A stretch of 64,000 bases of DNA, from the NCBI RefSeq assembly GCF_018678075.1, contig NZ_JAHHIR010000035.1:186001-250000 (forward strand). The letters run 5' to 3'. This stretch comes from Epibacterium ulvae. GTDB lineage: Bacteria; Pseudomonadota; Alphaproteobacteria; Rhodobacterales; Rhodobacteraceae. A program made the position numbers and the translations under genes. A model generated the notes under the pieces. The model saw nothing but the letters and a program-made list of their open reading frames with translations. It was not told the origin of the DNA and searched no databases. Below are positions 1 through 64,000 of the stretch, piece by piece (the first letter of the stretch is position 1; each line of letters begins with the position of its first letter).

Positions 1-692
1 TGGAAGAAACCGCAGCCGCGTTGGACCAAATGACCTCCAGCGTGCGACTGGCCGCCGACAATGCCCGCAGTGTTGAGGCCACGATGAACGAGGCCCGCAG
101 CGCCGCAGAGACCAATCGCGCAGTGGTCGACGATGCCGTGGCTGCGATGACCGAGATCAAGAAAAGCTCCTCGCATATCTCACAAATCATCACCGTGATT
201 GACGATATTTCCTTCCAGACAAATCTCTTGGCGCTTAATGCGGGTGTCGAGGCGGCGAGGGCCGGTGAAGCAGGACGTGGCTTTGCGGTCGTGGCCTCGG
301 AAGTGCGGGCCTTGGCGCAACGTTCCTCGGATGCGGCGATGGAGATCAAAACGCTGATCTCCAACAGCGGCCAACAGGTGGAAAATGGCGTGCAACTGGT
401 TGATCAGGCGGGCGAAGCTTTGCAAAGCATCGTTGCCCAGGTCACCGATGTCTCTCGTCTGGTCAGTGGCATCGCCGAAGGCGCGGCAGAGCAATCGATT
501 GGCCTGAACGAGATCAACACCGGCATGACCCAGATCGACCAGGTCACCCAGCAAAACGCCACTTTGGTCGAGGAAACAACCACCACCAGCCAAACATTGA
601 ACGCGGACGCCATGCAATTGGCAGAGCTTGTGGCCCATTTCCAAGTCGATGCCGAGAGCCCGTCAGCGCGTCCATCCTTTGCGGCGCGTTGA
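1..692 (+). CDS. Methyl-accepting chemotaxis protein, C-terminal part (partial)
   Basis: The frame is open to the left edge (codons start at base 3), so the sensor region and start lie outside; about 229 residues are visible. They form the cytoplasmic signalling hairpin of a chemoreceptor, with long alpha-helical heptads and the highly conserved tip containing VEAARAGEAGRGFAVVASEV. In the family this tip binds CheA and CheW and passes the receptor state to the kinase. The C-terminus (ending SFAAR) carries no CheR/CheB-tethering pentapeptide. The signalling domain closely resembles that of the complete receptor at 47201-49273, but the ligand cannot be inferred here. Stop is TGA at 690-692, followed by a terminator hairpin. 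Confidence 0.95.
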   Translation, partial: EETAAALDQMTSSVRLAADNARSVEATMNEARSAAETNRAVVDDAVAAMTEIKKSSSHISQIITVIDDISFQTNLLALNAGVEAARAGEAGRGFAVVASEVRALAQRSSDAAMEIKTLISNSGQQVENGVQLVDQAGEALQSIVAQVTDVSRLVSGIAEGAAEQSIGLNEINTGMTQIDQVTQQNATLVEETTTTSQTLNADAMQLAELVAHFQVDAESPSARPSFAAR

Positions 693-728
693 TGCGCAGA
701 GTTTACGGAACATTTTCGAAAACCCAAA

Positions 729-760
729 AAAGAACCGGTGTCTTTGCACCCGGTTCTTTC
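729..760 (+). terminator. Rho-independent terminator after the chemoreceptor
   Basis: A GC-containing stem (bases 731-740 paired with 747-757, one bulged C) with a six-base loop is followed by a short T-rich run. It lies 37 bases after the receptor stop and points in the same direction. Confidence 0.65.
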
Positions 761-880
761 TATGTTGAGCAGATGTAGAGCCGCAGGGCGGGGCGTGGAG
801 AGGGCCCGTGACATGCGGTTGGTGACATATTTACGCTTTGGGCCTATTGATTTTGCTATGAACTACAAATTGAGGCGACA

Positions 881-1231
881 ATGAAACGTCTTCGCAACCC
901 ACGCACTGGCATTGATACCGGTGACGCGCAGATCTTTTCAGAGTTTGAAAGCGGCGGCACCATGTGGACCGGCAAGGGCGACCGGGAGCGGCGCAAGGCG
1001 GTCACGTTTGCCGAACCCTATGCGCGCCCGCCTGCGGTTCAGGTCTCTGTCGCGCTGTGGGATATGGACACCGCAGCTGCAATCCGGGCCGAAATCCGCG
1101 CCGAAAACATCACCGAGACCGGATTTGACATCGTCTTTCGTACCTGGTCCGACAGCCGCATCGCCCGGCTGCGCGCCAATTGGATGGCCATCGGGGATCT
1201 GCCGTTCGATGATGACTGGGATGTGGATTAA
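881..1231 (+). CDS. H-type lectin domain protein
   Basis: A 116-residue protein that is almost entirely one H-type lectin (H_lectin) domain, the sugar-binding fold first described in snail agglutinins. The pattern fits: a hydrophobic strand around PPAVQVSVALWDMD, then NITETGFDIVFRTW, and a C-terminal NWMAIGDLPF in place of the usual WIA(I/V)G ending. There is no signal peptide or membrane segment, so it is probably cytoplasmic or exported by an unseen route. A GAGG ribosome-binding site lies about 7 bases before the ATG. It is transcribed alone, convergent with the MerR gene. Function in bacteria is unproven; a carbohydrate-binding role is inferred from the fold. Confidence 0.8.
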   Translation: MKRLRNPRTGIDTGDAQIFSEFESGGTMWTGKGDRERRKAVTFAEPYARPPAVQVSVALWDMDTAAAIRAEIRAENITETGFDIVFRTWSDSRIARLRANWMAIGDLPFDDDWDVD

Positions 1232-1243
1232 CCCCCTCCCGGA

Positions 1244-1621
1244 CTAGCCTGCTTTCTTGGGCGGTTTTGCCAGCGTGGTCAGACCGTCATAATGGCGGAT
1301 CTTTTCATCCAACAATTCCCGGCAAGCATCGATTTGCGCCTGCTGGGTGTCCAGCTCGGCCCGGTGCGCTTCTAATATGGCGCGCCGTTCCAGCGCAGAG
1401 TCCGGCTCACGGCTCAGTTCTACATAGGATTGGATCACCTTGAGCGGCATGTGCGTGGCGCGCAGCCGTTCAAACATCCGCAGCCAGCGCAGATCGGTGG
1501 GGGTGAACACCCGATGCCCATCCGCGCCGCGATGCAGGCGGGGCAACAGCCCCGCGCGCTCGTAAAATCGGATCGTATCAACGCTTAGCCCGGATTGGGC
1601 GGCGGCTTCTGATATCTTCAC
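1244..1621 (-). CDS. MerR family transcriptional regulator
   Basis: 125 residues with the N-terminal winged helix-turn-helix of the MerR family (MKISEAAAQSGLSVDTIRFYERAGLLP, then RVFTPTDLRWLRMFERLRATHMPL) and a C-terminal dimerisation helix (about residues 80-115). No metal-binding cysteines are present, so it is not a CueR/ZntR-type metal sensor; it belongs with the small-molecule or orphan MerR regulators. The start is a GTG whose last two bases join the stop of the upstream gene (GTGA overlap), with GGAG eight bases before it, so the two genes are translationally coupled. A MerR-type promoter lies in front of the first gene of this operon (2063-2093), suggesting autoregulation. Confidence 0.9.
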   Translation of the reverse strand: MKISEAAAQSGLSVDTIRFYERAGLLPRLHRGADGHRVFTPTDLRWLRMFERLRATHMPLKVIQSYVELSREPDSALERRAILEAHRAELDTQQAQIDACRELLDEKIRHYDGLTTLAKPPKKAG

Positions 1622-2034
1622 GCAACATGCTCCTGCGACTGCGTGCGCACGCCATTGGTCTCTTCCAGCGCGGCCGTGTCCTCATAGAACCGATAAAGCG
1701 TCAGCTTGTCGCCCGTGAATTCCGCATAAAGGGTCCAATGGCTGTGAAACAGCTTATCGGTGGCGCGCACCCGATGAATAAAGCGTCCCGCCGCAAAACC
1801 ACGCGCCGCGTCCGCCATAGTATGATCCACCTCAAACAATTGTGTGTCAAAGATCCGGCGCAGCTCGTTGAAAAAGGCGGTAAACCCGTCGGGCCCGGTA
1901 TATGTGCCATAAAGCGGTAGCGCCTCATAACGCGCCTCGCGCACGGCAATGATTTTGGCATCGTCGGCAATCATATGGGCGGCGCCTTCGGGCGACATGA
2001 GGGCTACAAAAAAGCGGTCGATGAAATGGGTCAT
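1618..2034 (-). CDS. SnoaL-like (NTF2 fold) protein
   Basis: 138 residues with the features of the SnoaL/NTF2-like alpha+beta barrel: an N-terminal helix (THFIDRFFVALMSPEGAAHM), YGTYTGPDGFTAFFNELRRIF, and closing strands HSHWTLYAEFTGDKLTLYRFYEDTAAL. Members include polyketide cyclases, small-molecule isomerases and many uncharacterised proteins, so no reaction can be assigned. An AGGAG site precedes the ATG by six bases. It is the first gene of a two-gene operon with a MerR regulator that overlaps its stop, and the pair probably responds to and handles the same compound (inference). Confidence 0.85.
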   Translation of the reverse strand: MTHFIDRFFVALMSPEGAAHMIADDAKIIAVREARYEALPLYGTYTGPDGFTAFFNELRRIFDTQLFEVDHTMADAARGFAAGRFIHRVRATDKLFHSHWTLYAEFTGDKLTLYRFYEDTAALEETNGVRTQSQEHVA

Positions 2035-2062
2035 ATCGGGCTCCTGTTGGATGACACGAACA

Positions 2063-2093
2063 GCGCTAGCAGGGTGGAGTTACTCCAGGTCAA
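2063..2093 (-). promoter_or_regulatory. MerR-type promoter/operator for the SnoaL-MerR operon
   Basis: On the minus strand a TTGACC -35 element (2093-2088) and a TAGCGC -10-like element (2068-2063) are separated by 19 bases, longer than the usual 17. The spacer holds the dyad TGGAGTAACTCCA. A long spacer containing a dyad is the hallmark of promoters untwisted by MerR regulators, and a MerR gene is the second cistron. The -10 match is weak. Confidence 0.6.
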
Positions 2094-2255
2094 GCGGCAT
2101 ATGCGCATGTTTTTCAGCGGTGCTAATTTGGCCTGTTGCGGGCCTGTGCCACTTGCTGGGCAATCCACACGGGTTGGCACGGCGCTGTTGACCAGGGGCA
2201 GGCTCCGCCCGCAACCCTGCGTGCATGACTGTCCCTTGAATGTGAGAAGACCGAA

Positions 2256-3041
2256 ATGGACCAACAGCTTTTGACGCAAGCCCTGGCCTGTGCCCATCAC
2301 ATGGCCGATCTTGCCCGACCCGTGGCCCGGGCCACTTGGCTGCAACCCAAAGACGTCAGTTTCAAAGACGACGGCAGCTTTCTCACCCGTGCGGATCTGG
2401 CGATTGAACGCAGCTGGCGCGATCACCTGCGCACGGCATTTCCGACCCACGCCATCCAGGGAGAGGAATATGGCAGCGACGCCGGGCAGGCGGGGTACAC
2501 ATGGGTGCTCGACCCCATCGATGGCACCCGGCAATACGGCATGGGGCTTGGCAATTTTTCCACCCTCATCGCGCTTTGTGACGCGGCGGGGTATCCGCTA
2601 ATGGGGATGATCGACCTGCCGCTGATGGATGCGCGATACTTTGCGGTGCGCGGGCAGGGGGCGTGGTTGAACAATCGGCGCATCACCGTGTCGACCACCA
2701 CCGATCTAGGCACGGCGCTGACCATGCTTGCCAATCAAAACAGCTTTGCCGGGGCGGAGGCGGGTGCCTATGAACGCCTGCGTGGCGCGGTCGGCGGCAC
2801 AGCCTTTGATGCGGGCTCTCCAGCCTATGGCGCGCTGGCGGCGGGCAAGGTGGATCTGTGTCTGAACGGCGGCGACTTGAATGCCCATGACATCTGCGCC
2901 CTTGTCCCGGTAATCGAGGAAGCAGGCGGCATCATCACCAACTGGCAGGGCGGTGCGTTGGGTCTGGCATCATCCGGCGCCATTGTGGCTGCGGCCACCG
3001 CGGATCTGCACCAGGCAGCGCTGGCCGTTCTGGCAGAGTAA
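2256..3041 (+). CDS. Inositol monophosphatase family protein (histidinol-phosphatase-like)
   Basis: 261 residues of the inositol monophosphatase superfamily, Mg-dependent phosphomonoesterases. Visible motifs are the first metal site GEEYG (about residue 71), the WVLDPIDGTRQY core (about residues 83-94) supplying two metal-binding aspartates, and a C-terminal AHDICALVPVIEEAGG. The usual WD of the last motif is replaced by HD, with the aspartate kept. The ALVPVIEEAGGIITNWQGG ending resembles HisN-type histidinol-phosphatases more than true inositol phosphatases, but substrate choice cannot be read from sequence. Monocistronic, convergent with prs. Confidence 0.85.
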   Translation: MDQQLLTQALACAHHMADLARPVARATWLQPKDVSFKDDGSFLTRADLAIERSWRDHLRTAFPTHAIQGEEYGSDAGQAGYTWVLDPIDGTRQYGMGLGNFSTLIALCDAAGYPLMGMIDLPLMDARYFAVRGQGAWLNNRRITVSTTTDLGTALTMLANQNSFAGAEAGAYERLRGAVGGTAFDAGSPAYGALAAGKVDLCLNGGDLNAHDICALVPVIEEAGGIITNWQGGALGLASSGAIVAAATADLHQAALAVLAE

Positions 3042-3047
3042 CCTCTA

Positions 3048-3113
3048 CAAAAAAGCCGCCCCCAAAACCTGGGGACGGCTCTTGCAGAGAAAACCCAAAA
3101 GACTGGGTTTTAT
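3048..3113. terminator. Two back-to-back terminators between the phosphatase gene and prs
   Basis: A hairpin at 3055-3079 is followed on the minus strand by six Ts and should end the prs transcript. A second hairpin (3090-3097 paired with 3104-3111) ends in a T-rich stretch on the plus strand and should end the upstream phosphatase transcript. Together they separate two convergent genes. Confidence 0.75.
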
Positions 3114-4132
3114 TAACGGCTTGCCGTCAAATGCTCATAGATCGGGATCAGGGTCTTGTCGTCAAACAGCGACGAGACCGAGGTGCCGTGCCAGATGTTC
3201 AGGATCGCTTGGGTGAACAGCGGCGCGGTGGGCAGGATGCGGATGTTCGGCGTCTTCAGGATCTCTTCGGTGGGCTGAATGGAATCGGTGATCACCAGCG
3301 ATTTCATGACCGAGTTCGAGACACGCTCAACTGCCGGACCTGACATCACCCCGTGGGAGATATAGGCGTGCACTTCCTTGGCACCATTGTCCAGCAGAAC
3401 CTGCGCCGCTTTGCACAGCGTGCCAGCGGTGTCGCACATGTCATCCACGATCAGGCAGATCTTGCCCGAGACGTCGCCGATGACAGTCATCTCAGCAATC
3501 TCACCGGGTTTTTCGCGGCGTTTGTCGACAATCGACAGCGGCGCATTGATCCGTTTGGCCAGCTCGCGCGCGCGCGCCACACCACCCACGTCGGGAGAGA
3601 CAACCATCAGATCATCCATCTGGTCCTTGAACTGGCTTTTCACATCCAGCGCAAAGATCGGTGAGGCATAGAGGTTGTCCACCGGAATATCAAAGAAGCC
3701 CTGGATCTGGGCGGCGTGAAGATCCATGGTCAGGATCCGTTCCACTCCGGCCTCAACCAGCATATTTGCAACCAGCTTGGCCGAAATCGGCGTCCGCGCC
3801 TTGGTGCGGCGGTCCTGACGGGCATAGCCGAAATAAGGGATCACTGCGGTGATCCGCTGGGCCGACGACCGGCGCAGCGCGTCAGAGATGATCAACAGCT
3901 CCATCAGGTTGTCATTGGCCGGGTTCGAGGTCGGCTGAATGATGAACATGTCTTCGCCGCGCACGTTTTCGAACACTTCGACAAAGATTTCACCGTCGTT
4001 GAACCGCTCTACACGGGCATCAACCAGCCCTTGGTCCATTCCGCGATGCAGGCTCATCCGCCGTGCGATCGCTTCGGCAAGCGGAAGGTTTGCGTTCCCA
4101 GAAATAAGCTTGGGTTCGGTCAAGGTTGGCAT
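3113..4132 (-). CDS. prs: Ribose-phosphate pyrophosphokinase
   Basis: 339 residues; makes PRPP from ribose 5-phosphate and ATP, the precursor for purines, pyrimidines, NAD, histidine and tryptophan. The sequence shows the flexible-loop and ribose-phosphate region starting at [20 protein letters not shown] (about residues 134-153) and the PRPP-binding loop [13 protein letters not shown] (about 228-240). The longer frame opens at 4159, but the ATG at 4132 ([16 protein letters not shown]) matches the family length and has GGGG about ten bases upstream, so I chose it. It is a class I bacterial enzyme of normal length. HisG, which consumes PRPP, is encoded 49 kb away in the same window. Confidence 0.96.
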
Positions 4133-4241
4133 AGGCAGTATCCCCGGCAGCAGAGGCAATTTGTGACAGATTCGTGATGTTGAAACCCGCTTAACATGGG
4201 CTTAGGTCTAATCCCAGTTATAAGCGCAAGGAATTCATCAC

Positions 4242-4838
4242 ATGGCCAAGATCGATTATTACTTTTCAACGCTTTCGCCGTTCACCTACCTCGCCGGTGG
4301 TCGTCTGGAAGAGGTTGCCGCCAAACACGGCGCCACCGTCACCTATAAACCACTGGATATCATGGCGCTGTTTGGCCGTACCGGTGGCACCCCGCCCAAG
4401 GACCGCCATCCCTCCCGCCAGGAATACCGCACAATCGAGATGGAGCGTCAGGCCACCCTGACCGGTCTTCCGATCAACCTGAAACCGGCCCATTGGCCCA
4501 CAAATGCCGCCCCGTCGTCCTATGCGATCATCGCCGCCCAAAACGCCGGTGGTGGTGATTTGGGCAAATTGGTTCAGGGTTTCCTGAGCGCGGTTTGGGC
4601 CGAAGAGAAAAACATCGCCGAAGACGACGTGGTGCGCGCCATGCTCGAAGGCGCCGGTTTTGACCCTGCGCTGGCGGAAAGCGGTCTGCTGACCGGCGCG
4701 GAGACCTATGCGCAAAACCTCGAGGATGCGGTGAGCGCAGGTGTCTTTGGCGCGCCGTTCTACATCACCGAGGATGGTGCCCGTTTCTGGGGCCAAGACC
4801 GCGTCGATGCGCTCGATTGGCATCTGGGTCGCAGCTAA
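4242..4838 (+). CDS. 2-hydroxychromene-2-carboxylate isomerase / DsbA-like (kappa GST) protein
   Basis: 198 residues with a thioredoxin fold interrupted by a helical insert, as in HCCA isomerases and kappa-class glutathione transferases. The signature is near the N-terminus: DYYFSTLSPFTYLAGG, where the SPxxYLA serine takes the place of the CxxC of true DsbA and contacts glutathione in the family. The C-terminal half contains GVFGAPFYITEDGARFWGQDRVDAL, the cis-proline loop and closing strand. The isomerase is known from naphthalene degradation, but no such pathway is nearby, so the true substrate is unknown. AAGGA lies upstream of the ATG; transcribed alone. Confidence 0.88.
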   Translation: MAKIDYYFSTLSPFTYLAGGRLEEVAAKHGATVTYKPLDIMALFGRTGGTPPKDRHPSRQEYRTIEMERQATLTGLPINLKPAHWPTNAAPSSYAIIAAQNAGGGDLGKLVQGFLSAVWAEEKNIAEDDVVRAMLEGAGFDPALAESGLLTGAETYAQNLEDAVSAGVFGAPFYITEDGARFWGQDRVDALDWHLGRS

Positions 4839-4883
4839 GGCTGCGGAACCATTACAGGGTTTGCAAAAGCAGGAGAGCCGGTT

Positions 4884-5360
4884 TCAGACCGGCTCTTCGA
4901 TGATGTAGTCTTCCCATTCTTCCAATGGGGTCTCAAACTCTGACACGGTGCGCCCGCGGACAGAGACACCGGCGCGATGCACGCTTTCGGGATCACCACT
5001 GACCAGCGGGTGCCAATTGGGCAGAGATTTGCCTTCCCACAACAGCCGATAAGCGCAGGTCTGCGGCATCCAATAGGCGTGCGTGTCCAGATTTTCCGGC
5101 TTTAGCACGATACATTCCGGCACAAATTGATGGCGGATCGGATATTGGCTGCACAGCCCCGTGTCATCATCCAGCATCCGGCAGGCGACACAGGTCAGGG
5201 CCACTTCGCCGCTGTCTTCGTCCTCGAGTTTGTTGAGGCAGCATTTGCCGCAGCCATCACAGAGCGCTTCCCACTCCTGGGGGGAGAGTTTCTTGAGCGG
5301 TTTCTTTTCCCAGAACCGGTGCGAAAGCCCTGCGCGGTCGATATGCGTGTCGTTGCCCAT
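4884..5360 (-). CDS. YcgN-type cysteine cluster protein (UPF0260)
   Basis: 158 residues from the ATG at 5360, five bases after the ribF stop; a longer frame to 5402 would run into ribF. The protein has the YcgN/YkgJ cysteine pattern: CDGCGKCC near residue 35, then CVACRMLDDDTGLCSQYPIRHQFVPEC and the WMPQTCAYRLLWEGKSLPNWHPL block. Such clusters are thought to bind a metal or an Fe-S centre. The molecular role of the family is unknown. Its position directly downstream of ribF suggests cotranscription. Confidence 0.9.
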   Translation of the reverse strand: MGNDTHIDRAGLSHRFWEKKPLKKLSPQEWEALCDGCGKCCLNKLEDEDSGEVALTCVACRMLDDDTGLCSQYPIRHQFVPECIVLKPENLDTHAYWMPQTCAYRLLWEGKSLPNWHPLVSGDPESVHRAGVSVRGRTVSEFETPLEEWEDYIIEEPV

Positions 5361-5365
5361 CGCAG

Positions 5366-6298
5366 CTACAGCGCCGCCAGAAGGGCACGTGCCTCGTCGC
5401 AATCGGCGTGCATCTGGTCCATGAGGGCCTCCAAGCCGTCAAATTTCATCTCAGGGCGCAGGTAATCGACCAGCCCAACGGACAGCGTCGCGCCATAAAG
5501 ATTGCCTGTGAAATCAAACAGGAAGGTCTCGATATTGGGGTGGTCACCGTCAAACATTGGCCGCACGCCAACCGAAGCCGCACCGTGGTAGCTGCCCGCA
5601 TTGGGACCATCCAGAACGTCGACCAGAACCGCATAGACGCCGAATTTGGGCGGGTGCAGACCGTCGATGGACATATTGGCAGTGGGAAATCCCAGTTCGC
5701 GACCGCGTTGCTCGCCGCCGATCACCTCGCCCTCGATGCGGTGCCAATGGCCGAGCATATTGGCCGCGTCACGTGGCCGCCCATCCGCCAGCGCATTGCG
5801 GATCGCAGTGGAGGAGACGGTGTTGTCGGAATATTCCATCAGCTCGGCCACGGTGACGCCAAAGCCCATCTGCGCGCCAAAGCGTTTGAGATCCGCAACC
5901 GTGCCCGCGCGCCCTTTACCAAAACAGAAATCCGCACCCACCACCACATGGGTCAGACCCAGACCATCGGCGATGACTTTCTGGCCGAACTCTTCTGGGG
6001 TCAGGGAGGACAGGGCTGCGTTGAAATTCAACTGATAAAGCTTGTCGACCCCCAGTTTGTCTAGTCGCGAGGCGCGGGCCTCAGCAGACATCAGACGAAA
6101 CGCGGGGGCACTGGGGGCAAAAAATTCTCGGGGATGCGGCTCAAATGTCATCACCCCCAACGGGGCGTCGGGGGCGGCATCGCGCGCCATGTCGATGACG
6201 GACTGATGGCCAAGGTGGACGCCATCGAAATTGCCGATGGCGACACTGGCCCCTTTGTCCTGAGGCTCGACGAACTGAAAGTCTCGTATAATCCGCAT
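5366..6298 (-). CDS. ribF: Bifunctional riboflavin kinase / FAD synthetase
   Basis: 310 residues that convert riboflavin to FMN and then FAD. The N-terminal adenylyltransferase domain carries NFDGVHLGHQ (the HxGH nucleotidyl-transfer motif) and SSTAIRNAL; the C-terminal kinase domain carries GRELGFPTANM, FGVYAV and the ending of the beta-barrel. The frame opens at 6334, but the internal ATG at 6298 (MRIIRDFQFVEPQDKG) gives the usual family N-terminus. First gene of a probable two-gene unit with the YcgN-type gene. Confidence in function is high because both catalytic motifs are intact. Confidence 0.96.
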   Translation of the reverse strand: MRIIRDFQFVEPQDKGASVAIGNFDGVHLGHQSVIDMARDAAPDAPLGVMTFEPHPREFFAPSAPAFRLMSAEARASRLDKLGVDKLYQLNFNAALSSLTPEEFGQKVIADGLGLTHVVVGADFCFGKGRAGTVADLKRFGAQMGFGVTVAELMEYSDNTVSSTAIRNALADGRPRDAANMLGHWHRIEGEVIGGEQRGRELGFPTANMSIDGLHPPKFGVYAVLVDVLDGPNAGSYHGAASVGVRPMFDGDHPNIETFLFDFTGNLYGATLSVGLVDYLRPEMKFDGLEALMDQMHADCDEARALLAAL

Positions 6299-6877
6299 GG
6301 GCGCATGCCTAGCGACAAGGGCGGTTGCACGCAAGCATTGCGCGTTTGAAATCCAACAGAAAACGCGGCTCCTGCACGCACACCTGCCCTGATGAAGCGA
6401 GACTGTTCAAAGAGCGCAACCGGCGCCGTGCCGCGAGGCGCGGCGCTTGACCCAACGGGAGGAGGCGCATCTGTGATGGGCCACGTCCGGGCGGGAGTGC
6501 TCCCGCGCATTTTGCAGCCCCCTTTGGGGCCCAAAAAACCCTTGGGCCGGGCAGCGCGCCTGGACGGCGCGCTGCGGGCGTTCTCTTGCAGGTGTTGCGT
6601 GTCCAGCGCGCGCTCGGGTTGTGGGGCGTTAAGGGGGCTGTGGCAGCATCCCTAGTGATTGATCCTTCGCCCAGCCGTTGCACGGCAGGCGTCGTAAAGT
6701 TTAGGAGCAGGGCCCGATGGCAAGGGTTTTGTGAAGTGCGCTTGGCAAGCGGGGCTGACACCCCCGTTCCCGTATCCGTGGTGGCGCGCCGCCATCTCTT
6801 TTTCGGTTATGTTTCGCACTGATGAAACTGACCGCCCGATCCACCCTGAAACGGAAACATCAAACCCAGATCGTATA
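6299..6877. other. Gene-free region with GC-rich hairpin repeat
   Basis: About 580 bases between ribF and the MaoC gene. No reading frame here has a plausible start with a family-like product. It contains GC-rich inverted-repeat material at 6440-6600 (see the repeat entry) and otherwise ordinary spacer; no tRNA or riboswitch structure was recognised. Confidence 0.6.
6478..6580. repeat. GC-rich palindromic intergenic repeat, copy 1
   Basis: Contains GGGCCACGTCC followed by GGGCGGGAGTGCTCCCGC (6489-6508, a self-complementary hairpin), then CCCCTTTGGGG and a CCAA/TTGG pair, and a further inverted repeat around 6558-6582. The GGCCACGCCC and GGGCGGGAGC blocks recur at 36395-36530 and 52738-52830. 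Confidence 0.5.
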
Positions 6878-6907
6878 AGAAAACCGGCGCCCGATCTCGG
6901 GTGCCGG
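6878..6907 (-). terminator. Rho-independent terminator of the MaoC gene
   Basis: A 10-11 bp GC-rich stem (6884-6894 with 6898-6907) around a three-base loop is followed on the minus strand by TTTTCTTAT. It lies 64 bases after the MaoC stop. Confidence 0.85.
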
Positions 6908-6970
6908 TCCCATTCGCCTGTCTGTTGATGTGTCCTGTTGTCCGTCAGGCCAACGCGCGCGGTTTGGGTA

Positions 6971-7414
6971 TCAATCGAACTTGCGCGACGGTGCCATAAC
7001 CACCGCTTCACCGACCAGAACCTTCTTGTCGTCCACAATACAGCGACAGTCCAGTTTGACCCGACGTTTGTCGATCTCAATGCCGGTCACCTCAACCTCG
7101 GCCAGGACCAGATCACCGGGGCGCACGGGTCCGAGGAATTTGAGCGACTGGCTCATATAGATCGTGCCATGGCCGGGCAGCTGTTCGCCAATCACCGCCG
7201 AGACCAGACCCGCCGTCAACATCCCATGGGCGATACGACCCTGGAACATAGTCTCCTGCGCATACTCTTCGTCCAGATGCACCGGATTGCGGTCGGTCGA
7301 GACCTGGGCGAATTTCTCGATATCCTCATCGGTGACGGTTTTGCGCAGGTAGCGCACCATCCCCATCTCGATATCTTCGATACAAATGGTTCCGCGCGGC
7401 AGGTTATCCAACAT
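6971..7414 (-). CDS. MaoC family dehydratase
   Basis: 147 residues forming a single hotdog fold of the MaoC/R-specific enoyl-CoA hydratase type. The catalytic block reads FAQVSTDRNPVHLDEEYA, giving the Asp and His of the hydratase 2 motif, followed by GRIAHGMLTAGLVSAVIGEQLPG. The family hydrates trans-2-enoyl-CoA to (R)-3-hydroxyacyl-CoA; the real substrate is not known. The frame extends to 7504, but the ATG at 7414 has AAGGGGG eight bases upstream and gives the standard N-terminus (MLDNLPRGTICIEDIEMGM). It lies 116 bases downstream of the HAD gene on the same strand. Confidence 0.92.
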   Translation of the reverse strand: MLDNLPRGTICIEDIEMGMVRYLRKTVTDEDIEKFAQVSTDRNPVHLDEEYAQETMFQGRIAHGMLTAGLVSAVIGEQLPGHGTIYMSQSLKFLGPVRPGDLVLAEVEVTGIEIDKRRVKLDCRCIVDDKKVLVGEAVVMAPSRKFD

Positions 7415-7530
7415 TCTGATCCCCCTTGGATGGCTGACCGTCGCATTGGTCAGGTAATTTTCAGGTCGCAAAGGTGTAGCTTGGGTAACTTTATTACTTT
7501 GCAATTGCAGAAAATCAAGGGGAAACTGAC

Positions 7531-8406
7531 CTAACGTAGAAAACCGATGCTAAAGGTGGGGGCGGATTTTTCCTTGTCGAGGTAAGCTTTTAGCGCCTCA
7601 GGATCCGGTTGGTGCGACGTTTTGGTCTCTGCTGCGGCCAGACCACCGGTGATGAACAACGCATCCAACCCTTCGCCCATGGCGCCCGAGATATCCGTAT
7701 GTGGCCCGTCGCCAATGGCCAGAATGTCCTCATCCTGGATGGATTTGTCGACCTCTGCCAGACGACGGCGCGCCAGGTCATAAATCGGTGGGTGAGGTTT
7801 GCCGAAATACAGGCTCTCCCCGCCCATCTCAGTATAAAGCTTGGCCAGCGCACCGGCACACCATTCGCGGGTATGGCCGCGATCCACCACGATGTCCGGA
7901 TTGGCACAGAGCAGTTTCAAACCGATGGTCTTGGCCAACAGGAAATCGGCCCGGTTCACATCCGGATCCGCCATCGTGTCAAAGGGGCCGCAGCAGACAA
8001 TGCCCTCTGCCTCGGCCAGCGGCACGCGGGTGATCGCCACCGGGTTGTCGATCACATTCAGGGGCTCAAAGAACTCCCAGTCGCGCTGCCATTCGCCGAT
8101 GAAATAGACCTTCTGCCCAACCGCGCCGGTGAACATCGCCGCGCGCGCACTGTCGCCCGAGGTGGCAATGGTGTCATAGGCATCTTCGGGCACGCCGAAC
8201 TGCGTCATCTGCATTGCAACGCCTGCACGGGGTTTGGGCGAATTGGTCACCAGCACCACAACGCCGCCCGATTTGCGATAGGCCTGCAGGGCGGCCACCG
8301 CCTCGGGGTAGGCGGTGATCCCGTTGTGAACACAGCCCCACAGATCCACAAACAGCGCGCGGTAGTTCTGGGAAATCTCAGCGAGGTTTTCAACGATCTG
8401 GGTCAT
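7531..8406 (-). CDS. TIGR01459-type HAD superfamily sugar-phosphatase-like hydrolase
   Basis: 291 residues of the NagD-like (class IIA) haloacid dehalogenase group. The nucleophile motif is FVDLWGCVHNG near the N-terminus, where the second Asp of the classic DxD is replaced (DLW). VVLVTNSPKPR is motif II, and GDGPHTDISGAMGEGLDALFITGG is the C-terminal acidic metal-binding motif. The substitution at DxD is a feature of this alphaproteobacterial subfamily, whose substrate is unknown. An AAGGGGG ribosome-binding site lies before the ATG. Possibly cotranscribed with the MaoC gene downstream. Confidence 0.9.
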   Translation of the reverse strand: MTQIVENLAEISQNYRALFVDLWGCVHNGITAYPEAVAALQAYRKSGGVVVLVTNSPKPRAGVAMQMTQFGVPEDAYDTIATSGDSARAAMFTGAVGQKVYFIGEWQRDWEFFEPLNVIDNPVAITRVPLAEAEGIVCCGPFDTMADPDVNRADFLLAKTIGLKLLCANPDIVVDRGHTREWCAGALAKLYTEMGGESLYFGKPHPPIYDLARRRLAEVDKSIQDEDILAIGDGPHTDISGAMGEGLDALFITGGLAAAETKTSHQPDPEALKAYLDKEKSAPTFSIGFLR

Positions 8407-8489
8407 GGCGGGCCCCCTTTGACCAATAACTAGAAGTTGATGTGATCTATGGCAGAGGGACGGGTGAAACGCCAGCCTGTGGCGCGCGA

Positions 8490-9202
8490 CTACAGCGTCA
8501 GCAGCCCGTGTTGCAAGGCAATCACCAGCGCCTGTTCGCGGGTGTTGGCACCCAAGGCCTTGCGCGCGGCACCGAAATGCAGGGTCACCGTGGCCTCTGT
8601 CACCCCAAGTTTTTCGGCAATGCGCGCGGTCTTGTAGCCTTGCGCCAAAAAGGACAGCACATCACGTTGGCGTGGCGTGAGATGATGCCCCGCGGCGTGG
8701 TGCGATACTGCTGCTCTTGTGGAGCTGTGTCCGGGCCGATGATGCTGGCCAGAAGCGCCGCAAAGAGGTCCCTTTTCCTGCAGATTATGCTTCCTATGGT
8801 CTTTGGGATCCTGCTCGTAGGCCAGCGACACATAAGTGCCAATCTCGCCAGGCTCCCGGAACCGGCTACAGTGTAAATAGCCAAATCCCGTTGCCTTGAG
8901 ACCATGATCCATTTCCCAAAAATGCACGTCCTGCTTTTTTGTCCGGCCACAGGCAAGCTGAACACGCCGGGACGATAAGCAAAAACGTCGATCACAGGGT
9001 CGATCGTCACATAGTCCTGCGCGACGTATTCTTCCATCCATGCAGCCGGCATATTGGTGTTGAGCCAGTTCAGATTTCTGAGCGAGCCATTGCCTTCGGC
9101 CACGATAATGCTCTTGATGCCCATACCGTCGGCCAAAGCCTGCGCCGCCGACCAACGCGGTGCCCCATGCGGCGCTGCCACCACAACATTCAGCGCATCC
9201 AT
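8490..9202 (-). pseudogene. LuxR-type quorum-sensing regulator, frame disrupted
   Basis: Read across two frames this is one LuxR regulator of about 237 residues. From 9202 the first frame gives an autoinducer-binding domain with WMEEYVAQDYVTIDP, matching the W57/Y61/D70 spacing of the ligand pocket. At a run of six A (8940-8935) the homology moves to the other frame (DVHFWEMDHGLKATGFGYLHCSRF...SLAYEQDPKDHRKHN), returns near 8772 (DLFAALLASIIGPDT) and moves again near 8690 into the intact HTH (LTPRQRDVLSFLAQGYKTARIAEKLGV...). Each switch sits at or beside a short homopolymer. No luxI synthase is adjacent, so it would have been a solo. Either a decayed gene or sequencing errors. Confidence 0.75.
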
Positions 9203-9416
9203 CAGTTGATTCTTTACACTGGCCCCCGTCAGCTTTTGACCGAAAACTTAGACAAGACGGTCCGCTTAAATCTCAAAAATTGAGACCGGCGCCAACCTAT
9301 AGATAATTCCAGGTTGGCGAGTGAATGCAATCATTGCAAGAATTCATTAACCTCAATACGTTTTCCACCGGGGTGACGCGCTGGCCGGGCTTATTTTCAT
9401 AGATTCAATTTTTAAC
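9203..9416. other. Intergenic region upstream of an orphan terminator
   Basis: About 210 bases with no coding frame between the LuxR pseudogene start and a plus-strand terminator at 9417. It should hold the former luxR promoter. A weak inverted pair (CCAACCT / AGGTTGG near 9293-9317) is present. It could encode a short plus-strand RNA ending at the terminator, but no promoter was firmly identified. Confidence 0.3.
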
Positions 9417-9453
9417 GGCGCAGGTTTGCCAGTGAGACCTGCGCCATTTTTTA
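9417..9453 (+). terminator. Rho-independent terminator with no gene before it
   Basis: A nine-base GC-rich stem (9417-9425 with 9437-9445) with an 11-base loop is followed by ATTTTTTAT on the plus strand. No plus-strand gene ends upstream; the nearest gene points the other way. Confidence 0.75.
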
Positions 9454-9598
9454 TGCGGTTCTTGATCTGTTGAGTGTTGCACTGCACTGCCGTGACCAGC
9501 CTGCTGAACTGTTTCTGGAAAATACACTCATGTCGGCGTGAATTTTCGTCGCGCCCCTCGCCTTAAGATTGCCGTGATTGCGGCTCAGCGCGTCTTGC

Positions 9599-10279
9599 AT
9601 GAACAGATTATTTACCCTTTCCGCAAGCCTCTTGCTCGCCGCCAACACAGCCGCAGCGTCCTGCCCTCGGGAGGATTTTCGCGACCTTTGGAACGTTTTC
9701 TTTGCGGATTATGTGTTCGACAAAAAAAACATCTCTGCGGCCGAAAAGGACGCTTTTGCGAAAGGATTGACAGAAAGCCTTGCCCAAGTGGGCGCGTTGT
9801 CGATCTCCCCAGAAGGAGCGACAGAATACCTCGTCACTGGACCTCTACGTGATGAGGCGCCTTTTGTAACGGAGGTATTTATTGACCAGTCCTGTGCCTT
9901 ATACACAGGGCAACCAGTGGCTGACCTCGTTCAGTTCCTGCAAACCCCGACGGGTCAGGAAATAATGGACACACACCAAGATGACGAAAGGCTGACCGCT
10001 ATTTTTGAGGATCTGTTCTCTCAACCATCGCCATACGATGCCAGTTGGTATGAGCTCTTTAGTTTTTTTGCAACTATTGAAGAATTGGGAGCTTCGATAA
10101 AGGCGAGGTTTCAGTCTGACTGGCCACCTTTTGGTATGCAGATAACCTACGAAGACCGTCTTGCCGACATGTTTGAACGCAGGGATATCGTGACGTTTAA
10201 ATCGGAAAAACATCGGGAATTGGCAGTCAAACTGCTCCGGATAACAGCTGACGTGAAACAGTTAAACGGCACGCAATAA
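9599..10279 (+). CDS. Hypothetical secreted protein
   Basis: 226 residues from the ATG at 9599; an in-frame start at 9578 would add seven residues before the signal peptide. The N-terminus MNRLFTLSASLLLAANTAAAS is a typical Sec signal with an AAA-S cleavage site, so the mature protein, starting SCPREDFRDLWNVFF, should be periplasmic. The rest is acidic, predicted helical, with two cysteines (one right after the signal, one in FIDQSCALY) that could form a disulfide. I recognise no family, although the LVQFLQTPTGQEIMD stretch recalls small DUF2059-like helical periplasmic proteins. Codon use is a little more AT-rich than its neighbours. Monocistronic. Confidence 0.75.
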   Translation: MNRLFTLSASLLLAANTAAASCPREDFRDLWNVFFADYVFDKKNISAAEKDAFAKGLTESLAQVGALSISPEGATEYLVTGPLRDEAPFVTEVFIDQSCALYTGQPVADLVQFLQTPTGQEIMDTHQDDERLTAIFEDLFSQPSPYDASWYELFSFFATIEELGASIKARFQSDWPPFGMQITYEDRLADMFERRDIVTFKSEKHRELAVKLLRITADVKQLNGTQ

Positions 10280-10306
10280 CCGTTTGATCGCAACGCTTGC
10301 CCCAAC

Positions 10307-10345
10307 AAAAGAAACGCGCCCCAGATGGAGCGCGTTTCTTATTTC
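10307..10345. terminator. Bidirectional terminator between the secreted-protein gene and ppaC
   Basis: An 11-base perfect stem (10309-10319 with 10330-10340) with A-rich left and T-rich right flanks serves both convergent genes. Confidence 0.85.
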
Positions 10346-10362
10346 AGAGATGTGGCGACAGA

Positions 10363-11283
10363 TCAGACCTTGAGGTTCGGGATGATCTGTTTTTTGCGCG
10401 ACATAACGCCCGGCAGAACAACGCTGTCGCCGTCCACGGTTGCGCCAAAGCTCTTTTCTGCAACGCCTTTTACAACGTCGTTTGGAACCAAGAGGGTCGC
10501 TTCTTCTTTCAGGATGTCGACCACAAACAGCAGAACCTGATCAACGCCGTCCTCGGCCTGAACGGTGGCATAGGTTTCCATCAGGCTGGCCTTGCGGTTC
10601 AGCGGGATGTCCGGCGCGGTGGTTTCCAGAACGGAGACGCGGAATTTTACACCGTCAACGGCGTATTCCTTGGAATCCATGCGGATCAGTTCCGCATCCG
10701 AGAACGCAGAGACGTCGGATTTCGCCGCAAACATTTCTGCGGCATAGGCGCTCAGGTCGATGTTCAGCTCAGCCGCGAGCTTTTCGGCCAACGCTTTGTC
10801 CACATCGGTGGTGGTCGGAGAACGGAATTCCAGCGTGTCGGACAGGATGCAGGACAGGACCAGACCTTTGATGTTGTCGGGCATCTTGGCCGCGTCATCA
10901 CCCATCAGATCGTACATGATGGTGGCTGTGCAGGCCAGCGGACGCACGGTGATGTCGATGGGGCCTTTGGTTTCCAGACCGCCAACCAGCTTGTGGTGGT
11001 CGATGATTGCCAGCACGTCCAGCTCGTTGATGTTGGCAGGCAGCTCGGCCGGGTTGTTGGTGTCCACGATGACGGCCTGGGTGCCGGATGCGAACTCGGT
11101 CTTGATGGCAGGTTTGTCAAAACCCCATTTTTCAACCACAAACGCCGCTTCGGTGTTGGGCTCACCCAACAGAACAGCTTCGGCATCAACGCCTTTGATC
11201 TCGTTCAGATACCAGGCCCAGATCAGCGGGGAACCGGTGGAATCGGTATCGGGGGATTTGTGACCAAAAACCTGCAGGGTCAT
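10363..11283 (-). CDS. ppaC: Manganese-dependent inorganic pyrophosphatase (family II)
   Basis: 306 residues of a DHH-superfamily pyrophosphatase, which hydrolyses PPi to phosphate and so pulls biosynthetic reactions forward. Motifs in order: FGHKSPDTDST (metal-binding His and Asp), VDTNNPAELP, the DHHKLVGG signature (about residues 95-102), and SCILSDTLEFRSPTTT. The C-terminal DHHA2 domain contains the substrate-binding SRKKQIIP. There is no CBS/DRTGG insert, so it is the short constitutive form of normal length. TTAGGAG precedes the ATG. Transcribed alone. Confidence 0.96.
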   Translation of the reverse strand: MTLQVFGHKSPDTDSTGSPLIWAWYLNEIKGVDAEAVLLGEPNTEAAFVVEKWGFDKPAIKTEFASGTQAVIVDTNNPAELPANINELDVLAIIDHHKLVGGLETKGPIDITVRPLACTATIMYDLMGDDAAKMPDNIKGLVLSCILSDTLEFRSPTTTDVDKALAEKLAAELNIDLSAYAAEMFAAKSDVSAFSDAELIRMDSKEYAVDGVKFRVSVLETTAPDIPLNRKASLMETYATVQAEDGVDQVLLFVVDILKEEATLLVPNDVVKGVAEKSFGATVDGDSVVLPGVMSRKKQIIPNLKV

Positions 11284-11577
11284 GAGGGCGCTCCTAAAGA
11301 CTGATTAGATAGAATTTGCGGGCCTTATATGCATCCCACCGCCCCTTGTCACGCCCGCATGTCGCAGCGCAGCAAAAGCGCGACAAAAGGAGCAGTTTTG
11401 TAGGCGTAAAAGGTAGCGGACGCCGACGCAGAGCCAGAAATTCAAACGTCTTTTACGTCATGAACGAATAAGGTGAGCGCCTATTTGCCAACAAGACCAC
11501 AGGTTGATGTTTGCCTTTGTGAAGGCAGCTGCGCGCGTATTAACAGGGCGCAAAATGAGTAAAGAGGCAGGTATGTT

Positions 11578-12432
11578 ATGAAGCAGATATTGATTGGAAT
11601 CGTTCTTATCTTCGGAGGGGCGCTAAAAGCGAGTGCTGGTGAGCTGAGCGACGTTGTGACCGCTTGGGAAACGCGCCTTGATGCGCGCGTCGGTGTCGTT
11701 TTGCGGGATGTGCAGTCCGATTGGCAGATAACTCACCGTGAGGATGAGCGCTTTGCCATGTCGAGCACGTTCAAGCCGCTTCTATGTGCAGCCATTCTTG
11801 CGCGTAGCACAGAACAAGGCGAGGCTCTGACCGAGCAGATCGAATACACCGCCGCCGACCTGGTGCCCTATTCCCCGGTTACTGAACTGCATGTAGAACA
11901 TGGCATGACCATACAGGATCTCTGCACTGCTACCATGACGCTCAGTGACAACACGGCTGCAAACCTCTTGTTGGAGCGCATTGGAGGACCTGAAGCGCTG
12001 ACGCAGTTCTTGCGCCACATTGGAGATCGGACCACGCGTCTTGACCGATGGGAAACCGCGTTGAACGAAGCTAAACCGGGGGATCTGCGGGACACAACCA
12101 CGCCGTCTGCAATTCTTGCGACATTGCAGATGTTGTTGTGGGGGGACGTTTTGTCCACCAATAGCGCCGCGCAACTGCGACAGTGGATGGTGGACGATCT
12201 GGTTGCTGATGGGCTTATCCGGGTTCATGTGCCAGAAGGGTGGACCATTGGTGACAAGACCGGAGCTGGGGGGTACGGTTCCCGTGGGATCATCGCCTTT
12301 CTTGAAACGGACCTGGGTGCGCGGTATCTGGCAGCGATCTATCTGACCGAAACCGACGCCGACTTTGCAGTGCGCAATCATGTACTGGCCGACATTGGTC
12401 GGGCGATGATTGCGGAGATCAACGCGCGATAA
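11578..12432 (+). CDS. Class A beta-lactamase
   Basis: 284 residues with a Sec signal (about residues 1-20) and every catalytic element of class A serine beta-lactamases: S63-T-F-K66 (Ambler S70/K73), S123-D-N125 (Ambler 130 loop), the omega loop RWETALNEAKPGDLRDTTTP with R157 and E159 (Ambler R164/E166), and K227-T-G229 followed by AGGYGSRG. It should hydrolyse beta-lactams in the periplasm. The gene looks intact. It has no adjacent ampR-like regulator and no mobile element, so it appears to be a chromosomal gene rather than a recently acquired cassette. Spectrum cannot be predicted from sequence alone. Confidence 0.95.
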   Translation: MKQILIGIVLIFGGALKASAGELSDVVTAWETRLDARVGVVLRDVQSDWQITHREDERFAMSSTFKPLLCAAILARSTEQGEALTEQIEYTAADLVPYSPVTELHVEHGMTIQDLCTATMTLSDNTAANLLLERIGGPEALTQFLRHIGDRTTRLDRWETALNEAKPGDLRDTTTPSAILATLQMLLWGDVLSTNSAAQLRQWMVDDLVADGLIRVHVPEGWTIGDKTGAGGYGSRGIIAFLETDLGARYLAAIYLTETDADFAVRNHVLADIGRAMIAEINAR

Positions 12433-12450
12433 AGAACTGATAGCGTGTTG

Positions 12451-13383
12451 TTAGTCGATCAGCGCAAGCCATCCTAGAATCGTCAGCATGGACATGGCGG
12501 TCGCCAACAACACGGTTGAGGCGGCGACGCGTTTGGCGCTGTCATAGATATTGGCAAAGATGAACCCGTTGACCCCGGTTGCCATAGCGGCCGTCAAAAC
12601 GCCGGAACGCAGCAATTCGGTGTCGACCGACAGCGAGCTGCCCAAGCCAAAGACGATCGCGGGATGCACCACCAAGGACAAGGTACAAGCGAACAGGATC
12701 ACTCGCATGTCGCCTTCGGGGCGGTATTGGGTCAACACGCCGCCAAGCGCAAACAGCGCGGCCGGCAGGGCGGCGGCGATCAACATCGACAGGGCCTCTT
12801 CGACCGTGTTCGGGATGGTGACGCCCGAGAGGTTGACGATGAAGCCAAGCGTGATGCCCAGGATCAACGAGTTCTTGAACATGGCGCGCAGAACGTGTCG
12901 GGTGGTCTGGATGAACCCGGTGCCGCGGTTGCGCAGGATCTCCATCACGGTGATGCCGATGCCATAGCTAAAGGGCGAGTGAAAGGCGATGATCGTGTAG
13001 TTGCCAGTCAGCGCCTCGGTGCCAAAGGCTCGTTCGGTGATCGGCAGACCCAGCAGCGCGGCGTTGGAAAACAGACAGCAAAAGCCGATGACCGTGGCAT
13101 CGGTCCAGGGGCGGCCAAACAGATAGCGGGCCCCAAAGATCCCAACCAGAAAACAGGTCAGCGCCCCGGTGTAAAAACTGATCAGCAGCGGCACCGAAAA
13201 TCCGGTCGACAGATCCAGATGTGCGATGGCGCTGAACAACAGACAGGGAATGGCAAAGTTCTGGGCGAATTTCATCAACCCATCGATATGGACCTGCTGA
13301 AAAATCCCCGCCGCCGTGGTGGCATAGCCCGCGCCCACAACCAGGAAAACCGGCAAAATAACATCAATTAGTGTGTTCAACAT
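12451..13383 (-). CDS. AEC family transporter (auxin efflux carrier-like permease)
   Basis: 310 residues with about ten hydrophobic segments spread over the whole length, beginning with LIDVILPVFLVVGAGYATT and ending with a C-terminal helix. The pattern (a first helix followed by MKFAQNFAIPCLLFSAIAHLDL, and a central polar loop) is that of the AEC/BASS-like superfamily, secondary carriers for organic anions such as malate or malonate. The substrate is unknown. Convergent with the beta-lactamase gene, with only 18 bases between stops. Confidence 0.93.
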   Translation of the reverse strand: MLNTLIDVILPVFLVVGAGYATTAAGIFQQVHIDGLMKFAQNFAIPCLLFSAIAHLDLSTGFSVPLLISFYTGALTCFLVGIFGARYLFGRPWTDATVIGFCCLFSNAALLGLPITERAFGTEALTGNYTIIAFHSPFSYGIGITVMEILRNRGTGFIQTTRHVLRAMFKNSLILGITLGFIVNLSGVTIPNTVEEALSMLIAAALPAALFALGGVLTQYRPEGDMRVILFACTLSLVVHPAIVFGLGSSLSVDTELLRSGVLTAAMATGVNGFIFANIYDSAKRVAASTVLLATAMSMLTILGWLALID

Positions 13384-13420
13384 AGGCCGAATTTAATCCT
13401 TTGGCGGATCCGCATGACCC

Positions 13421-14218
13421 TTACACCGGGTAGCGGATCACCATGCCATCATAGGCTGGGGTAATATGTTTGGCGGTCTCATCCGCCAGGGTCGCATAGT
13501 CCAGATCATTGTGCAGATTGGTCAGAACCGCGCGTTTTGGTGCCATCCGCGTGATCCATTCCAACGCATCATTCAGGTTGAAATGGGTCGGATGCGGCGC
13601 GCGACGCAGCGCGTCCAGAACCCAGCAATCCAGACCTTCAAGAGCTGGCAGCGCGTCGTCATAGATCTCGGACACATCCGGTAAATAGGCGAGCTGTTCG
13701 ATCCGAAACCCCAGCGCATCAATCGCGCCATGTTTGACCCGAAACGGCTGAAACGGGATCGTGCCACCGGGGCCGTCGATTTCAAACGTATCCTCGATGC
13801 TGTGCAGATTCAGGATCGGCGGATAAGAGGAGCCTTCGGGTTGCACAAACGCATAGGCAAAGCGCGACAGCAGCGCGTTTTGGGTATCCGCATCGGCATA
13901 GACCGGGATGCGAGCGCGCATGTTGAACACGATCATTCGCAGATCATCGATCCCATGCATATGGTCCGCATGGGCATGGGTATAGACCACACCGTCCAGG
14001 CGTCCGGTGGCGGTGTCCAGCAATTGGCTGCGCATATCGGGCGAGGTGTCGATTAACACGCTGGTGGTGCCGTTCTCCGTCTCACGCTCAACCAGCATCG
14101 AACAGCGCCGGCGCGTGTTCTTGGGGTTGGCGGGGTCGCAATCGCCCCAATGTCCGCCCAAACGCGGCACGCCGCCAGAGGAGCCGCAGCCCAGAATGGT
14201 AAAGCGTATCTCTGCCAT
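13421..14218 (-). CDS. MBL fold metallohydrolase (PhnP-like)
   Basis: 265 residues of the metallo-beta-lactamase superfamily, closest in pattern to PhnP/RNase Z-like phosphodiesterases. N-terminal FTILGCGSSGGVPRLG, then the zinc motif THAHADHMHGIDDLR (HxHxDH) and later conserved histidines in LTNLHNDLDY. The start is the ATG at 14218, whose first base is the last base of the tatD stop (TGATG), so translation is coupled; a longer frame to 14251 lies inside tatD. In alphaproteobacteria this gene commonly follows tatD. Substrate unknown; a cyclic phosphodiester is a guess from PhnP. Confidence 0.93.
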   Translation of the reverse strand: MAEIRFTILGCGSSGGVPRLGGHWGDCDPANPKNTRRRCSMLVERETENGTTSVLIDTSPDMRSQLLDTATGRLDGVVYTHAHADHMHGIDDLRMIVFNMRARIPVYADADTQNALLSRFAYAFVQPEGSSYPPILNLHSIEDTFEIDGPGGTIPFQPFRVKHGAIDALGFRIEQLAYLPDVSEIYDDALPALEGLDCWVLDALRRAPHPTHFNLNDALEWITRMAPKRAVLTNLHNDLDYATLADETAKHITPAYDGMVIRYPV

Positions 14219-15021
14219 CAAGCCACAGCCTGATGCTGCGCAACTTTCCAAAAGAGGCGGTCAAAATTCTGTTCGGTCTGCGTGGCAAAATCGGCGTAAT
14301 CCATGCCAAAAACCTCGGCCCCGATACGGGCGGTATAGGCGGTATAGGACGGCTCGTTGCGCTTGCCGCGATAGGGGGGCGGTGCCAGATAGGGGCTGTC
14401 GGTCTCAACCAGGATCCGATCAATCGGGGCGGCGGCAAAAATATCGCGCAGCTCCTGGCTTTTGGGGAAGGCGGCAATGCCCGACATCGACAGGTAGCAG
14501 CCCATCTCAAGCGTGGCTTTGGCCAGCTCCGGTGAGGATGAGAAACAGTGCATGACGCACGTGAACGCCCCCTTGGCCATCTCATCGCCGAGGATCTGCG
14601 CCATGTCATCATCAGCGGCGCGGGAATGGATGATCAACGGCAGGCCGGTTTCGCGCGCGGCCTCGATATGGATCAAGAGCGAGCGTTTCTGCACCTCGGC
14701 GCTCTCGGCTGTGTAATGGTAATCCAGTCCGGTCTCACCAATGCCGACAAATTTCGGATGTTTGGCCAGCCCTACCAGTTCCGCGACCGAGGTCATCGGC
14801 TCTTCGGCAGCGCTCATCGGGTGGGTGCCTGCGGCGTAGAACACCGGGGCATGGGCCTCGGCGATGGCGCGCACAGAGGGTTCGTTCTTCAGCTTGGTGC
14901 AGATGGTGACCATACGGGCCACACCGGCCTCGGCTGCGCGGGTGAGGATCTCATCCAGCTGGCCTTCGAAATCAGGGAAGTCCAAGTGGCAATGGCTATC
15001 GGTGATTTGCGGTTCGCTCAT
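14218..15021 (-). CDS. tatD: TatD family metal-dependent hydrolase
   Basis: 267 residues with the TatD TIM-barrel motifs: ITDSHCHLDFPDF (HxH metal site), GIGETGLDYHYT, IIHSRAADDDMAQIL, MHCFSSSPELAKATLEMGCYLSMSG and VETDSPYLAPPPYRGKRNEPSY. The family are Mg-dependent 3'-5' deoxyribonucleases and D-aminoacyl-tRNA-type hydrolases; the name does not imply a Tat export role. It follows holB by 48 bases on the same strand and overlaps the MBL gene by one base, so it is part of the same run of replication and cell-wall genes. Confidence 0.95.
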   Translation of the reverse strand: MSEPQITDSHCHLDFPDFEGQLDEILTRAAEAGVARMVTICTKLKNEPSVRAIAEAHAPVFYAAGTHPMSAAEEPMTSVAELVGLAKHPKFVGIGETGLDYHYTAESAEVQKRSLLIHIEAARETGLPLIIHSRAADDDMAQILGDEMAKGAFTCVMHCFSSSPELAKATLEMGCYLSMSGIAAFPKSQELRDIFAAAPIDRILVETDSPYLAPPPYRGKRNEPSYTAYTARIGAEVFGMDYADFATQTEQNFDRLFWKVAQHQAVA

Positions 15022-15069
15022 GCTGGTTTTCTGCCCTTTACGCCCGTGTCGCGTCCTCGGGCCGTGGCC

Positions 15070-16188
15070 TTAACGGGACGCGGTTTCCTGCATCTTGAAG
15101 ACCGTATCTAGGACAAGTGCAGCGGGGTCAAGGTTCACCGACTGCCCGTGACGCGCCCGTGACGTGGCTGTTGCCGCAAGGTCCGCCCATGCCCGCGCTT
15201 TGTGCGGATTGGGCGACAGGCGCAACAGGGTTTCGCCCTCCTGTGGGGCGGCTTCGGGCATCGGGGCTTGGCCGGTGGCACCGGTGCGGGCAAGGCGCGC
15301 CAGACTGGTCTCGATCAGGGTCAACAACAGTTCAAACTTGGCCTTGGCCCCGGTCTGCGCAGCGGCCTCGGCCAGTTTCAGCGCGCGGCCACGATCCAGC
15401 CGCGGCATGGAGGCCAGGATCTGCACCCATTCGCTGTAAATCTCCAAACCGCCCATGGACAGCAGTCGGACCGCATGACCGACGGAGCCCTGCGCCAGCG
15501 CGTTCAGGTGCTCGGTGTTGCCTGCCAGCTCGATCCCGGCTTGCGTCAAGGCGGCTTGCATGTCGCCTGCGTCCAATGGGCCCAACCGCAAGGTACGACA
15601 GCGCGACCGGATGGTGGGCAGCAGGCGCGAGGGTTGGTGGGAAATCAGCAAAAGCGTGGTGCGGGCGGGGGGCTCTTCCAACATTTTCAACAGCGCGTTG
15701 GCGGCACTGGTGTTCATGTCGTCGGCGGCATCGACGATTACCACACGGCGTCCGCCATCGGTGGCCGACAGGCCAAAGAACCGGTTCAGCGCGCGCACAT
15801 CATCGACCACAATCTGGTCGCGCAGTTTCTCGCGGTCATTATAGCTGCGACTGATGGCGGCCAGTCCCGGTTCCGCCAGCGCCTGAATGCGGTGGGAGAC
15901 CGGATGGTCGGGATCGATTGCCAACGAGGTGGGCGGGGGCGGCGCGCCAAACAGGCCGCCGTCATCGTCCGGCGTGGCCAGCAAAAACCGGGCGATCCGC
16001 CAGGCCAATGTGGCCTTTCCGACCCCTTGGGGGCCGGTGATCAGCCAACCGTGGTGCATCCGGTCCGAGGTGTACGCCGACAGGAAATCACGCTCTGCTG
16101 CGTCTTGTCCAAACAAGCGCGGCGTTTCGCGCGGGTGCGGCGCGCCGGGGGCCTGATCGGCGCGGGGAAGGCTGTCAGCGTCGCTCAT
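15070..16188 (-). CDS. holB: DNA polymerase III subunit delta'
   Basis: 372 residues of the AAA+ clamp-loader family. Walker A reads GPQGVGKATLAW (about residues 52-63), Walker B VVIVDAADDMN, then LLKMLEEPPARTTLLLISHQPSRLLPTIRSRCRTL with the SRC motif. The subunit helps load the beta sliding clamp at primer ends. The ATG overlaps the tmk stop (ATGA), the arrangement usual in bacteria. The C-terminus is long and alanine-rich, with the helical clamp-loader domain intact. Confidence 0.95.
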   Translation of the reverse strand: MSDADSLPRADQAPGAPHPRETPRLFGQDAAERDFLSAYTSDRMHHGWLITGPQGVGKATLAWRIARFLLATPDDDGGLFGAPPPPTSLAIDPDHPVSHRIQALAEPGLAAISRSYNDREKLRDQIVVDDVRALNRFFGLSATDGGRRVVIVDAADDMNTSAANALLKMLEEPPARTTLLLISHQPSRLLPTIRSRCRTLRLGPLDAGDMQAALTQAGIELAGNTEHLNALAQGSVGHAVRLLSMGGLEIYSEWVQILASMPRLDRGRALKLAEAAAQTGAKAKFELLLTLIETSLARLARTGATGQAPMPEAAPQEGETLLRLSPNPHKARAWADLAATATSRARHGQSVNLDPAALVLDTVFKMQETASR

Positions 16189-16832
16189 GGATCGATTTGT
16201 GCCAACGCCTTAAGCGTGGCGGCGAGCACAGCTTGGGCCACATTTTCGGGCGGCTGATCGCCGTTGATCACCACAAAACGGTCAGAGAATTCCTCAGCCA
16301 GCGCCAGAAAACCGGCGCGCATTTTCTGCTGCAGTTCGAGCCCCATGTCCTCAAACCGTTCCTCGTGACCTTTGCGGCCTTTGGCACGCGACAGGCCGAT
16401 GGCGGGGTCCATGTCCAACAGGATGGTCAGATCCGGTTCGCGGCCAATCATCAGCGCGTGCAACTGGTCCACGGTGGCGCGCAGATCGCCGCGCGACAGG
16501 CCCTGATACATGCGGGTGCTGTCGGCGTAGCGATCACAGATTACCACTTTTCCGTCCGCCACCGACGGCGCAATCAGACGTTCCAGATGGTCGCGACGGG
16601 CGGCGGTGAACAACAATAGCTCGGTCTCGGCCGACCAGCGGTCGGGATCACCCTCCAGCACCAGACTGCGGATCTCTTCGGCCCCGGCAGAGCCGCCGGG
16701 CTCCCGTGTCAGGACCGTGTCCAGCCCGCGCGCGTGCAGCGCTTCGGCCAGACGTTTGCATTGTGTTGATTTTCCTGACCCGTCGATACCTTCGAAGGTC
16801 AGAAAGAGGCCATTTTGGTCTTTGGGGGTCAC
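16185..16832 (-). CDS. tmk: Thymidylate kinase
   Basis: 215 residues that phosphorylate dTMP to dTDP. P-loop FEGIDGSGKSTQ (about residues 13-24), the DR(Y/H) motif CDRYADSTRMYQG, and a lid region around LSRAKGRKGHEERFE. The start is GTG, overlapping the stop of the upstream carboxypeptidase gene (GTGA), and its own stop overlaps the holB start. It therefore sits in the middle of a tightly packed operon with cell-wall and replication genes. Confidence 0.96.
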   Translation of the reverse strand: MTPKDQNGLFLTFEGIDGSGKSTQCKRLAEALHARGLDTVLTREPGGSAGAEEIRSLVLEGDPDRWSAETELLLFTAARRDHLERLIAPSVADGKVVICDRYADSTRMYQGLSRGDLRATVDQLHALMIGREPDLTILLDMDPAIGLSRAKGRKGHEERFEDMGLELQQKMRAGFLALAEEFSDRFVVINGDQPPENVAQAVLAATLKALAQIDP

Positions 16833-18022
16833 TGCGTCGTCTCAGGGCCGTTCAGTAAACGTTTGATCAGAACTTCGGCCGCCGTTCTGACCCGCACAGG
16901 AAATCCACCCACGGGTACATCAGTTTCCGCCACGAGGGGAAGCCGTTTTTCCGGCAGACCGTCCGGTTGAAACACCAGCTCTGCCAACAGGTCCCCTTGG
17001 GTGATTGGTGCCTGAAGCGGGCCGTCATAGACCACTTCGCCCTGCAATTCGTTGCGTTGCAAGGCGGGCAGCAGCACGTTCAGATCATCCTGCGCCACTA
17101 GACCCACGGTCTTTGCATTGCCCATCCAGACTTCGGCCTGAGCGACGGGAACGCCCGCTTTGGCTATTGTTTTCTGGGAAAATTGGCGAAAGGACCAGTT
17201 CACGACCGCCTCGGATTCCTCGGCGCGTTCGCGGGTGCTGCCAAGACCGGTCAGCACAAAGATAACCCGGCGATCATCCTGCAGGGCAGAGCCCACCAGA
17301 CCATAGCCCGCCTCTTCGGTGTGACCGGTTTTCAGGCCATCGGCGCCAATATTCAACGACAGCAACGGGTTACGGTTGCGCACATTGGAGGGCGCGCGGC
17401 CATCAAACAGGAACTCACGCTCGGCAAACATCGGGTAGTATTGTGGGAAATCCTCGATCAACCGCTCGGCCAGGGTGGCCAGATCCTTGACCGACATCCG
17501 ATGCCCTGCCGCAGGCCAGCCGTTGGAATTGGCAAAGGTGGAATGCTCCATCCCCATATCGCGGGCACGTTCGGTCATGTAACGGGCAAAGCCGACCTCG
17601 GTCCCATCAGGGGACAGCGCTTCGGCCAGAACCACACAGGCGTCATTGCCAGACAGCACGATAATGCCGCGCAGCAGATCCTCAACCCGGACCCGGTCCT
17701 GGGTGTTCAGGAACATGGTCGAGCCTTTGTAGCTCATGGCGTGCAGGCTGACGGGCAGCGTCTCGTTCAAGGTCAGACGCCCATCCTGCAAAGCCTCAAA
17801 AGCGATATAAAGCGTCATCAGCTTGGACATTGACGCCGGGGGCAGCGGGACGTCGGGGTTTTTGGACATCAACACGGTGTTGGTGCCCTGATCCACCACA
17901 TAGGCCGCGCGTGCCTTGGTATCAAAGGCGGCGGCGGACAGCGCCGTGAGGCTGACCATCAGGCCAGCGGCAAAGGTGGATTTCAAACTGGTCAACACGG
18001 AACGTTTCAACAGAGTGATCAC
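16829..18022 (-). CDS. D-alanyl-D-alanine carboxypeptidase (PBP5/6 type)
   Basis: 397 residues from a GTG at 18022. I chose this start because AAGGGAG lies seven bases before it, while the longer ATG frame (18058) begins inside the preceding gene. A signal peptide (LKSTFAAGLMVSLTALSAAAFDTKA) is followed by the serine peptidase S11 domain: PPASMSKLM (SxxK), LSGNDACV (SxN) and DGLKTGHTEEAGYG (KTG). The C-terminal PBP5-type beta domain ends with RTAAEVLIKRLL, compatible with an amphipathic membrane anchor. It trims the terminal D-Ala from peptidoglycan stem peptides in the periplasm. Linked to a SPOR lipoprotein upstream and tmk downstream. Confidence 0.95.
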   Translation of the reverse strand: MITLLKRSVLTSLKSTFAAGLMVSLTALSAAAFDTKARAAYVVDQGTNTVLMSKNPDVPLPPASMSKLMTLYIAFEALQDGRLTLNETLPVSLHAMSYKGSTMFLNTQDRVRVEDLLRGIIVLSGNDACVVLAEALSPDGTEVGFARYMTERARDMGMEHSTFANSNGWPAAGHRMSVKDLATLAERLIEDFPQYYPMFAEREFLFDGRAPSNVRNRNPLLSLNIGADGLKTGHTEEAGYGLVGSALQDDRRVIFVLTGLGSTRERAEESEAVVNWSFRQFSQKTIAKAGVPVAQAEVWMGNAKTVGLVAQDDLNVLLPALQRNELQGEVVYDGPLQAPITQGDLLAELVFQPDGLPEKRLPLVAETDVPVGGFPVRVRTAAEVLIKRLLNGPETTQ

Positions 18023-18041
18023 GGGCGGTCTCCCTTTGATA

Positions 18042-19037
18042 TCAGTTGGTGACAGCATATGCGTCAGTAAAGCCCGTGTCGCGTACTTGTTTCAACAATT
18101 GCGTGCGTTCCGATTTGGTTTGGGCGGGACCCACAAGGACACGCCAGAACGGTTTGCCATTTGAGGATTGCGCCAGAACCTGCGGGATCATGCCAGAATT
18201 GCGCATAATATCCGCGGTGCGTTTGGCGTTGGCTTCGACGCTAAAGATACCAATCTGCAGGAAGGGTTTTTCGAGCGAGGATCTGACAACGGGCTTGGGC
18301 GTGGGATTTGGTGCAGGCGCTGCAACTGGGGTTGGGGCAGGGGGTGCATTGGCCTCGATCGCGGCGGCGGCACCTGCGATGGGATCCAGCGATGAGGTTT
18401 CCACCGGGGCCGGAGCCAATGCGCCCAATGCGATATCGTCAGAGGCATCGGCAAGGTCTGCAACCGGGGCCTCGGATACCGCTTCTTTGCGCAGGGCCGT
18501 CACGTTGACCTCAACCGGGCCACCCGCCAACATGCCAAGCGCCTCGGCCGCGTCGGATGAGACCTGAACGCGGGGGCCGGGGATTTCGCGTTCGCGCCGG
18601 AACAGGGCGCCGATGACGAACTTACCGTTTGCGTTGTTGCGGATGATGACACGCTCGGGGTCGCGCGCATCGGGGTGGGCCACCCAGACACCGCCCAACG
18701 ACGGGCGACCATCCCACAGGCCGGTTTCAGTCACTTGGAACACATCCGGTGCTTCGACGTCGCGCTCTACCAACTCGGTCGAGGTGGCGGTGTTGATCGC
18801 GCCGCCCTCATCTGCGCCTTTATCCTTGCCTTTGAACAGGGCGCTAAAGCGTTTGCCAAATCCGGGTTTTTCGGCACCTGCAGCGCTGTCGGACAGCGTC
18901 GTTGTTTCTGCACCCGGTGTGCCGTCAGCAAATGGTTCACCGCTGCTGGTGGTTTGGCAGGCTGCCAAAGCGGAGACCAGCGCCAGCGAGACGACCATCT
19001 GCGTGCCGCGAATTTTCATAGAAGGAGACTTCTGCAT
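18042..19037 (-). CDS. SPOR domain lipoprotein, RlpA-like
   Basis: 331 residues. A short N-terminus and hydrophobic stretch end in a lipobox (ALAAC, about residues 23-27), so it is probably an outer-membrane or periplasmic lipoprotein. A middle block (SLGGVWVAHPDARDPERVIIRNNANGKFVIGALFRREREIPGPRVQVSSDAAEALG) has the look of a double-psi beta-barrel as in RlpA. A Pro/Ala-rich linker follows, and the C-terminal 75 residues (PFLQIGIFSVEANAKRTADIMRN...) form a SPOR domain, which binds denuded septal peptidoglycan. First gene of the run leading to the DD-carboxypeptidase. The start at 19037 is preferred for its AAGGA about 11 bases upstream. Confidence 0.88.
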   Translation of the reverse strand: MQKSPSMKIRGTQMVVSLALVSALAACQTTSSGEPFADGTPGAETTTLSDSAAGAEKPGFGKRFSALFKGKDKGADEGGAINTATSTELVERDVEAPDVFQVTETGLWDGRPSLGGVWVAHPDARDPERVIIRNNANGKFVIGALFRREREIPGPRVQVSSDAAEALGMLAGGPVEVNVTALRKEAVSEAPVADLADASDDIALGALAPAPVETSSLDPIAGAAAAIEANAPPAPTPVAAPAPNPTPKPVVRSSLEKPFLQIGIFSVEANAKRTADIMRNSGMIPQVLAQSSNGKPFWRVLVGPAQTKSERTQLLKQVRDTGFTDAYAVTN

Positions 19038-19271
19038 CCTCAGTGTCCTTGCCTGTTTTTACTGCCGCTATGATGCTCTTTGCCTGTGGGCATCTTTGGC
19101 CGGCCTATTATGTTTGCGATCACCATAACCAGATGGTGTACACAAGAAAACCCTACGCCCAAGAGGTCGGCAATAATCTGACAGACTCTGGTGACAAGGT
19201 TGTGAATTTGCAGGAGCGTCGATTTCCCACTTGCATCAAATCCGAGCAACGCCTAAACCCCACGCCAGACC

Positions 19272-19361
19272 GGGGAGGTGGCAGAGTGGTCGAATGCGGC
19301 GGTCTTGAAAACCGTTGAACGTGAGAGCGTTCCCAGGGTTCGAATCCCTGTCTCCCCGCCA
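19272..19361 (+). tRNA. tRNA-Ser (UGA anticodon)
   Basis: A 90-base serine tRNA. The acceptor stem (19272-19278 with 19351-19357) pairs fully with one G-T wobble. The anticodon loop CTTGAAA carries TGA at 19306-19308, there is a long variable arm as expected for class II tRNAs, and the T-loop is GGTTCGAATCC. The 3' CCA is encoded (19359-19361). It reads UCA and, by wobble, other UCN codons. Confidence 0.97.
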
Positions 19362-19622
19362 CTCTCTCTCTGCACCGGTGATTTTAGTTATTTGCGATCG
19401 CGCGCTGCGGCGCGGCGATTGACGGGCCTGCGGTCGTGCCCTTTGTGGTTTTGCCTTTTAAATCAGCGATGCGGGGCAAAGATTGCATGTGTTCGGCAGC
19501 GCGGGGTCGCGTTGGGCTTGTTCAATAAGATGGCGCGCAGGAAACTTGTGGGGCGTGGCCCGTTTAAACGGGCGCGCACTATCGCAGAACAGCCCTCTCA
19601 TAACACAAGTGAAGTGCCGACA

Positions 19623-20576
19623 ATGACCCAGCCGCCTTTTTCGTTTCAGCCCGTCTCGGCCATGGATGTGCCGCGGTTTGCCGGCATGCCGACCTTTATG
19701 CGGCTGCCCCATGTTCCGATGGGGTCCGAGCATTTTGATGCGGTGGATATTGGACTTGTCGGGGTGCCCTGGGACACGGGCACCACCAATCGCCCCGGTG
19801 CGCGCCATGGGCCGCGTCAGTTGCGGGATCTGTCGACCATGATCCGTGCCCGGCATCCGGTGTCTGGGATCGAACCGTTTGTGGCGCGCAAGTGTGCGGA
19901 CCTTGGTGACTGCCCGGTGAACCCTGCCGACACGATGGATACGCTTGGGCGGGTGACCGAGTATTTCACTGCGCTACACGCCGCCGGTGTCACACCGCTG
20001 GTTGCCGGGGGCGATCACCTTATCACCTTGCCGGTGTTGCGTGGGTTGGCGCAGGATGGCCCCTTGGGCATGGTCCATTTTGACGCCCATACGGATCTGT
20101 TCGACAGCTATTTCAACGGCTGCAAGTACACCCACGGCACCCCGTTTCGCCGCGCGATTGAGGAAGGGCTGCTGGATCCCAAGCGAATGATCCAGATTGG
20201 TATTCGCGGCACACGCGGTGGCGATGATGTGGAATGGGGGCTGGAGCAGGGCATTCGCATCGTCACCATAGAAGAGCTTTATGACACCGGTTTTGATGTG
20301 ATCATGGCCGAGGCCCGCCAGATTGTTGGTGATCTGCCCACCTATGTGACCTTTGATATCGACAGTATCGACCCCGCCTTTGCGCCGGGCACCGGCACGC
20401 CCGAGATCGGCGGTTTTACCGCATTGGAGGCGCAGCGGATGGTGCGTAAGTTGCAGGGGTTAAACCTGGTGGGGGCCGATCTGGTGGAGGTCAGCCCGCC
20501 CTTTGATGCGTCTGGCGGGACGGCCTGGGTCGGGGCCTCGATCATGTTTGAACTGCTCTGCGTGCTGGCCGCATAA
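19623..20576 (+). CDS. speB: Agmatinase-type ureohydrolase
   Basis: 317 residues of the arginase/agmatinase family, hydrolysing a guanidino compound to an amine and urea. The binuclear Mn ligands are present: AGGDHLITLP (His), HFDAHTDLFDSYF (Asp-x-His-x-Asp) and FDIDSIDPAFAPGTGTPEIGG (Asp-x-Asp). The ATG at 19623 gives the family N-terminus; the longer open frame upstream runs through the tRNA and is not coding. Agmatinase is the likeliest activity, but guanidinobutyrase or guanidinopropionase relatives share all these residues. Stands alone, 261 bases after the tRNA. Confidence 0.9.
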   Translation: MTQPPFSFQPVSAMDVPRFAGMPTFMRLPHVPMGSEHFDAVDIGLVGVPWDTGTTNRPGARHGPRQLRDLSTMIRARHPVSGIEPFVARKCADLGDCPVNPADTMDTLGRVTEYFTALHAAGVTPLVAGGDHLITLPVLRGLAQDGPLGMVHFDAHTDLFDSYFNGCKYTHGTPFRRAIEEGLLDPKRMIQIGIRGTRGGDDVEWGLEQGIRIVTIEELYDTGFDVIMAEARQIVGDLPTYVTFDIDSIDPAFAPGTGTPEIGGFTALEAQRMVRKLQGLNLVGADLVEVSPPFDASGGTAWVGASIMFELLCVLAA

Positions 20577-20736
20577 CCAATATTTGGGTTGAACCTCGCC
20601 GTGGCGTTTAACCCAAAATGCGGTGTAAACGGCAAAACATGCTTAAATAGTGGAACTTCCCCTTGGTATTTACGCGGAAACACGGATAATCCGCGCCAAT
20701 GACCGGTTGAGGCCGGCTTAAGGGAAGGAGCAGGTC

Positions 20737-21255
20737 ATGGAGCTGATGGATGTAGAGGCGGCGCGTGTGCGTCTTGCGGCCCTGTCGCGGCTTGAGGTGC
20801 ATCTGTCGTTTCGGATCTCGCGACTGTGCAAGCTTCTGGACAATCACGCGATCAAGAACCTGAAACACCCGGATTTGAACCTGACGGATTACCGGATCCT
20901 GTTGGTTCTGGATATCTTCAATGAGGCAAGCGCCGCTGAGCTGTCCCGTTTGATGGTCATTGACCGTGCGCAAATCAGCCGCTCGGTCGGGGCCTTGCGC
21001 AAGGCGGAATTCCTGACCGAACGGAGTGATCCTGGCAACAAGCGGCGCAAGCTCTTGTCCTTGACCGACAAAGGACGCGCGACGCTGGCCGAGGAAGAGC
21101 CGTTTTTCACCGACCGTCAGAATATGTTTGAGGACATGTTGACGCGTGAAGAGCTGTCGGGGTTGATGGTGGCAATCGACAAGCTGTCGCGGCATCTGGC
21201 GCAGGATCTGGACCAACCCCAAGCAATGCCAAGCTCGCAGGGTAAACTGCCCTGA
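20737..21255 (+). CDS. MarR family transcriptional regulator
   Basis: 172 residues with a winged helix-turn-helix of the MarR type: LTDYRILLVLDIF, then the recognition region ASAAELSRLMVIDRAQISRSVGALRKAEFLTERSDPGNKRRKLLSLTDKGRATL with the wing. Long N- and C-terminal helices provide dimerisation. A strong AAGGGAAGGAG site precedes the ATG. An inverted repeat (CGCGGA/TCCGCG at about 20672-20694) lies about 45 bases upstream and could be its operator. It converges with hppD across 33 bases, so a role in aromatic-acid catabolism is possible but only inferred. Confidence 0.92.
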   Translation: MELMDVEAARVRLAALSRLEVHLSFRISRLCKLLDNHAIKNLKHPDLNLTDYRILLVLDIFNEASAAELSRLMVIDRAQISRSVGALRKAEFLTERSDPGNKRRKLLSLTDKGRATLAEEEPFFTDRQNMFEDMLTREELSGLMVAIDKLSRHLAQDLDQPQAMPSSQGKLP

Positions 21256-21288
21256 TCCAGACCGGCAGGGCAGTTTGCTGGCTGTGGG

Positions 21289-22395
21289 TTATTCGCCGGC
21301 TTTTAACACGCCGCGCTGGATCTGGTCGGCTTCGATGGATTCAAACAGCGCTTTGAAGTTGCCCTCGCCAAATCCGTCATCGCCTTTGCGCTGGATGAAC
21401 TCAAAGAAGATCGGCCCGATCACGGTTTTTGAGAAGATCTGCAACAAGATCCGCGTTGTGCCGCCATCCACCACGCCTTCGCCGTCGATCAAGATGCCGT
21501 ATTTCATCATCTTATCAATTGGTTCCTGGTGATCGGTGACCCGCTCCTGGGACATGTCGTAATAGGTCTGAGGCGGTTTGGGCATGAATTTGATGCCATT
21601 GTCGGCGATCTGATCCACCGCGTCATAGATCTCTTCGGTGCCAACCGCGATGTGTTGAATGCCTTCGCCCTTGTAGCGGCGCAGATATTCTTCGATCTGG
21701 CTGGTCTCATCCGCGCTTTCGTTGATCGGGATGCGGATCTTGCCATCGGGGGAGGTCAACGCGCGCGAGAACAGGCCCGTGTGTTTGCCTTTGATGTCAA
21801 AGAAGCGGATTTCCTTGAAGTTAAACGCCTTGGCGTAGAAGTCATACCAGGTCGCCATATTGCCGCGCTGCACATTGTGGGTGAGGTGGTCGAGGTAGTA
21901 AAAGCTCGCCCCGGTGGGTTTGGGATCGACCGCCTCCAGCCAGTTGAATTCCACAGAATAGCAGGAACCTTTGTCGCCGTAGGTGTCAACAAAATACAAA
22001 AGCGAGCCGCCGATGCCGATGACTGCAGGAACATCCATCGATTTGCCGGGGCCGGTGTATTCCTTGGCCCCATAGTCCAACGCGCATTTCAGTGCGTGTT
22101 GGGCGTCGACCACCCGCCAGGCCATAGCAGGCGCACAGGGGCCGTGTTCGGCGACAAATTCTGCGCCGTGGCTGCCAGGTTCGCGATTGATCAGATAATT
22201 GATGTCGCCCTGACGATAGAGAGAGATGTCTTTTTCTTTGTGACGCGCAACCTCTACATAGCCCATGTTTTGAAACAGCTCTTCCAACGCGCCGGGGTCG
22301 GGGTGGGCGAATTCGACGAATTCGAACCCATCGGTTCCGGCAACATTGTTTTCATCGATGGTGGCTTGTGGCGCGTCATGTGGAAAGGGACCCAT
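21289..22395 (-). CDS. hppD: 4-hydroxyphenylpyruvate dioxygenase
   Basis: 368 residues. Converts 4-hydroxyphenylpyruvate to homogentisate in tyrosine breakdown. Two vicinal-oxygen-chelate halves are present; the iron ligands are the histidines of YYLDHLTHNV and GIQHIAVG and the glutamate of FFEFIQRKG (about residues 168, 247 and 331). The frame opens at 22446, but the second of two closely spaced ATGs, at 22395, has GGAGG seven bases before it and gives the normal N-terminus. No hmgA or other homogentisate genes are adjacent. A dyad at 22471-22488 lies 76 bases upstream. Confidence 0.95.
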   Translation of the reverse strand: MGPFPHDAPQATIDENNVAGTDGFEFVEFAHPDPGALEELFQNMGYVEVARHKEKDISLYRQGDINYLINREPGSHGAEFVAEHGPCAPAMAWRVVDAQHALKCALDYGAKEYTGPGKSMDVPAVIGIGGSLLYFVDTYGDKGSCYSVEFNWLEAVDPKPTGASFYYLDHLTHNVQRGNMATWYDFYAKAFNFKEIRFFDIKGKHTGLFSRALTSPDGKIRIPINESADETSQIEEYLRRYKGEGIQHIAVGTEEIYDAVDQIADNGIKFMPKPPQTYYDMSQERVTDHQEPIDKMMKYGILIDGEGVVDGGTTRILLQIFSKTVIGPIFFEFIQRKGDDGFGEGNFKALFESIEADQIQRGVLKAGE

Positions 22396-22742
22396 GGTCA
22401 TCCTCCATTGCAAGTCGCGCTGACGTGCCCTGCACGCGACATACAAATTCCCGGCCCGCGGGGATCTGCCTGATCGTGATGCAGATCATGGGAAGTGTCG
22501 CGCCTGACGTGATGACTTGTCAACACTTGCGTGGGGGCGTCCGGAAATACCCTCACGTCATTTAGGACAGTGGGCGGCGGGCAGCTGGTGCGCGCCACAG
22601 GTTCTGCGGGTTTCTGGGCGAGGGGCCACACCACAAAGGTGTTGACGTTTGTGTCATAGAATTGGTCGGATGCACTGGATTGGGGGTGGGGAATCTGGTT
22701 TACGTTGGCACAGTCCCCTGACGCCGGAGTTCGTGGCACATT
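22396..22742. other. Divergent promoter region between hppD and the flavin reductase gene
   Basis: About 350 bases without a convincing gene. An 18-base dyad, TGATC-N8-GATCA (22471-22488), lies upstream of hppD and is a possible operator. A minus-strand TTGACA (around 22521) could be an hppD -35 element, but no good -10 follows. Confidence 0.35.
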
Positions 22743-23270
22743 ATGACGCATCAGACCGACTTTGTTCCCTCTGCTGAAAACAGCCGTCTCTTGCGCGATG
22801 CCTTTGGGCGGTTTGCGACCGGGGTGACCATTGTCACCGTGGCAAGCGAGGACGGGCCGGTGGCGATCACCGCGAACAGTTTCTCTTCCTTGTCGCTCAG
22901 CCCGCCTTTGTTGTTGTGGTCCATTGATCGCGGCGCAAACCGGTTTCGCTATTTCGAGCAGGCGGAGCATTTTGCCGTGCATATCCTGTCTGCCGCGCAA
23001 AAGTCCCTTTGCTGGGATGTGGCCAAGGACGCCTTTTGCTTGCGAGGACGTGCGTTGGGTGAAAACGGCGATGGGGTTCCTTTGTTGGAGGGGGCGTTGG
23101 CGCGGTTTGAATGTGCGCGCCATGCGGCCTATGACGGCGGCGACCACATGATCTGTGTCGGTCGGGTGCTGCGTGCAAGCCTGTCTGAGGCAGACTGCGC
23201 GGATGCAAGCGAGGCGCTGACGTTCTTCAAAGGCAGCGAAGGTCGCTTCCATCCAATCGAAAGCGCGTGA
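22743..23270 (+). CDS. Flavin reductase family protein (HpaC-like)
   Basis: 175 residues of the short-chain flavin reductase family, which binds FMN in a split-barrel dimer and supplies reduced flavin to monooxygenases. Typical stretches are LLRDAFGRFATGVTIVTV at the N-terminus, ITANSFSSLSLSPPLLLWSI and the C-terminal DHMICVGRVL. No partner oxygenase is encoded next to it. It is divergent from hppD, an aromatic-ring enzyme, which hints at an aromatic substrate but does not show it. Confidence 0.9.
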   Translation: MTHQTDFVPSAENSRLLRDAFGRFATGVTIVTVASEDGPVAITANSFSSLSLSPPLLLWSIDRGANRFRYFEQAEHFAVHILSAAQKSLCWDVAKDAFCLRGRALGENGDGVPLLEGALARFECARHAAYDGGDHMICVGRVLRASLSEADCADASEALTFFKGSEGRFHPIESA

Positions 23271-23405
23271 TCCCTGACGCTGCCCTTACGTCATTGCGAC
23301 TTTCACGCCACGATCCGTGAAATCTCCAAAAACGCATATATGGCCATTGTCTCGAATTTGTTAACAATGGGTTAACAAAAATAAACCGAGGTAGGATCAG
23401 AGCAG

Positions 23406-24461
23406 ATGAAAACGGGCTTGAATGGCGCGTTTGTTCTCTCATGGTCGCAGACAGAAATAGACGGCCTTCCGGCCACCACCCCCGAGGCATTGCAAGTGGG
23501 CTCGGCGTGGTCCTGGCAAGGGCAGGCTGTGCGGGTGGATGGGCCTGCATCTGCGTTGCGACTGGGTGAGACAGCAAACGGCACCGACATGCGCCTCCGC
23601 GCAGCAAAGATTGTACGCAAAATGGTCGGCGTGGCGCTGGAACCTGATCGCGCGCCTGTGGCCGAAATGACGCCGCTGCGTGACAGCTGTTTTCAGGTCA
23701 CCAATGGGGTGCAAAGCTTTACGGTCACCTTGATCGATGTGGGGCCGGATCAGCCGCCGTTGTTGATGTTCTTGGGCGCTGTGCCGCCGCATGATCAGGA
23801 TCTGTGGGTGACGCATGTCACGCTGGATCCGATGCGGTTTGGGGCGGTGCCTGCACGCAATGGGGTGATCTGTTTCACGCCAGGCACCCAGATCGCAACG
23901 CCCGATGGGCCGCGTCTGGTGGAGGAGCTGCGCGAAGGAGATATGCTGCAGACCCGCGACAATGGCGCGCAACCTTTGCGTTGGGTGGGCGGTCGCCGGA
24001 TGAGCGGCGCGCGTCTGCATGTGATGCCATCTTTGCGTCCCGTCCGCATTCGCGCCGGCGCGCTGGGCATAGAACGTCCCGAAGAAGAACTGCTGGTGTC
24101 ACCCGAACATCGCATGTTGATAAAAGGTCGCCATGTGCAGGCGCTGTTCAACACACCCGAGGTCATGGTGGCCGCGCGGGATCTGGTCAACAACCGGTCG
24201 ATCATCGTGGACCATCACGTGCGCCAGGTGACATATGTTCATCTGCTGCTGGACGGACATCAGGTGGTCTGGGCCAATGGGGTCGAGACAGAGAGCTTCC
24301 ATCCGGCCAGTGCCGCGCTGGAGGCTTTGGCGCCGCAGGATCGCGCGCGTCTGCTGGCGGAATTGCCCGAGGCTGAGCACGACCCGATGCGGTTTGGTGG
24401 CTTTGTGCGGCGCAATCTGAACCGGTCCGAGGCTGCGATCTTGCTGCATGATGCGGCCTGA
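23406..24461 (+). CDS. Hint domain-containing protein
   Basis: 351 residues with an N-terminal beta-rich part (about 1-150) and a Hint (hedgehog/intein) module starting at Cys156: ICFTPGTQIATPDGPRLVEELREGDMLQTRDNGAQPLRWVG, later VSPEHRMLIKG and a C-terminal VETESFHP. Cys156 is the residue that makes the N-S acyl shift in true Hint proteins. The usual intein C-terminal His-Asn is not present, so only N-terminal cleavage or attachment would be possible. Many such proteins occur in Rhodobacteraceae, without known function. GTAGGAT precedes the ATG. No signal peptide is evident. Confidence 0.88.
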   Translation: MKTGLNGAFVLSWSQTEIDGLPATTPEALQVGSAWSWQGQAVRVDGPASALRLGETANGTDMRLRAAKIVRKMVGVALEPDRAPVAEMTPLRDSCFQVTNGVQSFTVTLIDVGPDQPPLLMFLGAVPPHDQDLWVTHVTLDPMRFGAVPARNGVICFTPGTQIATPDGPRLVEELREGDMLQTRDNGAQPLRWVGGRRMSGARLHVMPSLRPVRIRAGALGIERPEEELLVSPEHRMLIKGRHVQALFNTPEVMVAARDLVNNRSIIVDHHVRQVTYVHLLLDGHQVVWANGVETESFHPASAALEALAPQDRARLLAELPEAEHDPMRFGGFVRRNLNRSEAAILLHDAA

Positions 24462-24494
24462 TCCGCGAAATCGGGACGTGGCGCTATATAGCTG

Positions 24495-24525
24495 TTGACT
24501 CCTCCCGGCGTTCCTATAGAAGCGC
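24495..24525 (+). promoter_or_regulatory. Putative rpsD promoter
   Basis: TTGACT followed after about 16 bases by TAGAAG, roughly 150 bases before rpsD. The -35 match is good and the -10 match weak; the leader could host autogenous S4 control, but no structure was proven. Confidence 0.3.
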
Positions 24526-24674
24526 GGCTTCATTGGTGTTGGTGGCCTCCGCAAGGGGATGCCTGTCATGTCTGGTTCCAACAGGATCATTCAAGAGGAC
24601 AACGCCCTTCTATTGTTGCGGTTTGAACCGGGTTCGGACCAGGTCGCGACGCCATTTTTGAAGGAGATCAGCGT

Positions 24675-25295
24675 ATGACTAAACGTACCGCTGCCAAGTA
24701 TAAAATTGACCGCCGTATGGGCGAAAACATCTGGGGCCGTCCAAAGTCCCCGCTGAACCGTCGTGAATATGGCCCCGGCCAGCACGGTCAGCGCCGTAAA
24801 GGCAAACTGTCTGACTTTGGTATCCAACTGCGCGCCAAGCAGAAGCTGAAAGGCTACTACGGCGACCTGACCGAGAAGCAATTCCGCCGCATTTACTCCG
24901 ATGCTGAGCGTGTAAAAGGCGACACCGGTGAAAACCTGATCGGCCTGCTGGAGCGTCGTCTGGACGCTGTTGTGTACCGCGCCAAATTCGTTCCGACCGT
25001 ATTTGCGGCCCGTCAGTTCGTGAACCACGGCCACGTTCTGGTGAACGGCAAGAAGGTCAACATCCCGTCTTACCGCGTTAAAGAAGGCGACGTGATCGAA
25101 GTTCGCGAAAAGTCCAAGCAAATGGCCGCCATCCTGGAAGCGGTTCAGCTGCCAGAGCGTGACGTTCCGGACTACATCGACGTTGACCACTCCAAACTGG
25201 TTGCCACCTACGTGCGCGCCCCGGGCCTGTCGGATGTTCCGTACCCGGTTGTTATGGAGCCAAACCTGGTTGTTGAATTCTACGCGAAGAACTAA
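24675..25295 (+). CDS. rpsD: 30S ribosomal protein S4
   Basis: 206 residues. S4 binds 16S rRNA and starts assembly of the small subunit. The sequence shows the N-terminal Mg/rRNA-binding part ([49 protein letters not shown]), the S4 RNA-binding domain [42 protein letters not shown], and the expected C-terminus VEFYAKN. The zinc cysteines of some S4 proteins are absent, as is normal in alphaproteobacteria. An AAGGAGAT site is optimally spaced. Monocistronic, with its own terminator. Confidence 0.98.
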
Positions 25296-25321
25296 TCTTC
25301 GCCGCACCAGTCGAGACTTTC

Positions 25322-25353
25322 AAAGGGCTGCCTGTTTCAGGCGGCCCTTTTTG
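25322..25353 (+). terminator. Rho-independent terminator of rpsD
   Basis: A 12-13 bp GC-rich stem (25322-25334 with 25338-25350) and three-base loop end in five Ts, 27 bases after the rpsD stop. Confidence 0.9.
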
Positions 25354-25494
25354 CATTTGGGGGTGTGCACACAATTTCATCATTGTGATTGTCAAATAGG
25401 TTTATTTTTTCATAAAGTTTTCGAGATCACATTTTGAGGGCGTGCCTGAGGCCTGTTGCTACAGGACAAAAAGCGCCCGGGGCAACGGGAAGTA

Positions 25495-26067
25495 ATGATG
25501 AACTATGTTAAACTGGGCCTCGGCCTGGCTTTGGGATTTTGTGCGCATATGGCAGCGGCGGGGCCGCTGAAACTGGAGCCTGCCAACCCGCAGCCCGCCA
25601 ATCTGAAACCGGGGCTTGCGGTGCAATATGCCTATCCGGCCGATGTGCGGAACCTGAAATCCGCTGAAAGCGCGCTGCGGTATAAGGTTGAGCAGGGCGC
25701 GCCGCTTGCTGGATTGGATCACCGTGACACGGATGTGGGGGAAAAGGTGCTGACCTCTACCCGCGCGGAACGGGTTGTCGCCGATATCTCTGGGTTTGTG
25801 CATTTCGACGCGCCGGGGCAGTACACCATCGATTTCCTGACCAACGACGGGCTGCGTGCCACGGTTGGTGGGCAGATTGTGGGCGAATTTGACGGCCGCC
25901 AACCCTGCGAAGAAACATTCGCGGTGGATGTCGAGGTGCCAACGGCGGGTTGGTATCCGCTGAAGGCCTTGTATTACCAACGTCTGAACACGGCCTGTCT
26001 GCATATGCGCATGGGGCCGGTGGGCAAGCGGGTGAAATGGATGCCTGACAGCGCCTTTGGCCATTAA
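25495..26067 (+). CDS. PA14-like secreted protein
   Basis: 190 residues from ATG 25495 (two adjacent ATGs; a longer frame to 25456 lacks a ribosome-binding site). The signal peptide MMNYVKLGLGLALGFCAHMAAAG directs it to the periplasm. The C-terminal half reads like a PA14 beta-sandwich: FVHFDAPGQYTIDFLTNDGLRATVGGQIVGEFDGRQPCEETFAVDVEVPTAGWYPLKALYYQRLNTACLHMRMGPVG, where LTNDGLRATVGGQIV is the usual DDG(S/A)xLxIDG-like turn. Two cysteines near the end could pair. PA14 modules usually bind carbohydrates. Isolated gene after rpsD; role unknown. Confidence 0.75.
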   Translation: MMNYVKLGLGLALGFCAHMAAAGPLKLEPANPQPANLKPGLAVQYAYPADVRNLKSAESALRYKVEQGAPLAGLDHRDTDVGEKVLTSTRAERVVADISGFVHFDAPGQYTIDFLTNDGLRATVGGQIVGEFDGRQPCEETFAVDVEVPTAGWYPLKALYYQRLNTACLHMRMGPVGKRVKWMPDSAFGH

Positions 26068-26085
26068 GTACCTGAAAAATATGGG

Positions 26086-26547
26086 CTACAGCGGGAGGGG
26101 GCGCCCTTCTGCTATGGTCTCCATCGCGAAGTAGGATGTGACGCTGTCCAGCTCAACACCCGCGATAAGACGTTGATAGACCCGGTCGTAACTGGGCATA
26201 TCTTCGGTCACCACTTTCAGCTGATAGTCATAATCGCCGCCGATCCGGTGGAAATCCACCACCTCGGGAATGGTCAGAACGTGGCGGCGAAACTGCGCCA
26301 GCCAGTCCACTGAGTGGTGGCGGGTGCGCAGCATGACAAAGACCACCAGATCCAGACCCAGCGCCTTGCGATCAATGCGGGCCGTGCTGCCTTGTAACAC
26401 GCCTTGTTCGTCCAGCGCGCGCAGACGGCGCCAACAGGTGTTCTGCGACAGGTTCAACCGGTCCGCCAGCTCCCGTTGGGAGAGGCTTGCATCGCTTTGC
26501 AGGGCTTTCACCAGTGCGCGATCTATTTGATCTATTTTTGAACTCAT
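26086..26547 (-). CDS. Lrp/AsnC family transcriptional regulator
   Basis: 153 residues. The N-terminal HTH (QIDRALVKALQSDASLSQRELADRLNLSQNTCWRRLRALDEQGVLQG) is followed by a RAM/AsnC ligand domain (VFVMLRTRHHSVDWLAQFRRHVLTIPEVVDFHRIGGDYDYQLKVVTEDMPSYDRVYQRL). Lrp-type proteins sense amino acids and often control a divergent gene. Here the divergent neighbour is a cysteine-desulfurase-like enzyme, so cysteine or a related sulfur/selenium amino acid is the likely effector (inference). No clear ribosome-binding site precedes the ATG because a 14-base perfect palindrome lies three bases upstream. Confidence 0.93.
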   Translation of the reverse strand: MSSKIDQIDRALVKALQSDASLSQRELADRLNLSQNTCWRRLRALDEQGVLQGSTARIDRKALGLDLVVFVMLRTRHHSVDWLAQFRRHVLTIPEVVDFHRIGGDYDYQLKVVTEDMPSYDRVYQRLIAGVELDSVTSYFAMETIAEGRPLPL

Positions 26548-26550
26548 TTG

Positions 26551-26605
26551 CGATCATATGATCGAAATAGGGCGTAAATCAATGTGATAATGATTGCGCA
26601 TTATC
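26551..26605. promoter_or_regulatory. Two dyads in the Lrp / desulfurase-like divergent promoter
   Basis: CGATCATATGATCG (26551-26564) is a perfect 14-base palindrome; GATAATG-N6-CATTATC (26586-26605) is a second dyad 21 bases on. Both lie in the 107-base gap between divergent genes and are likely binding sites for the Lrp-type regulator. Confidence 0.55.
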
Positions 26606-26654
26606 CAATCACGTGGGGCAGGATGGGCAAAAGCAGACAGAGCGGAGCCCCCAG

Positions 26655-28076
26655 ATGCCATTTACCTCATTCAAAGCCGACCTTGCCAACCATGTGGCAA
26701 AAGGAACCCTGGGCCCGGATATCATCGGCGACGGGGTGATGATCCCAGGTTTCAAGGGCGAGGTGCCGCTGGTCTATGCGGATTACGTCGCCTCTGGCCG
26801 GGCCATGCACAGCGTGGAGCGGTTCATTGCCGCGCAGGTGCTGCCGTTTTATGCCAATTCCCATACCGAGGCCTCGTATTGCGGGCAGTATATCACCCAA
26901 TTGCGCCGCGCTGCCCGGGCTGAAATTGCGCAAGCCTGCGGGGCGCGTCCAAGGGATGCCGTGATCTTTACCGGTTCTGGTGCGACGGCGGGGTTGAACC
27001 GCCTGGTCAGCCTGTTTGGCGTCAACGAAGCACGCGATCCGGTGGTGTTTATCGGTCCCTATGAACATCACTCCAACATCCTGCCCTGGCGCGAAAGCCG
27101 GGCCAAAGTGGTAGAGATCCCAGAAGGCGCGCGTGGCGGTGTGGATCTGGCGGCACTGGCGCAGGCTTTACGCGATAATGCCTGCAGCGACGTGATGATC
27201 GGCAGTTTTTCTGCGGTCTCTAACGTGACCGGCATCGTGACCGACCCGGATCCGGTGTCGCAGCTGTTGCGCGCGCACGGTGCCAAAGTGGTCTGGGACT
27301 ATGCCGGCGGTGGGCCTTACCTGCCGATCGATATGGGCGCATATGGCGGCGCGCCGAAGGATGCGGTGGTGGTCTCCCCTCATAAGTTCCCCGGCGGGCC
27401 CGGTGCATCAGGCGTGTTACTCGTGAATCAAGATGCGGTGGTTGCGCAAAGCCCCAGCTGGCCGGGGGGCGGGACCGTGCGCTTTGTCTCTCCCTGGCGT
27501 CATGACTACAGCGCCGATCTCGTGGCACGCGAAGAGGCCGGCACCCCCAATGTCATCGGCGACATTCGCGCGGCGCTGGCGTTTCTGGTCAAAGCGGCGG
27601 TGGGCCACCCCGAGATCGCCGCGCGTGAGAACAGATTTGCGCGCTTGGCCTGGGACGCTTGGGGCGCGCATCCACAGATCACGATTTTGGGCTCGGACGT
27701 GGCGCACCGCTTGCCGATCTTTTCATTTATGGTGCGCGACCGGGCTGGTGATGCGGTGCATCAGCAACTCTTCACCCGGATGCTGAGCGATGTGTATGGC
27801 ATTCAGGCGCGGGGCGGATGTGCCTGTGCGGGGCCCTATGCGCATCGTTTGCTGGGGATCGATGCCGCCGCCTCGGACGCGTTGTTTCAACGGTTGGAGG
27901 CGGGCGAAGAGTTGGAGAAACCGGGTTGGGTGCGGCTCAATTTTTCCTATCTGATGACGCCGCAGACGGTGCGGTACATCTTGGCCTCCGTGGTGGAACT
28001 GGCGGAAAATGTCGAACGCTATCTGTCGTCTTATCGCGCAGACCCCGCAACAGCACGGTTCAAATGCGCCAGCTGA
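26655..28076 (+). CDS. Aminotransferase class V / cysteine desulfurase-like protein
   Basis: 473 residues from ATG 26655 (GCGGAG upstream; a longer frame to 26613 is less likely). Fold-type I PLP enzyme: N-terminal YADYVASGRAMHSVERFIAAQVLPFYANSHTEASYCGQYITQLRR, HH pair in GPYEHHSNILPWRE, PLP lysine K244 in VVSPHKFPGGPG, and a catalytic cysteine in ARGGCACAGPYAH (C389/C391). These match SufS/CsdA-like desulfurases or selenocysteine lyases, but the protein is about 60 residues longer than SufS and there are no suf/isc genes nearby. It could act on an unusual sulfur amino acid. Divergent from the Lrp regulator that probably controls it. Confidence 0.9.
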   Translation: MPFTSFKADLANHVAKGTLGPDIIGDGVMIPGFKGEVPLVYADYVASGRAMHSVERFIAAQVLPFYANSHTEASYCGQYITQLRRAARAEIAQACGARPRDAVIFTGSGATAGLNRLVSLFGVNEARDPVVFIGPYEHHSNILPWRESRAKVVEIPEGARGGVDLAALAQALRDNACSDVMIGSFSAVSNVTGIVTDPDPVSQLLRAHGAKVVWDYAGGGPYLPIDMGAYGGAPKDAVVVSPHKFPGGPGASGVLLVNQDAVVAQSPSWPGGGTVRFVSPWRHDYSADLVAREEAGTPNVIGDIRAALAFLVKAAVGHPEIAARENRFARLAWDAWGAHPQITILGSDVAHRLPIFSFMVRDRAGDAVHQQLFTRMLSDVYGIQARGGCACAGPYAHRLLGIDAAASDALFQRLEAGEELEKPGWVRLNFSYLMTPQTVRYILASVVELAENVERYLSSYRADPATARFKCAS

Positions 28077-28218
28077 GCGGGGTTCCTTTGGCGGAATTTG
28101 GTAATTGATCCGGATTTGGCGGGAAAAACGACCAAAGCGGGCGGCTGCGCGCGGTCTTGCGGCTTTTCCAATGGCGGCGGTGGCGATATGACTGGGGCGA
28201 TTAAAGGAGCCCTAACAC

Positions 28219-29316
28219 ATGACGCAGATCACACCGCAGCCCGGAATCATGGATATCACCCTCTATCAGGCGGGCAAATCCCATGTGACCGGTCAGGCGC
28301 GGGTTATCAAGCTGAGCGCGAATGAAAACCCCTTTGGCCCAAGCCCCAAGGCAATTGCCGCGGCGCAGGCTGCGGCGCCCGATCTGCATCGATATCCCTC
28401 CACCGATCACGCAGAGCTGCGCACCGCCATTGGCGAAGTGCATGATCTGGACCCCGACCGCATTATCTGCGGCGTCGGCAGTGATGAGGTGCTGCAATTT
28501 ATCACCCAGTCCTACACCGGTCCGGGCGATGAGGTGATCTATACCGAACACGGGTTTTCCATGTATCCGATCCTGGCACGTCAGGCGGGGGCGACCCCGG
28601 TCTGTGTGCCGGAACGTGACCGGAGGGTCGATGTGGATCAGATCCTGAATGCGGTGACAGATCAAACGCGGCTGGTGTTTCTGACCAATCCCGGCAATCC
28701 CACCGGCACCATGCTGGACGACGCAGAGGTCGCGCGACTGGCACAAGCCCTGCCTGCGCATATCCTGTTGGTGGTGGATGGTGCTTATGCGGAATTCGTG
28801 CGCGGCGAGACGCCGTTTGATGGCGGTGCCGGACTGGTTGATGCACATCCTAATGTGATCATGACCCGCACCTTCTCCAAGGTTTATGGTCTGGGCGGGC
28901 TGCGGGTTGGCTGGGGCTACGGCGCGCGTGAGATTATTGATGTGCTGAACCGGGTCCGCCAGCCCTTTAACCTGTCGAACCTGTCGTTGAACACGGCCGA
29001 GGCCGCCTTGCGCGACCGCGACTATCTGTCGTTTTGTATGACGGAAAATGCCAAATGGCGGGATTGGTTGGCGGCGGAACTGGAGGCCTTGGGCGTGGCG
29101 TCAGATGAAAGCCAGACCAACTTCATCCTCGCACGGTTTGCCGATCAAGAAGAGGCCGAGGCTTGTGATGCGGTCTTGCAATCGCGCGGCGTCATCGTGC
29201 GCAAAGTGGCCGGGTACGGCATCCCCAACGGGCTGCGCATCACGGTTGGCGACGAAGAGGGCTGCCGCGCCGTGGTGGCCGGGATCCAAGCATTCAAGGA
29301 AGGTGCGCGCGCATGA
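28219..29316 (+). CDS. hisC: Histidinol-phosphate aminotransferase
   Basis: 365 residues of fold-type I aminotransferase group II. Makes histidinol phosphate from imidazole-acetol phosphate and glutamate; in this genus-level context it may also use aromatic keto acids. Motifs: [14 protein letters not shown], the cofactor region [22 protein letters not shown] and the PLP lysine in [27 protein letters not shown] lies nine bases before the ATG. Its stop overlaps the start of tyrC by four bases, so the two are cotranscribed, consistent with aromatic amino-acid synthesis as a second role. Confidence 0.94.
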
Positions 29317-30230
29317 CATCTGTTGTTTACGAGCGCGTGGCGCTGATCGGCCTGGGGCTGATCGCGTCCTCGATGTTTTGGGCGATGAAGCGCAGCGGTC
29401 TGGCGGGTGAGGTCACGGGGTTTGCGCGCAGCGTTGAAACCCGCGACACCGCACGCCGCATCGGACTGTGTGATCGGGTCAGTGATACGGTGGTTGAGGC
29501 GGTGCAGGACGCCGATCTTGTGGTGCTCTGTGTGCCGGTTGGGGTCATGGGGCAGGTCGCGGCGGAAATCGCGCCGCATCTGAAACCCGGCGCGACGGTG
29601 TCCGACGTGGGTTCGGTCAAGGCCGGCGTGATCGAGGCGGTGCAGCCGCATTTGCCAGCGGGCGTGCATTTTGTCCCGGCTCACCCGATTGCAGGCACCG
29701 AACATTCCGGGCCCGAGTCCGGCTTTGCCGAACTGTATGACAATCGCTGGTGCCTCTTGGTGCCGGTGGAAGGCACCGATCCTGCCGCGACCGAACGTCT
29801 GCGCGCGTTGTGGGAAGGGATGGGCGCCAATGTGGATGAGATGGAGGCCGACCACCATGATCTGGTGCTGGCTGTGACCTCTCATGCGCCGCATTTGATT
29901 GCCTATACGATGGTGGGTGTGGCCGATGATCTGCGCCGGGTGACCGACAGCGAAGTTATCAAATACTCCGCTGCGGGGTTTCGCGATTTCACCCGGATTG
30001 CGGCGTCCGATCCGACCATGTGGCGCGATGTGTTCTTGACCAATAAAGAGGCGACGCTGGAAATCCTGGGCCGGTTCACCGAAGAGCTGTTTGCCTTGCA
30101 ACGAGCGATCCGCACCGGCGACGGGGAGCATCTGCATGACTATTTCACCCGCACCCGCGCGATCCGGCGTGGCATTATCGAAGCCGGACAAGACACGGCC
30201 GCGCCGAATTTCGGCCGGGAGAAAAGCTGA
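29313..30230 (+). CDS. tyrC: Prephenate/arogenate dehydrogenase
   Basis: 305 residues with an N-terminal NAD(P)-binding Rossmann fold ([21 protein letters not shown], about residues 8-28) and the TyrA dehydrogenase C-terminal domain ([65 protein letters not shown]). It oxidatively decarboxylates prephenate or arogenate in tyrosine synthesis. There is no chorismate mutase fusion. The ATG overlaps hisC (ATGA) and its stop overlaps the next gene by one base, so the three genes form an operon. Cyclohexadienyl specificity cannot be told apart here. Confidence 0.94.
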
Positions 30231-30985
30231 TGGCACGCGCGGGGTGTTTGGCTGGGCTGGTAATGGCGGCTGCATGTGCGGCTGCGAGCCTGCAGGCGGA
30301 GTCAATTGGCAGCGCGGCGACATCTGTTGGATCCAACGCGTCCGGAAATTTCATGTGGGCCTTGCCGTCGCAGGCAGGCGATGTCTCAGCCTGGCCGGAT
30401 CTGTTGGGACCTGATCTTTTGGGGCCACATTTGGTGGAGCCGGTTCTGTTTGGCAAACGCAAACGGCGCAAGGCTGCGATCTGTGACGATCTGGACATTC
30501 AGGGTGAGGCTGTTGGTGTTGTTCCGGGCAAACTGAACGGCTGCGGCGCGACGGATGCAGTGCGGGTGCGCGCGGTCTCTGGCGTGACGTTGAGCCAGCA
30601 GTCGGTGATGACATGTGAGACGGCGCAGGCCTTGAAACATTGGGTTGAGAAAGGCGTGCAACCGGCGTTTCGCAAAGATGTGGTGGGGCTGCGGGTTGCG
30701 GCGCATTACTCGTGCCGGACGCGCAACAATCGCCCCGGTGCCAAAATCTCGGAACATGGCCGTGGCAAGGCGATTGATATTTCCGGGTTTATTCTGAAAA
30801 ACGGCGATGTGATCACCGTTCTTGAGGGATGGAAGTCACGCAAAACCCACAAGCAGTTGGAAAAGGCCTGGAAAGCGGCCTGTGGTCCATTTGGCACGGT
30901 TTTGGGACCGCGGTCGGATCGCTATCATCAAGACCACTTCCATCTGGATACCGCCCGCCATCGCGGTGGACCTTACTGTCGGTAA
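30230..30985 (+). CDS. Extensin-like domain protein
   Basis: 251 residues. N-terminal signal (about residues 1-24, ending SLQAES) then a short variable region and a C-terminal extensin-like domain (PF06904 type): CDDLDIQGEAVGVVPGKLNGCGATDAVRV, SVMTCETAQALKHWVEKGVQPAF, VAAHYSCRTRNNRPGAKISEHGRGKAIDISGF, HQDHFHLDTARH. The HxxGxAxD and HxDH pattern resembles M15-type peptidases, so a peptidoglycan peptidase role in the periplasm is plausible. Cysteines are paired as in the family. It starts on the last base of the tyrC stop. Confidence 0.88.
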   Translation: MARAGCLAGLVMAAACAAASLQAESIGSAATSVGSNASGNFMWALPSQAGDVSAWPDLLGPDLLGPHLVEPVLFGKRKRRKAAICDDLDIQGEAVGVVPGKLNGCGATDAVRVRAVSGVTLSQQSVMTCETAQALKHWVEKGVQPAFRKDVVGLRVAAHYSCRTRNNRPGAKISEHGRGKAIDISGFILKNGDVITVLEGWKSRKTHKQLEKAWKAACGPFGTVLGPRSDRYHQDHFHLDTARHRGGPYCR

Positions 30986-31009
30986 GATTTTGCAGCGGCG
31001 GCGCGTTCT

Positions 31010-31068
31010 TTCAAAGGCGGGCGGCTCCCGCGCCTGAAGGGGGCTTTGCCCCATTCCAGCCTTGGGCG
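31010..31068. repeat. GC-rich intergenic repeat material
   Basis: Contains GGCGGGCGGCTCCCGCGCC and GGGGGCTTTGCCCC, short palindromes of the same style as the repeats at 6478, 36395 and 52738; alignment with those copies is only partial. Confidence 0.35.
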
Positions 31069-31095
31069 CCGCATCGCACCAAGGGTGCGATGCGG
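31069..31095. terminator. Perfect 12 bp hairpin after the extensin gene
   Basis: Bases 31069-31080 pair perfectly with 31084-31095 around a three-base loop (AAG). There is no T-run on the plus strand, so it may be a processing or stability hairpin rather than a classical terminator. Confidence 0.5.
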
Positions 31096-31114
31096 TTGCG
31101 ATCTTTAGCAGAGG

Positions 31115-32116
31115 TCAGCGCAGTAGAATGCGCGGGGCAGGGCCAAGGGGCAAGGGCCCGAGCATGACGCGACCGCGAGCAAAGTTCAGGCGCAGCTCTA
31201 ACCGTTCGGGATGACCGCTGCGCCCGGCAAGCAACGTCAGGACCTGCTGCACATTGGAGCGCAGCGAGGGCGGAAGCACGCCGGCCTCCTCGGCCAGGGA
31301 TAACATGCGTTGCCAGTCCTGTGCCTGCAGAGTGATGGTGCCGGTGGGGCGGCCTGCTTCGTCCATCGTTAATTCACCCGCCGCGCGGATCTGCATCGGG
31401 CCCCATTGCACATGCATCTGTTCCAGAATGATGTGACGTGGTTGCGGGCGGCTTTGTTCCAGCGCGCGGCGATCCCAGGGCGTGTCAAAGGTCGCGGTGG
31501 CGCGAAAATCCAGCGCGTCAAACGCCTCTGGCAGGCCTTTGGTGGAAAACAACAATCGCCGGGTGTCGCCGGTCAGCACCAGATCCGCGATCGTGCCGTG
31601 CATTTGGTAGCGCAGCGGTGCGTCGCTTTCTTCCATGCGCAGAACAAAGGCCTGACCAGACAGGAGCGGCTGGTCCGCATCCGAGATCTGCCAGGGGCCG
31701 GAGCGCAGGTCGATATGTTCCAGCGCCAGCGCGCGGCCCGGTGCAAAACCGAGGCCGGCGCGCATGTCTGTCGCCTCCAGAACCAGGGTGCCGTCAAAAT
31801 AGGAAAACCGTTGCGGGCTTGCCGGAAAGCGCAGCCCTTGTTGGGTGGGGGAGACGGCGGCGCTGTCGAGGGAGATCCAATCTGCGCTCCAGGCGGTGCC
31901 GGTGCCGGGATCGGCAAGCGCCGGGTTCACAATCCGGGTCACGTGGCGGGAGGGGTATCCGGCGGTTTCGACACCGTCATATTCCGCATGCCAGCCTTCG
32001 CGTGCACGTTCACCAAACCAAGCGGTCACCCCCTCACGCAGGGCCCAGGCCGCGATGCCCCAATAGGCAGTCCATAAAAGAGTGAGCACTACAAGCCAAT
32101 TGATCAACCTGCGCAT
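31115..32116 (-). CDS. DUF2125 domain-containing protein
   Basis: 333 residues. One N-terminal membrane anchor (LINWLVVLTLLWTAYWGIAAWAL, about residues 5-27) and a long periplasmic part rich in beta strands: EGWHAEYDGVETAGYPSRHVTRIVNPAL, SADWISLDSAAVSPTQQGLRFP, and amphipathic strand repeats up to RGRVMLGPLPLGPAPRILLR. This is the layout of DUF2125, a family conserved in alphaproteobacteria with no known activity; the strand-rich layout recalls AsmA-like lipid-channel proteins. Convergent with the hairpin after extensin and divergent from the ChaC-like gene. Confidence 0.88.
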   Translation of the reverse strand: MRRLINWLVVLTLLWTAYWGIAAWALREGVTAWFGERAREGWHAEYDGVETAGYPSRHVTRIVNPALADPGTGTAWSADWISLDSAAVSPTQQGLRFPASPQRFSYFDGTLVLEATDMRAGLGFAPGRALALEHIDLRSGPWQISDADQPLLSGQAFVLRMEESDAPLRYQMHGTIADLVLTGDTRRLLFSTKGLPEAFDALDFRATATFDTPWDRRALEQSRPQPRHIILEQMHVQWGPMQIRAAGELTMDEAGRPTGTITLQAQDWQRMLSLAEEAGVLPPSLRSNVQQVLTLLAGRSGHPERLELRLNFARGRVMLGPLPLGPAPRILLR

Positions 32117-32183
32117 AGCAATCCCCTTTTCGCGGCCGTGAAATGCTGTTTATAAGGTGCGGTCAAAAAGGACCAGTAACGAC

Positions 32184-32714
32184 ATGACGATGTGGGTTTT
32201 TGGATATGGGTCGCTGCTGTGGAACCCAGGCTTTCCAGTGGCTGAGACGCGCAAAGCGACGCTGCATGGCTATGGGCGGTCATTTTGCATGTGGTCGATC
32301 CATCATCGCGGCACCGAAGAAAACCCAGGCCTGGTGCTGGCGTTGGATGAGATCGAAAGCGCCCATTGCACCGGCCTCGCCTTTGCGGTGGAAGCGAGGC
32401 ACGAGGCCGCGACATTGCAGGCCTTGCGTGAGCGCGAGCTGATATCCTCGGCCTATGTAGAGCGCGAGCTGGATGTTGAGCTGGAATGCGGAGAGCGGGT
32501 GCGCACCGTGACCTATGTGGTGGACCCCGAACACGTGCAATATTGCGGTGGCATGGCGTTGGAAACGCAAGCCCAAGTGATCGCACGCGCCATTGGCGGA
32601 CGGGGCCCAAATACAGAATACCTATACAACACCGCCGAGCATTTGTCGGAAATCGGATTGGAAGATACGGATCTGACCTGGCTCACTGCGCGAGTGCGTG
32701 AACTGACCGCATAA
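32184..32714 (+). CDS. Gamma-glutamylcyclotransferase, ChaC-like
   Basis: 176 residues from ATG 32184 (a GTG 27 bases upstream is possible). Motifs of the ChaC family: WVFGYGSLLWNPGF at the N-terminus (the YGSL substrate loop), a glutamate-containing middle AFAVEARHEAATLQALREREL, and VDPEHVQYCGG with GRGPNTEYLYNTAEHLSEIG. In the family the enzyme releases 5-oxoproline from glutathione. Glutathione handling also occurs in this window through gloB. Lone gene upstream of the MotA-like gene, same strand, 89 bases apart. Confidence 0.92.
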   Translation: MTMWVFGYGSLLWNPGFPVAETRKATLHGYGRSFCMWSIHHRGTEENPGLVLALDEIESAHCTGLAFAVEARHEAATLQALRERELISSAYVERELDVELECGERVRTVTYVVDPEHVQYCGGMALETQAQVIARAIGGRGPNTEYLYNTAEHLSEIGLEDTDLTWLTARVRELTA

Positions 32715-32803
32715 ATGCGTGATAAACACTTGGCACTTCACAGTCTTTCCCTATAGGCTGCGCGAGGACAGCGAGCAGTAACAGGTGTCAGGAGTCATAA
32801 CCT

Positions 32804-33991
32804 ATGGCGCAAAATGGGCGCGAGGCGAGACCGCAATTTTCTCAACCCGTGCGCCAGGTGATCATGATGTTGATCGCGCTGGGACTTGCCGGATTCGGGG
32901 CCTTTGTGGCTCTGCCGCGGGTGTTGCCGATCTTTGAGGCCAATCCCTGGCTGAACGGATTTATCTTACTTGTTTTTCTGATCGGCGTGACTGCCTGTTT
33001 CTGGCAGGTGGTGCAGCTGATCGGGTCAGTGCGGTGGATCGAACGGTTTGCCAGTGATGAGACGTTTGAGGACGATAAAGTCCCGTCGATGTTGGCGCCA
33101 CTGGCTTCGCTTCTGCGTTCGCGCGGGGCGCGGATGCAGTTGGGATCTTCGTCGACACGATCCATTCTGGATTCGGTGTCCACGCGGATCGATGAAGACC
33201 GAGAAATCACGCGATACATCGTCAACCTGCTGATTTTCCTGGGACTTTTGGGCACGTTCTATGGTCTGGCGACCACGGTGCCTGCGGTGGTCGACACCAT
33301 TCGCAGCCTTGCCCCCCAGGAAGGCGAAGAAAGTCTGGCGGTGTTCAACCGTCTGATGAGCGGTCTGGAAGCGCAGCTGGGCGGTATGGGCGTGGCGTTT
33401 GCGTCCTCGCTTTTGGGTCTGGCGGGCTCGTTGATTGTTGGGCTGCTGGAGCTGTTTGCAGGTCACGGTCAGAACCGGTTTTACCGGGAGCTGGAAGAGT
33501 GGCTGTCGTCCTTTACCCGTGTGAGCCTGTCGTCCGAGGATTCCGTCGGTGAAGGCGCGGGCGGTGCCGTCAGCCAGGTGTTGGACACGATGGCCGAGCA
33601 GATGGAAGCGCTGAATGTGATGTTCATGGACACCGCGCAATCGCGGGTGGATATGGACCACAAGATGGACGCGTTGATCAATGTGATCTCGGACATGAAC
33701 CAACGACAAGACCGTACCGAAACTCTATCCGGCGCCATTGAACGGATTGCGCTCGGCCAGGAGGCCTTGGTTGAGATCATGCGTGCCCAGGGTGACGTGG
33801 GGATCGACGCCGAAAGCCGCATGCGCCTGCGCTCGATTGACGTGCAGATGCTGCGCATCCTCGAAGAGATTTCCGCTGGTCGTCAGGAAAGCCTGGCTGA
33901 GCTGCGCAAGGATATTGATCTGTTGGTCAAGGCCTTTGCCAATCCACGCGCGCGGATGCGGCCAACACCGCCGCCGGGCGAAGGGGCCTAA
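32804..33991 (+). CDS. MotA/TolQ/ExbB-like proton channel protein
   Basis: 395 residues. Two N-terminal membrane helices (IMMLIALGLAGFGAFVALP and GFILLVFLIGVTACFWQVVQLIG, about residues 20-75), then a cytoplasmic segment and the conserved pair of the MotA/ExbB core: TRYIVNLLIFLGLLGTFYGLATTVP and GMGVAFASSLLGLAGSLIVGLLELF. The last ~170 residues are helical and cytoplasmic (LDTMAEQMEALNVMF...ISAGRQESLAELRKDI). It should form the pentameric channel of a proton-driven stator with the MotB-like protein encoded three bases downstream. It is not flagellar MotA: no flagellar genes are near. Confidence 0.88.
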   Translation: MAQNGREARPQFSQPVRQVIMMLIALGLAGFGAFVALPRVLPIFEANPWLNGFILLVFLIGVTACFWQVVQLIGSVRWIERFASDETFEDDKVPSMLAPLASLLRSRGARMQLGSSSTRSILDSVSTRIDEDREITRYIVNLLIFLGLLGTFYGLATTVPAVVDTIRSLAPQEGEESLAVFNRLMSGLEAQLGGMGVAFASSLLGLAGSLIVGLLELFAGHGQNRFYRELEEWLSSFTRVSLSSEDSVGEGAGGAVSQVLDTMAEQMEALNVMFMDTAQSRVDMDHKMDALINVISDMNQRQDRTETLSGAIERIALGQEALVEIMRAQGDVGIDAESRMRLRSIDVQMLRILEEISAGRQESLAELRKDIDLLVKAFANPRARMRPTPPPGEGA

Positions 33992-33994
33992 ACC

Positions 33995-36370
33995 ATGGCT
34001 CTGTCACGGCGCACGGGTCAACGGTTCCAGGGGGCGATCTGGCCCGGGTTTGTCGACGCGATGACGGGCCTGTTGCTGGTTTTGATGTTTGTTCTCACCA
34101 TCTTTATGATGGTGCAGTTCGTTCTGCGCGAGACGATTTCAGGCCAGGAAACCCAGCTGGATGATCTGGCCGATGAGGTGGGAGCACTGGCCTCGGCGCT
34201 TGGGCTTTCGGACCGGGAAAACACTCAGCTGCAGGCGCGGCTTGGGGCCTTGAATTCGACCCTGAACACCACGCAGGCCCTGTTGACGCAGACCCAGCAG
34301 GAGCTGGCAGATCGCACCGTGGCCTTGGCGCAAGTCTCGGCGGAACGGGATATTCGCGCGTCGGAACTGGAGATCGCGCGCGGGCAGATAACCGCGTTTG
34401 AGGCGCAGGTCGCGGCGTTGATCAACAGTCGCGATGATGCGGAGCGTCAGGTCTCGGCCCTGACCGCAGAACGTGACGATCTGGAAACCCAGCAGGGTGA
34501 ATTGTTGAGCGCGCAGGAGGCGTTGAACCTGGCGCTTGCCACCGCACGCGACGAGATTGACGAACAAGTAGAGGCAGCACGGCTGGCGGCGGCGCAACGC
34601 GAAGCTCTGGAAGCTTTGGTTGCAGATCTTGAGACCGAAGGCGCGGCGCGCACGTCTGAAATCAATGACTTACAGGAACGTTTGAGCGCCGAAGAAACCG
34701 CACGTCTGGCCGAGGCCGCAGCGGCGCAGGCCTTGCAGGCGCGGTTGGAAAACGCCGATGCGGAACTGACGGCGATGACCCTGGCGCTAGAGGCGCAGCG
34801 GCAAGAGGCCGAGGATACGTTGACCTTGCTGGCGGCAGCACAGGCTGCGCGCACGCAATTGGATGCCCAGTTGGAAGAGGCGCTGAGCACCTTGGAAGCC
34901 GCGCGCGCCCAGGCGCAGGAACGCGATGCGCTGGCGCAACGCCTGACACGGGTTCTGTCGCAGATGGAAGTGAGCCAGTCCGAGGCCGAGGCGCGTGTCT
35001 CCGCTTTGGAAGCTGAACTGGACCGGGTGCGCAGCACCAGCGCAGAGAACCAAGCGACTTTGCAGGGCGCATTGGCGGCTTCGCAGGCGGAGGCTTTGCG
35101 CATTCAGCAGGAATTGAAACGCGAGCTGGCCCAGCAGCAGGAAACATCGGTGCAAACCCAAAGCGCCTTTGACCAGGAAATTGCCCGCCTGCGCGAGGAA
35201 CGCGATGCGGCGGCCCGTTTTTACGAGCAGGCGCTGGCCGATGCAGAGGCACGCGCGGCTGCGTTGGACGACAGCCTGCGCGGCGAATTGGCCGATGCCG
35301 AACGCGCATTCGCCAGCGAAAAAGCGGGACTGGAAGCGAAATTGGCGCAGGCGCGCAACGATCTGGAAGCGGCGCGGCGCAGCACGACCTCAACCGAAGA
35401 TCAACGCGCCGAGGTGGAAGCGCGTCTGTTGATGGCTTTGGAAAAGCTGGAACAGGCCAATGCCGCCGCGCAGGACAAAGACCTGCTGCAAAGCCGCCTG
35501 CTGGCAGCGCTTGAGGGGCAGGAAAATGCGGAAAGCGCCGCGACCGAGAGCCGGTCCCTGGCGCAGCAAAGGGCGGATCTGTTGGCGCAGGCCCGTGCGT
35601 CCCTGGCGCAGGAACAAGAGATCTCTACCGAAGCGCAGCGCCAGACGGCCCTGTTGAACCAACAGGTTTCGGCCCTGCGCGAACAGCTTGGCAGTTTGCA
35701 GGCGCTTTTGGATGATTACGAGGCGCGCGATGTGGCGCAATCGGTCCAGCTGCAAAGTCTTGGTCAGGATTTGAATGCGGCGCTGGCGCGCGCGGCCTCG
35801 GAAGAGCGTAAACGGCGCCTGTTGGAGGAGGCGGAGCGCAAACGTCTGGAGGATGAGGCGGCGGCATTGGCATTGCGGGCCGAGGCGTTGGAGGCGGAAA
35901 GCGAAGATCTGGCGCGGTATCGGTCAGAATTCTTTGGCCGGCTGCGCGATGTGTTGGGCAACCAAGAAGGCGTGCAGATCCAGGGCGACCGGTTTGTCTT
36001 TGCCTCAGAGGTTCTGTTTGACGCAGGCAGCGCGGATCTGTCCGAGGAAGGGCGCGCCGAGATCGCAAAGGTCGCGCGGATCCTGCAAAGTGTAGCGGCG
36101 GCCATTCCAACCGAGCTGAATTGGATCATCCGCGTGGATGGGCACACGGACAATGATCCGCTGATCAATCACCCCAAATTTGCCGATAACTGGGAGCTGA
36201 GTCAGGGGCGGGCCCTGTCCGTGGTGCGGTTCATGGTCGAGGGGCTCGGCTTGCCGCCCGGACGGTTGGCGGCAAATGGATTTGGTGAATACCAGCCAGT
36301 GAATACGGACAACACGCCGGAAGCCCGTGCCGAGAACCGCCGTATTGAGTTGAAGTTCACCGAACGCTAA
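33995..36370 (+). CDS. MotB/OmpA-like protein with very long coiled coil
   Basis: 791 residues. One N-terminal membrane helix with a conserved aspartate (GFVDAMTGLLLVLMFVLTIFMMVQFVL, Asp21, the likely proton carrier), then about 600 residues of uninterrupted heptad-rich coiled coil (about 45-645, rich in A, E, L, Q, R), then an OmpA/MotB peptidoglycan-binding domain (about 660-790: FASEVLFDAGSADLSEEGRAEIAKVA, DGHTDNDPL, LSQGRALSVVRFMVEGLGLPPGRLAANGFGEYQPV, NRRIELKF). With the N-terminus inside, the coil lies in the periplasm. Ordinary MotB/TolR are far shorter. Three bases after the MotA-like stop, so the two are translated together. Function unknown. Confidence 0.9.
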   Translation: MALSRRTGQRFQGAIWPGFVDAMTGLLLVLMFVLTIFMMVQFVLRETISGQETQLDDLADEVGALASALGLSDRENTQLQARLGALNSTLNTTQALLTQTQQELADRTVALAQVSAERDIRASELEIARGQITAFEAQVAALINSRDDAERQVSALTAERDDLETQQGELLSAQEALNLALATARDEIDEQVEAARLAAAQREALEALVADLETEGAARTSEINDLQERLSAEETARLAEAAAAQALQARLENADAELTAMTLALEAQRQEAEDTLTLLAAAQAARTQLDAQLEEALSTLEAARAQAQERDALAQRLTRVLSQMEVSQSEAEARVSALEAELDRVRSTSAENQATLQGALAASQAEALRIQQELKRELAQQQETSVQTQSAFDQEIARLREERDAAARFYEQALADAEARAAALDDSLRGELADAERAFASEKAGLEAKLAQARNDLEAARRSTTSTEDQRAEVEARLLMALEKLEQANAAAQDKDLLQSRLLAALEGQENAESAATESRSLAQQRADLLAQARASLAQEQEISTEAQRQTALLNQQVSALREQLGSLQALLDDYEARDVAQSVQLQSLGQDLNAALARAASEERKRRLLEEAERKRLEDEAAALALRAEALEAESEDLARYRSEFFGRLRDVLGNQEGVQIQGDRFVFASEVLFDAGSADLSEEGRAEIAKVARILQSVAAAIPTELNWIIRVDGHTDNDPLINHPKFADNWELSQGRALSVVRFMVEGLGLPPGRLAANGFGEYQPVNTDNTPEARAENRRIELKFTER

Positions 36371-36394
36371 GGGCCGGAAATGACCGCGTGCTTG

Positions 36395-36531
36395 TGCAAG
36401 AGGCGGGACGCTCCCGCCCACTGACAGGGTGGGCGCTCCCGCCCAGTGCCTGCATGCCCCATGGGGGCCAGCGCACCGGTTGGGCGTGGCCTTGCGCGAT
36501 GCGCAAGGCGGTTGCCGTTTCTAGCGCCGGT
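36395..36531. repeat. GC-rich palindromic intergenic repeat, copy 2
   Basis: Holds two GGGCGGGAGCGCC-like hairpins (36407-36444) and, on the minus strand, GGCCACGCCCAAC (36479-36491) followed by a hairpin GGCCCCCATGGGGC and GGGCGGGAGC. The order matches the copy at 52763-52818. It fills the gap between the MotB-like and M23 genes. Confidence 0.55.
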
Positions 36532-37503
36532 CTATTTTATGGTAAGCCTTGTTGTCATCACATCCACGACGGCTCCATCGCGCAGCAGCCGAGCGGTGCC
36601 GGTATAGGTGCCCTTGGGCCATCCCGCTGTGCGCAAGCGACGTCCGGCCGCGCGGTAGAACTGGGCCTGCGCTTTGGGCAGTTCCTCGGTATGGGTGACA
36701 AAGGGGCCGTCGGGGCCTGAGATGCTGAGGTGCAGCTTGTCACCAGTGCGCCCGCCATATGCATATCCCCAAAACACTAAGGCCTGCGCGGCGGCGGGTA
36801 GGGCGGTTTGCGCGGCGGTGCCTGCTTTGACGGCGCTGTAGTCGGGCACTGTGTCAGAAAACCCGGTTGCCAGCAGGCCGCCCGGTTCGTAAGCCACATC
36901 GAAGCCCCACAGGGTATCGGAGGCGGCGCGGCAGGTGGATGGGTCCGGCGAGGCGGAGGTAAACGGATCCACGACCTGGTTGTTGTGGCGCACCGAGAGA
37001 TGAAGGTGAGGGAACTGCGTCTGCCCGGACAGGCCAATTTCCCCAAGTGGAGTGCCGGGCGTGACAGTCTGTCCTGACTTCACCAAGACCGAGTCCTGTT
37101 TCAGATGGCAATACTGGGTCTCCCAGCCGTCGGCGTGTTTGATCACCACCCCGTTGCCGCATTCGCGCCCCTTGATCGCATCGGCCGTCTCGGACGAGTA
37201 GAGCACATCCGCCATGGTATTGCGCACGCCCGTAACCGTACCCGCAGCCGCCGCCAGAACAGTCATACCAGCGTGCATTTCGGCATGGGTCGGCAGGGCG
37301 ATATCGGTGCCTTTGTGACCATCATAGCTGAGACCCTGGCACAGGAAATCTTGAGAGCCGGGGCCGGGGTCGTGGTCAACATATTGCTGGATGTGGCAGT
37401 CTTGACCCAGGGTGCAGTCCACCGGCCAGGCCAAAGAGAAATCGCTCGCCCCCAGTGGGGAGGCGAGCGATGCTGCACAGGCTAAAGCCAAGGCATATTT
37501 CAT
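36532..37503 (-). CDS. M23 family metallopeptidase
   Basis: 323 residues with a signal peptide (MKYALALACAASLASPLGAS) and a LytM/M23 zinc peptidase domain: YDGHKGTDIALPTHAEM (HxxxD), GNGVVIKHADGWETQYCHLK and QFPHLHLSVRHNN (HxH). It should cut peptidoglycan cross-links in the periplasm. A C-terminal ~110-residue beta-rich part (VFWGYAYGGRTGDKLHLSISGPDGPFVTHTEELPKAQAQFYRAAGRRL) is an extra, unassigned domain. Its ATG lies four bases after the clpA stop, so it is likely cotranscribed with clpA. Confidence 0.92.
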   Translation of the reverse strand: MKYALALACAASLASPLGASDFSLAWPVDCTLGQDCHIQQYVDHDPGPGSQDFLCQGLSYDGHKGTDIALPTHAEMHAGMTVLAAAAGTVTGVRNTMADVLYSSETADAIKGRECGNGVVIKHADGWETQYCHLKQDSVLVKSGQTVTPGTPLGEIGLSGQTQFPHLHLSVRHNNQVVDPFTSASPDPSTCRAASDTLWGFDVAYEPGGLLATGFSDTVPDYSAVKAGTAAQTALPAAAQALVFWGYAYGGRTGDKLHLSISGPDGPFVTHTEELPKAQAQFYRAAGRRLRTAGWPKGTYTGTARLLRDGAVVDVMTTRLTIK

Positions 37504-37507
37504 TGGA

Positions 37508-39835
37508 TTATTCCGCGGTCAACAGAGGTGGTTTCTTGCCAGAAATACGAGGCTTGGACGGGCCTTCGATCCGCAGGTCCAGCTTGCCCTCTTTGATGCC
37601 GACTTTGACCAATCCGCCTTTGGTGAGCTTGCCAAACAGCAGCTCCTCGGCCAGGGGTTTTTTGATGTGTTCTTGTATGACGCGGCCCAGCGGACGTGCG
37701 CCCATCTTCTCATCATAGCCTTTGTCGGCCAGCCATTCGGCTGCAGGTCGGGTCAGTTCGATTGACACATCACGGTCCATCAGCTGCGCTTCGAGTTGCA
37801 GCACGAATTTCTCAACCACTTGCATGATCACTTCTTTCGGCAGGGCGCCGAAGGAGATCACCGCGTCCAGACGGTTGCGGAATTCAGGTGTGAAGGTGCG
37901 TTCGATTGCGGCGGTGTCTTCGCCTTCGCGACGGTCACGCCCAAAGCCGACAGCGGATTTCGCCATATCGGCGGCCCCGGCGTTGGATGTCATGATCAAG
38001 ATCACGTTGCGGAAGTTCACGGTGCGCCCGTTGTGGTCGGTCAGCTGACCGTTGTCCATCACCTGCAAGAGGATGTTGAACACGTCCGGGTGCGCTTTCT
38101 CGATCTCATCCAACAGCAGTACGCAATGGGGGTGCTGGTCGACGCCATCGGTCAACAGGCCACCCTGGTCAAAACCCACATAGCCGGGAGGAGCACCGAT
38201 CAGGCGGGAGACCGCGTGTTTCTCCATATATTCGGACATGTCAAAGCGCAGCAGTTCCACACCCAGCTGATCTGCCAGCTGTTTGGCCACTTCGGTTTTG
38301 CCGACGCCGGTGGGACCTGCAAAGAGGTAGTTACCAATCGGCTTTTCAGGTTCACGCAGGCCAGCACGTGCCAGTTTGATGGCGCTGGAGAGCGCATCGA
38401 TGGCGTCGTTTTGGCCGAACACAACCCGTTTGAGGCTTCTTTCCAGATCTTTCAGAACCTCGGCGTCATCTTTGGAGACGCTTTTGGGGGGAATGCGCGC
38501 GATCTTGGCCACAACGGCCTCGACCTCTTTGACGCCGATGGTTTTGCGGCGTTTGCTTTCGGGCACCAGATGCTGGGCCGCGCCTGCTTCGTCGATCACG
38601 TCGATGGCTTTGTCCGGCAATTTGCGGTCGTTGATATAGCGCGACGACAGTTCCACGGCGGATTTGATCGCATCCGAGGTGAATTTGATCGAGTGGTGCT
38701 CCTCGAAATAGGGTTTCAACCCTTTGAGGATGGCAATGGAATCTTCCACCGAAGGCTCGTTCACGTCGATTTTCTGGAACCGCCGCGACAAGGCGCGGTC
38801 TTTTTCGAAGTGCTGGCGGAATTCTTTATATGTAGTGGAGCCCATTGTGCGCAGCTTGCCGCCCTGAAGGGCAGGTTTCAGCAGGTTGGAGGCATCCATT
38901 GCGCCGCCCGACGTGGCACCGGCACCGATTACGGTGTGAATCTCGTCAATAAAGAGAACGCCGTCGGGGTGATCTTCCAGCTCGGTCACTACCGCTTTGA
39001 GGCGTTCTTCGAAATCGCCGCGGTAGCGGGTGCCTGCCAGAAGTGCGCCCATATCGAGGGAGAAGATCGTGGCGGCCGCCAGAACCTCGGGCACTTCGCC
39101 CTGGACGATCTTGCGGGCCAGACCTTCGGCGATGGCAGTTTTACCTACGCCGGGATCACCCACCAGCAGCGGGTTGTTCTTGCGGCGACGGCACAGGACC
39201 TGGATGCAGCGCTCAACTTCGTGAGAGCGGCCGATAAGCGGGTCGATGTCGCCGTCGCGTGATTTCGAGTTGAGATCGACGCAGTATTTGGCCAGCGCGC
39301 TCTCTTTCTTTTCGGCCGTCTCACCCGGAGGGGTTTGCTCAGCCTCTTCAAATTCTTCGGCACCGCTGACGGTGCGGTTTTCGCCAAAGGCCGGGTCTTT
39401 GGCCACGCCGTGGGCGATGTAATTCACCGCGTCATAACGGGTCATTTCCTGATCTTGCAGGAAGTAGGCGGCATCGCTTTCGCGTTCGGCAAAGATCGCC
39501 ACCAGCACGTTTGCGCCTGTGACCTCGGTACGGCCCGAAGACTGCACGTGGATCGCGGCTCGTTGGATGACGCGCTGGAACGCGGCGGTGGGCACGGCTT
39601 CGGACCCTTCGACGCTGGTAACCAGATTGGACAGTTCCTCGTCCACAAACTCTAACAGGGCACTTCGAAGCTCGCCAAGGTCGACGCTACAGGCCTGCAT
39701 GACGCGGGCGGCATCTGGTTCGTCCGTGAGGGCCAACAGCAAATGCTCCAGCGTTGCAAATTCGTGGCGTCGCTCATTCGCCAGCGCCAGCGCTGCGTGA
39801 ATGGCCTGTTCGAGCGTGTTCGAGAATGAAGGCAC
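37508..39835 (-). CDS. clpA: ATP-dependent Clp protease ATP-binding subunit ClpA
   Basis: 775 residues. Clp N-domain (two repeats, residues about 1-140), then two AAA+ rings: Walker [14 protein letters not shown] (about residue 225) with Walker [15 protein letters not shown], and Walker [14 protein letters not shown] (about residue 508) with [11 protein letters not shown]. Hexameric ClpA unfolds proteins for ClpP. AGGAG precedes the ATG. clpS, often beside clpA, is not in the 200 bases upstream or downstream; clpP is not in the window. The M23 peptidase gene follows directly. Confidence 0.96.
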
Positions 39836-40029
39836 GGGCGTGCTCCTCTGTCTTGGGTTGCTGGGTCCGATGGTGATCCGGTGCCTTTTGGCATCTATTA
39901 ACCAATGGACCCTTCTTCAACCTTGTCTCCATAGTGTTAGAGTTTGGTTGATCTGGCGTAGTCTTCAAGAGGTTTCTGTCATTTTACGGTTATTAAACCT
40001 CGGGTTTTACAGTGACGGAACGTCCTGGC

Positions 40030-40797
40030 TCAGAAATTATCCTTTCTGCGCCGCACTTCGGTGAAGACGGCAAGCGCATCTTGATCTTCCATACCAACAG
40101 CCGCCTTAACCGAGGGCTCACCGGCTCTCAGGAAAGGGTTGGTCGCGAGTTCGAGTGCCAAGGCGGAGGGCACTGTTGGGCGGCCTTGGGCGCGGGCTTC
40201 GTCGATGTCCGCAACACGTTGTATCAGGGCCGGGTTTTCTGCTTCGATTGTGAGGGCAAATTTTGCGTTTGCTTGAGTGTATTCATGCCCTGAATAAACA
40301 ATAGTCTCTTCTGGCAGGGTGGCAAGAGCACAAAGGCTGGTCCAGGCCTGTTCATGGGTGCCTTCAAACAGCCGCCCGCATCCAAACGCCATCAGACTGT
40401 CCGCCGTAAAGACCGCATTTGCCCCCGGAATGTGAAAGGCGATGTGACCGATGGTGTGGCCCGAGACATCGATGATGTGAACCTCTTCGCCAAGGAGGGT
40501 GGTCGTCTCTCCTGCGGCGACCTGTTGGTCGAGATCGGGCAGGCGATGGGCATCCGCTGACGCGCCGATCACTTTGCTGCGATAACGGGCTTTGAGCGGG
40601 TTAACCGCCTCGATGTGGTCGGTGTGGTGGTGGGTCAGCAGGATGTAATCGAGGGTCCAGCCCCGCGAATCCAACGCGGTCTCGATTGCGGCGGTTTCCG
40701 GCGCATCTACCAATGCGGTTTCGCCAGTTTGCTCATTATGTAACAAAAAGGCGTAATTATCTGTACGACAGGGCAGTGTTACGATTTCTAGGGGCAT
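40030..40797 (-). CDS. gloB: Hydroxyacylglutathione hydrolase (glyoxalase II)
   Basis: 255 residues. Splits S-D-lactoylglutathione to lactate and glutathione, the second step of methylglyoxal detoxification. Zinc motif [13 protein letters not shown] (HxHxDH), [14 protein letters not shown]-like strand [45 protein letters not shown], and the C-terminal glutathione-binding [10 protein letters not shown] and RRRKDNF. Two in-frame ATGs lie six bases apart (40803, 40797); I used the second. The divergent gene is a methyltransferase, an arrangement often seen in this bacterial group. Confidence 0.95.
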
Positions 40798-40858
40798 GGC
40801 CATTCGTCTCAGGATTGCTAAACTAACCTCAGTTTGGCCAAAGGAGCGCGCGGCTGCA

Positions 40859-41644
40859 ATGTATCTGGACGTTCAAGATCTGAGGAACTTCTATTATCGC
40901 AGCAAACTGGGGCGCGCCGCACAGGCTTCGATCCGGATGCGGCTATTGGAGTTGTGGCCCGATGTGGAAGGTGAAACGCTGGCGGGATTTGGTTTTGCCG
41001 CCCCGTTATTGCGTCCCTATCTAAAATCTGCCCGCCGGGTTGTCGCGCTGATGCCGGGCCCGCAAGGCGTGATGCAATGGCCGGCCGGACAGCCCAATGT
41101 ATCGGTCCTGTGCGAAGAGACGAATTGGCCGTTGGAAACCGGCCATGTGGACCGTTTGGTGGTGCTGCATGGGTTGGAAACCTCAGAGCGGCCGACACGG
41201 TTGCTGGAAGAATGCTGGCGGGTTCTCGGCCCCGGTGGGCGGGCGGTGTTTATCGTGCCAAACCGTGCCGGTTTGTGGGTGCGTTCTGATCGCACGCCTT
41301 TTGGCTTTGGGCGACCCTATACGCTCGGCCAATTGGAGAGCCAGCTGCGCAGTCATCAGTTCGAAGTGGAGAGTCATTTCTCGGGCCTGCATCTGTTGCC
41401 GAGCGAGAAACGATTCTGGTTGAAGTCGGTCAAGATGTTCGAACGCTTCGGCCGCAAGCTGCCGACCGTGATGGCGGGGGGCGTATTCCTGGTTGAGGTG
41501 CGCAAGCAGAGCTATCCTCAATCGGGAAATCGTGTCAAATCCACCACGCCAAGCCGCATTCGGGTTCTAGAAGGTTTGTCAAATCCGCTGCCAGAGCCGG
41601 CCTGGAATGCGGGGCAGGGACAGACGCAAGTGGAAAATAGCTGA
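40859..41644 (+). CDS. Class I SAM-dependent methyltransferase domain protein
   Basis: 261 residues from ATG 40859; the frame is open back to 40796 but that part overlaps the gloB promoter. AAAGGAG lies upstream. The methyltransferase-11 layout is visible: [26 protein letters not shown] (degenerate motif I; the usual GxGxG is GFGFAAP), [18 protein letters not shown]-like motif [39 protein letters not shown]. The weak motif I leaves catalytic activity uncertain. The substrate is unknown. The C-terminal ~60 residues are polar and probably disordered. Confidence 0.85.
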
Positions 41645-41969
41645 TTCCCGGTTTGCGTGCGAAATAGCGCATTTTTTACGACCTTCGCACAGTTTTAGTG
41701 CGTGTCCGGCTAGGGCGTTCACGAAAAATGTCGTCCCGCAGAGATCTTTTTCAATGGTTAATCTTGGGTAAAAGCGTCGCAGTTTTTCTAAGTCATTGAA
41801 AACGTTTAAAAGGCAGAATTGAAATATGAATTTAAGGCAGTTGATAGGTTGGTAACGCTCTGCTACATCCACGCTGATTTTGATGCCTCTCTAATGCAGG
41901 GAGGCTGACTCACGCCCCCGGACGCGCGCAGCTGCATGCCAACCGGGGCCTAATATCGGAAGGGTGGAC
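41645..41969. other. Region upstream of the ATP synthase operon
   Basis: About 325 AT-richer bases without a gene. It should carry the atp operon promoter and a leader; a candidate -35/-10 pair is listed at 41841-41869. Confidence 0.5.
41841..41869 (+). promoter_or_regulatory. Candidate promoter of the atpHAGDC operon
   Basis: TTGATA (41841-41846) and TACATC (41864-41869) are separated by 17 bases, about 100 bases before the atpH start. The spacing is ideal; the -10 match is moderate. Confidence 0.4.
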
Positions 41970-42530
41970 GTGTCCGAACCAGCTTCGATTTCCGCAGGCA
42001 TTGCCGCGCGCTATGCCACTGCGATCTTTGAGATCGCGGAAGAGAGCAAATCGCTCGATAGCCTTGAATCCAGCATCAATGACCTGGACGCGGCATTGGC
42101 CGACAGCGCAGAGCTGTCCGAGCTGATCACCTCGCCGGTTATTTCCCGTGAAGCGCAGGGCGCAGCGATCACCGCTGTGGCAGACAAGATGGGGATTGAC
42201 CCCACTGTTCGCAATACCCTGGCGTTGATGGCTGAAAAACGCCGCCTGTTCGTTCTGCCCGCGCTGATTGCTGCGCTGCGCGAACGTCTGGCTGAAGCCC
42301 GGGGCGAGGTCACTGCAGAGGTGATTTCGGCCAAGGCGCTGACCAAGACCCAAAGCGAAAAACTGGCCAAGACCTTGGCCGAGCGCGTGGGCAAGAAAGT
42401 CACAATCAACGCAAGCGTCGATGCCAGCATCATCGGCGGTCTCGTCGTTAAAGTGGGCTCGAAGATGATCGACAGTTCGATCCGCTCCAAGCTCAACTCC
42501 CTACAGAATGCAATGAAAGAGGTCGGATAA
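41970..42530 (+). CDS. atpH: ATP synthase F1 subunit delta
   Basis: 186 residues from a GTG at 41970. I preferred it to the in-frame GTG at 41964 because GGAAGG is then six bases upstream and the product begins MSEPASISAGIAARYATAIFEIAEE, as in relatives. The protein is the stator-linked delta subunit that fixes F1 to the b subunits: N-terminal helical bundle and the C-terminal VTAEVISAKALTKTQSEKLAKTLAERVGKKVTINASVDASIIGGLVVKVGSKMIDSSIRSKLNSL. First gene of the F1 operon; the stop is followed at once by the atpA ATG. Confidence 0.95.
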   Translation: MSEPASISAGIAARYATAIFEIAEESKSLDSLESSINDLDAALADSAELSELITSPVISREAQGAAITAVADKMGIDPTVRNTLALMAEKRRLFVLPALIAALRERLAEARGEVTAEVISAKALTKTQSEKLAKTLAERVGKKVTINASVDASIIGGLVVKVGSKMIDSSIRSKLNSLQNAMKEVG

Positions 42531-44072
42531 ATGGGTATCCAAGCTGCAGAGATTTCTGCGATCCTGAAAGACCAAATCAAGAATTTTGGTCAAGAAGCAG
42601 AGGTGGCCGAAATCGGTCGCGTGCTGTCCGTCGGTGACGGTATTGCGCGTGTTTACGGTTTGGATAACGTCCAAGCCGGCGAGATGGTTGAATTCCCCGG
42701 TGGCATCATGGGCATGGCCCTGAACCTGGAAACCGACAACGTTGGTGTTGTTATTTTCGGTACAGACCGCGACATCAAAGAAGGTGACACTGTTAAGCGC
42801 ACCAACTCCATCGTGGACGTTCCCACCGGTGACGGCCTCTTGGGTCGCGTTGTTGACGGTCTGGGCAACCCGCTAGACGGCAAAGGTCCGATCGCTTCGG
42901 ACACGCGCGGCGTTGCAGACGTCAAAGCGCCTGGCATCATCCCGCGTAAATCGGTTCACGAGCCGATGGCAACCGGTCTCAAATCCGTTGACGCGATGAT
43001 CCCGATCGGTCGTGGCCAGCGTGAGCTGATCATTGGTGACCGTCAGACCGGTAAAACTGCCGTTGCTCTGGACGCGATCCTGAACCAGAAATCCTATAAC
43101 GAAGCCGCAGGCGACGACGAGTACAAGAAACTGTACTGCGTATATGTTGCGGTTGGGCAAAAGCGTTCGACCGTTGCTCAGCTGGTGAAAAAGCTGGAAG
43201 AAACCGGTGCGATGGCCTATTCGATCGTGGTTGCCGCAACTGCGTCCGATCCGGCTCCGATGCAGTTCCTGGCGCCTTACGCCGCGACCGCAATGGCCGA
43301 GCACTTCCGTGATAACGGCCGCCACGCGCTGATCGTCTATGATGATCTGTCCAAGCAAGCGGTTGCTTATCGTCAGATGTCCCTGCTGCTGCGTCGTCCG
43401 CCCGGACGTGAAGCTTATCCTGGTGACGTTTTCTACCTTCACTCCCGTCTGCTGGAACGGTCTTCGAAACTGAACGAAGACTTCGGTGCTGGCTCGCTGA
43501 CCGCGCTGCCGATCATCGAAACCCAAGGCGGCGACGTTTCTGCGTTTATTCCAACCAACGTGATCTCGATCACCGACGGTCAGATCTTCCTGGAAACCGA
43601 ACTGTTCTACCAAGGTATCCGTCCTGCTGTGAACACCGGTCTGTCGGTTTCGCGTGTTGGTTCGTCCGCTCAGACCGATGCGATGTCTTCGGTTGCGGGT
43701 CCGGTGAAACTGTCGCTGGCGCAATACCGTGAGATGGCGGCGTTTGCTCAGTTCGGTTCCGACCTGGATGCGGCGACACAGCAGCTGCTGAACCGTGGCG
43801 CACGTCTGACCGAGCTGATGAAACAGCCACAGTACGCACCATTGACCAACGCAGAAATCGTTTGCGTCATCTTCGCAGGCACCAACGGTTACCTCGACAA
43901 CGTCGATCTGAAAGAAGTTGGCCGCTTTGAAGCTGAGCTGCTGACCTTCCTGCGCACCAAGAAAGCTGACTTCCTGGACTGGATCCAAACTGAAGATCCG
44001 AAGTTCAAGAAGGGTGAGCCCATTGAAAAGATGAAGGCTGTTCTCGACGAATTCGCAGCTGACTTCGCATAA
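42531..44072 (+). CDS. atpA: ATP synthase F1 subunit alpha
   Basis: 513 residues, the regulatory nucleotide-binding subunit of F1. The P-loop is [13 protein letters not shown] (from about residue 169), and the signature [17 protein letters not shown] is intact, with the catalytic arginine in this segment. Standard alphaproteobacterial length. It begins directly after the atpH stop and is followed 14 bases later by atpG. F0 genes are not in the window, which is usual in Rhodobacteraceae, where F0 and F1 are encoded apart. Confidence 0.98.
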
Positions 44073-44086
44073 GGAGAGAGTAGGAC

Positions 44087-44965
44087 ATGCCTTCTCTCAA
44101 GGACCTTAAAAACCGGATCCAGAGTGTGAAAAACACTCGGAAGATCACAAAAGCCATGCAAATGGTGGCCGCGGCGAAACTTCGCCGCGCCCAGGAAGCT
44201 GCTGAAGACGCACGTCCCTATGCCAAGCGGTTCAATGCCGTTATGGCGGGGCTGGCGGCTTCGGTTGGCGGCAGCGATACCGCGCCCAAACTGATTTCGG
44301 GCACCGGCAGCGATCAGGTTCATCTTCTGGTCGTTCTCACAGCGGAACGCGGCCTCTGCGGTGGCTTCAACTCCAATATCTCGAAGCTCGCGCGCCAAAA
44401 GGCAAACGCGCTCAAGGCCGAAGGCAAAACAGTCAAAATGCTGACTGTTGGCAAAAAAGGCCGCGACGCGCTGAAGCGTGACTTTGGGGACCTGTTCGTT
44501 GGGCACGTGGATCTGACTGGCCTTAAGGCTGTTGGATATGCCAATGCGCAGGACATCGCCAAAGACGTTCTGACGCGTTTTGATGCCGGGGAATTCGACG
44601 TTGCGACACTCTTCTACTCGGGGTTTGTCAACGTTGTGACCCAGGTGCCAACCGCGCAGCAGATCATTCCGGCCTCTTATGAGGCAGGCGACGACGCGGA
44701 CGGTCTGGCGGCTGAATATGACTACGAGCCCAGCGAAGAGGCCATCTTGGCCGATCTGCTGCCCCGTGGTGTGGCCACTCAGATCTTCTCGGCGCTGCTG
44801 GAAAACGGTGCATCCGAACAAGGTGCCCGTATGAGCGCGATGGACAACGCGACCCGCAACGCGGGTGAGATGATCGACAAACTGACAATCGAGTACAACC
44901 GCTCGCGTCAGGCTGTGATCACCAGCGAACTGATTGAAATCATTTCGGGCGCTGAGGCGCTCTAG
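44087..44965 (+). CDS. atpG: ATP synthase F1 subunit gamma
   Basis: 292 residues forming the rotor shaft. The N-terminal coiled-coil helix ([49 protein letters not shown]) and C-terminal helix ([53 protein letters not shown]) form the axle; the Rossmann-like middle has [15 protein letters not shown]. All the expected parts are present. Between atpA and atpD in the operon, with a short ribosome-binding gap (GGAGAG). Confidence 0.97.
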
Positions 44966-46411
<1,446 letters not shown>

Positions 46412-46422
46412 GGAGTACCCCG

Positions 46423-46833
46423 ATGGCTGACACCATGCAATTTGACCTCGTGAGCCCCGAGCGAAGCCTAGCTTCGCTCAAGGCGACCGCGGTTCTGATC
46501 CCTGGCGCGGAAGGTGACATGACGGCTATGCCGATGCATGCGCCGACCATCACCACACTGCGTCCGGGTCTCCTGAAGGTCGAAAGCCCCGAAGGAAACT
46601 CGGAATATGTGGTCACCGGTGGGTTTGCGGAAATCGGCGTTGAGGGCCTGTCGGTCTTAGCTGAAAAAGCGATCCCCACAGGTGAGCTGACCCGTGAGCA
46701 ACTGGACGTGCTGATTGAAGAGGCACGCTCCGCGCACAAGGACGCTGTGGACAACGAACAGCACGATCTGGTCAGCGATGCGGCCAAGCTGCTGGCTGAT
46801 ATGGAAGCCCTGGGCACCCACATCGGTCTGTAA
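46423..46833 (+). CDS. atpC: ATP synthase F1 subunit epsilon
   Basis: 136 residues. N-terminal beta-sandwich ([49 protein letters not shown]) that links to the c-ring, and a C-terminal two-helix part ([43 protein letters not shown]) that can inhibit ATPase activity. Last gene of the operon, followed by a strong terminator. Confidence 0.96.
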
Positions 46834-47200
46834 GCGCCACAAAGCTACCGTGAAAAATTTGCGAATCGGCTTCCGTTTTGGAGGCCGATTTTTTTTTGGT
46901 TAACCATCTTCGTGCGAATGCTCCCCGCGACGTTTTGCGTAGCCCCGTGGATTTACAGAGGGTTGCGCGCCTTTAAGCGCATCGAAAGACTTTCGGAATA
47001 TGTTGTCCGGAGATCACTTTTTACTGGAACCAAATGGTGGTCGCCAATTCGTTTGGTTTTTTGAGGATGGGGGGACCCTGTTGATGGGGTCTCGGAACTC
47101 GGCAGTCAAATGCAATGCTGTCTCGAAAACAAGAACGAGAGATGTGCCTGAAGAGCGGCGCTAAATTGACTGTATACGAGTTCAACAGGGGATGTTGAAA
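46834..47200. other. Spacer between atpC and the chemoreceptor gene
   Basis: After the atp terminator, about 300 bases with no coding frame. A weak AACCAAA/TTTGGTT hairpin followed by TTTTG lies at 47028-47064. The receptor promoter and a long leader should be here, but no clear -35/-10 pair was found. Confidence 0.4.
46864..46898 (+). terminator. Rho-independent terminator of the atp operon
   Basis: A ten-base stem with one mismatch (46864-46874 with 46880-46890) is followed by nine Ts, 31 bases after the atpC stop. Confidence 0.92.
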
Positions 47201-49273
47201 ATGAAATTACGATCTTTTGTGCAGCTGCTGATAGCTGTACCGATGGTGGCCCTTTTAGTTATTGGTGGCCTCAAAGTATTCGGCGATTTTCGGGACTACA
47301 TGGGTGCCCGCAAAACGCTTGAAACCAGCCATGAAGCGCTGATGATTGCCGATCTTGTTCACTATTTGCAGTTGGAGCGTGGCCAAAGTGTGGGTTACCT
47401 GAACGGCGGTTCAACCGAGTTCAGAGAGAAACTCACCAAGACCCGCGTCAAAGTCGACGAAGATATCCGTCTGACTCATGATCTGGCCAAATCGATCCTT
47501 GCAGCCCACATGGACCTCGCCGAGGTTCGGACCAAGGTCGACAACCGCACTATCGCAGGCCGCGAGGTCAAGCACGCGTTTTCAGAAGCCATTGTAGCCT
47601 TGCTGGATGAGGCTGCGGCGGAATTGCTCCACCAACAGAACTCGGAACTGGTGAATATCTCTTCGGGTATTGTTGCGCTGGATCTGGCCAAAGAAGCGGC
47701 CGCCAAGCAACGCGCGGCTGGCATGGCGGTTTTCGCCGAAGGTGGCGGGTCGTTGAAGGACTACCATGATTTTGTGGCCTATGGCGCTGCTGAATTCGAA
47801 CAGCTGCATCGGGCGCAATCCGTGCTGAGTGAATATATTCCCGGACTGGAATTGGGACACCACGCCGAGGAAATTGGCCTGAAAGACGTGATCTACAAGG
47901 CCGAGGGCGAGGGACCCAATGTCGCGCGACCCTATATGAATGGATCGCAATGGTATGCGCTGGCGACCGAATGGTTCGATTACATGCATGAAATCGAAGA
48001 GGATATGGCGCAAATTCTGCTCGGCAAAGCGGAAGACGCAAGAAACGGCGCGCTGATGGGTGTCATTATCGACAGCGTTCTGATCCTCATCTCTGGCGGT
48101 GTCTGCGTTGTTCTGGGTTTGAAGCTGCTCAAGACCTTTAACACTCAGATCGGCACGGTTCAGGACGATCTAGACCGATTGGCGCGCAAGGAATTCGACT
48201 TCCGCCCCACATATGTTGACGCTCAGACTGAAATGGGTGACCTCAGCCGGGCTATGGAAATGACACGGAAATCACTGCACGATGCCGAACAGATTCTGCA
48301 GGAGAAGGAACGTGATCGTGTCACGGTGATCGAGAAACTGTCGGAGCGCATGCGGATGTTGGCGGACCGGGATCTGACCTGCACCATTCACTCGGCCTTC
48401 CCGTCAGAATATGAGACGCTGCGCGAAAGCTTCAATCACACGCTGGGCACTTTGGCGAACTCTCTGGAACAGGTGGTGCAAGCCTCTGCCAGTATTCAAA
48501 GCGGTGCCTCCGAAGTGAGCCAGGCGGCAGATGATCTATCGCATCGCACCGAAAGCCAGGCGGCAACGTTGGAAGAAACCGCCGCTGCGCTAGAAGAGCT
48601 GAGCGTTTCGGTAACATCTTCCGCAGAAGGTGCACGTCGTGTCGAAGGCATCATGGTCGACGCCCGCAAAGAAGCCGAAAGCAGCGGTGTTGTGGTGCAA
48701 AACGCGGTCAACGCAATGCACGAGATCCAGGAATCGTCCGACACCATTGTGAAGATCATCGGTGTGATCGATGACATCACCTTCCAGACCAACCTTCTGG
48801 CGCTCAACGCAGGTGTAGAAGCCGCGCGTGCCGGTGAAGCGGGTCGTGGATTTGCGGTGGTTGCATCGGAAGTGCGGGCGCTGGCGCAACGTTCTGCGGA
48901 TGCCGCGACCGAGATCAAAGAGCTGATCGGTGAAAGTTCGCGTCAAGTCACCCAAGGTGTGGATCTGGTCGGCAGTGCAGGCGATGCGCTCAACAAGATC
49001 GTGGATCAGGTGAACCATATCTCGCAACTGGTGTCAGACATTGCAAACGGCTCTTCCGAGCAATCAACCGGTCTGAATGAGATCAATTTGGGTGTGACCC
49101 AGTTGGATCAGGTGACCCAGCAAAACGCGGCCATGGTGGAAGAAACCACAGCTGCGGGTCACTTGCTGGCCTCTGATGCATCGGCTCTGGCTGGCATGGT
49201 TCAGGACTTCCAACTGCCGGCAGACGGCGGCGGAAATATGTCGGCACCGGCGTCGTTTGATCAGGTCGCATAA
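47201..49273 (+). CDS. Methyl-accepting chemotaxis protein with NIT sensor domain
   Basis: 690 residues from ATG 47201, which has GGGGA nine bases upstream; an ATG nine bases earlier abuts that site. Layout: membrane helix 1 (LLIAVPMVALLVIGGLKVF), a periplasmic domain of about 240 residues with the nitrate/nitrite-sensing (NIT) pattern (LVHYLQLERGQSVGYLNGG; ISSGIVALDLAKEAAAKQRAAGMAVFAEGG), membrane helix 2 (GVIIDSVLILISGGVCVVLGLKLL), HAMP and a cytoplasmic signalling hairpin with the conserved AGRGFAVVASEVRALAQRSADA tip. NIT domains bind nitrate or nitrite in characterised cases; the ligand here is not proven. Monocistronic. Confidence 0.93.
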   Translation: MKLRSFVQLLIAVPMVALLVIGGLKVFGDFRDYMGARKTLETSHEALMIADLVHYLQLERGQSVGYLNGGSTEFREKLTKTRVKVDEDIRLTHDLAKSILAAHMDLAEVRTKVDNRTIAGREVKHAFSEAIVALLDEAAAELLHQQNSELVNISSGIVALDLAKEAAAKQRAAGMAVFAEGGGSLKDYHDFVAYGAAEFEQLHRAQSVLSEYIPGLELGHHAEEIGLKDVIYKAEGEGPNVARPYMNGSQWYALATEWFDYMHEIEEDMAQILLGKAEDARNGALMGVIIDSVLILISGGVCVVLGLKLLKTFNTQIGTVQDDLDRLARKEFDFRPTYVDAQTEMGDLSRAMEMTRKSLHDAEQILQEKERDRVTVIEKLSERMRMLADRDLTCTIHSAFPSEYETLRESFNHTLGTLANSLEQVVQASASIQSGASEVSQAADDLSHRTESQAATLEETAAALEELSVSVTSSAEGARRVEGIMVDARKEAESSGVVVQNAVNAMHEIQESSDTIVKIIGVIDDITFQTNLLALNAGVEAARAGEAGRGFAVVASEVRALAQRSADAATEIKELIGESSRQVTQGVDLVGSAGDALNKIVDQVNHISQLVSDIANGSSEQSTGLNEINLGVTQLDQVTQQNAAMVEETTAAGHLLASDASALAGMVQDFQLPADGGGNMSAPASFDQVA

Positions 49274-49307
49274 GCGCGCACCCTCGATTTAGACGCGGAA
49301 AGATTTG

Positions 49308-49350
49308 ACCGTCCGGCTCCCAAAACAGGGTCGGGCGGTTTCCCGTTTTT
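49308..49350 (+). terminator. Probable terminator of the NIT receptor gene
   Basis: Bases 49308-49321 pair imperfectly with 49328-49339, followed by TTTCCCGTTTTT, about 35 bases after the stop. Confidence 0.5.
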
Positions 49351-49460
49351 GCGTGCCATTGGCGGCGCGGCGGAAAACCTCACATGCTCTGCCTTGCCGC
49401 GCAGGGGCGCATGGGCTATTCCGCCGGTCGTAACCTAACAACACCTGCGAGGAGGCCACT

Positions 49461-50951
49461 ATGGCCAAAGCCAAGAAACAGCCCCGCCCCAAGGCGCAAA
49501 CGCCAAAAGGGTTCCGTGACTATTTTGGTGAAGAGGTGACCCAACGCACTGAGATGCTGCGGGCCATCGCGGGTGTTTACCATCATTACGGGTTTGACGC
49601 GCTCGAAAGCTCTGCTGTGGAAACGGTTGAGGCGCTTGGCAGTTTTTTGCCAGATGTCGACCGTCCCAATGCGGGCGTCTTTGCCTGGCAGGAAGCGGAT
49701 GAGAACGACAAGGGCGACTGGATGGCGCTGCGCTATGACCTGACCGCCCCTTTGGCGCGCGTCTATGCCCAGCACCGCAATGATCTGCCATCGCCGTATC
49801 GCCGCTATGCGATGGGGCCGGTCTGGCGCAATGAAAAGCCGGGACCGGGCCGTTATCGCCAGTTCTACCAATGTGATGCGGACACGGTTGGCACCGCGTC
49901 GATGGCGGCAGATGCCGAGATCTGCATGATGCTGTCTGACACGCTGGAAACCGTGGGCATTCCGCGCGGTGACTATCTGGTGCGCGTCAACAACCGCAAG
50001 GTGCTCAACGGTGTGTTGGAGGCCATGGGCCTTGCCGAGGATGATCCCAAACGCGACGACGTGCTGCGCACCATCGACAAATTCGACAAAGTCGGCGAGG
50101 CCGGTGTGCGTGAGCTGCTGACCAAAGGGCGTCTTGACGCGTCGGGTGCCTTTATCGATGGCGTGGGTCTGGATGACGCACAGGCGGATCCGGTGATTGC
50201 CTTCCTGACCTCCAGGGCGGACGATGTGGCCGGCACCATGGCCAATCTGCGCAACGCGGTTGGCGACAGCAAAGTCGGCCAGGACGGCATTGGCGAGCTG
50301 GAACAGATTGCGGAACTGCTTGCGGCCTCTGGATATGGTCCGGATCGTGTGTTGATTGACCCGTCCATCGTGCGCGGCCTTGGCTATTACACCGGACCGG
50401 TGTTTGAGGCCGAGCTGACGTTTGAGATCCTCGATGAAAAGGGGCGTAAGCGCCAGTTTGGGTCTGTTGCGGGTGGCGGTCGTTACGACGGGCTGGTCAA
50501 ACGCTTCACCGGGCAGGAAGTTCCCGCCTTGGGCGTCTCCATCGGTGTGGACCGTCTATTGGCGGCCTTGCGCGAAAAGGGGCGTCTTGCCACCACGCCC
50601 AAAGGCCCCGTTGTGGTCACCGTGATGGATCGCGACCGGATGGCGGATTACCAGGCTATGGTGTCAGAGCTGCGCACCGCAGGCATCCGCTCCGAAGTGT
50701 ATCTGGGCAATCCCAAAAACTTCGGCAACCAGCTGAAATATGCGGACAAGCGCAACTCGCCGATTGCGGTGATCGAGGGTGGTGATGAAAAGGCGCAAGG
50801 GATTATCCAGATCAAGGATCTGATCCTCGGTGCCAAGATCGCTGAAAACGCCACTTTGGAAGAATGGAAGGAACGCCCTAGCCAGTTCACCGTCGCGCGC
50901 AGCGATCTGGTGGCAAAGGTGCGTGAAATCCTCGACAGTCAGGACCTGTAA
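49461..50951 (+). CDS. hisS: Histidyl-tRNA synthetase
   Basis: 496 residues, class II aminoacyl-tRNA synthetase charging tRNA-His. Motif 1 is at the N-terminus ([26 protein letters not shown]), motif 2 [31 protein letters not shown], the histidine-binding [14 protein letters not shown] and motif 3 [32 protein letters not shown]-terminal anticodon-binding domain follows ([33 protein letters not shown]). It belongs to the alphaproteobacterial long form. A strong AGGAGG site precedes the ATG, and hisZ begins two bases after the stop. Confidence 0.97.
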
Positions 50952-50953
50952 CC

Positions 50954-52042
50954 ATGGCCAACCCGTCTGAAATTCTCGCCCGCGCCCAGCGGTTGCGGAT
51001 GACATTTGAAACCGCCGGGGCGCAGGTAGTTGAACCGCCGGTGCTGCAGTCGGCGGAAACCCTGCTGGATCTTTATGGTGAGGACATTCGTGCCCGCGCC
51101 TATGTGACGTCCGATGCATTGCGCGGTGAACAAATGCTGCGCCCGGATTTTACCGTTCCCGTGGTCGAGATGCATATGCGACAGGGGGCAGAGCCTGCGC
51201 GCTATACATACGCGGGCGAAGTGTTTCGCCGCCAGGAACAGGATCCCGACCGGTCCAACGAATATGTGCAGGTCGGCTATGAGGTCTTTGACCGCGACAA
51301 CCCCGCCGCCGCCGATGCCGAGGTTTTTGCCCTGATCTCCATGCAGATGCGCGCCCTTCCGGTGCGCGCGGCTTGCGGCGATATTGGCATTTTGCTGGCC
51401 GCTGTTCAGGGGCTCAAAACGTCTGAGCTGCGCAAAGCCGCCCTGATGCGCCACATCTGGCGTCCGCGCCGGTTCAAGGCGCTGCTCGATCGTTTCTCCG
51501 GGCGTGTGCCCGTACCGGAACATCGCCTGAAACTTTTGTCTACTGATGGGGCGATTTCCGCATCGGCCCCGGACATCGGCAAACGCCGGGCTGCAGATAT
51601 TGATGACCGCGTGGCCGCATTGCGCGCGGATGCAGCACTGCCGCCGATTTCCGAGAATGAGATCCTGGCGCTGGAAACTCTGCTGGCTGTGCGCGAAACC
51701 ATCCCCTTTGCGGTGGAGCAATTGCGCGATGTTGCGGTGGACCTGCCGTCCATTACACCGGCGCTGAACCGGTTGGATGCGCGGGTCGCAGCCTTGCGTG
51801 CCCGCGGGATTGACGTGGAGGCGCTTGAATTCGATGCCTCTTATGGGCGCACCTCGATGGAATATTACGACGGGTTTGTTTTTGGCTTTTATGCGAACCA
51901 ACGTCCGGACTTGCCTGCGATTGCCACAGGCGGCCGCTATGACGCCTTGACCCGGCATCTGGGGCAGGGCGATGAAATTCCTGCGGTCGGAGGGGTTCTG
52001 CGCCCTGATCTGATGCTTCTGCTTGAGGAGGACGCACAATGA
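50954..52042 (+). CDS. hisZ: ATP phosphoribosyltransferase regulatory subunit
   Basis: 362 residues, a paralogue of histidyl-tRNA synthetase without aminoacylation ability. It keeps FVTSDALRGEQMLRPDFTVPVVEMHMRQGAEPARYTYAGEVFRRQEQDPDRSNEYVQVGYEVFDRD (the motif-2 region) and a degraded C-terminal part, and lacks the anticodon-binding domain. With the short HisG it forms the hetero-octamer that catalyses and feedback-regulates the first step of histidine synthesis. Two bases after hisS, and its stop overlaps hisG by four bases, so all three are made from one transcript. Confidence 0.95.
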   Translation: MANPSEILARAQRLRMTFETAGAQVVEPPVLQSAETLLDLYGEDIRARAYVTSDALRGEQMLRPDFTVPVVEMHMRQGAEPARYTYAGEVFRRQEQDPDRSNEYVQVGYEVFDRDNPAAADAEVFALISMQMRALPVRAACGDIGILLAAVQGLKTSELRKAALMRHIWRPRRFKALLDRFSGRVPVPEHRLKLLSTDGAISASAPDIGKRRAADIDDRVAALRADAALPPISENEILALETLLAVRETIPFAVEQLRDVAVDLPSITPALNRLDARVAALRARGIDVEALEFDASYGRTSMEYYDGFVFGFYANQRPDLPAIATGGRYDALTRHLGQGDEIPAVGGVLRPDLMLLLEEDAQ

Positions 52043-52731
52043 GCCTGAAACTGGGTGTGCCCTCCAAGGGGCGGTTGATGGAAAAGACCTTTGACTGGTT
52101 TGCCAAACGCGGACTGACCTTGTCGCGCACGGGGTCGGATCGCGAATATGCCGGTCGTGTTGACGGGATTGATGGGGTGGAGCTTGTGCTCCTGTCCGCA
52201 GGTGAAATCCCGAGGGAGCTGGCGGCCGGCCGGATCCACCTGGGCGTCACGGGCACCGATCTGGTTCAAGAAAAACTGCCGCGCTGGGAACAACAGGTCG
52301 AAGAGATCGCGCCGCTTGGCTTTGGCCACGCGGATCTGATCCTCGCCGTGCCACAGTTCTGGATTGATGTCGAAGGGCTGGATGATCTGGATGCAGTGGC
52401 CGCACGTTTCCGTGCCACCCATGGTCATCGACTGCGGATTGCCACCAAATACCACCGGTTGGTGCGTGAGTTTCTGACCGATGCCGGGGTCGCGGATTAC
52501 CAATTGGTGGACAGCCAAGGCGCTACCGAAGGGACGGTCAAAAACGAAACGGCTGAGATGATCGCGGATATCACCTCAACCGGTGAAACCCTGCGCGCCA
52601 ACCACCTCAAAATTCTCGGCGATGGTCTGGTGCTCAAGTCCCAGGCGACCCTGTGGCGCAGCCGCACCGCGCCCTATGACGCAGCGGACAAAGCCACGCT
52701 CAACACCTTCCGCGATATGCTGCAAGGCTAG
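52039..52731 (+). CDS. hisG: ATP phosphoribosyltransferase, short form
   Basis: 230 residues. Joins ATP and PRPP to give phosphoribosyl-ATP. Short-form layout: LKLGVPSKGRLMEKTFDWF at the start, VELVLLSAGEIPRELAAGRIHLGVTGTDLV, and the PRPP-binding segment LVDSQGATEGTVKNETAEMIADITSTGETLRANHLKIL. There is no C-terminal regulatory domain, which is why HisZ is needed. ATGA overlap with hisZ. It is followed by a GC-rich repeat. Confidence 0.96.
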   Translation: MSLKLGVPSKGRLMEKTFDWFAKRGLTLSRTGSDREYAGRVDGIDGVELVLLSAGEIPRELAAGRIHLGVTGTDLVQEKLPRWEQQVEEIAPLGFGHADLILAVPQFWIDVEGLDDLDAVAARFRATHGHRLRIATKYHRLVREFLTDAGVADYQLVDSQGATEGTVKNETAEMIADITSTGETLRANHLKILGDGLVLKSQATLWRSRTAPYDAADKATLNTFRDMLQG

Positions 52732-52737
52732 CCAGGT

Positions 52738-52830
52738 CCGCCACCCGCCCGCGCGTCAGCGCGGGCCACGCCCAACGCGAGGCCGGGCCTGTTAAGGCCC
52801 AATCTCGGGGCGGGAGCCTTTGGCACGCTC
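52738..52830. repeat. GC-rich palindromic intergenic repeat, copy 3
   Basis: Order: CCCGCGCGTCAGCGCGGG hairpin, GGCCACGCCCAACG (52764-52777), a GGCCGGGCC/GGCCC inverted pair, then GGGGCGGGAGCC (52807-52818). The last three blocks appear in the same order on the minus strand at 36395-36491. It lies between hisG and the next gene. Confidence 0.55.
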
Positions 52831-52922
52831 GTAAATCGCAATGGCGCACTACACGGCAGGAAACCTCTTGCCATTTTGCACCACGTCTGGCTCCCTTGGC
52901 TCTTACTCCAAGGAACGCGCCG

Positions 52923-54035
52923 ATGCCTGACACGCCCAAATCTTATCCCCTCCTGCAACCCGGCGCATTGCTGCACAAACGCGGTCAAAGCTTGGACAAG
53001 GGCACCGCCATCGCACCGCCAATCACCACGGCGTCGATGTTCCACCTGCCGGGACAGCCGGATGGCTCAGATTTCTATGGGCGCGCAACCAATCCGACCT
53101 GGGGCGAGACCGAGGCGCTTTTGTCTGCCTTGGAAGGGGCGCCGGCATTGCTGTTCCCTTCGGGCATGGCGGCGATCTCTGCGGCGTTTTTTGCGACGCT
53201 GCGGGCAGGGATGCGCCTGCTATTGCCATCCGATGGCTATTACGCCACCCGCCGTCTGGCCGAGACCTTTCTGGCGCCCCTGGGTGTGACCATCGAAGAA
53301 CGCGCCACTGCGAATTTCGGCGCAGGCGGTTTTGCAGGCTTTGACGTGGTGTTTGTCGAGACCCCCTCAAACCCAGGGCTCGACATGATCGACCTGGCCG
53401 CTGTCGCGGCTGAGGTACGTGCGGCGGGTGGCATCACCATCGCCGACAACACGACCCTGACGCCGCTTGGGCAACGTCCCCTCGATCTAGGTGTCGATAT
53501 CGTGGTCTCGTCTGACACCAAATGCATGGGGGGGCATTCTGATCTGCTGGCGGGGCATGTGGCCAGCCGGGATCCCGCCTTGATCGCGGCGATGGAAAAC
53601 TGGCGCATGCTGTCGGGGTCGATCCCCGGTGCCCATACCGCCTGGTTGTTGCATCGCGGGCTAGAGACGCTTGAGGTGCGTTTTGATCGCATGTGCAGCA
53701 CCGCCGGAACTATTGCCGCGCGTCTCGCCGATCATCCGGCCCTGACACGCCTGCGCTATCCCGGTCTGCCGCAGGATCCCGCGCATAATCTGGCCAAAGC
53801 GCAATGCGCGCAGTTTGGCTTCCTGATTGGTCTGACCTTAAGCGATGAGGAGACGGCTGAAGCCTTCATCAACACATGCCCCTTGATCCGACCCGCGACA
53901 TCGTTTGGCGGGATCCATACGTCGGCCGAGCGGCGCGCCCGTTGGGGAGATGCGGTTGATCCCGGCTTTGTCCGTTTGTCGATTGGCGTGGAGCCGGTCG
54001 AGGAGTTGTGGGACGCGGTCAGCGCAGGGCTTTAG
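52923..54035 (+). CDS. Trans-sulfuration family PLP enzyme (cystathionine gamma-lyase/synthase-like)
   Basis: 370 residues from ATG 52923 (AAGGAA eight bases upstream; a longer frame to 52896 lacks a site). Cys/Met metabolism PLP family: N-terminal IAPPITTASMF, FYGRATNPTWGETEALLSALEGAPALLFPSGMAAISA, the PLP lysine in IVVSSDTKCMGGHSDLLAGHV, and the SFGGIHTSAERRARWGD substrate loop. The active site fits cystathionine beta- or gamma-lyase or a gamma-synthase; side chains do not decide which. Its stop overlaps the stop of the convergent DUF3291 gene by four bases. Confidence 0.9.
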   Translation: MPDTPKSYPLLQPGALLHKRGQSLDKGTAIAPPITTASMFHLPGQPDGSDFYGRATNPTWGETEALLSALEGAPALLFPSGMAAISAAFFATLRAGMRLLLPSDGYYATRRLAETFLAPLGVTIEERATANFGAGGFAGFDVVFVETPSNPGLDMIDLAAVAAEVRAAGGITIADNTTLTPLGQRPLDLGVDIVVSSDTKCMGGHSDLLAGHVASRDPALIAAMENWRMLSGSIPGAHTAWLLHRGLETLEVRFDRMCSTAGTIAARLADHPALTRLRYPGLPQDPAHNLAKAQCAQFGFLIGLTLSDEETAEAFINTCPLIRPATSFGGIHTSAERRARWGDAVDPGFVRLSIGVEPVEELWDAVSAGL

Positions 54036-54562
54036 GTTGGGCTTTCGCGTTTCAAGGCCCGCACCCGAACACTGTCGATCTGTAGCGCCGCGCCTGCAGG
54101 ATCAAAGGCGGTTTTGAAGCTAAAAGCTTCAGCCGTCGGGCCAGTGGCATGGAGTTTCATGTAGCGCTCTACCCCTTCGGCCCATGTGGGGTAGGGCGAC
54201 GGCGACCGGTGCCACCACAGAACCAGCGGTGGCCAATCGCCGTTTTGAAACCATTCGTGGCCCCGCTTCACCGCAGTTTTGTGCAAGCCGCCATAGGTGA
54301 AGGCCAGGATCGACTCCAGATCTTCCCACAGGGACAAGGTCGCTGGAGACCAGCCATCACCGCGTTCCTGGTAAAAAGGGGGATAGATCTCTGCGCCCCA
54401 GGGCGTGGTGCCATCATCCATCGCATAGCCCGACCGCGCGATCAGGCCGGGGGCGGCGTCGACCTCATCAAACACCAAATCGTTTAGCGCGTAAAACCCG
54501 TCATTGGCCGGATCCTCGGCAGGGGTGCGAAACAGGCCAAATGTATAAAGGGCGAGGGGCAT
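54032..54562 (-). CDS. DUF3291 domain-containing protein
   Basis: 176 residues from ATG 54562 (the longer frame to 54595 has no better site). N-terminus MPLALYTFGLFRTPAEDPANDGFYALNDLVFDEVDAAPGLIARSGY and YKL-like middle TLSLWEDLESILAFTYGGLHKTAVKRGHEWFQNGDWPPLVLWW match DUF3291, related to the antibiotic-biosynthesis monooxygenase fold. No activity is known. Converges with the PLP enzyme gene. Confidence 0.85.
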   Translation of the reverse strand: MPLALYTFGLFRTPAEDPANDGFYALNDLVFDEVDAAPGLIARSGYAMDDGTTPWGAEIYPPFYQERGDGWSPATLSLWEDLESILAFTYGGLHKTAVKRGHEWFQNGDWPPLVLWWHRSPSPYPTWAEGVERYMKLHATGPTAEAFSFKTAFDPAGAALQIDSVRVRALKRESPT

Positions 54563-54633
54563 GCGTATGGGTCCCGTTGGGTGAAGACAGCCCAAGGATA
54601 CCGCAAAATCCTGTCACGCTGCGCGAAAACAGA

Positions 54634-55065
54634 TCAGATGACGCCAATTTCCGCCAGAGCCTGTGACAATTCAGGCGGTAAGGGCTCTTCTTCGCGACGT
54701 GCACCTGTCAGGTCGGCGGGGCTGTCTTCGACTTTGAGATAGCGCCAGCCTTGGAAGGGTCGTTTCTGGGCGGTCTGGGTGGCGTGGATTTCCGGCTCCA
54801 AAACGATAGCGCAGCGGCGTAGCTGATCCTCGCCGAAGACCTCCTCCATCCGGAGAATACGCTGGCGACATTGGATTTGACCTTTGATGACCCAATAGAT
54901 CGAACCGCCATTCACAATCTCGGCCTCGCGTTTGGGCCACATGCGAGTCACATGGCGCGGCAACCCGTCCGGCCAGCGCGCCGCATGAAGGCTTTGCCAA
55001 TCGACTAAAGTTTCCACGCTTTCTGTGCCCACAGAGAGCTTTACGAGATTGACAGTCTTATCCAC
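54634..55065 (-). CDS. DUF1489 family protein
   Basis: 143 residues if it starts at the GTG at 55065 (GGGGAAG just upstream); a TTG at 55089 is the only earlier candidate. N-terminus (M)DKTVNLVKLSVGTESVETLVDWQ, then HVTRMWPKREAEIVNGGSIYWVIKGQIQCRQRILRMEEVFG and LEPEIHATQTAQKRPFQGWRYLKVEDSPADL, the standard DUF1489 pattern found across alphaproteobacteria. Function unknown. It lies divergent from nrdJ and shares that promoter region. Confidence 0.88.
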   Translation of the reverse strand: MDKTVNLVKLSVGTESVETLVDWQSLHAARWPDGLPRHVTRMWPKREAEIVNGGSIYWVIKGQIQCRQRILRMEEVFGEDQLRRCAIVLEPEIHATQTAQKRPFQGWRYLKVEDSPADLTGARREEEPLPPELSQALAEIGVI

Positions 55066-55093
55066 AGCTTCCCCACAGAGTCGTCCCAAGTAA

Positions 55094-55146
55094 TGGCTCT
55101 ATATTGTAGGTCAGCATTTGGTGGAGACAAGGTCTTGTGTTACAAT
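55094..55146 (+). promoter_or_regulatory. nrdJ promoter with two NrdR-like boxes
   Basis: 55125-55140 (AGACAAGGTCTTGTGT) matches 13 of 16 positions of the NrdR consensus and has a perfect ACAAG/CTTGT dyad. 55094-55109 matches about 10 of 16. Their centres are 31 bases apart, three helical turns, as in known NrdR pairs. The -10 element TACAAT (55141-55146) directly abuts the second box, fitting repression. Confidence 0.65.
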
Positions 55147-55254
55147 ACTCAAGAAAATCCTAACCGGCATCATTTTCCACGTTGAGATTTTTGTGAAGAC
55201 TGTAGTATCGACGCCGTCACCAACCCCCGTCCGCTGATTCATAGGAACCGCTGT

Positions 55255-57540
55255 ATGACCCGCTTTGCTGCCCCCATCGCCGAACAGATCTGGGATATGA
55301 AATACCGTTTCAAAGAGGCTGACGGTAGCCCGATCGATGTCACGGTCGAGGACAGCTGGCGTCGCATCGCGCGCGATCTGGCACGCGCTGAGACGGATCC
55401 TGCGGCCTGGGAGGAGAAGTTCTATGGCGCGTTGGAAGATTTCAAGTATCTGCCCGCAGGTCGTATCACCGCCGGTGCCGGCACCGCGCGTCAGGTAACC
55501 TTGTTCAACTGTTTTGTGATGGGCACCGTGCCAGACAGCATGGGTGGTATTTTCGACATGCTGAAAGAGGCTGCGCTGACCATGCAGCAGGGCGGTGGCA
55601 TCGGCTACGACTTCTCGACCATTCGCCCCCGCGGTGCGGACGTCAAAGGCGTGGCGGCGGATGCCTCGGGTCCCTTGTCGTTCATGGATGTGTGGGACGC
55701 GATGTGCCGCACGATCATGTCTGCGGGCTCCCGTCGGGGTGCGATGATGGCGACCATGCGCTGTGATCACCCGGATATCGAGAACTTTATCACGGCGAAA
55801 TCCGACCCTGCACGTCTGCGCATGTTCAACATGTCAGTGCTGGTGACCGACGACTTTATGGAAGCGGTCAAGGCGGATGGCTCTTGGGAGCTGACCTTTG
55901 GCGGCAAGGTCTATCAAACGGTTCAGGCGCGCGATCTGTGGAACAAGATCATGCAGGCGACATATGATTATGCTGAGCCGGGTGTGATCTTTATCGATCG
56001 GATCAACAAGGCCAACAACCTGAACTACGTCGAAAATATCTGTGCAACCAACCCCTGCGGTGAGCAGCCGCTGCCGCCCTATGGTGCTTGTCTTCTGGGC
56101 TCGATCAACCTGGCGCGTCTGGTGAGCAACCCGTTTGAGAAAGACGCCGAGCTGGATCCCGTCGCGATGCAGGAGCTGGTCGCGACCGCCGTGCGGATGA
56201 TGGACAATGTGGTAGACGTGTCCAAATTCCCGCTGGAGGCGCAAGCACAGGAAGCCAAGAACAAGCGCAGGATCGGCCTGGGTGTCACGGGCCTGGCGGA
56301 TGCACTGCTGATGTTGGGGCTGGAATATGGCACCGACGAAGCGGCGCGTCAGACGGATCTCTGGCTGCACGCGATCGCCCGCGCCGCCTATCTGGCGTCG
56401 GTGGAATTGGCCAAGGAAAAGGGTGCGTTCCCGCTGTTTGATGCCGAGAAATATCTGGCGTCCGGCAATATGATGAACATGGATGAAGACGTCCGTGACG
56501 CCATTCGCGAACATGGTATCCGCAACGCGCTGCTGACCTCAATCGCGCCCACTGGCACCATCAGCCTTTATGCGGGCAACGTCTCTTCCGGGATCGAGCC
56601 GGTCTTTGCCTATGCTTATACCCGGAAGGTTCTGCAAAAAGATGGCAGCCGCACGGAAGAGGAAGTGGTTGATTACGCCGTCAAAATGTTCCGCGAAAAG
56701 TTCGGTGCCGACGCAAAGTTGCCCAACTATTTTGTAAACGCACAGACCCTGGCACCCGCAGCCCACGTCAAGATGCAGGCGGCGGCGCAGAAATGGATCG
56801 ACAGTTCGATTTCCAAGACGATCAACTGCCCTGAGGACATCTCCTTTGATGACTTCAAGGGCGTCTACATGCAGGCCTGGGATCAGGGGTGCAAAGGCTG
56901 CACCACCTATCGTCCCAACGACGTGACCGGTTCGGTTCTGTCCGTCTCGGAGAGCTCCGAGAAAGCACCGGGCGAGGGGGCTGAGGCACCGCAATCGGCG
57001 GAAGGCGCAGAGGTCGTCTATATGTCCGAGCCGCTGGATCGTCCGCAATCGCTGGAAGGCTCCACCTACAAGCTGAAGTGGCCGGATTCCGAACATGCGA
57101 TCTATCTGACCATCAACGATATCATCATGGGCGGCCACCGTCGTCCGTTCGAGGTCTTCATCAACTCCAAGAACATGGAACACTACGCCTGGACGCTTGC
57201 GCTCACGCGGATGATCTCAGCCGTGTTCCGTCGCGGCGGCGATGTGTCCTTTGTGGTGGAAGAGCTGAAAGCGGTGTTTGATCCGCGCGGTGGTGCCTGG
57301 GTCAAAGGCAAATACATCCCGTCGATCCTCGCAGCCATCGGTGGTGTGATTGAGACGCATATGGTCAAAATCGAATTTATCGAAGGCGAGGGCATGGGGT
57401 TGAAATCTGACCCACAGGCCGAGGTCGTAAACCTGGATCAACGCCCTGGCAAAGCCTGTCCCTCGTGTGGAGAGTTCACCCTGCAAATGGTCGAAGGCTG
57501 CATGACATGTGCAAGCTGCGGCCATTCGAAGTGTGGCTGA
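55255..57540 (+). CDS. nrdJ: Adenosylcobalamin-dependent ribonucleoside-diphosphate reductase (class II)
   Basis: 761 residues that reduce ribonucleotides to deoxyribonucleotides with a B12-derived radical, without oxygen and without a NrdB subunit. Visible elements: the first redox cysteine region AGTARQVTLFNCFVMG, GGGIGYDFSTIRPRG, the catalytic NPCGEQPLPPYGACLLGSINLARLV (finger loop with active-site Cys and Glu), and APTGTISLYAGNVSSGIEPVFAY. The C-terminus ends CPSCGEFTLQMVEGCMTCASCGHSKCG, a cysteine-rich, zinc-ribbon-like tail that also supplies electrons. A good AGGAA site precedes the ATG, and two NrdR-like boxes lie about 115-160 bases upstream. No cobalamin riboswitch was seen. Confidence 0.96.
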   Translation: MTRFAAPIAEQIWDMKYRFKEADGSPIDVTVEDSWRRIARDLARAETDPAAWEEKFYGALEDFKYLPAGRITAGAGTARQVTLFNCFVMGTVPDSMGGIFDMLKEAALTMQQGGGIGYDFSTIRPRGADVKGVAADASGPLSFMDVWDAMCRTIMSAGSRRGAMMATMRCDHPDIENFITAKSDPARLRMFNMSVLVTDDFMEAVKADGSWELTFGGKVYQTVQARDLWNKIMQATYDYAEPGVIFIDRINKANNLNYVENICATNPCGEQPLPPYGACLLGSINLARLVSNPFEKDAELDPVAMQELVATAVRMMDNVVDVSKFPLEAQAQEAKNKRRIGLGVTGLADALLMLGLEYGTDEAARQTDLWLHAIARAAYLASVELAKEKGAFPLFDAEKYLASGNMMNMDEDVRDAIREHGIRNALLTSIAPTGTISLYAGNVSSGIEPVFAYAYTRKVLQKDGSRTEEEVVDYAVKMFREKFGADAKLPNYFVNAQTLAPAAHVKMQAAAQKWIDSSISKTINCPEDISFDDFKGVYMQAWDQGCKGCTTYRPNDVTGSVLSVSESSEKAPGEGAEAPQSAEGAEVVYMSEPLDRPQSLEGSTYKLKWPDSEHAIYLTINDIIMGGHRRPFEVFINSKNMEHYAWTLALTRMISAVFRRGGDVSFVVEELKAVFDPRGGAWVKGKYIPSILAAIGGVIETHMVKIEFIEGEGMGLKSDPQAEVVNLDQRPGKACPSCGEFTLQMVEGCMTCASCGHSKCG

Positions 57541-57701
57541 TAACAGGCTGCGCTTTTGTGAATTGGCCCATAGATTTTCCATTTTTGCATAATGTAGTTC
57601 CACAAATTGGGGCATAGTGTTGAAATTTAACCAAATTACACGGTTGGACTTGCTAGCAACGCCTTCGAGCTTATTGTGACCTGAACTTTAGAGAGCAACA
57701 G

Positions 57702-58253
57702 ATGGCAAATTGGTACACGGCTGATCTCCACTTCGGTCACAAACGCATAATCGAATTTTGTAAGCGGCCTTTTGCATCGGTGGCTGAGATGAACGCGAAG
57801 ATCATCAGCAATTTTCAATCTCGCGTACAACCGGATGATGACCTGTGGGTTGTTGGCGATTTTGCCTTCGGCCAGAGTCAGAGCAGTTCTCAATTTGAAA
57901 GTTGGTTTCACGGCCTACCAGGTCGTAAACATCTGATCTTGGGTAATCATGACGATGAGGCGATAGTTTCTCTACCGTGGGAGAGTGTCGAAGATATCGC
58001 TAGGGTTGCCGATGGAACGCAGAAATTGGTTCTTTGTCACTATCCCATGATTACGTGGGATGGTGCGCGCGACGACGCGTTACAGCTCTTCGGCCATGTT
58101 CATGATCAATGGCCTGGCACACGCAACAGTGTGAATGTCGGTGTGGATCAATGGGATTTTTGTCCGGTTCAAATTGACGAAATTCGTCGGAGAGCAGCTA
58201 AGCTAGCGGTAAATAGGCATTGGGAAGATGTTGAGCATGGCAACGCATTGTAA
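57702..58253 (+). CDS. Metallophosphoesterase family protein
   Basis: 183 residues of the calcineurin-like phosphoesterase superfamily. All five motifs are visible: ADLHFGHKRII (DxH), WVVGDFAFG (GDxxx), LILGNHDDE (GNHD/E), LVLCHYPMITWDG and FGHVHDQWPG (GHxH). Dimetal ligands are therefore intact. Small standalone members of this type occur in phages and in defence or mobile regions, with unknown substrates. It starts the AT-richer segment right of nrdJ, on the plus strand, 162 bases after nrdJ, and is convergent with the large STAND gene. Confidence 0.9.
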   Translation: MANWYTADLHFGHKRIIEFCKRPFASVAEMNAKIISNFQSRVQPDDDLWVVGDFAFGQSQSSSQFESWFHGLPGRKHLILGNHDDEAIVSLPWESVEDIARVADGTQKLVLCHYPMITWDGARDDALQLFGHVHDQWPGTRNSVNVGVDQWDFCPVQIDEIRRRAAKLAVNRHWEDVEHGNAL

Positions 58254-58411
58254 TGACGGCCCATAGCGGACCTAGGCGACGCCGTCACTCGCTGCGCCGC
58301 AGCTTCACCAATCCGGTCATTCGCCGCACCGTTGAATTCTTGCGCTGCTCGAACCCATATAATTCGCAGAAATGCCTTGTTCGCACGGATTGAATGCCGG
58401 TCTTTTGATGC
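58254..58411. other. Short gap with a coding-like remnant in another frame
   Basis: Between the phosphoesterase and STAND gene stops. On the minus strand the frame ending at 58285 reads AEHQKTGIQSVRTRHFCELYGFEQRKNSTVRRMTGLVKLRRSE, which looks like genuine protein. It may be a displaced C-terminus of the STAND gene or a relic of another gene. Confidence 0.35.
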
Positions 58412-61400
58412 TCAGCCAGAACCTTCCCCTTCCCGTCGACGATCTTCCTCGGTCTCAAGAGAGCATTTTCGAAACGTACCGTCCTCAAGGGTCCAAGTGC
58501 TGGTGAACCATCTTTGACCGAATGCATCATTTTTGTCGGAGTACAGTTCCTTTCCTCCGCCGATGACCCATATCGGTGCGAACTCCCTGTCTGACAAAAG
58601 ACGCACAAAAGCGTCTCTGTTGACGAGAGCGGTACTTGGTCCATTCTTTGAAGCCGAAGGATCCTTGAATATCTCGCTACCATTCGTGTCGGTGTAGATC
58701 AAATCGCGCCCATCCTTGAGCGACATATTCAAGTTTCTCATCAGCCACGAGCAAGGCAATATAACGCGCAAATTCTGCTTCAGGCTATGGTTGTAGCCAC
58801 TTGCTTCCTGTAAGAACTCCATCGTCGGACAAAGGCCCTCCACTGGGGCCATCGTCCAAGCTGGCGTAGGCTTATCAATCCATTTTCGAGCCCACTCAGT
58901 TATCCAGTCCTCGCCTGTGTCCGTGCGCCATCCTAACTCGCCAAGAAAATCCTCTGAAGATGCTTCGTTTGTGAAGCCGAGGTCATGATCGGTTGTCAGC
59001 ATTTGGCCGTCCAGGTGCTGGAGTGCGCCTGCAAGATCGTTGTTCCGAACTAAGAAGCACGTCGACCGTCGCCATGTCTTCGTTCTAATGTGCGCTGCTT
59101 CTCCGGAAGCCCCAACGCCGCTGAAGCTCTGAAAATCTCGTAGCGGCGTCCATTTCAGGCCTTGTTCATCGACTTGGAAGTCGAGAAATTCCTCGCCATC
59201 CAAAAAGTCTCGTTCGCTATCAAGCCATTCCCAAGCTTCCTCTACCGATCGTGGTGATAGAAGGGGAGCTTTGGGCATCCAGAAGGTGGGTTCATCAAAC
59301 TTCGCCCAGCCCCAATCGTGACTCTTCGTCATTAGGTGACTCGGATCCATATCGCGCAGGCGTCGAACGGTTTCCCGCAAGTGCTGTGGCCGGTCCCGTT
59401 CAACGGCTCCGCAATGGTCCGAAATACGCGCCATCAACTCCCTTAACGCGATCCACTGATATTTTTTGCCGATCCGTTCCTTCGTGTGGTTCATTCTATC
59501 GCCGCTGCAGTTGCGGTCAAAGCCCGCATGCAATTTCGCTTTCCAGCCTAAGTCATGAGCTCTGCGGCAGATCCAGCGCTGCGCCCAACCCAGATCGAAG
59601 TGTGCCGCACGGTCTGTTGTCCAGCTATCCGAGCGGTCCATTGCCCAATGCCCTGCCCGGACGCGATAGGCCTCGTACCGTTGATCGCCGAGGAGCTTGC
59701 GGAGTTTTTGTTCCATCTCTTTGTGGAGTATACCCTGCTCCGTCCCAGGGTAGCACCAATCGTGTGATGACGATCGGAGCACGATTAGCTCATCGACAAG
59801 TGCTCGTTCCTTTTCGGTGCAGGACGTTTCGAACTCGGATCGCCATGTTTGGTAAAGATCCTCTGTTGTTGGAAGGGCGGAACCCTCTTCGCCGGCTGCC
59901 CAGTTTTGGACAGCATACTTGATTACGTAACTTGCAAAATCACCGTGCAGGTCCGTCGAGCTGATTATGTCCCACGATGTTTCGGAGTTGCGGGGATCCT
60001 TGCCACGCTCCATGTCTGGAGCAAATTCAAGAGGCCATGGACTGTCGAACGGAGGCTGGAGCTGCGTATCCTTTGGAACGTCAAGTGCGCAGCAACGATG
60101 CCTAGAGTATTCGATAAGTCCGACGAGATGATCGCGCCATAGCAAGTCTACGGGCGGATTGTTCTCCACAAAGTGGCGGTTCGCGGTCACCTGGGCGATT
60201 GTGGCCAGTTCGGTATCGGTCCATGCAGATTGCAAGGCTGCACCATAGATTGCGGCGGCAAGTCTTTCACCAATGTAGGGGTCATCGATCTTATCGAAGC
60301 GACGAAGCAACTCCTGACCACATTGGGGAGACGCGATAAGCAGAGCAACCAGGGCTTTGGTGGCGCGATCCCTTGTGCGTCGATAAGTTGTGGAAAGACA
60401 CCAAGTTAGAAGGACCGCAGCGTTTGTAGCAGCTTCGTCATCCAATGAACCAGATTTTGCGTCCATTGCCCAATCCATAAGGTCGTGCAGTGGAGTATCG
60501 AGTTCCTCCTCACCTTCTCGTCCGTCGTCCGCAGACTCGCCAGCATAGCAAGACCATTCGGCATCCCTCTCAGGCATCGGCAAGCGCAGAAGGTCTTGAT
60601 GTAATGCATTCAGTCCAAAAGGCCCGTCTGTCCCGAGCGCGAGTTGGATTCGAGCGTTCCAAATCTCATCGGGGTCAACCCACTCTTCCAGCAATTCAAA
60701 GCTGCGCTCCGTTACACTCTCGCGCCGGCGCAAAGTAATGTTTTCTCGAGAGATACAAGACATCAACCAGCGGTCTGCGTCTTTGACCGCGTCCGGAAGT
60801 TCCACGCCAGTCCGTTCCGGCAATTGAATTGCGAGAGCGTCGAGGACGCCCTGTGGAGCACCTTGGCGTGAGCATGCTTTGAAAAGCGCAATGTCGTGCA
60901 AAAGCGGCGATGGCAAGGTCTCGTTGATCAGTGTCGCGTCAAGGATGGCTTGCGCGGCCACATGGTCGCCGAACCGCTCAAAGCTAAAGCGGACATATTC
61001 ACTATCTTCGCCATTCTCGCGGATCGGCTCTATTGCGAGAAGGCCTTCGTCGCAGAGCGCTTCGAGCAGATCGCTATCGAGGCTGGGATTGTTGCCGCAG
61101 ATGGGTGCAAGAAGTTCTGCTGCTCGATCATACTCAATGAGAGGATCGGTAGTTGTAGCGATCTCCTTGGCAAGGATTTCGATCGCTTTGACAGGGTATC
61201 TCCGGCGCGGAGCAAGTTTTAAGTGAGCTTCCACTGAATCGCAGAGCGCGCCTCGGTACATCTTAAAAATTTCTGTTACGCCTTGCATTCCCTTGGGAAA
61301 GCCCTTCTTGCCTTGGCGATCCAAAGCGTCGCAGCAGACTTTCAAAAACAGCGGGTTGCGGAGTTCGTTCGGTAGAAATGGTTGATCCAGCAGCAGGATA

Positions 61401-62863
61401 TTACGCAGAGAAAGAAATTTGCGTGCATCGCGCATCGAGAACCCAGAGTGTTCGAGTCGCGGCAGTTTGGTATCGTCCAAATGCGACGGCACAATCTGTG
61501 CCAGATAGGTCGACCGGCAGGAAAGAACTATGACCACGTTGGGATATGCTTCTGCGTCTTTGAGAAAGGCGGCTAAACGGCTCGGCCAGATCTCGCCTCC
61601 CTTGCGCTCGTTAATCGCGTCGATACAAAGCATGGCCCTGACACCAGCAGCTTCGCCAGCGGCGTCGAGCGCCCCAAGCAATTGGTCTCGCGTGTAATCA
61701 AGTGGAAGTCCCAATTGGCTCGAAATCTGGGGCCAGATTTCCGCATCGGTCAACTGGCCACCGAGCAACAACACCGCGGGTCGTTTCTTGTTCAGCTGAT
61801 GGCTGCACGCATCGGCGAGAAGGTGGGACTTTCCGCTGCCAGCTTCGCCGGTGATAAGCATATGAGGAATGACGGCCATTTCCCAAGCTCTAGCCTGCAG
61901 CGTCGCAGAGACCCGCTCCAGTTTTTCGAGCGCGCGACGCGCGTCATGCGTCTGGTTCTTCTTTGTTTTTTTCTCATCACTGCTTGTAGAGTATGCTTCA
62001 CGGATCTCATCGTGGTATTTTCGCTCTATAATATCTAACCCTTGATCCAGCACATTGCGCCAGTGGTCGACCGGCCAAGTTTGATGAGGAAGTTCGTCAA
62101 CATCATCCAATAATGCGCCGAGCGCAGACATCGTATCGGCGTCTTCGCGTGAGAGCACGAAAGTAGTCTGAAACTCGTTGCAGGCTTCTCGAAGCTCGCT
62201 GCGATGATTGCGCAATGAGGTTAATAGCTCAGGGTTCCGAGTGGCTCCAAGGAGCGCGCGGCGGATGGGAATTTCCACGCTGGTTTCGTGAGTATAGCGA
62301 TGGCCAAGAGCAGCTTTGCTACGCTCGAACTGATCCTGAAACCAAACAGGCGAGAGGAATTGACTCTCGAACCAGTAACGGATGCGACCTGCATGATGGC
62401 CACTTGGGTTGGTCAACTTCGTCTTAAGCGCGGAAGCGTCCCAGAGATCGATTTCGAGTTGTCGGTCCTGCTTGGCTGCTTCCGCGACTTCATTGTTTCG
62501 CCACCTCTCGAACGCCTCCAGCTGTGTCTCATTGGAGGAAAAGGGATCCGACCGGTCAAAGGGGAGGCAAACACAGATCTTGGTTAGATTAGGGTGCTTT
62601 TTGAGAGCGCTCTTGACTGAACTGTTCAAGCTACGCTCCAAATTGTTATCGAACCGCCAAGAGTATTTGGCCTGCCAACCGCATTCTGTTCCGTCGGAAA
62701 AGCGCGTGAAACACTCAAGGCCACCGTCTTTTCCTGTACCCTTTCGATGAAATCGCGCGCCGCCCGGAACTGGCTCCAAAGCTGCGAGTTGGCACACGAG
62801 TTCCTCGAATCCGGTCGAGGCTTTCCCGTCTATGGTTCTGATGGCCTTGAAATCGATGTTCAT
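58412..62863 (-). CDS. STAND-type ATPase with N-terminal PD-(D/E)xK nuclease-like domain (Avs-like defence protein)
   Basis: 1,483 residues from ATG 62863 (a TTG 30 bases upstream opens the frame further). Residues 1-70 carry a Mrr/Cap4-like nuclease pattern: FEELVCQLAAL, then D46-G-G-L-E50 and Q64-A-K66. The middle holds an ATPase with Walker A GEAGSGKSHLL (about residue 337) and Walker B AMLCIDAINERKGG (about 411), followed by winged-helix-like segments. The last ~1,000 residues are mainly helical, without a recognised domain; near residue 1,200 they contain ERIGKKYQWIALRELMARISDHC. Nuclease + STAND + very long sensor is the layout of Avs (AVAST) anti-phage proteins. Family-level assignment (Avs1-4 or other) is not possible here. 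Confidence 0.78.
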   Translation of the reverse strand: MNIDFKAIRTIDGKASTGFEELVCQLAALEPVPGGARFHRKGTGKDGGLECFTRFSDGTECGWQAKYSWRFDNNLERSLNSSVKSALKKHPNLTKICVCLPFDRSDPFSSNETQLEAFERWRNNEVAEAAKQDRQLEIDLWDASALKTKLTNPSGHHAGRIRYWFESQFLSPVWFQDQFERSKAALGHRYTHETSVEIPIRRALLGATRNPELLTSLRNHRSELREACNEFQTTFVLSREDADTMSALGALLDDVDELPHQTWPVDHWRNVLDQGLDIIERKYHDEIREAYSTSSDEKKTKKNQTHDARRALEKLERVSATLQARAWEMAVIPHMLITGEAGSGKSHLLADACSHQLNKKRPAVLLLGGQLTDAEIWPQISSQLGLPLDYTRDQLLGALDAAGEAAGVRAMLCIDAINERKGGEIWPSRLAAFLKDAEAYPNVVIVLSCRSTYLAQIVPSHLDDTKLPRLEHSGFSMRDARKFLSLRNILLLDQPFLPNELRNPLFLKVCCDALDRQGKKGFPKGMQGVTEIFKMYRGALCDSVEAHLKLAPRRRYPVKAIEILAKEIATTTDPLIEYDRAAELLAPICGNNPSLDSDLLEALCDEGLLAIEPIRENGEDSEYVRFSFERFGDHVAAQAILDATLINETLPSPLLHDIALFKACSRQGAPQGVLDALAIQLPERTGVELPDAVKDADRWLMSCISRENITLRRRESVTERSFELLEEWVDPDEIWNARIQLALGTDGPFGLNALHQDLLRLPMPERDAEWSCYAGESADDGREGEEELDTPLHDLMDWAMDAKSGSLDDEAATNAAVLLTWCLSTTYRRTRDRATKALVALLIASPQCGQELLRRFDKIDDPYIGERLAAAIYGAALQSAWTDTELATIAQVTANRHFVENNPPVDLLWRDHLVGLIEYSRHRCCALDVPKDTQLQPPFDSPWPLEFAPDMERGKDPRNSETSWDIISSTDLHGDFASYVIKYAVQNWAAGEEGSALPTTEDLYQTWRSEFETSCTEKERALVDELIVLRSSSHDWCYPGTEQGILHKEMEQKLRKLLGDQRYEAYRVRAGHWAMDRSDSWTTDRAAHFDLGWAQRWICRRAHDLGWKAKLHAGFDRNCSGDRMNHTKERIGKKYQWIALRELMARISDHCGAVERDRPQHLRETVRRLRDMDPSHLMTKSHDWGWAKFDEPTFWMPKAPLLSPRSVEEAWEWLDSERDFLDGEEFLDFQVDEQGLKWTPLRDFQSFSGVGASGEAAHIRTKTWRRSTCFLVRNNDLAGALQHLDGQMLTTDHDLGFTNEASSEDFLGELGWRTDTGEDWITEWARKWIDKPTPAWTMAPVEGLCPTMEFLQEASGYNHSLKQNLRVILPCSWLMRNLNMSLKDGRDLIYTDTNGSEIFKDPSASKNGPSTALVNRDAFVRLLSDREFAPIWVIGGGKELYSDKNDAFGQRWFTSTWTLEDGTFRKCSLETEEDRRREGEGSG

Positions 62864-63072
62864 GATATTTGAAGTAATTCCGGTTGCAATCAATGAGAGT
62901 AATGTAACTCCGAAAACTATACTATCGTGCAGCCATCTCTTCTACCATATTGATCTGGCTGAATTTCTTGAGTCTTTAGAGAAAAGCTTTATGATCAAAT
63001 TTGCGTCTAGGGTAGTGCCGTTCTGACGACCCAGATTTTGCTCTGCCGCGGAAACAGGCATCTAACCGTCCT
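62864..63072. other. AT-rich gap between the STAND and helicase genes
   Basis: About 210 bases, more AT-rich than the core genome, without a gene. It probably contains the STAND promoter (on the minus strand); no clear elements were found. Confidence 0.4.
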
Positions 63073-64000
63073 CTAGGTCCCTGCAGGGCCAGCCGTCACG
63101 ACCTCGTCCTCGGAAACCCATCCTTTTGAAATCAAAAAGTCGCGGATCGTGTTAGGAGCCTCGGAATAGAGCACAAGCGCTAGGCTCTCTTCCGCACGGG
63201 TGGAGGTAACGTAAAGCAAACGGCGGGTGCGTTCGATTGTGGTTTCTTCGCCCTGAGCTGCCTTCTTTTGAGAGGCAGGGGACAAGCTCTTCACTTCAAA
63301 AAAGGTCTCGTATGAAGCAAGACCCTTGAAGCGTGTGTGTTCGTCATCGGCGATCACCATCACCCTGGGAAATTCGAGCCCCTTTACCCCTTGGTGAGTG
63401 CCATAAGGGCTGCGATCTTCGACATAGGCAAGGTAGCGCTCCACCTGAGAAAACGGGGCCGCAAGCGCCTGGGTCCAGGCTTCTGTGATGTTGGTTTTGG
63501 GGGGTGAAGTATTTTCTGGAGCGGTCAAGTCTAGCCCGTCGAATACGGAACCAAGCTCGGCAATGAAATCGGCCATATCGTCAGCTACGGGACCATTTTC
63601 CGGCAAACACGGGCGCAGTTGGTCGGGGATCGGAAACAACTGGTGCTCGGCCACAATCGCCAAAACTTCGGCACAACTCGGATCACGGTCGTCTGCAAAA
63701 AGTGTCATCAGCGCTGTAACGCCTGCGCTCGCTGCCGTTAGGCCAGTTGCCTGGTCCCCGCGCGCCCCACGGATGGCTTTCTTATCGACCAGTGGCGAGC
63801 TGTCGCGCAGCACCGCCATCGCCGCAAAGATATCGCCGGCCCTTTGCGCAGTCACCAATGGCAACACACGATGGGTGAAAAGCCGCATTGCGGGCAATGT
63901 ACCAGCGCGAAACCCATCCTTGAGCTTGTCGGGTTTGCTCAATGGCTCAAACAGTTCACTAAAACCAAGACGCGCGGCGGCCATGTGACGCTCGATCGTA
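63073..64000 (-). CDS. UvrD/Rep-like superfamily 1 helicase, C-terminal part (partial)
   Basis: The frame is open at the right edge (TIERHMAAARLGFSELFEPL is its first visible stretch), so only the C-terminal ~308 residues are seen. The end carries superfamily 1 helicase motifs: THQGVKGLEFPRVMVIADDEHTRF (motif V region) and TTIERTRRLLYVTSTRAEESLALVLYS (motif VI with the arginine finger). The N-terminal Walker motifs lie outside. The YETFFEVKSLSP... and RTRRLLYVTSTRAEESLALV pattern is that of UvrD-like proteins often paired with an OLD/AAA nuclease in defence loci such as Gabija. The partner, if any, would lie beyond the right edge. Confidence 0.85.
   Translation of the reverse strand, partial: TIERHMAAARLGFSELFEPLSKPDKLKDGFRAGTLPAMRLFTHRVLPLVTAQRAGDIFAAMAVLRDSSPLVDKKAIRGARGDQATGLTAASAGVTALMTLFADDRDPSCAEVLAIVAEHQLFPIPDQLRPCLPENGPVADDMADFIAELGSVFDGLDLTAPENTSPPKTNITEAWTQALAAPFSQVERYLAYVEDRSPYGTHQGVKGLEFPRVMVIADDEHTRFKGLASYETFFEVKSLSPASQKKAAQGEETTIERTRRLLYVTSTRAEESLALVLYSEAPNTIRDFLISKGWVSEDEVVTAGPAGT

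What the first reader, a model, noticed from the sequence alone, without database searches (positions are those of the whole stretch)
58412..62863. Large nuclease-STAND ATPase with an unassigned >1,000-residue sensor region
The sequence shows a PD-(D/E)xK-like N-terminus (D46...E50, Q64-A-K66), Walker A at about residue 337 and an IDAINE-type Walker B at about 411, then a very long helical C-terminus. STAND proteins of this layout (Avs family) sense phage proteins directly and release a nuclease. The C-terminal region fits no domain I recognise, so the trigger may be new. It sits in an AT-richer accessory stretch beside a UvrD-like helicase.
Basis: partly seen in the sequence, partly recalled or inferred. 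Interest (0 to 1): 0.75.

Follow-up and report, generated by a model that had tools for sequence, protein, structure and literature searches.

The report
Nuclease-armed Avs2 phage sensor
The gene encodes a bacterial immune protein of the known Avs2 type, which is thought to recognise a phage DNA-packaging protein and then cut DNA so that the infected cell dies before the phage can spread; the long tail that looked unfamiliar is the known Avs2 sensor.

Summary
The gene is real: 58412-62863, MINUS strand, 1,483 aa. It is an Avs2 (antiviral STAND) protein. PADLOC's Avs2 profile covers residues 1-1475 (1,328 bits); solved Avs2 9o4e aligns to residues 170-1462 (E 6e-86). So the ">1,000-residue unassigned sensor" is the known Avs2 sensor; the best fold match of its model is Avs3 bound to phage terminase. 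The N-terminus is a PD-(D/E)xK-like nuclease closest to that of Avs4; the solved Avs2 carries a different N-terminal domain. The neighbouring "UvrD helicase" is GajB; GajA and Tn7-like genes follow outside the window. Full-length copies occur in 2 of 18 congeners, so it is accessory. It is a new member of a known kind, below NCBI's strict Avs2 naming cut-off (686 of 1,000 bits). The trigger is inferred: large terminase most likely, portal possible. One open point is worth a test: six of the seven Avs2 carriers examined in and near this family also encode a gene-transfer-agent marker and a terminase of their own; the seventh does not.

The parts
58412..62863 (-). Avs2 gene, 1,483 aa, single-gene anti-phage STAND system
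   Evidence: ORF; PADLOC Avs2 1,328 bits over residues 1-1475; 9o4e Avs2 E 6e-86; dN/dS about 0.17
62369..62863 (-). residues 1-165: PD-(D/E)xK-like nuclease effector, Avs4-type; E20, D46, E50, Q64, K66 invariant
   Evidence: profile match to Avs4 8dgf E 5.7e-5; invariant residues; model best match 8dgf Z 11.8 over 158 aa
61874..62368 (-). residues 166-330: linker predicted mostly helical, low confidence
   Evidence: AlphaFold2 model
61184..61873 (-). residues 331-560: STAND NTPase; Walker A GEAGSGKS (339-346), Walker B LCIDAINE (D415)
   Evidence: AAA_16/AAA_22 below Pfam cut-off; AAA_16 in 10 of 10 homologues at E up to 0.1; invariant motifs
58415..61183 (-). residues 561-1483: Avs2 sensor, helical repeats followed by a mixed, beta-containing end; conserved ERIGKKYQ motif at 1129-1136
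   Evidence: P0001 to 9o4e through residue 1462; model match to Avs3 with terminase, Z 14.6 over 473 aa; motif
63073..64000 (-). GajB of Gabija, cut by the window end (whole gene L002:8074-10023, 649 aa; GajA follows at L002:10020-12245)
   Evidence: PADLOC GajB 756 bits, GajA 860 bits
57702..58253 (+). small metallophosphoesterase between nrdJ and avs2 (neighbour, not part of the system)
   Evidence: Pfam Metallophos just over its cut-off
55255..57540 (+). vitamin-B12-type ribonucleotide reductase, called nrdJ here (name from recall): conserved edge of the variable region
   Evidence: present at full length in 12 of 18 congeners; DNA similarity ends at the gene's end

Best explanation
A one-gene Avs2-class antiviral STAND system with a nuclease effector. 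At rest the protein is inactive. When a phage makes its DNA-packaging proteins, the C-terminal sensor (about residues 560-1483) binds one of them, most likely the large terminase subunit. ATP-dependent assembly of the central NTPase then brings several N-terminal PD-(D/E)xK nuclease domains together, and they cut DNA, so that infection aborts. Shown here: the gene, the domain order, homology to Avs2 over the whole length, the intact nuclease and Walker residues, the fold matches, purifying selection and accessory distribution. Inferred from the family: ligand binding, oligomerisation, DNA cleavage and abortive infection. Not known: which packaging protein is the trigger.
For: PADLOC Avs2 models take all six strong hits, the best at 1,328 bits over residues 1-1475; the next non-Avs2 model has E 0.012. 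Solved Avs2 9o4e E 6e-86 over 170-1462, and 4e-273 with a profile of 10 homologues. N-terminal profile to Avs4 8dgf E 5.7e-5. Nuclease model: 8dgf Z 11.8, 158 aa, 4.2 A; the next rows that cover the nuclease part are LlaBIII, BspD6I, MspJI and FokI at Z 8.4-8.8. Sensor model: best match is Avs3 bound to phage terminase, Z 14.6, against 9.1 for the next row. Catalytic and Walker residues invariant in 10 of 10. dN/dS about 0.17. Next to Gabija; in a relative next to SIR2-HerA genes. Avs1-3 to terminase: passages.
Against: NCBIfam's Avs2 equivalog scores 685.8 bits against a cut-off of 1,000, so function in this branch is extrapolated. Pfam finds nothing in the nuclease region and only sub-threshold AAA hits. 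Both models have low mean confidence (pLDDT 63.5 and 66) and rest on few distinct sequences (6 and 10 rows, four of each near-identical). The Avs3 superposition has rmsd 11.1 A and Foldseek TM 0.20; the tool warns that Z up to about 13 can be common for helical repeats. In one search ranks 2-3 are helical bundles (Z 9.9, 9.4) on residues 213-328. An A. faecalis Avs2 homologue was reported to be triggered by a portal protein, and an Avs2 by Ksap1.
Confidence: 0.78

Rival explanations
1. Same architecture, but the trigger in this branch is the phage portal protein (as for Avs4 and reportedly the A. faecalis Avs2 homologue), not the large terminase.
For: Passages in PMC13141931 report that a lambda portal plasmid is excluded by avs2+ but not avs2-deleted A. 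faecalis. The nuclease half of the window protein is Avs4-like.
Against: The sensor half is homologous to Avs2 9o4e, and its model is closest to terminase-bound Avs3. Portal-bound Avs4 (8dgf) is not among the 50 rows shown for the sensor model, which by itself excludes nothing. Avs1-3 are reported to sense terminase.
Confidence: 0.15
2. The sensor recognises a phage protein that is neither terminase nor portal, i.e. a new trigger.
For: The branch scores below the NCBI Avs2 naming cut-off. Ksap1 shows that an Avs2 can have another trigger.
Against: The sensor is homologous over nearly its whole length to known Avs2; nothing specific points to another ligand.
Confidence: 0.1
3. A housekeeping or core-genome STAND ATPase unrelated to phage defence.
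For: Intact gene under purifying selection.
Against: Full length in only 2 of 18 congeners and found in 4 of 390 genomes of the order. Near-identical copies sit at other places with different neighbours. It lies beside Gabija.
Confidence: 0.02

Closest known systems
Avs2 (AVAST type 2), solved as PDB 9o4e
   Same: STAND NTPase and C-terminal sensor are homologous (E 6e-86, residues 170-1462); nearly the same total length (1,483 and 1,484 aa).
   Different: The N-terminal effector differs: the 9o4e N-terminus matches that of L022 from the viral collection (E 1e-104) and is not found by the window's nuclease profile. The window protein is below the NCBIfam Avs2 cut-off.
Avs4, PDB 8dgf
   Same: N-terminal nuclease domain: profile E 5.7e-5, model Z 11.8 over 158 aa.
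   Different: No NCBIfam Avs4 hit for this protein at E up to 10; body and sensor are Avs2.
Avs3 bound to terminase, PDB 8dgc
   Same: Best fold match of the sensor model (Z 14.6, 473 aa).
   Different: No sequence match to the profiles (at E up to 1, at E up to 10); the solved chain is about 550 residues longer; 13% identity in the superposition.
PADLOC Avs2 subfamily PDLC02164
   Same: 1,328 bits, residues 1-1475 of 1,483 on profile positions 2-1499 of 1,504: nuclease-bearing Avs2 of this layout is already catalogued.
   Different: Nothing in the model conflicts. In the listings of my searches I saw no study placed in this subfamily; whether the A. faecalis Avs2 belongs to it I could not determine.

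Membership tests
Avs2 (AVAST type 2, broad sense as in PADLOC) | whole-length match to an Avs2 profile | tested here: met
   PDLC02164 1,328 bits, residues 1-1475; six Avs2 models hit and no other model below E 0.01
Avs2 (AVAST type 2, broad sense as in PADLOC) | central STAND-type P-loop NTPase with intact Walker A and B | tested here: met
   G339-K345 and D415/E419 invariant in 10 of 10; AAA_16 in 10 of 10 at E up to 0.1, below the curated cut-off for this protein
Avs2 (AVAST type 2, broad sense as in PADLOC) | C-terminal sensor homologous to that of a solved Avs2 | tested here: met
   9o4e, residues 170-1462, E 6e-86; 4e-273 with profile A1
Avs2 (AVAST type 2, broad sense as in PADLOC) | activation by phage large terminase subunit | not testable with these tools
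   needs binding or co-expression experiments; only the fold match to terminase-bound Avs3
NCBIfam NF041813 equivalog (narrow naming class Avs2) | score of at least 1,000 bits | tested here: not met
   685.8 bits over residues 185-1463: not named Avs2 under NCBI's strict rule
PD-(D/E)xK nuclease superfamily | core alpha-beta-beta-beta-alpha-beta fold with acidic and Q/E-x-K active-site residues (definition recalled) | tested here: met
   model order H15-28 E37-40 E51-54 E60-65 H73-89 E93-99; D46, E50, Q64, K66 invariant; restriction-endonuclease matches Z 8.4-8.8; no Pfam family hit
Avs4 (AVAST type 4) | whole-length match to an Avs4 profile | tested here: not met
   no NF041815 hit for this protein at E up to 10; one of the 10 homologues in A1 does hit it (E 1.2e-8); for the window protein similarity to Avs4 is confined to the N-terminal nuclease
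Gabija (neighbouring genes) | GajA (OLD-like ATPase-TOPRIM) with GajB (UvrD-like helicase) | tested here: met
   GajA 860 bits and GajB 756 bits, adjacent; OLD-like TOPRIM and UvrD domains

The most novel reading that the evidence does not exclude
This Avs2 branch lives with a permanent self-encoded version of its presumed trigger: the host's gene transfer agent makes a large terminase and a portal. Either its sensor has been tuned to ignore the agent's packaging proteins, or it is wired to them and limits or finishes off the cells that produce the agent.
Probability: 0.08. Interest if true: 0.7.

Novelty: new member of a known kind. Interest (0 to 1): 0.3.

Why it matters
As a protein it adds an alphaproteobacterial Avs2 that pairs an Avs4-type nuclease with an Avs2 sensor, consistent with effector swapping among Avs proteins. 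It could also make an open question testable. [quoted passage not shown] The window's genome holds a terminase/portal-sensing class of immune protein together with a gene transfer agent.

Tried and rejected
New sensor domain: rejected; the region is homologous to the Avs2 sensor.

Transposon ends: I looked for inverted 20-mers between the nrdJ-avs2 side and the rest of the region and for repeats in the GajA-TnsA gap. No convincing ends were found, so I do not claim that avs2 and Gabija lie inside the Tn7-like element; they lie next to its genes.

Depletion of Avs2 in Rhodobacterales because of gene transfer agents: the same profile found 4 of 390 genomes of the order and 11 of 398 of the phylum. 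Leaving the window's own genome out of both (3 of 389, 10 of 397), Fisher p is 0.09, and the phylum draw itself contains some genomes of the family. Inconclusive; no control gene was run. A first search of the order with the protein itself gave 5 of 390, one of them the short relic in G012.

Gene transfer agent in every carrier: not so. Seven genomes other than the relic's were examined. Six have GTA_TIM and Terminase_6C; G031, with a more distant partial Avs2 match at 29% identity, has neither.

Viral relatives: two single-sequence scans of the viral collection found none.

9o4e does not appear in the fold-library rows shown; I draw nothing from that. The E-value of 0 is inflated, because alignment A4 contains L022, whose N-terminus is near that of 9o4e; the independent values are those.

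Corrected on checking: I had first judged from ORF lists that only L034, L036 and L037 hold Tns genes. A tblastn with the window genome's own Tns proteins also found TnsA and TnsB relatives in L032, cut by the end of the fetched stretch, and a TniQ relative in L039. Pfam alone did not show TnsA in L032, L034 or L036.

Papers: the Avs pattern-recognition paper (10.1126/science.abm4096) is not held. I read passages only of PMC12724215, PMC12931631, PMC13236601 and PMC13141931; other Avs facts are recalled. Searches for 'Tn7-like' with 'nrdJ' and 'defense' and for 'KpAvs2' found 0 papers.
Full report
WHAT IS THERE. The open frame at 58412-62863 is real and lies on the minus strand; it encodes 1,483 residues. 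Three copies in other genomes are 91-93% identical in protein, with dN/dS of about 0.17 against the window copy over the gene and 0.13-0.26 in each domain.

WHAT IT IS. PADLOC's Avs2 models take all six strong hits; the best, PDLC02164, scores 1,328 bits over residues 1-1475, and the best non-Avs2 model has E 0.012. The sequence alone finds one solved structure at E up to 1, Avs2 9o4e, E 6e-86, residues 170-1462; a profile of 10 homologues gives 4e-273. The region described as unassigned is therefore the Avs2 sensor. NCBI's narrower Avs2 equivalog model scores 685.8 bits against a cut-off of 1,000, so this is a divergent branch of Avs2 in the broad sense and would not be named Avs2 by NCBI's rule.

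THE NUCLEASE. Pfam has no match to residues 1-165. A profile of 10 N-termini finds the N-terminus of Avs4 8dgf (E 5.7e-5) and not that of 9o4e. The predicted model (6 sequences, four of them near-identical; pLDDT about 60-94 over residues 21-150, mean 63.5 over all) has the PD-(D/E)xK order of helices and strands. Its best fold match is 8dgf (Z 11.8, 158 residues, 4.2 A). Ranks 2 and 3 are helical bundles on residues 213-328; the next rows on the nuclease part are restriction endonucleases at Z 8.4-8.8. The solved Avs2 has another N-terminus, shared with L022 from the viral collection (E 1e-104). So Avs2 bodies occur with at least two effectors, and the window protein combines an Avs4-type nuclease with an Avs2 body. 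This layout is already in PADLOC's models and is not new in itself.

THE SENSOR AND THE TRIGGER. The model of residues 560-1483 (10 sequences, mean pLDDT 66) is helical to about residue 1215 and then mixed with much beta. Its best match is Avs3 bound to phage terminase: Foldseek E 6e-4 with a low TM of 0.20; VIA-align Z 14.6 over 473 residues, with a large rmsd of 11.1 A, against Z 9.1 for the next row. Avs1-3 are reported to sense the large terminase and Avs4 the portal; an Avs2 also binds Ksap1 (passages). Against a simple reading, an Avs2 homologue of Alcaligenes faecalis was reported to respond to a lambda portal protein (passages). I put terminase at roughly two in three for this protein; that figure is a judgement.

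DISTRIBUTION. Full-length avs2 of this kind is in 2 of 18 genomes of the genus, with a 66-residue relic in a third. The Avs2 profile finds 4 of 390 genomes of the order and 11 of 398 of the phylum. Among plasmid records 60 have a match, all under 60% identity, 38 of them Burkholderia, and 44 cover at least 80% of the protein. Among phage records one has a partial match.

SURROUNDINGS. The UvrD-like neighbour is GajB, followed by GajA, i.e. Gabija, and then genes for TnsA, TnsB, TnsC/TniB and TniQ. The second carrier in the genus, G003, has avs2 on a contig other than that of its nrdJ. The shared DNA between copies is sharply bounded: about 4.66 kb holding avs2 alone with L007 and L008, and 9.1 kb holding avs2 and Gabija with L009. 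In L007 and L008 the upstream neighbours are SIR2 and HerA genes (ORFs; profiles for the L008 pair). So avs2 appears to travel as a module among defence genes.

A VARIABLE SITE BESIDE nrdJ. The ribonucleotide reductase gene upstream is full length in 12 of 18 congeners. I fetched what lies beyond it in the other 11; five stretches are 1.3-3.4 kb, cut by a contig edge, and six are 14.5-15 kb. DNA similarity to the window's region stops at the end of the gene in all 11, apart from phosphoesterase genes and short scraps. Relatives of the window genome's TnsA and TnsB proteins lie in four of the six long stretches (L032, L034, L036, L037), with TnsC and TniQ in three of them; L038 and L041 have none, and of the five short ones L039 has a TniQ relative (domains). 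With the window's own site that makes 5 of 7 long sites with Tn7-like genes. PADLOC profiles, run on 6 chosen proteins from four of these stretches, found Lamassu genes (L034), type III CRISPR-like genes (L036) and an RT-associated or GajB-like helicase (L037), and nothing for the one protein tested from L032; L038 and L041 were not scanned with PADLOC. I could not find the element's ends.

SELF-ENCODED PACKAGING PROTEINS. The host genome has a gene-transfer-agent cluster: terminase, portal, protease, capsid, tail genes and a GTA_TIM protein at 496 bits. Of seven Avs2-bearing genomes examined, six have both GTA_TIM and a Terminase_6C gene and one, G031, has neither. In the three other genomes with 91-93% copies the terminase is 64-68% identical to the window genome's and sits beside a portal gene. 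If the trigger is terminase or portal, this immune protein must either ignore the agent's version or be set off by it. Co-occurrence alone says little, since such agents are widespread in this order (recalled). A literature search with gene transfer agent, defense system, autoimmunity and terminase found one paper; the passages I read of it concern a CARD-NLR-like system in Caulobacter that promotes release of the agent, and do not treat Avs2.

VERDICT. Ordinary as a discovery; useful as a test case for how an Avs2 coexists with a gene transfer agent.

Noticed in passing
window 55255-58253 and L032, L034, L036, L037, L039: The stretch after the B12-type ribonucleotide reductase gene is a variable site in this genus; 5 of 7 long sites (the window's included) hold Tn7-like tns genes, in four cases with different defence-type genes nearby (Avs2 and Gabija, Lamassu, type III CRISPR-like, RT-associated/GajB-like helicase).
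   Followed up: partly
L048 (G000:C86:165000-183000): Gene-transfer-agent cluster with its own terminase and portal in the host; GTA_TIM and Terminase_6C in six of seven Avs2 carriers examined.
   Followed up: partly
L007:2674-5490 and L008:2679-5477: SIR2 and HerA genes lie directly upstream of the near-identical avs2 in two other genomes, where the window has Gabija: defence modules exchanged around one avs2 cassette.
   Followed up: partly
L003:5282-6004: A second small metallophosphoesterase gene lies about 20 kb further on in the host contig (53% identical to the first in protein); its DNA is 86% identical to one beside nrdJ in G006 (L034). It may be a passenger of these elements.
   Followed up: no
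L003:10912-14848: A second set of tnsB/tnsC/tniQ relatives (TniQ 71 bits; only residues 433-680 of TnsB matched), apparently incomplete, suggesting stacked insertions.
   Followed up: partly
L042:6907-7074: A short avs2 relic (66 residues, 65% identical, one stop) between unrelated genes in G012, a sign of gene loss.
   Followed up: no
L022, L023, L028 (viral contigs) and L020 (Vibrio parahaemolyticus plasmid): Avs2 relatives with another N-terminus, which in L022 is that of solved 9o4e and looks the same by eye in the others: effector exchange within Avs2.
   Followed up: partly
L021:4989-5561 (Sphingomonas hankookensis plasmid): A 190-residue open frame that is little more than the nuclease domain (about 42% identical), next to an IS110 transposase gene: either a stand-alone nuclease or a remnant.
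   Followed up: no
L011 (G228) and L012/L013 (G360): More distant full-length Avs2 in two other genera of the family (25-30% identity), so more than one Avs2 branch circulates there.
   Followed up: no
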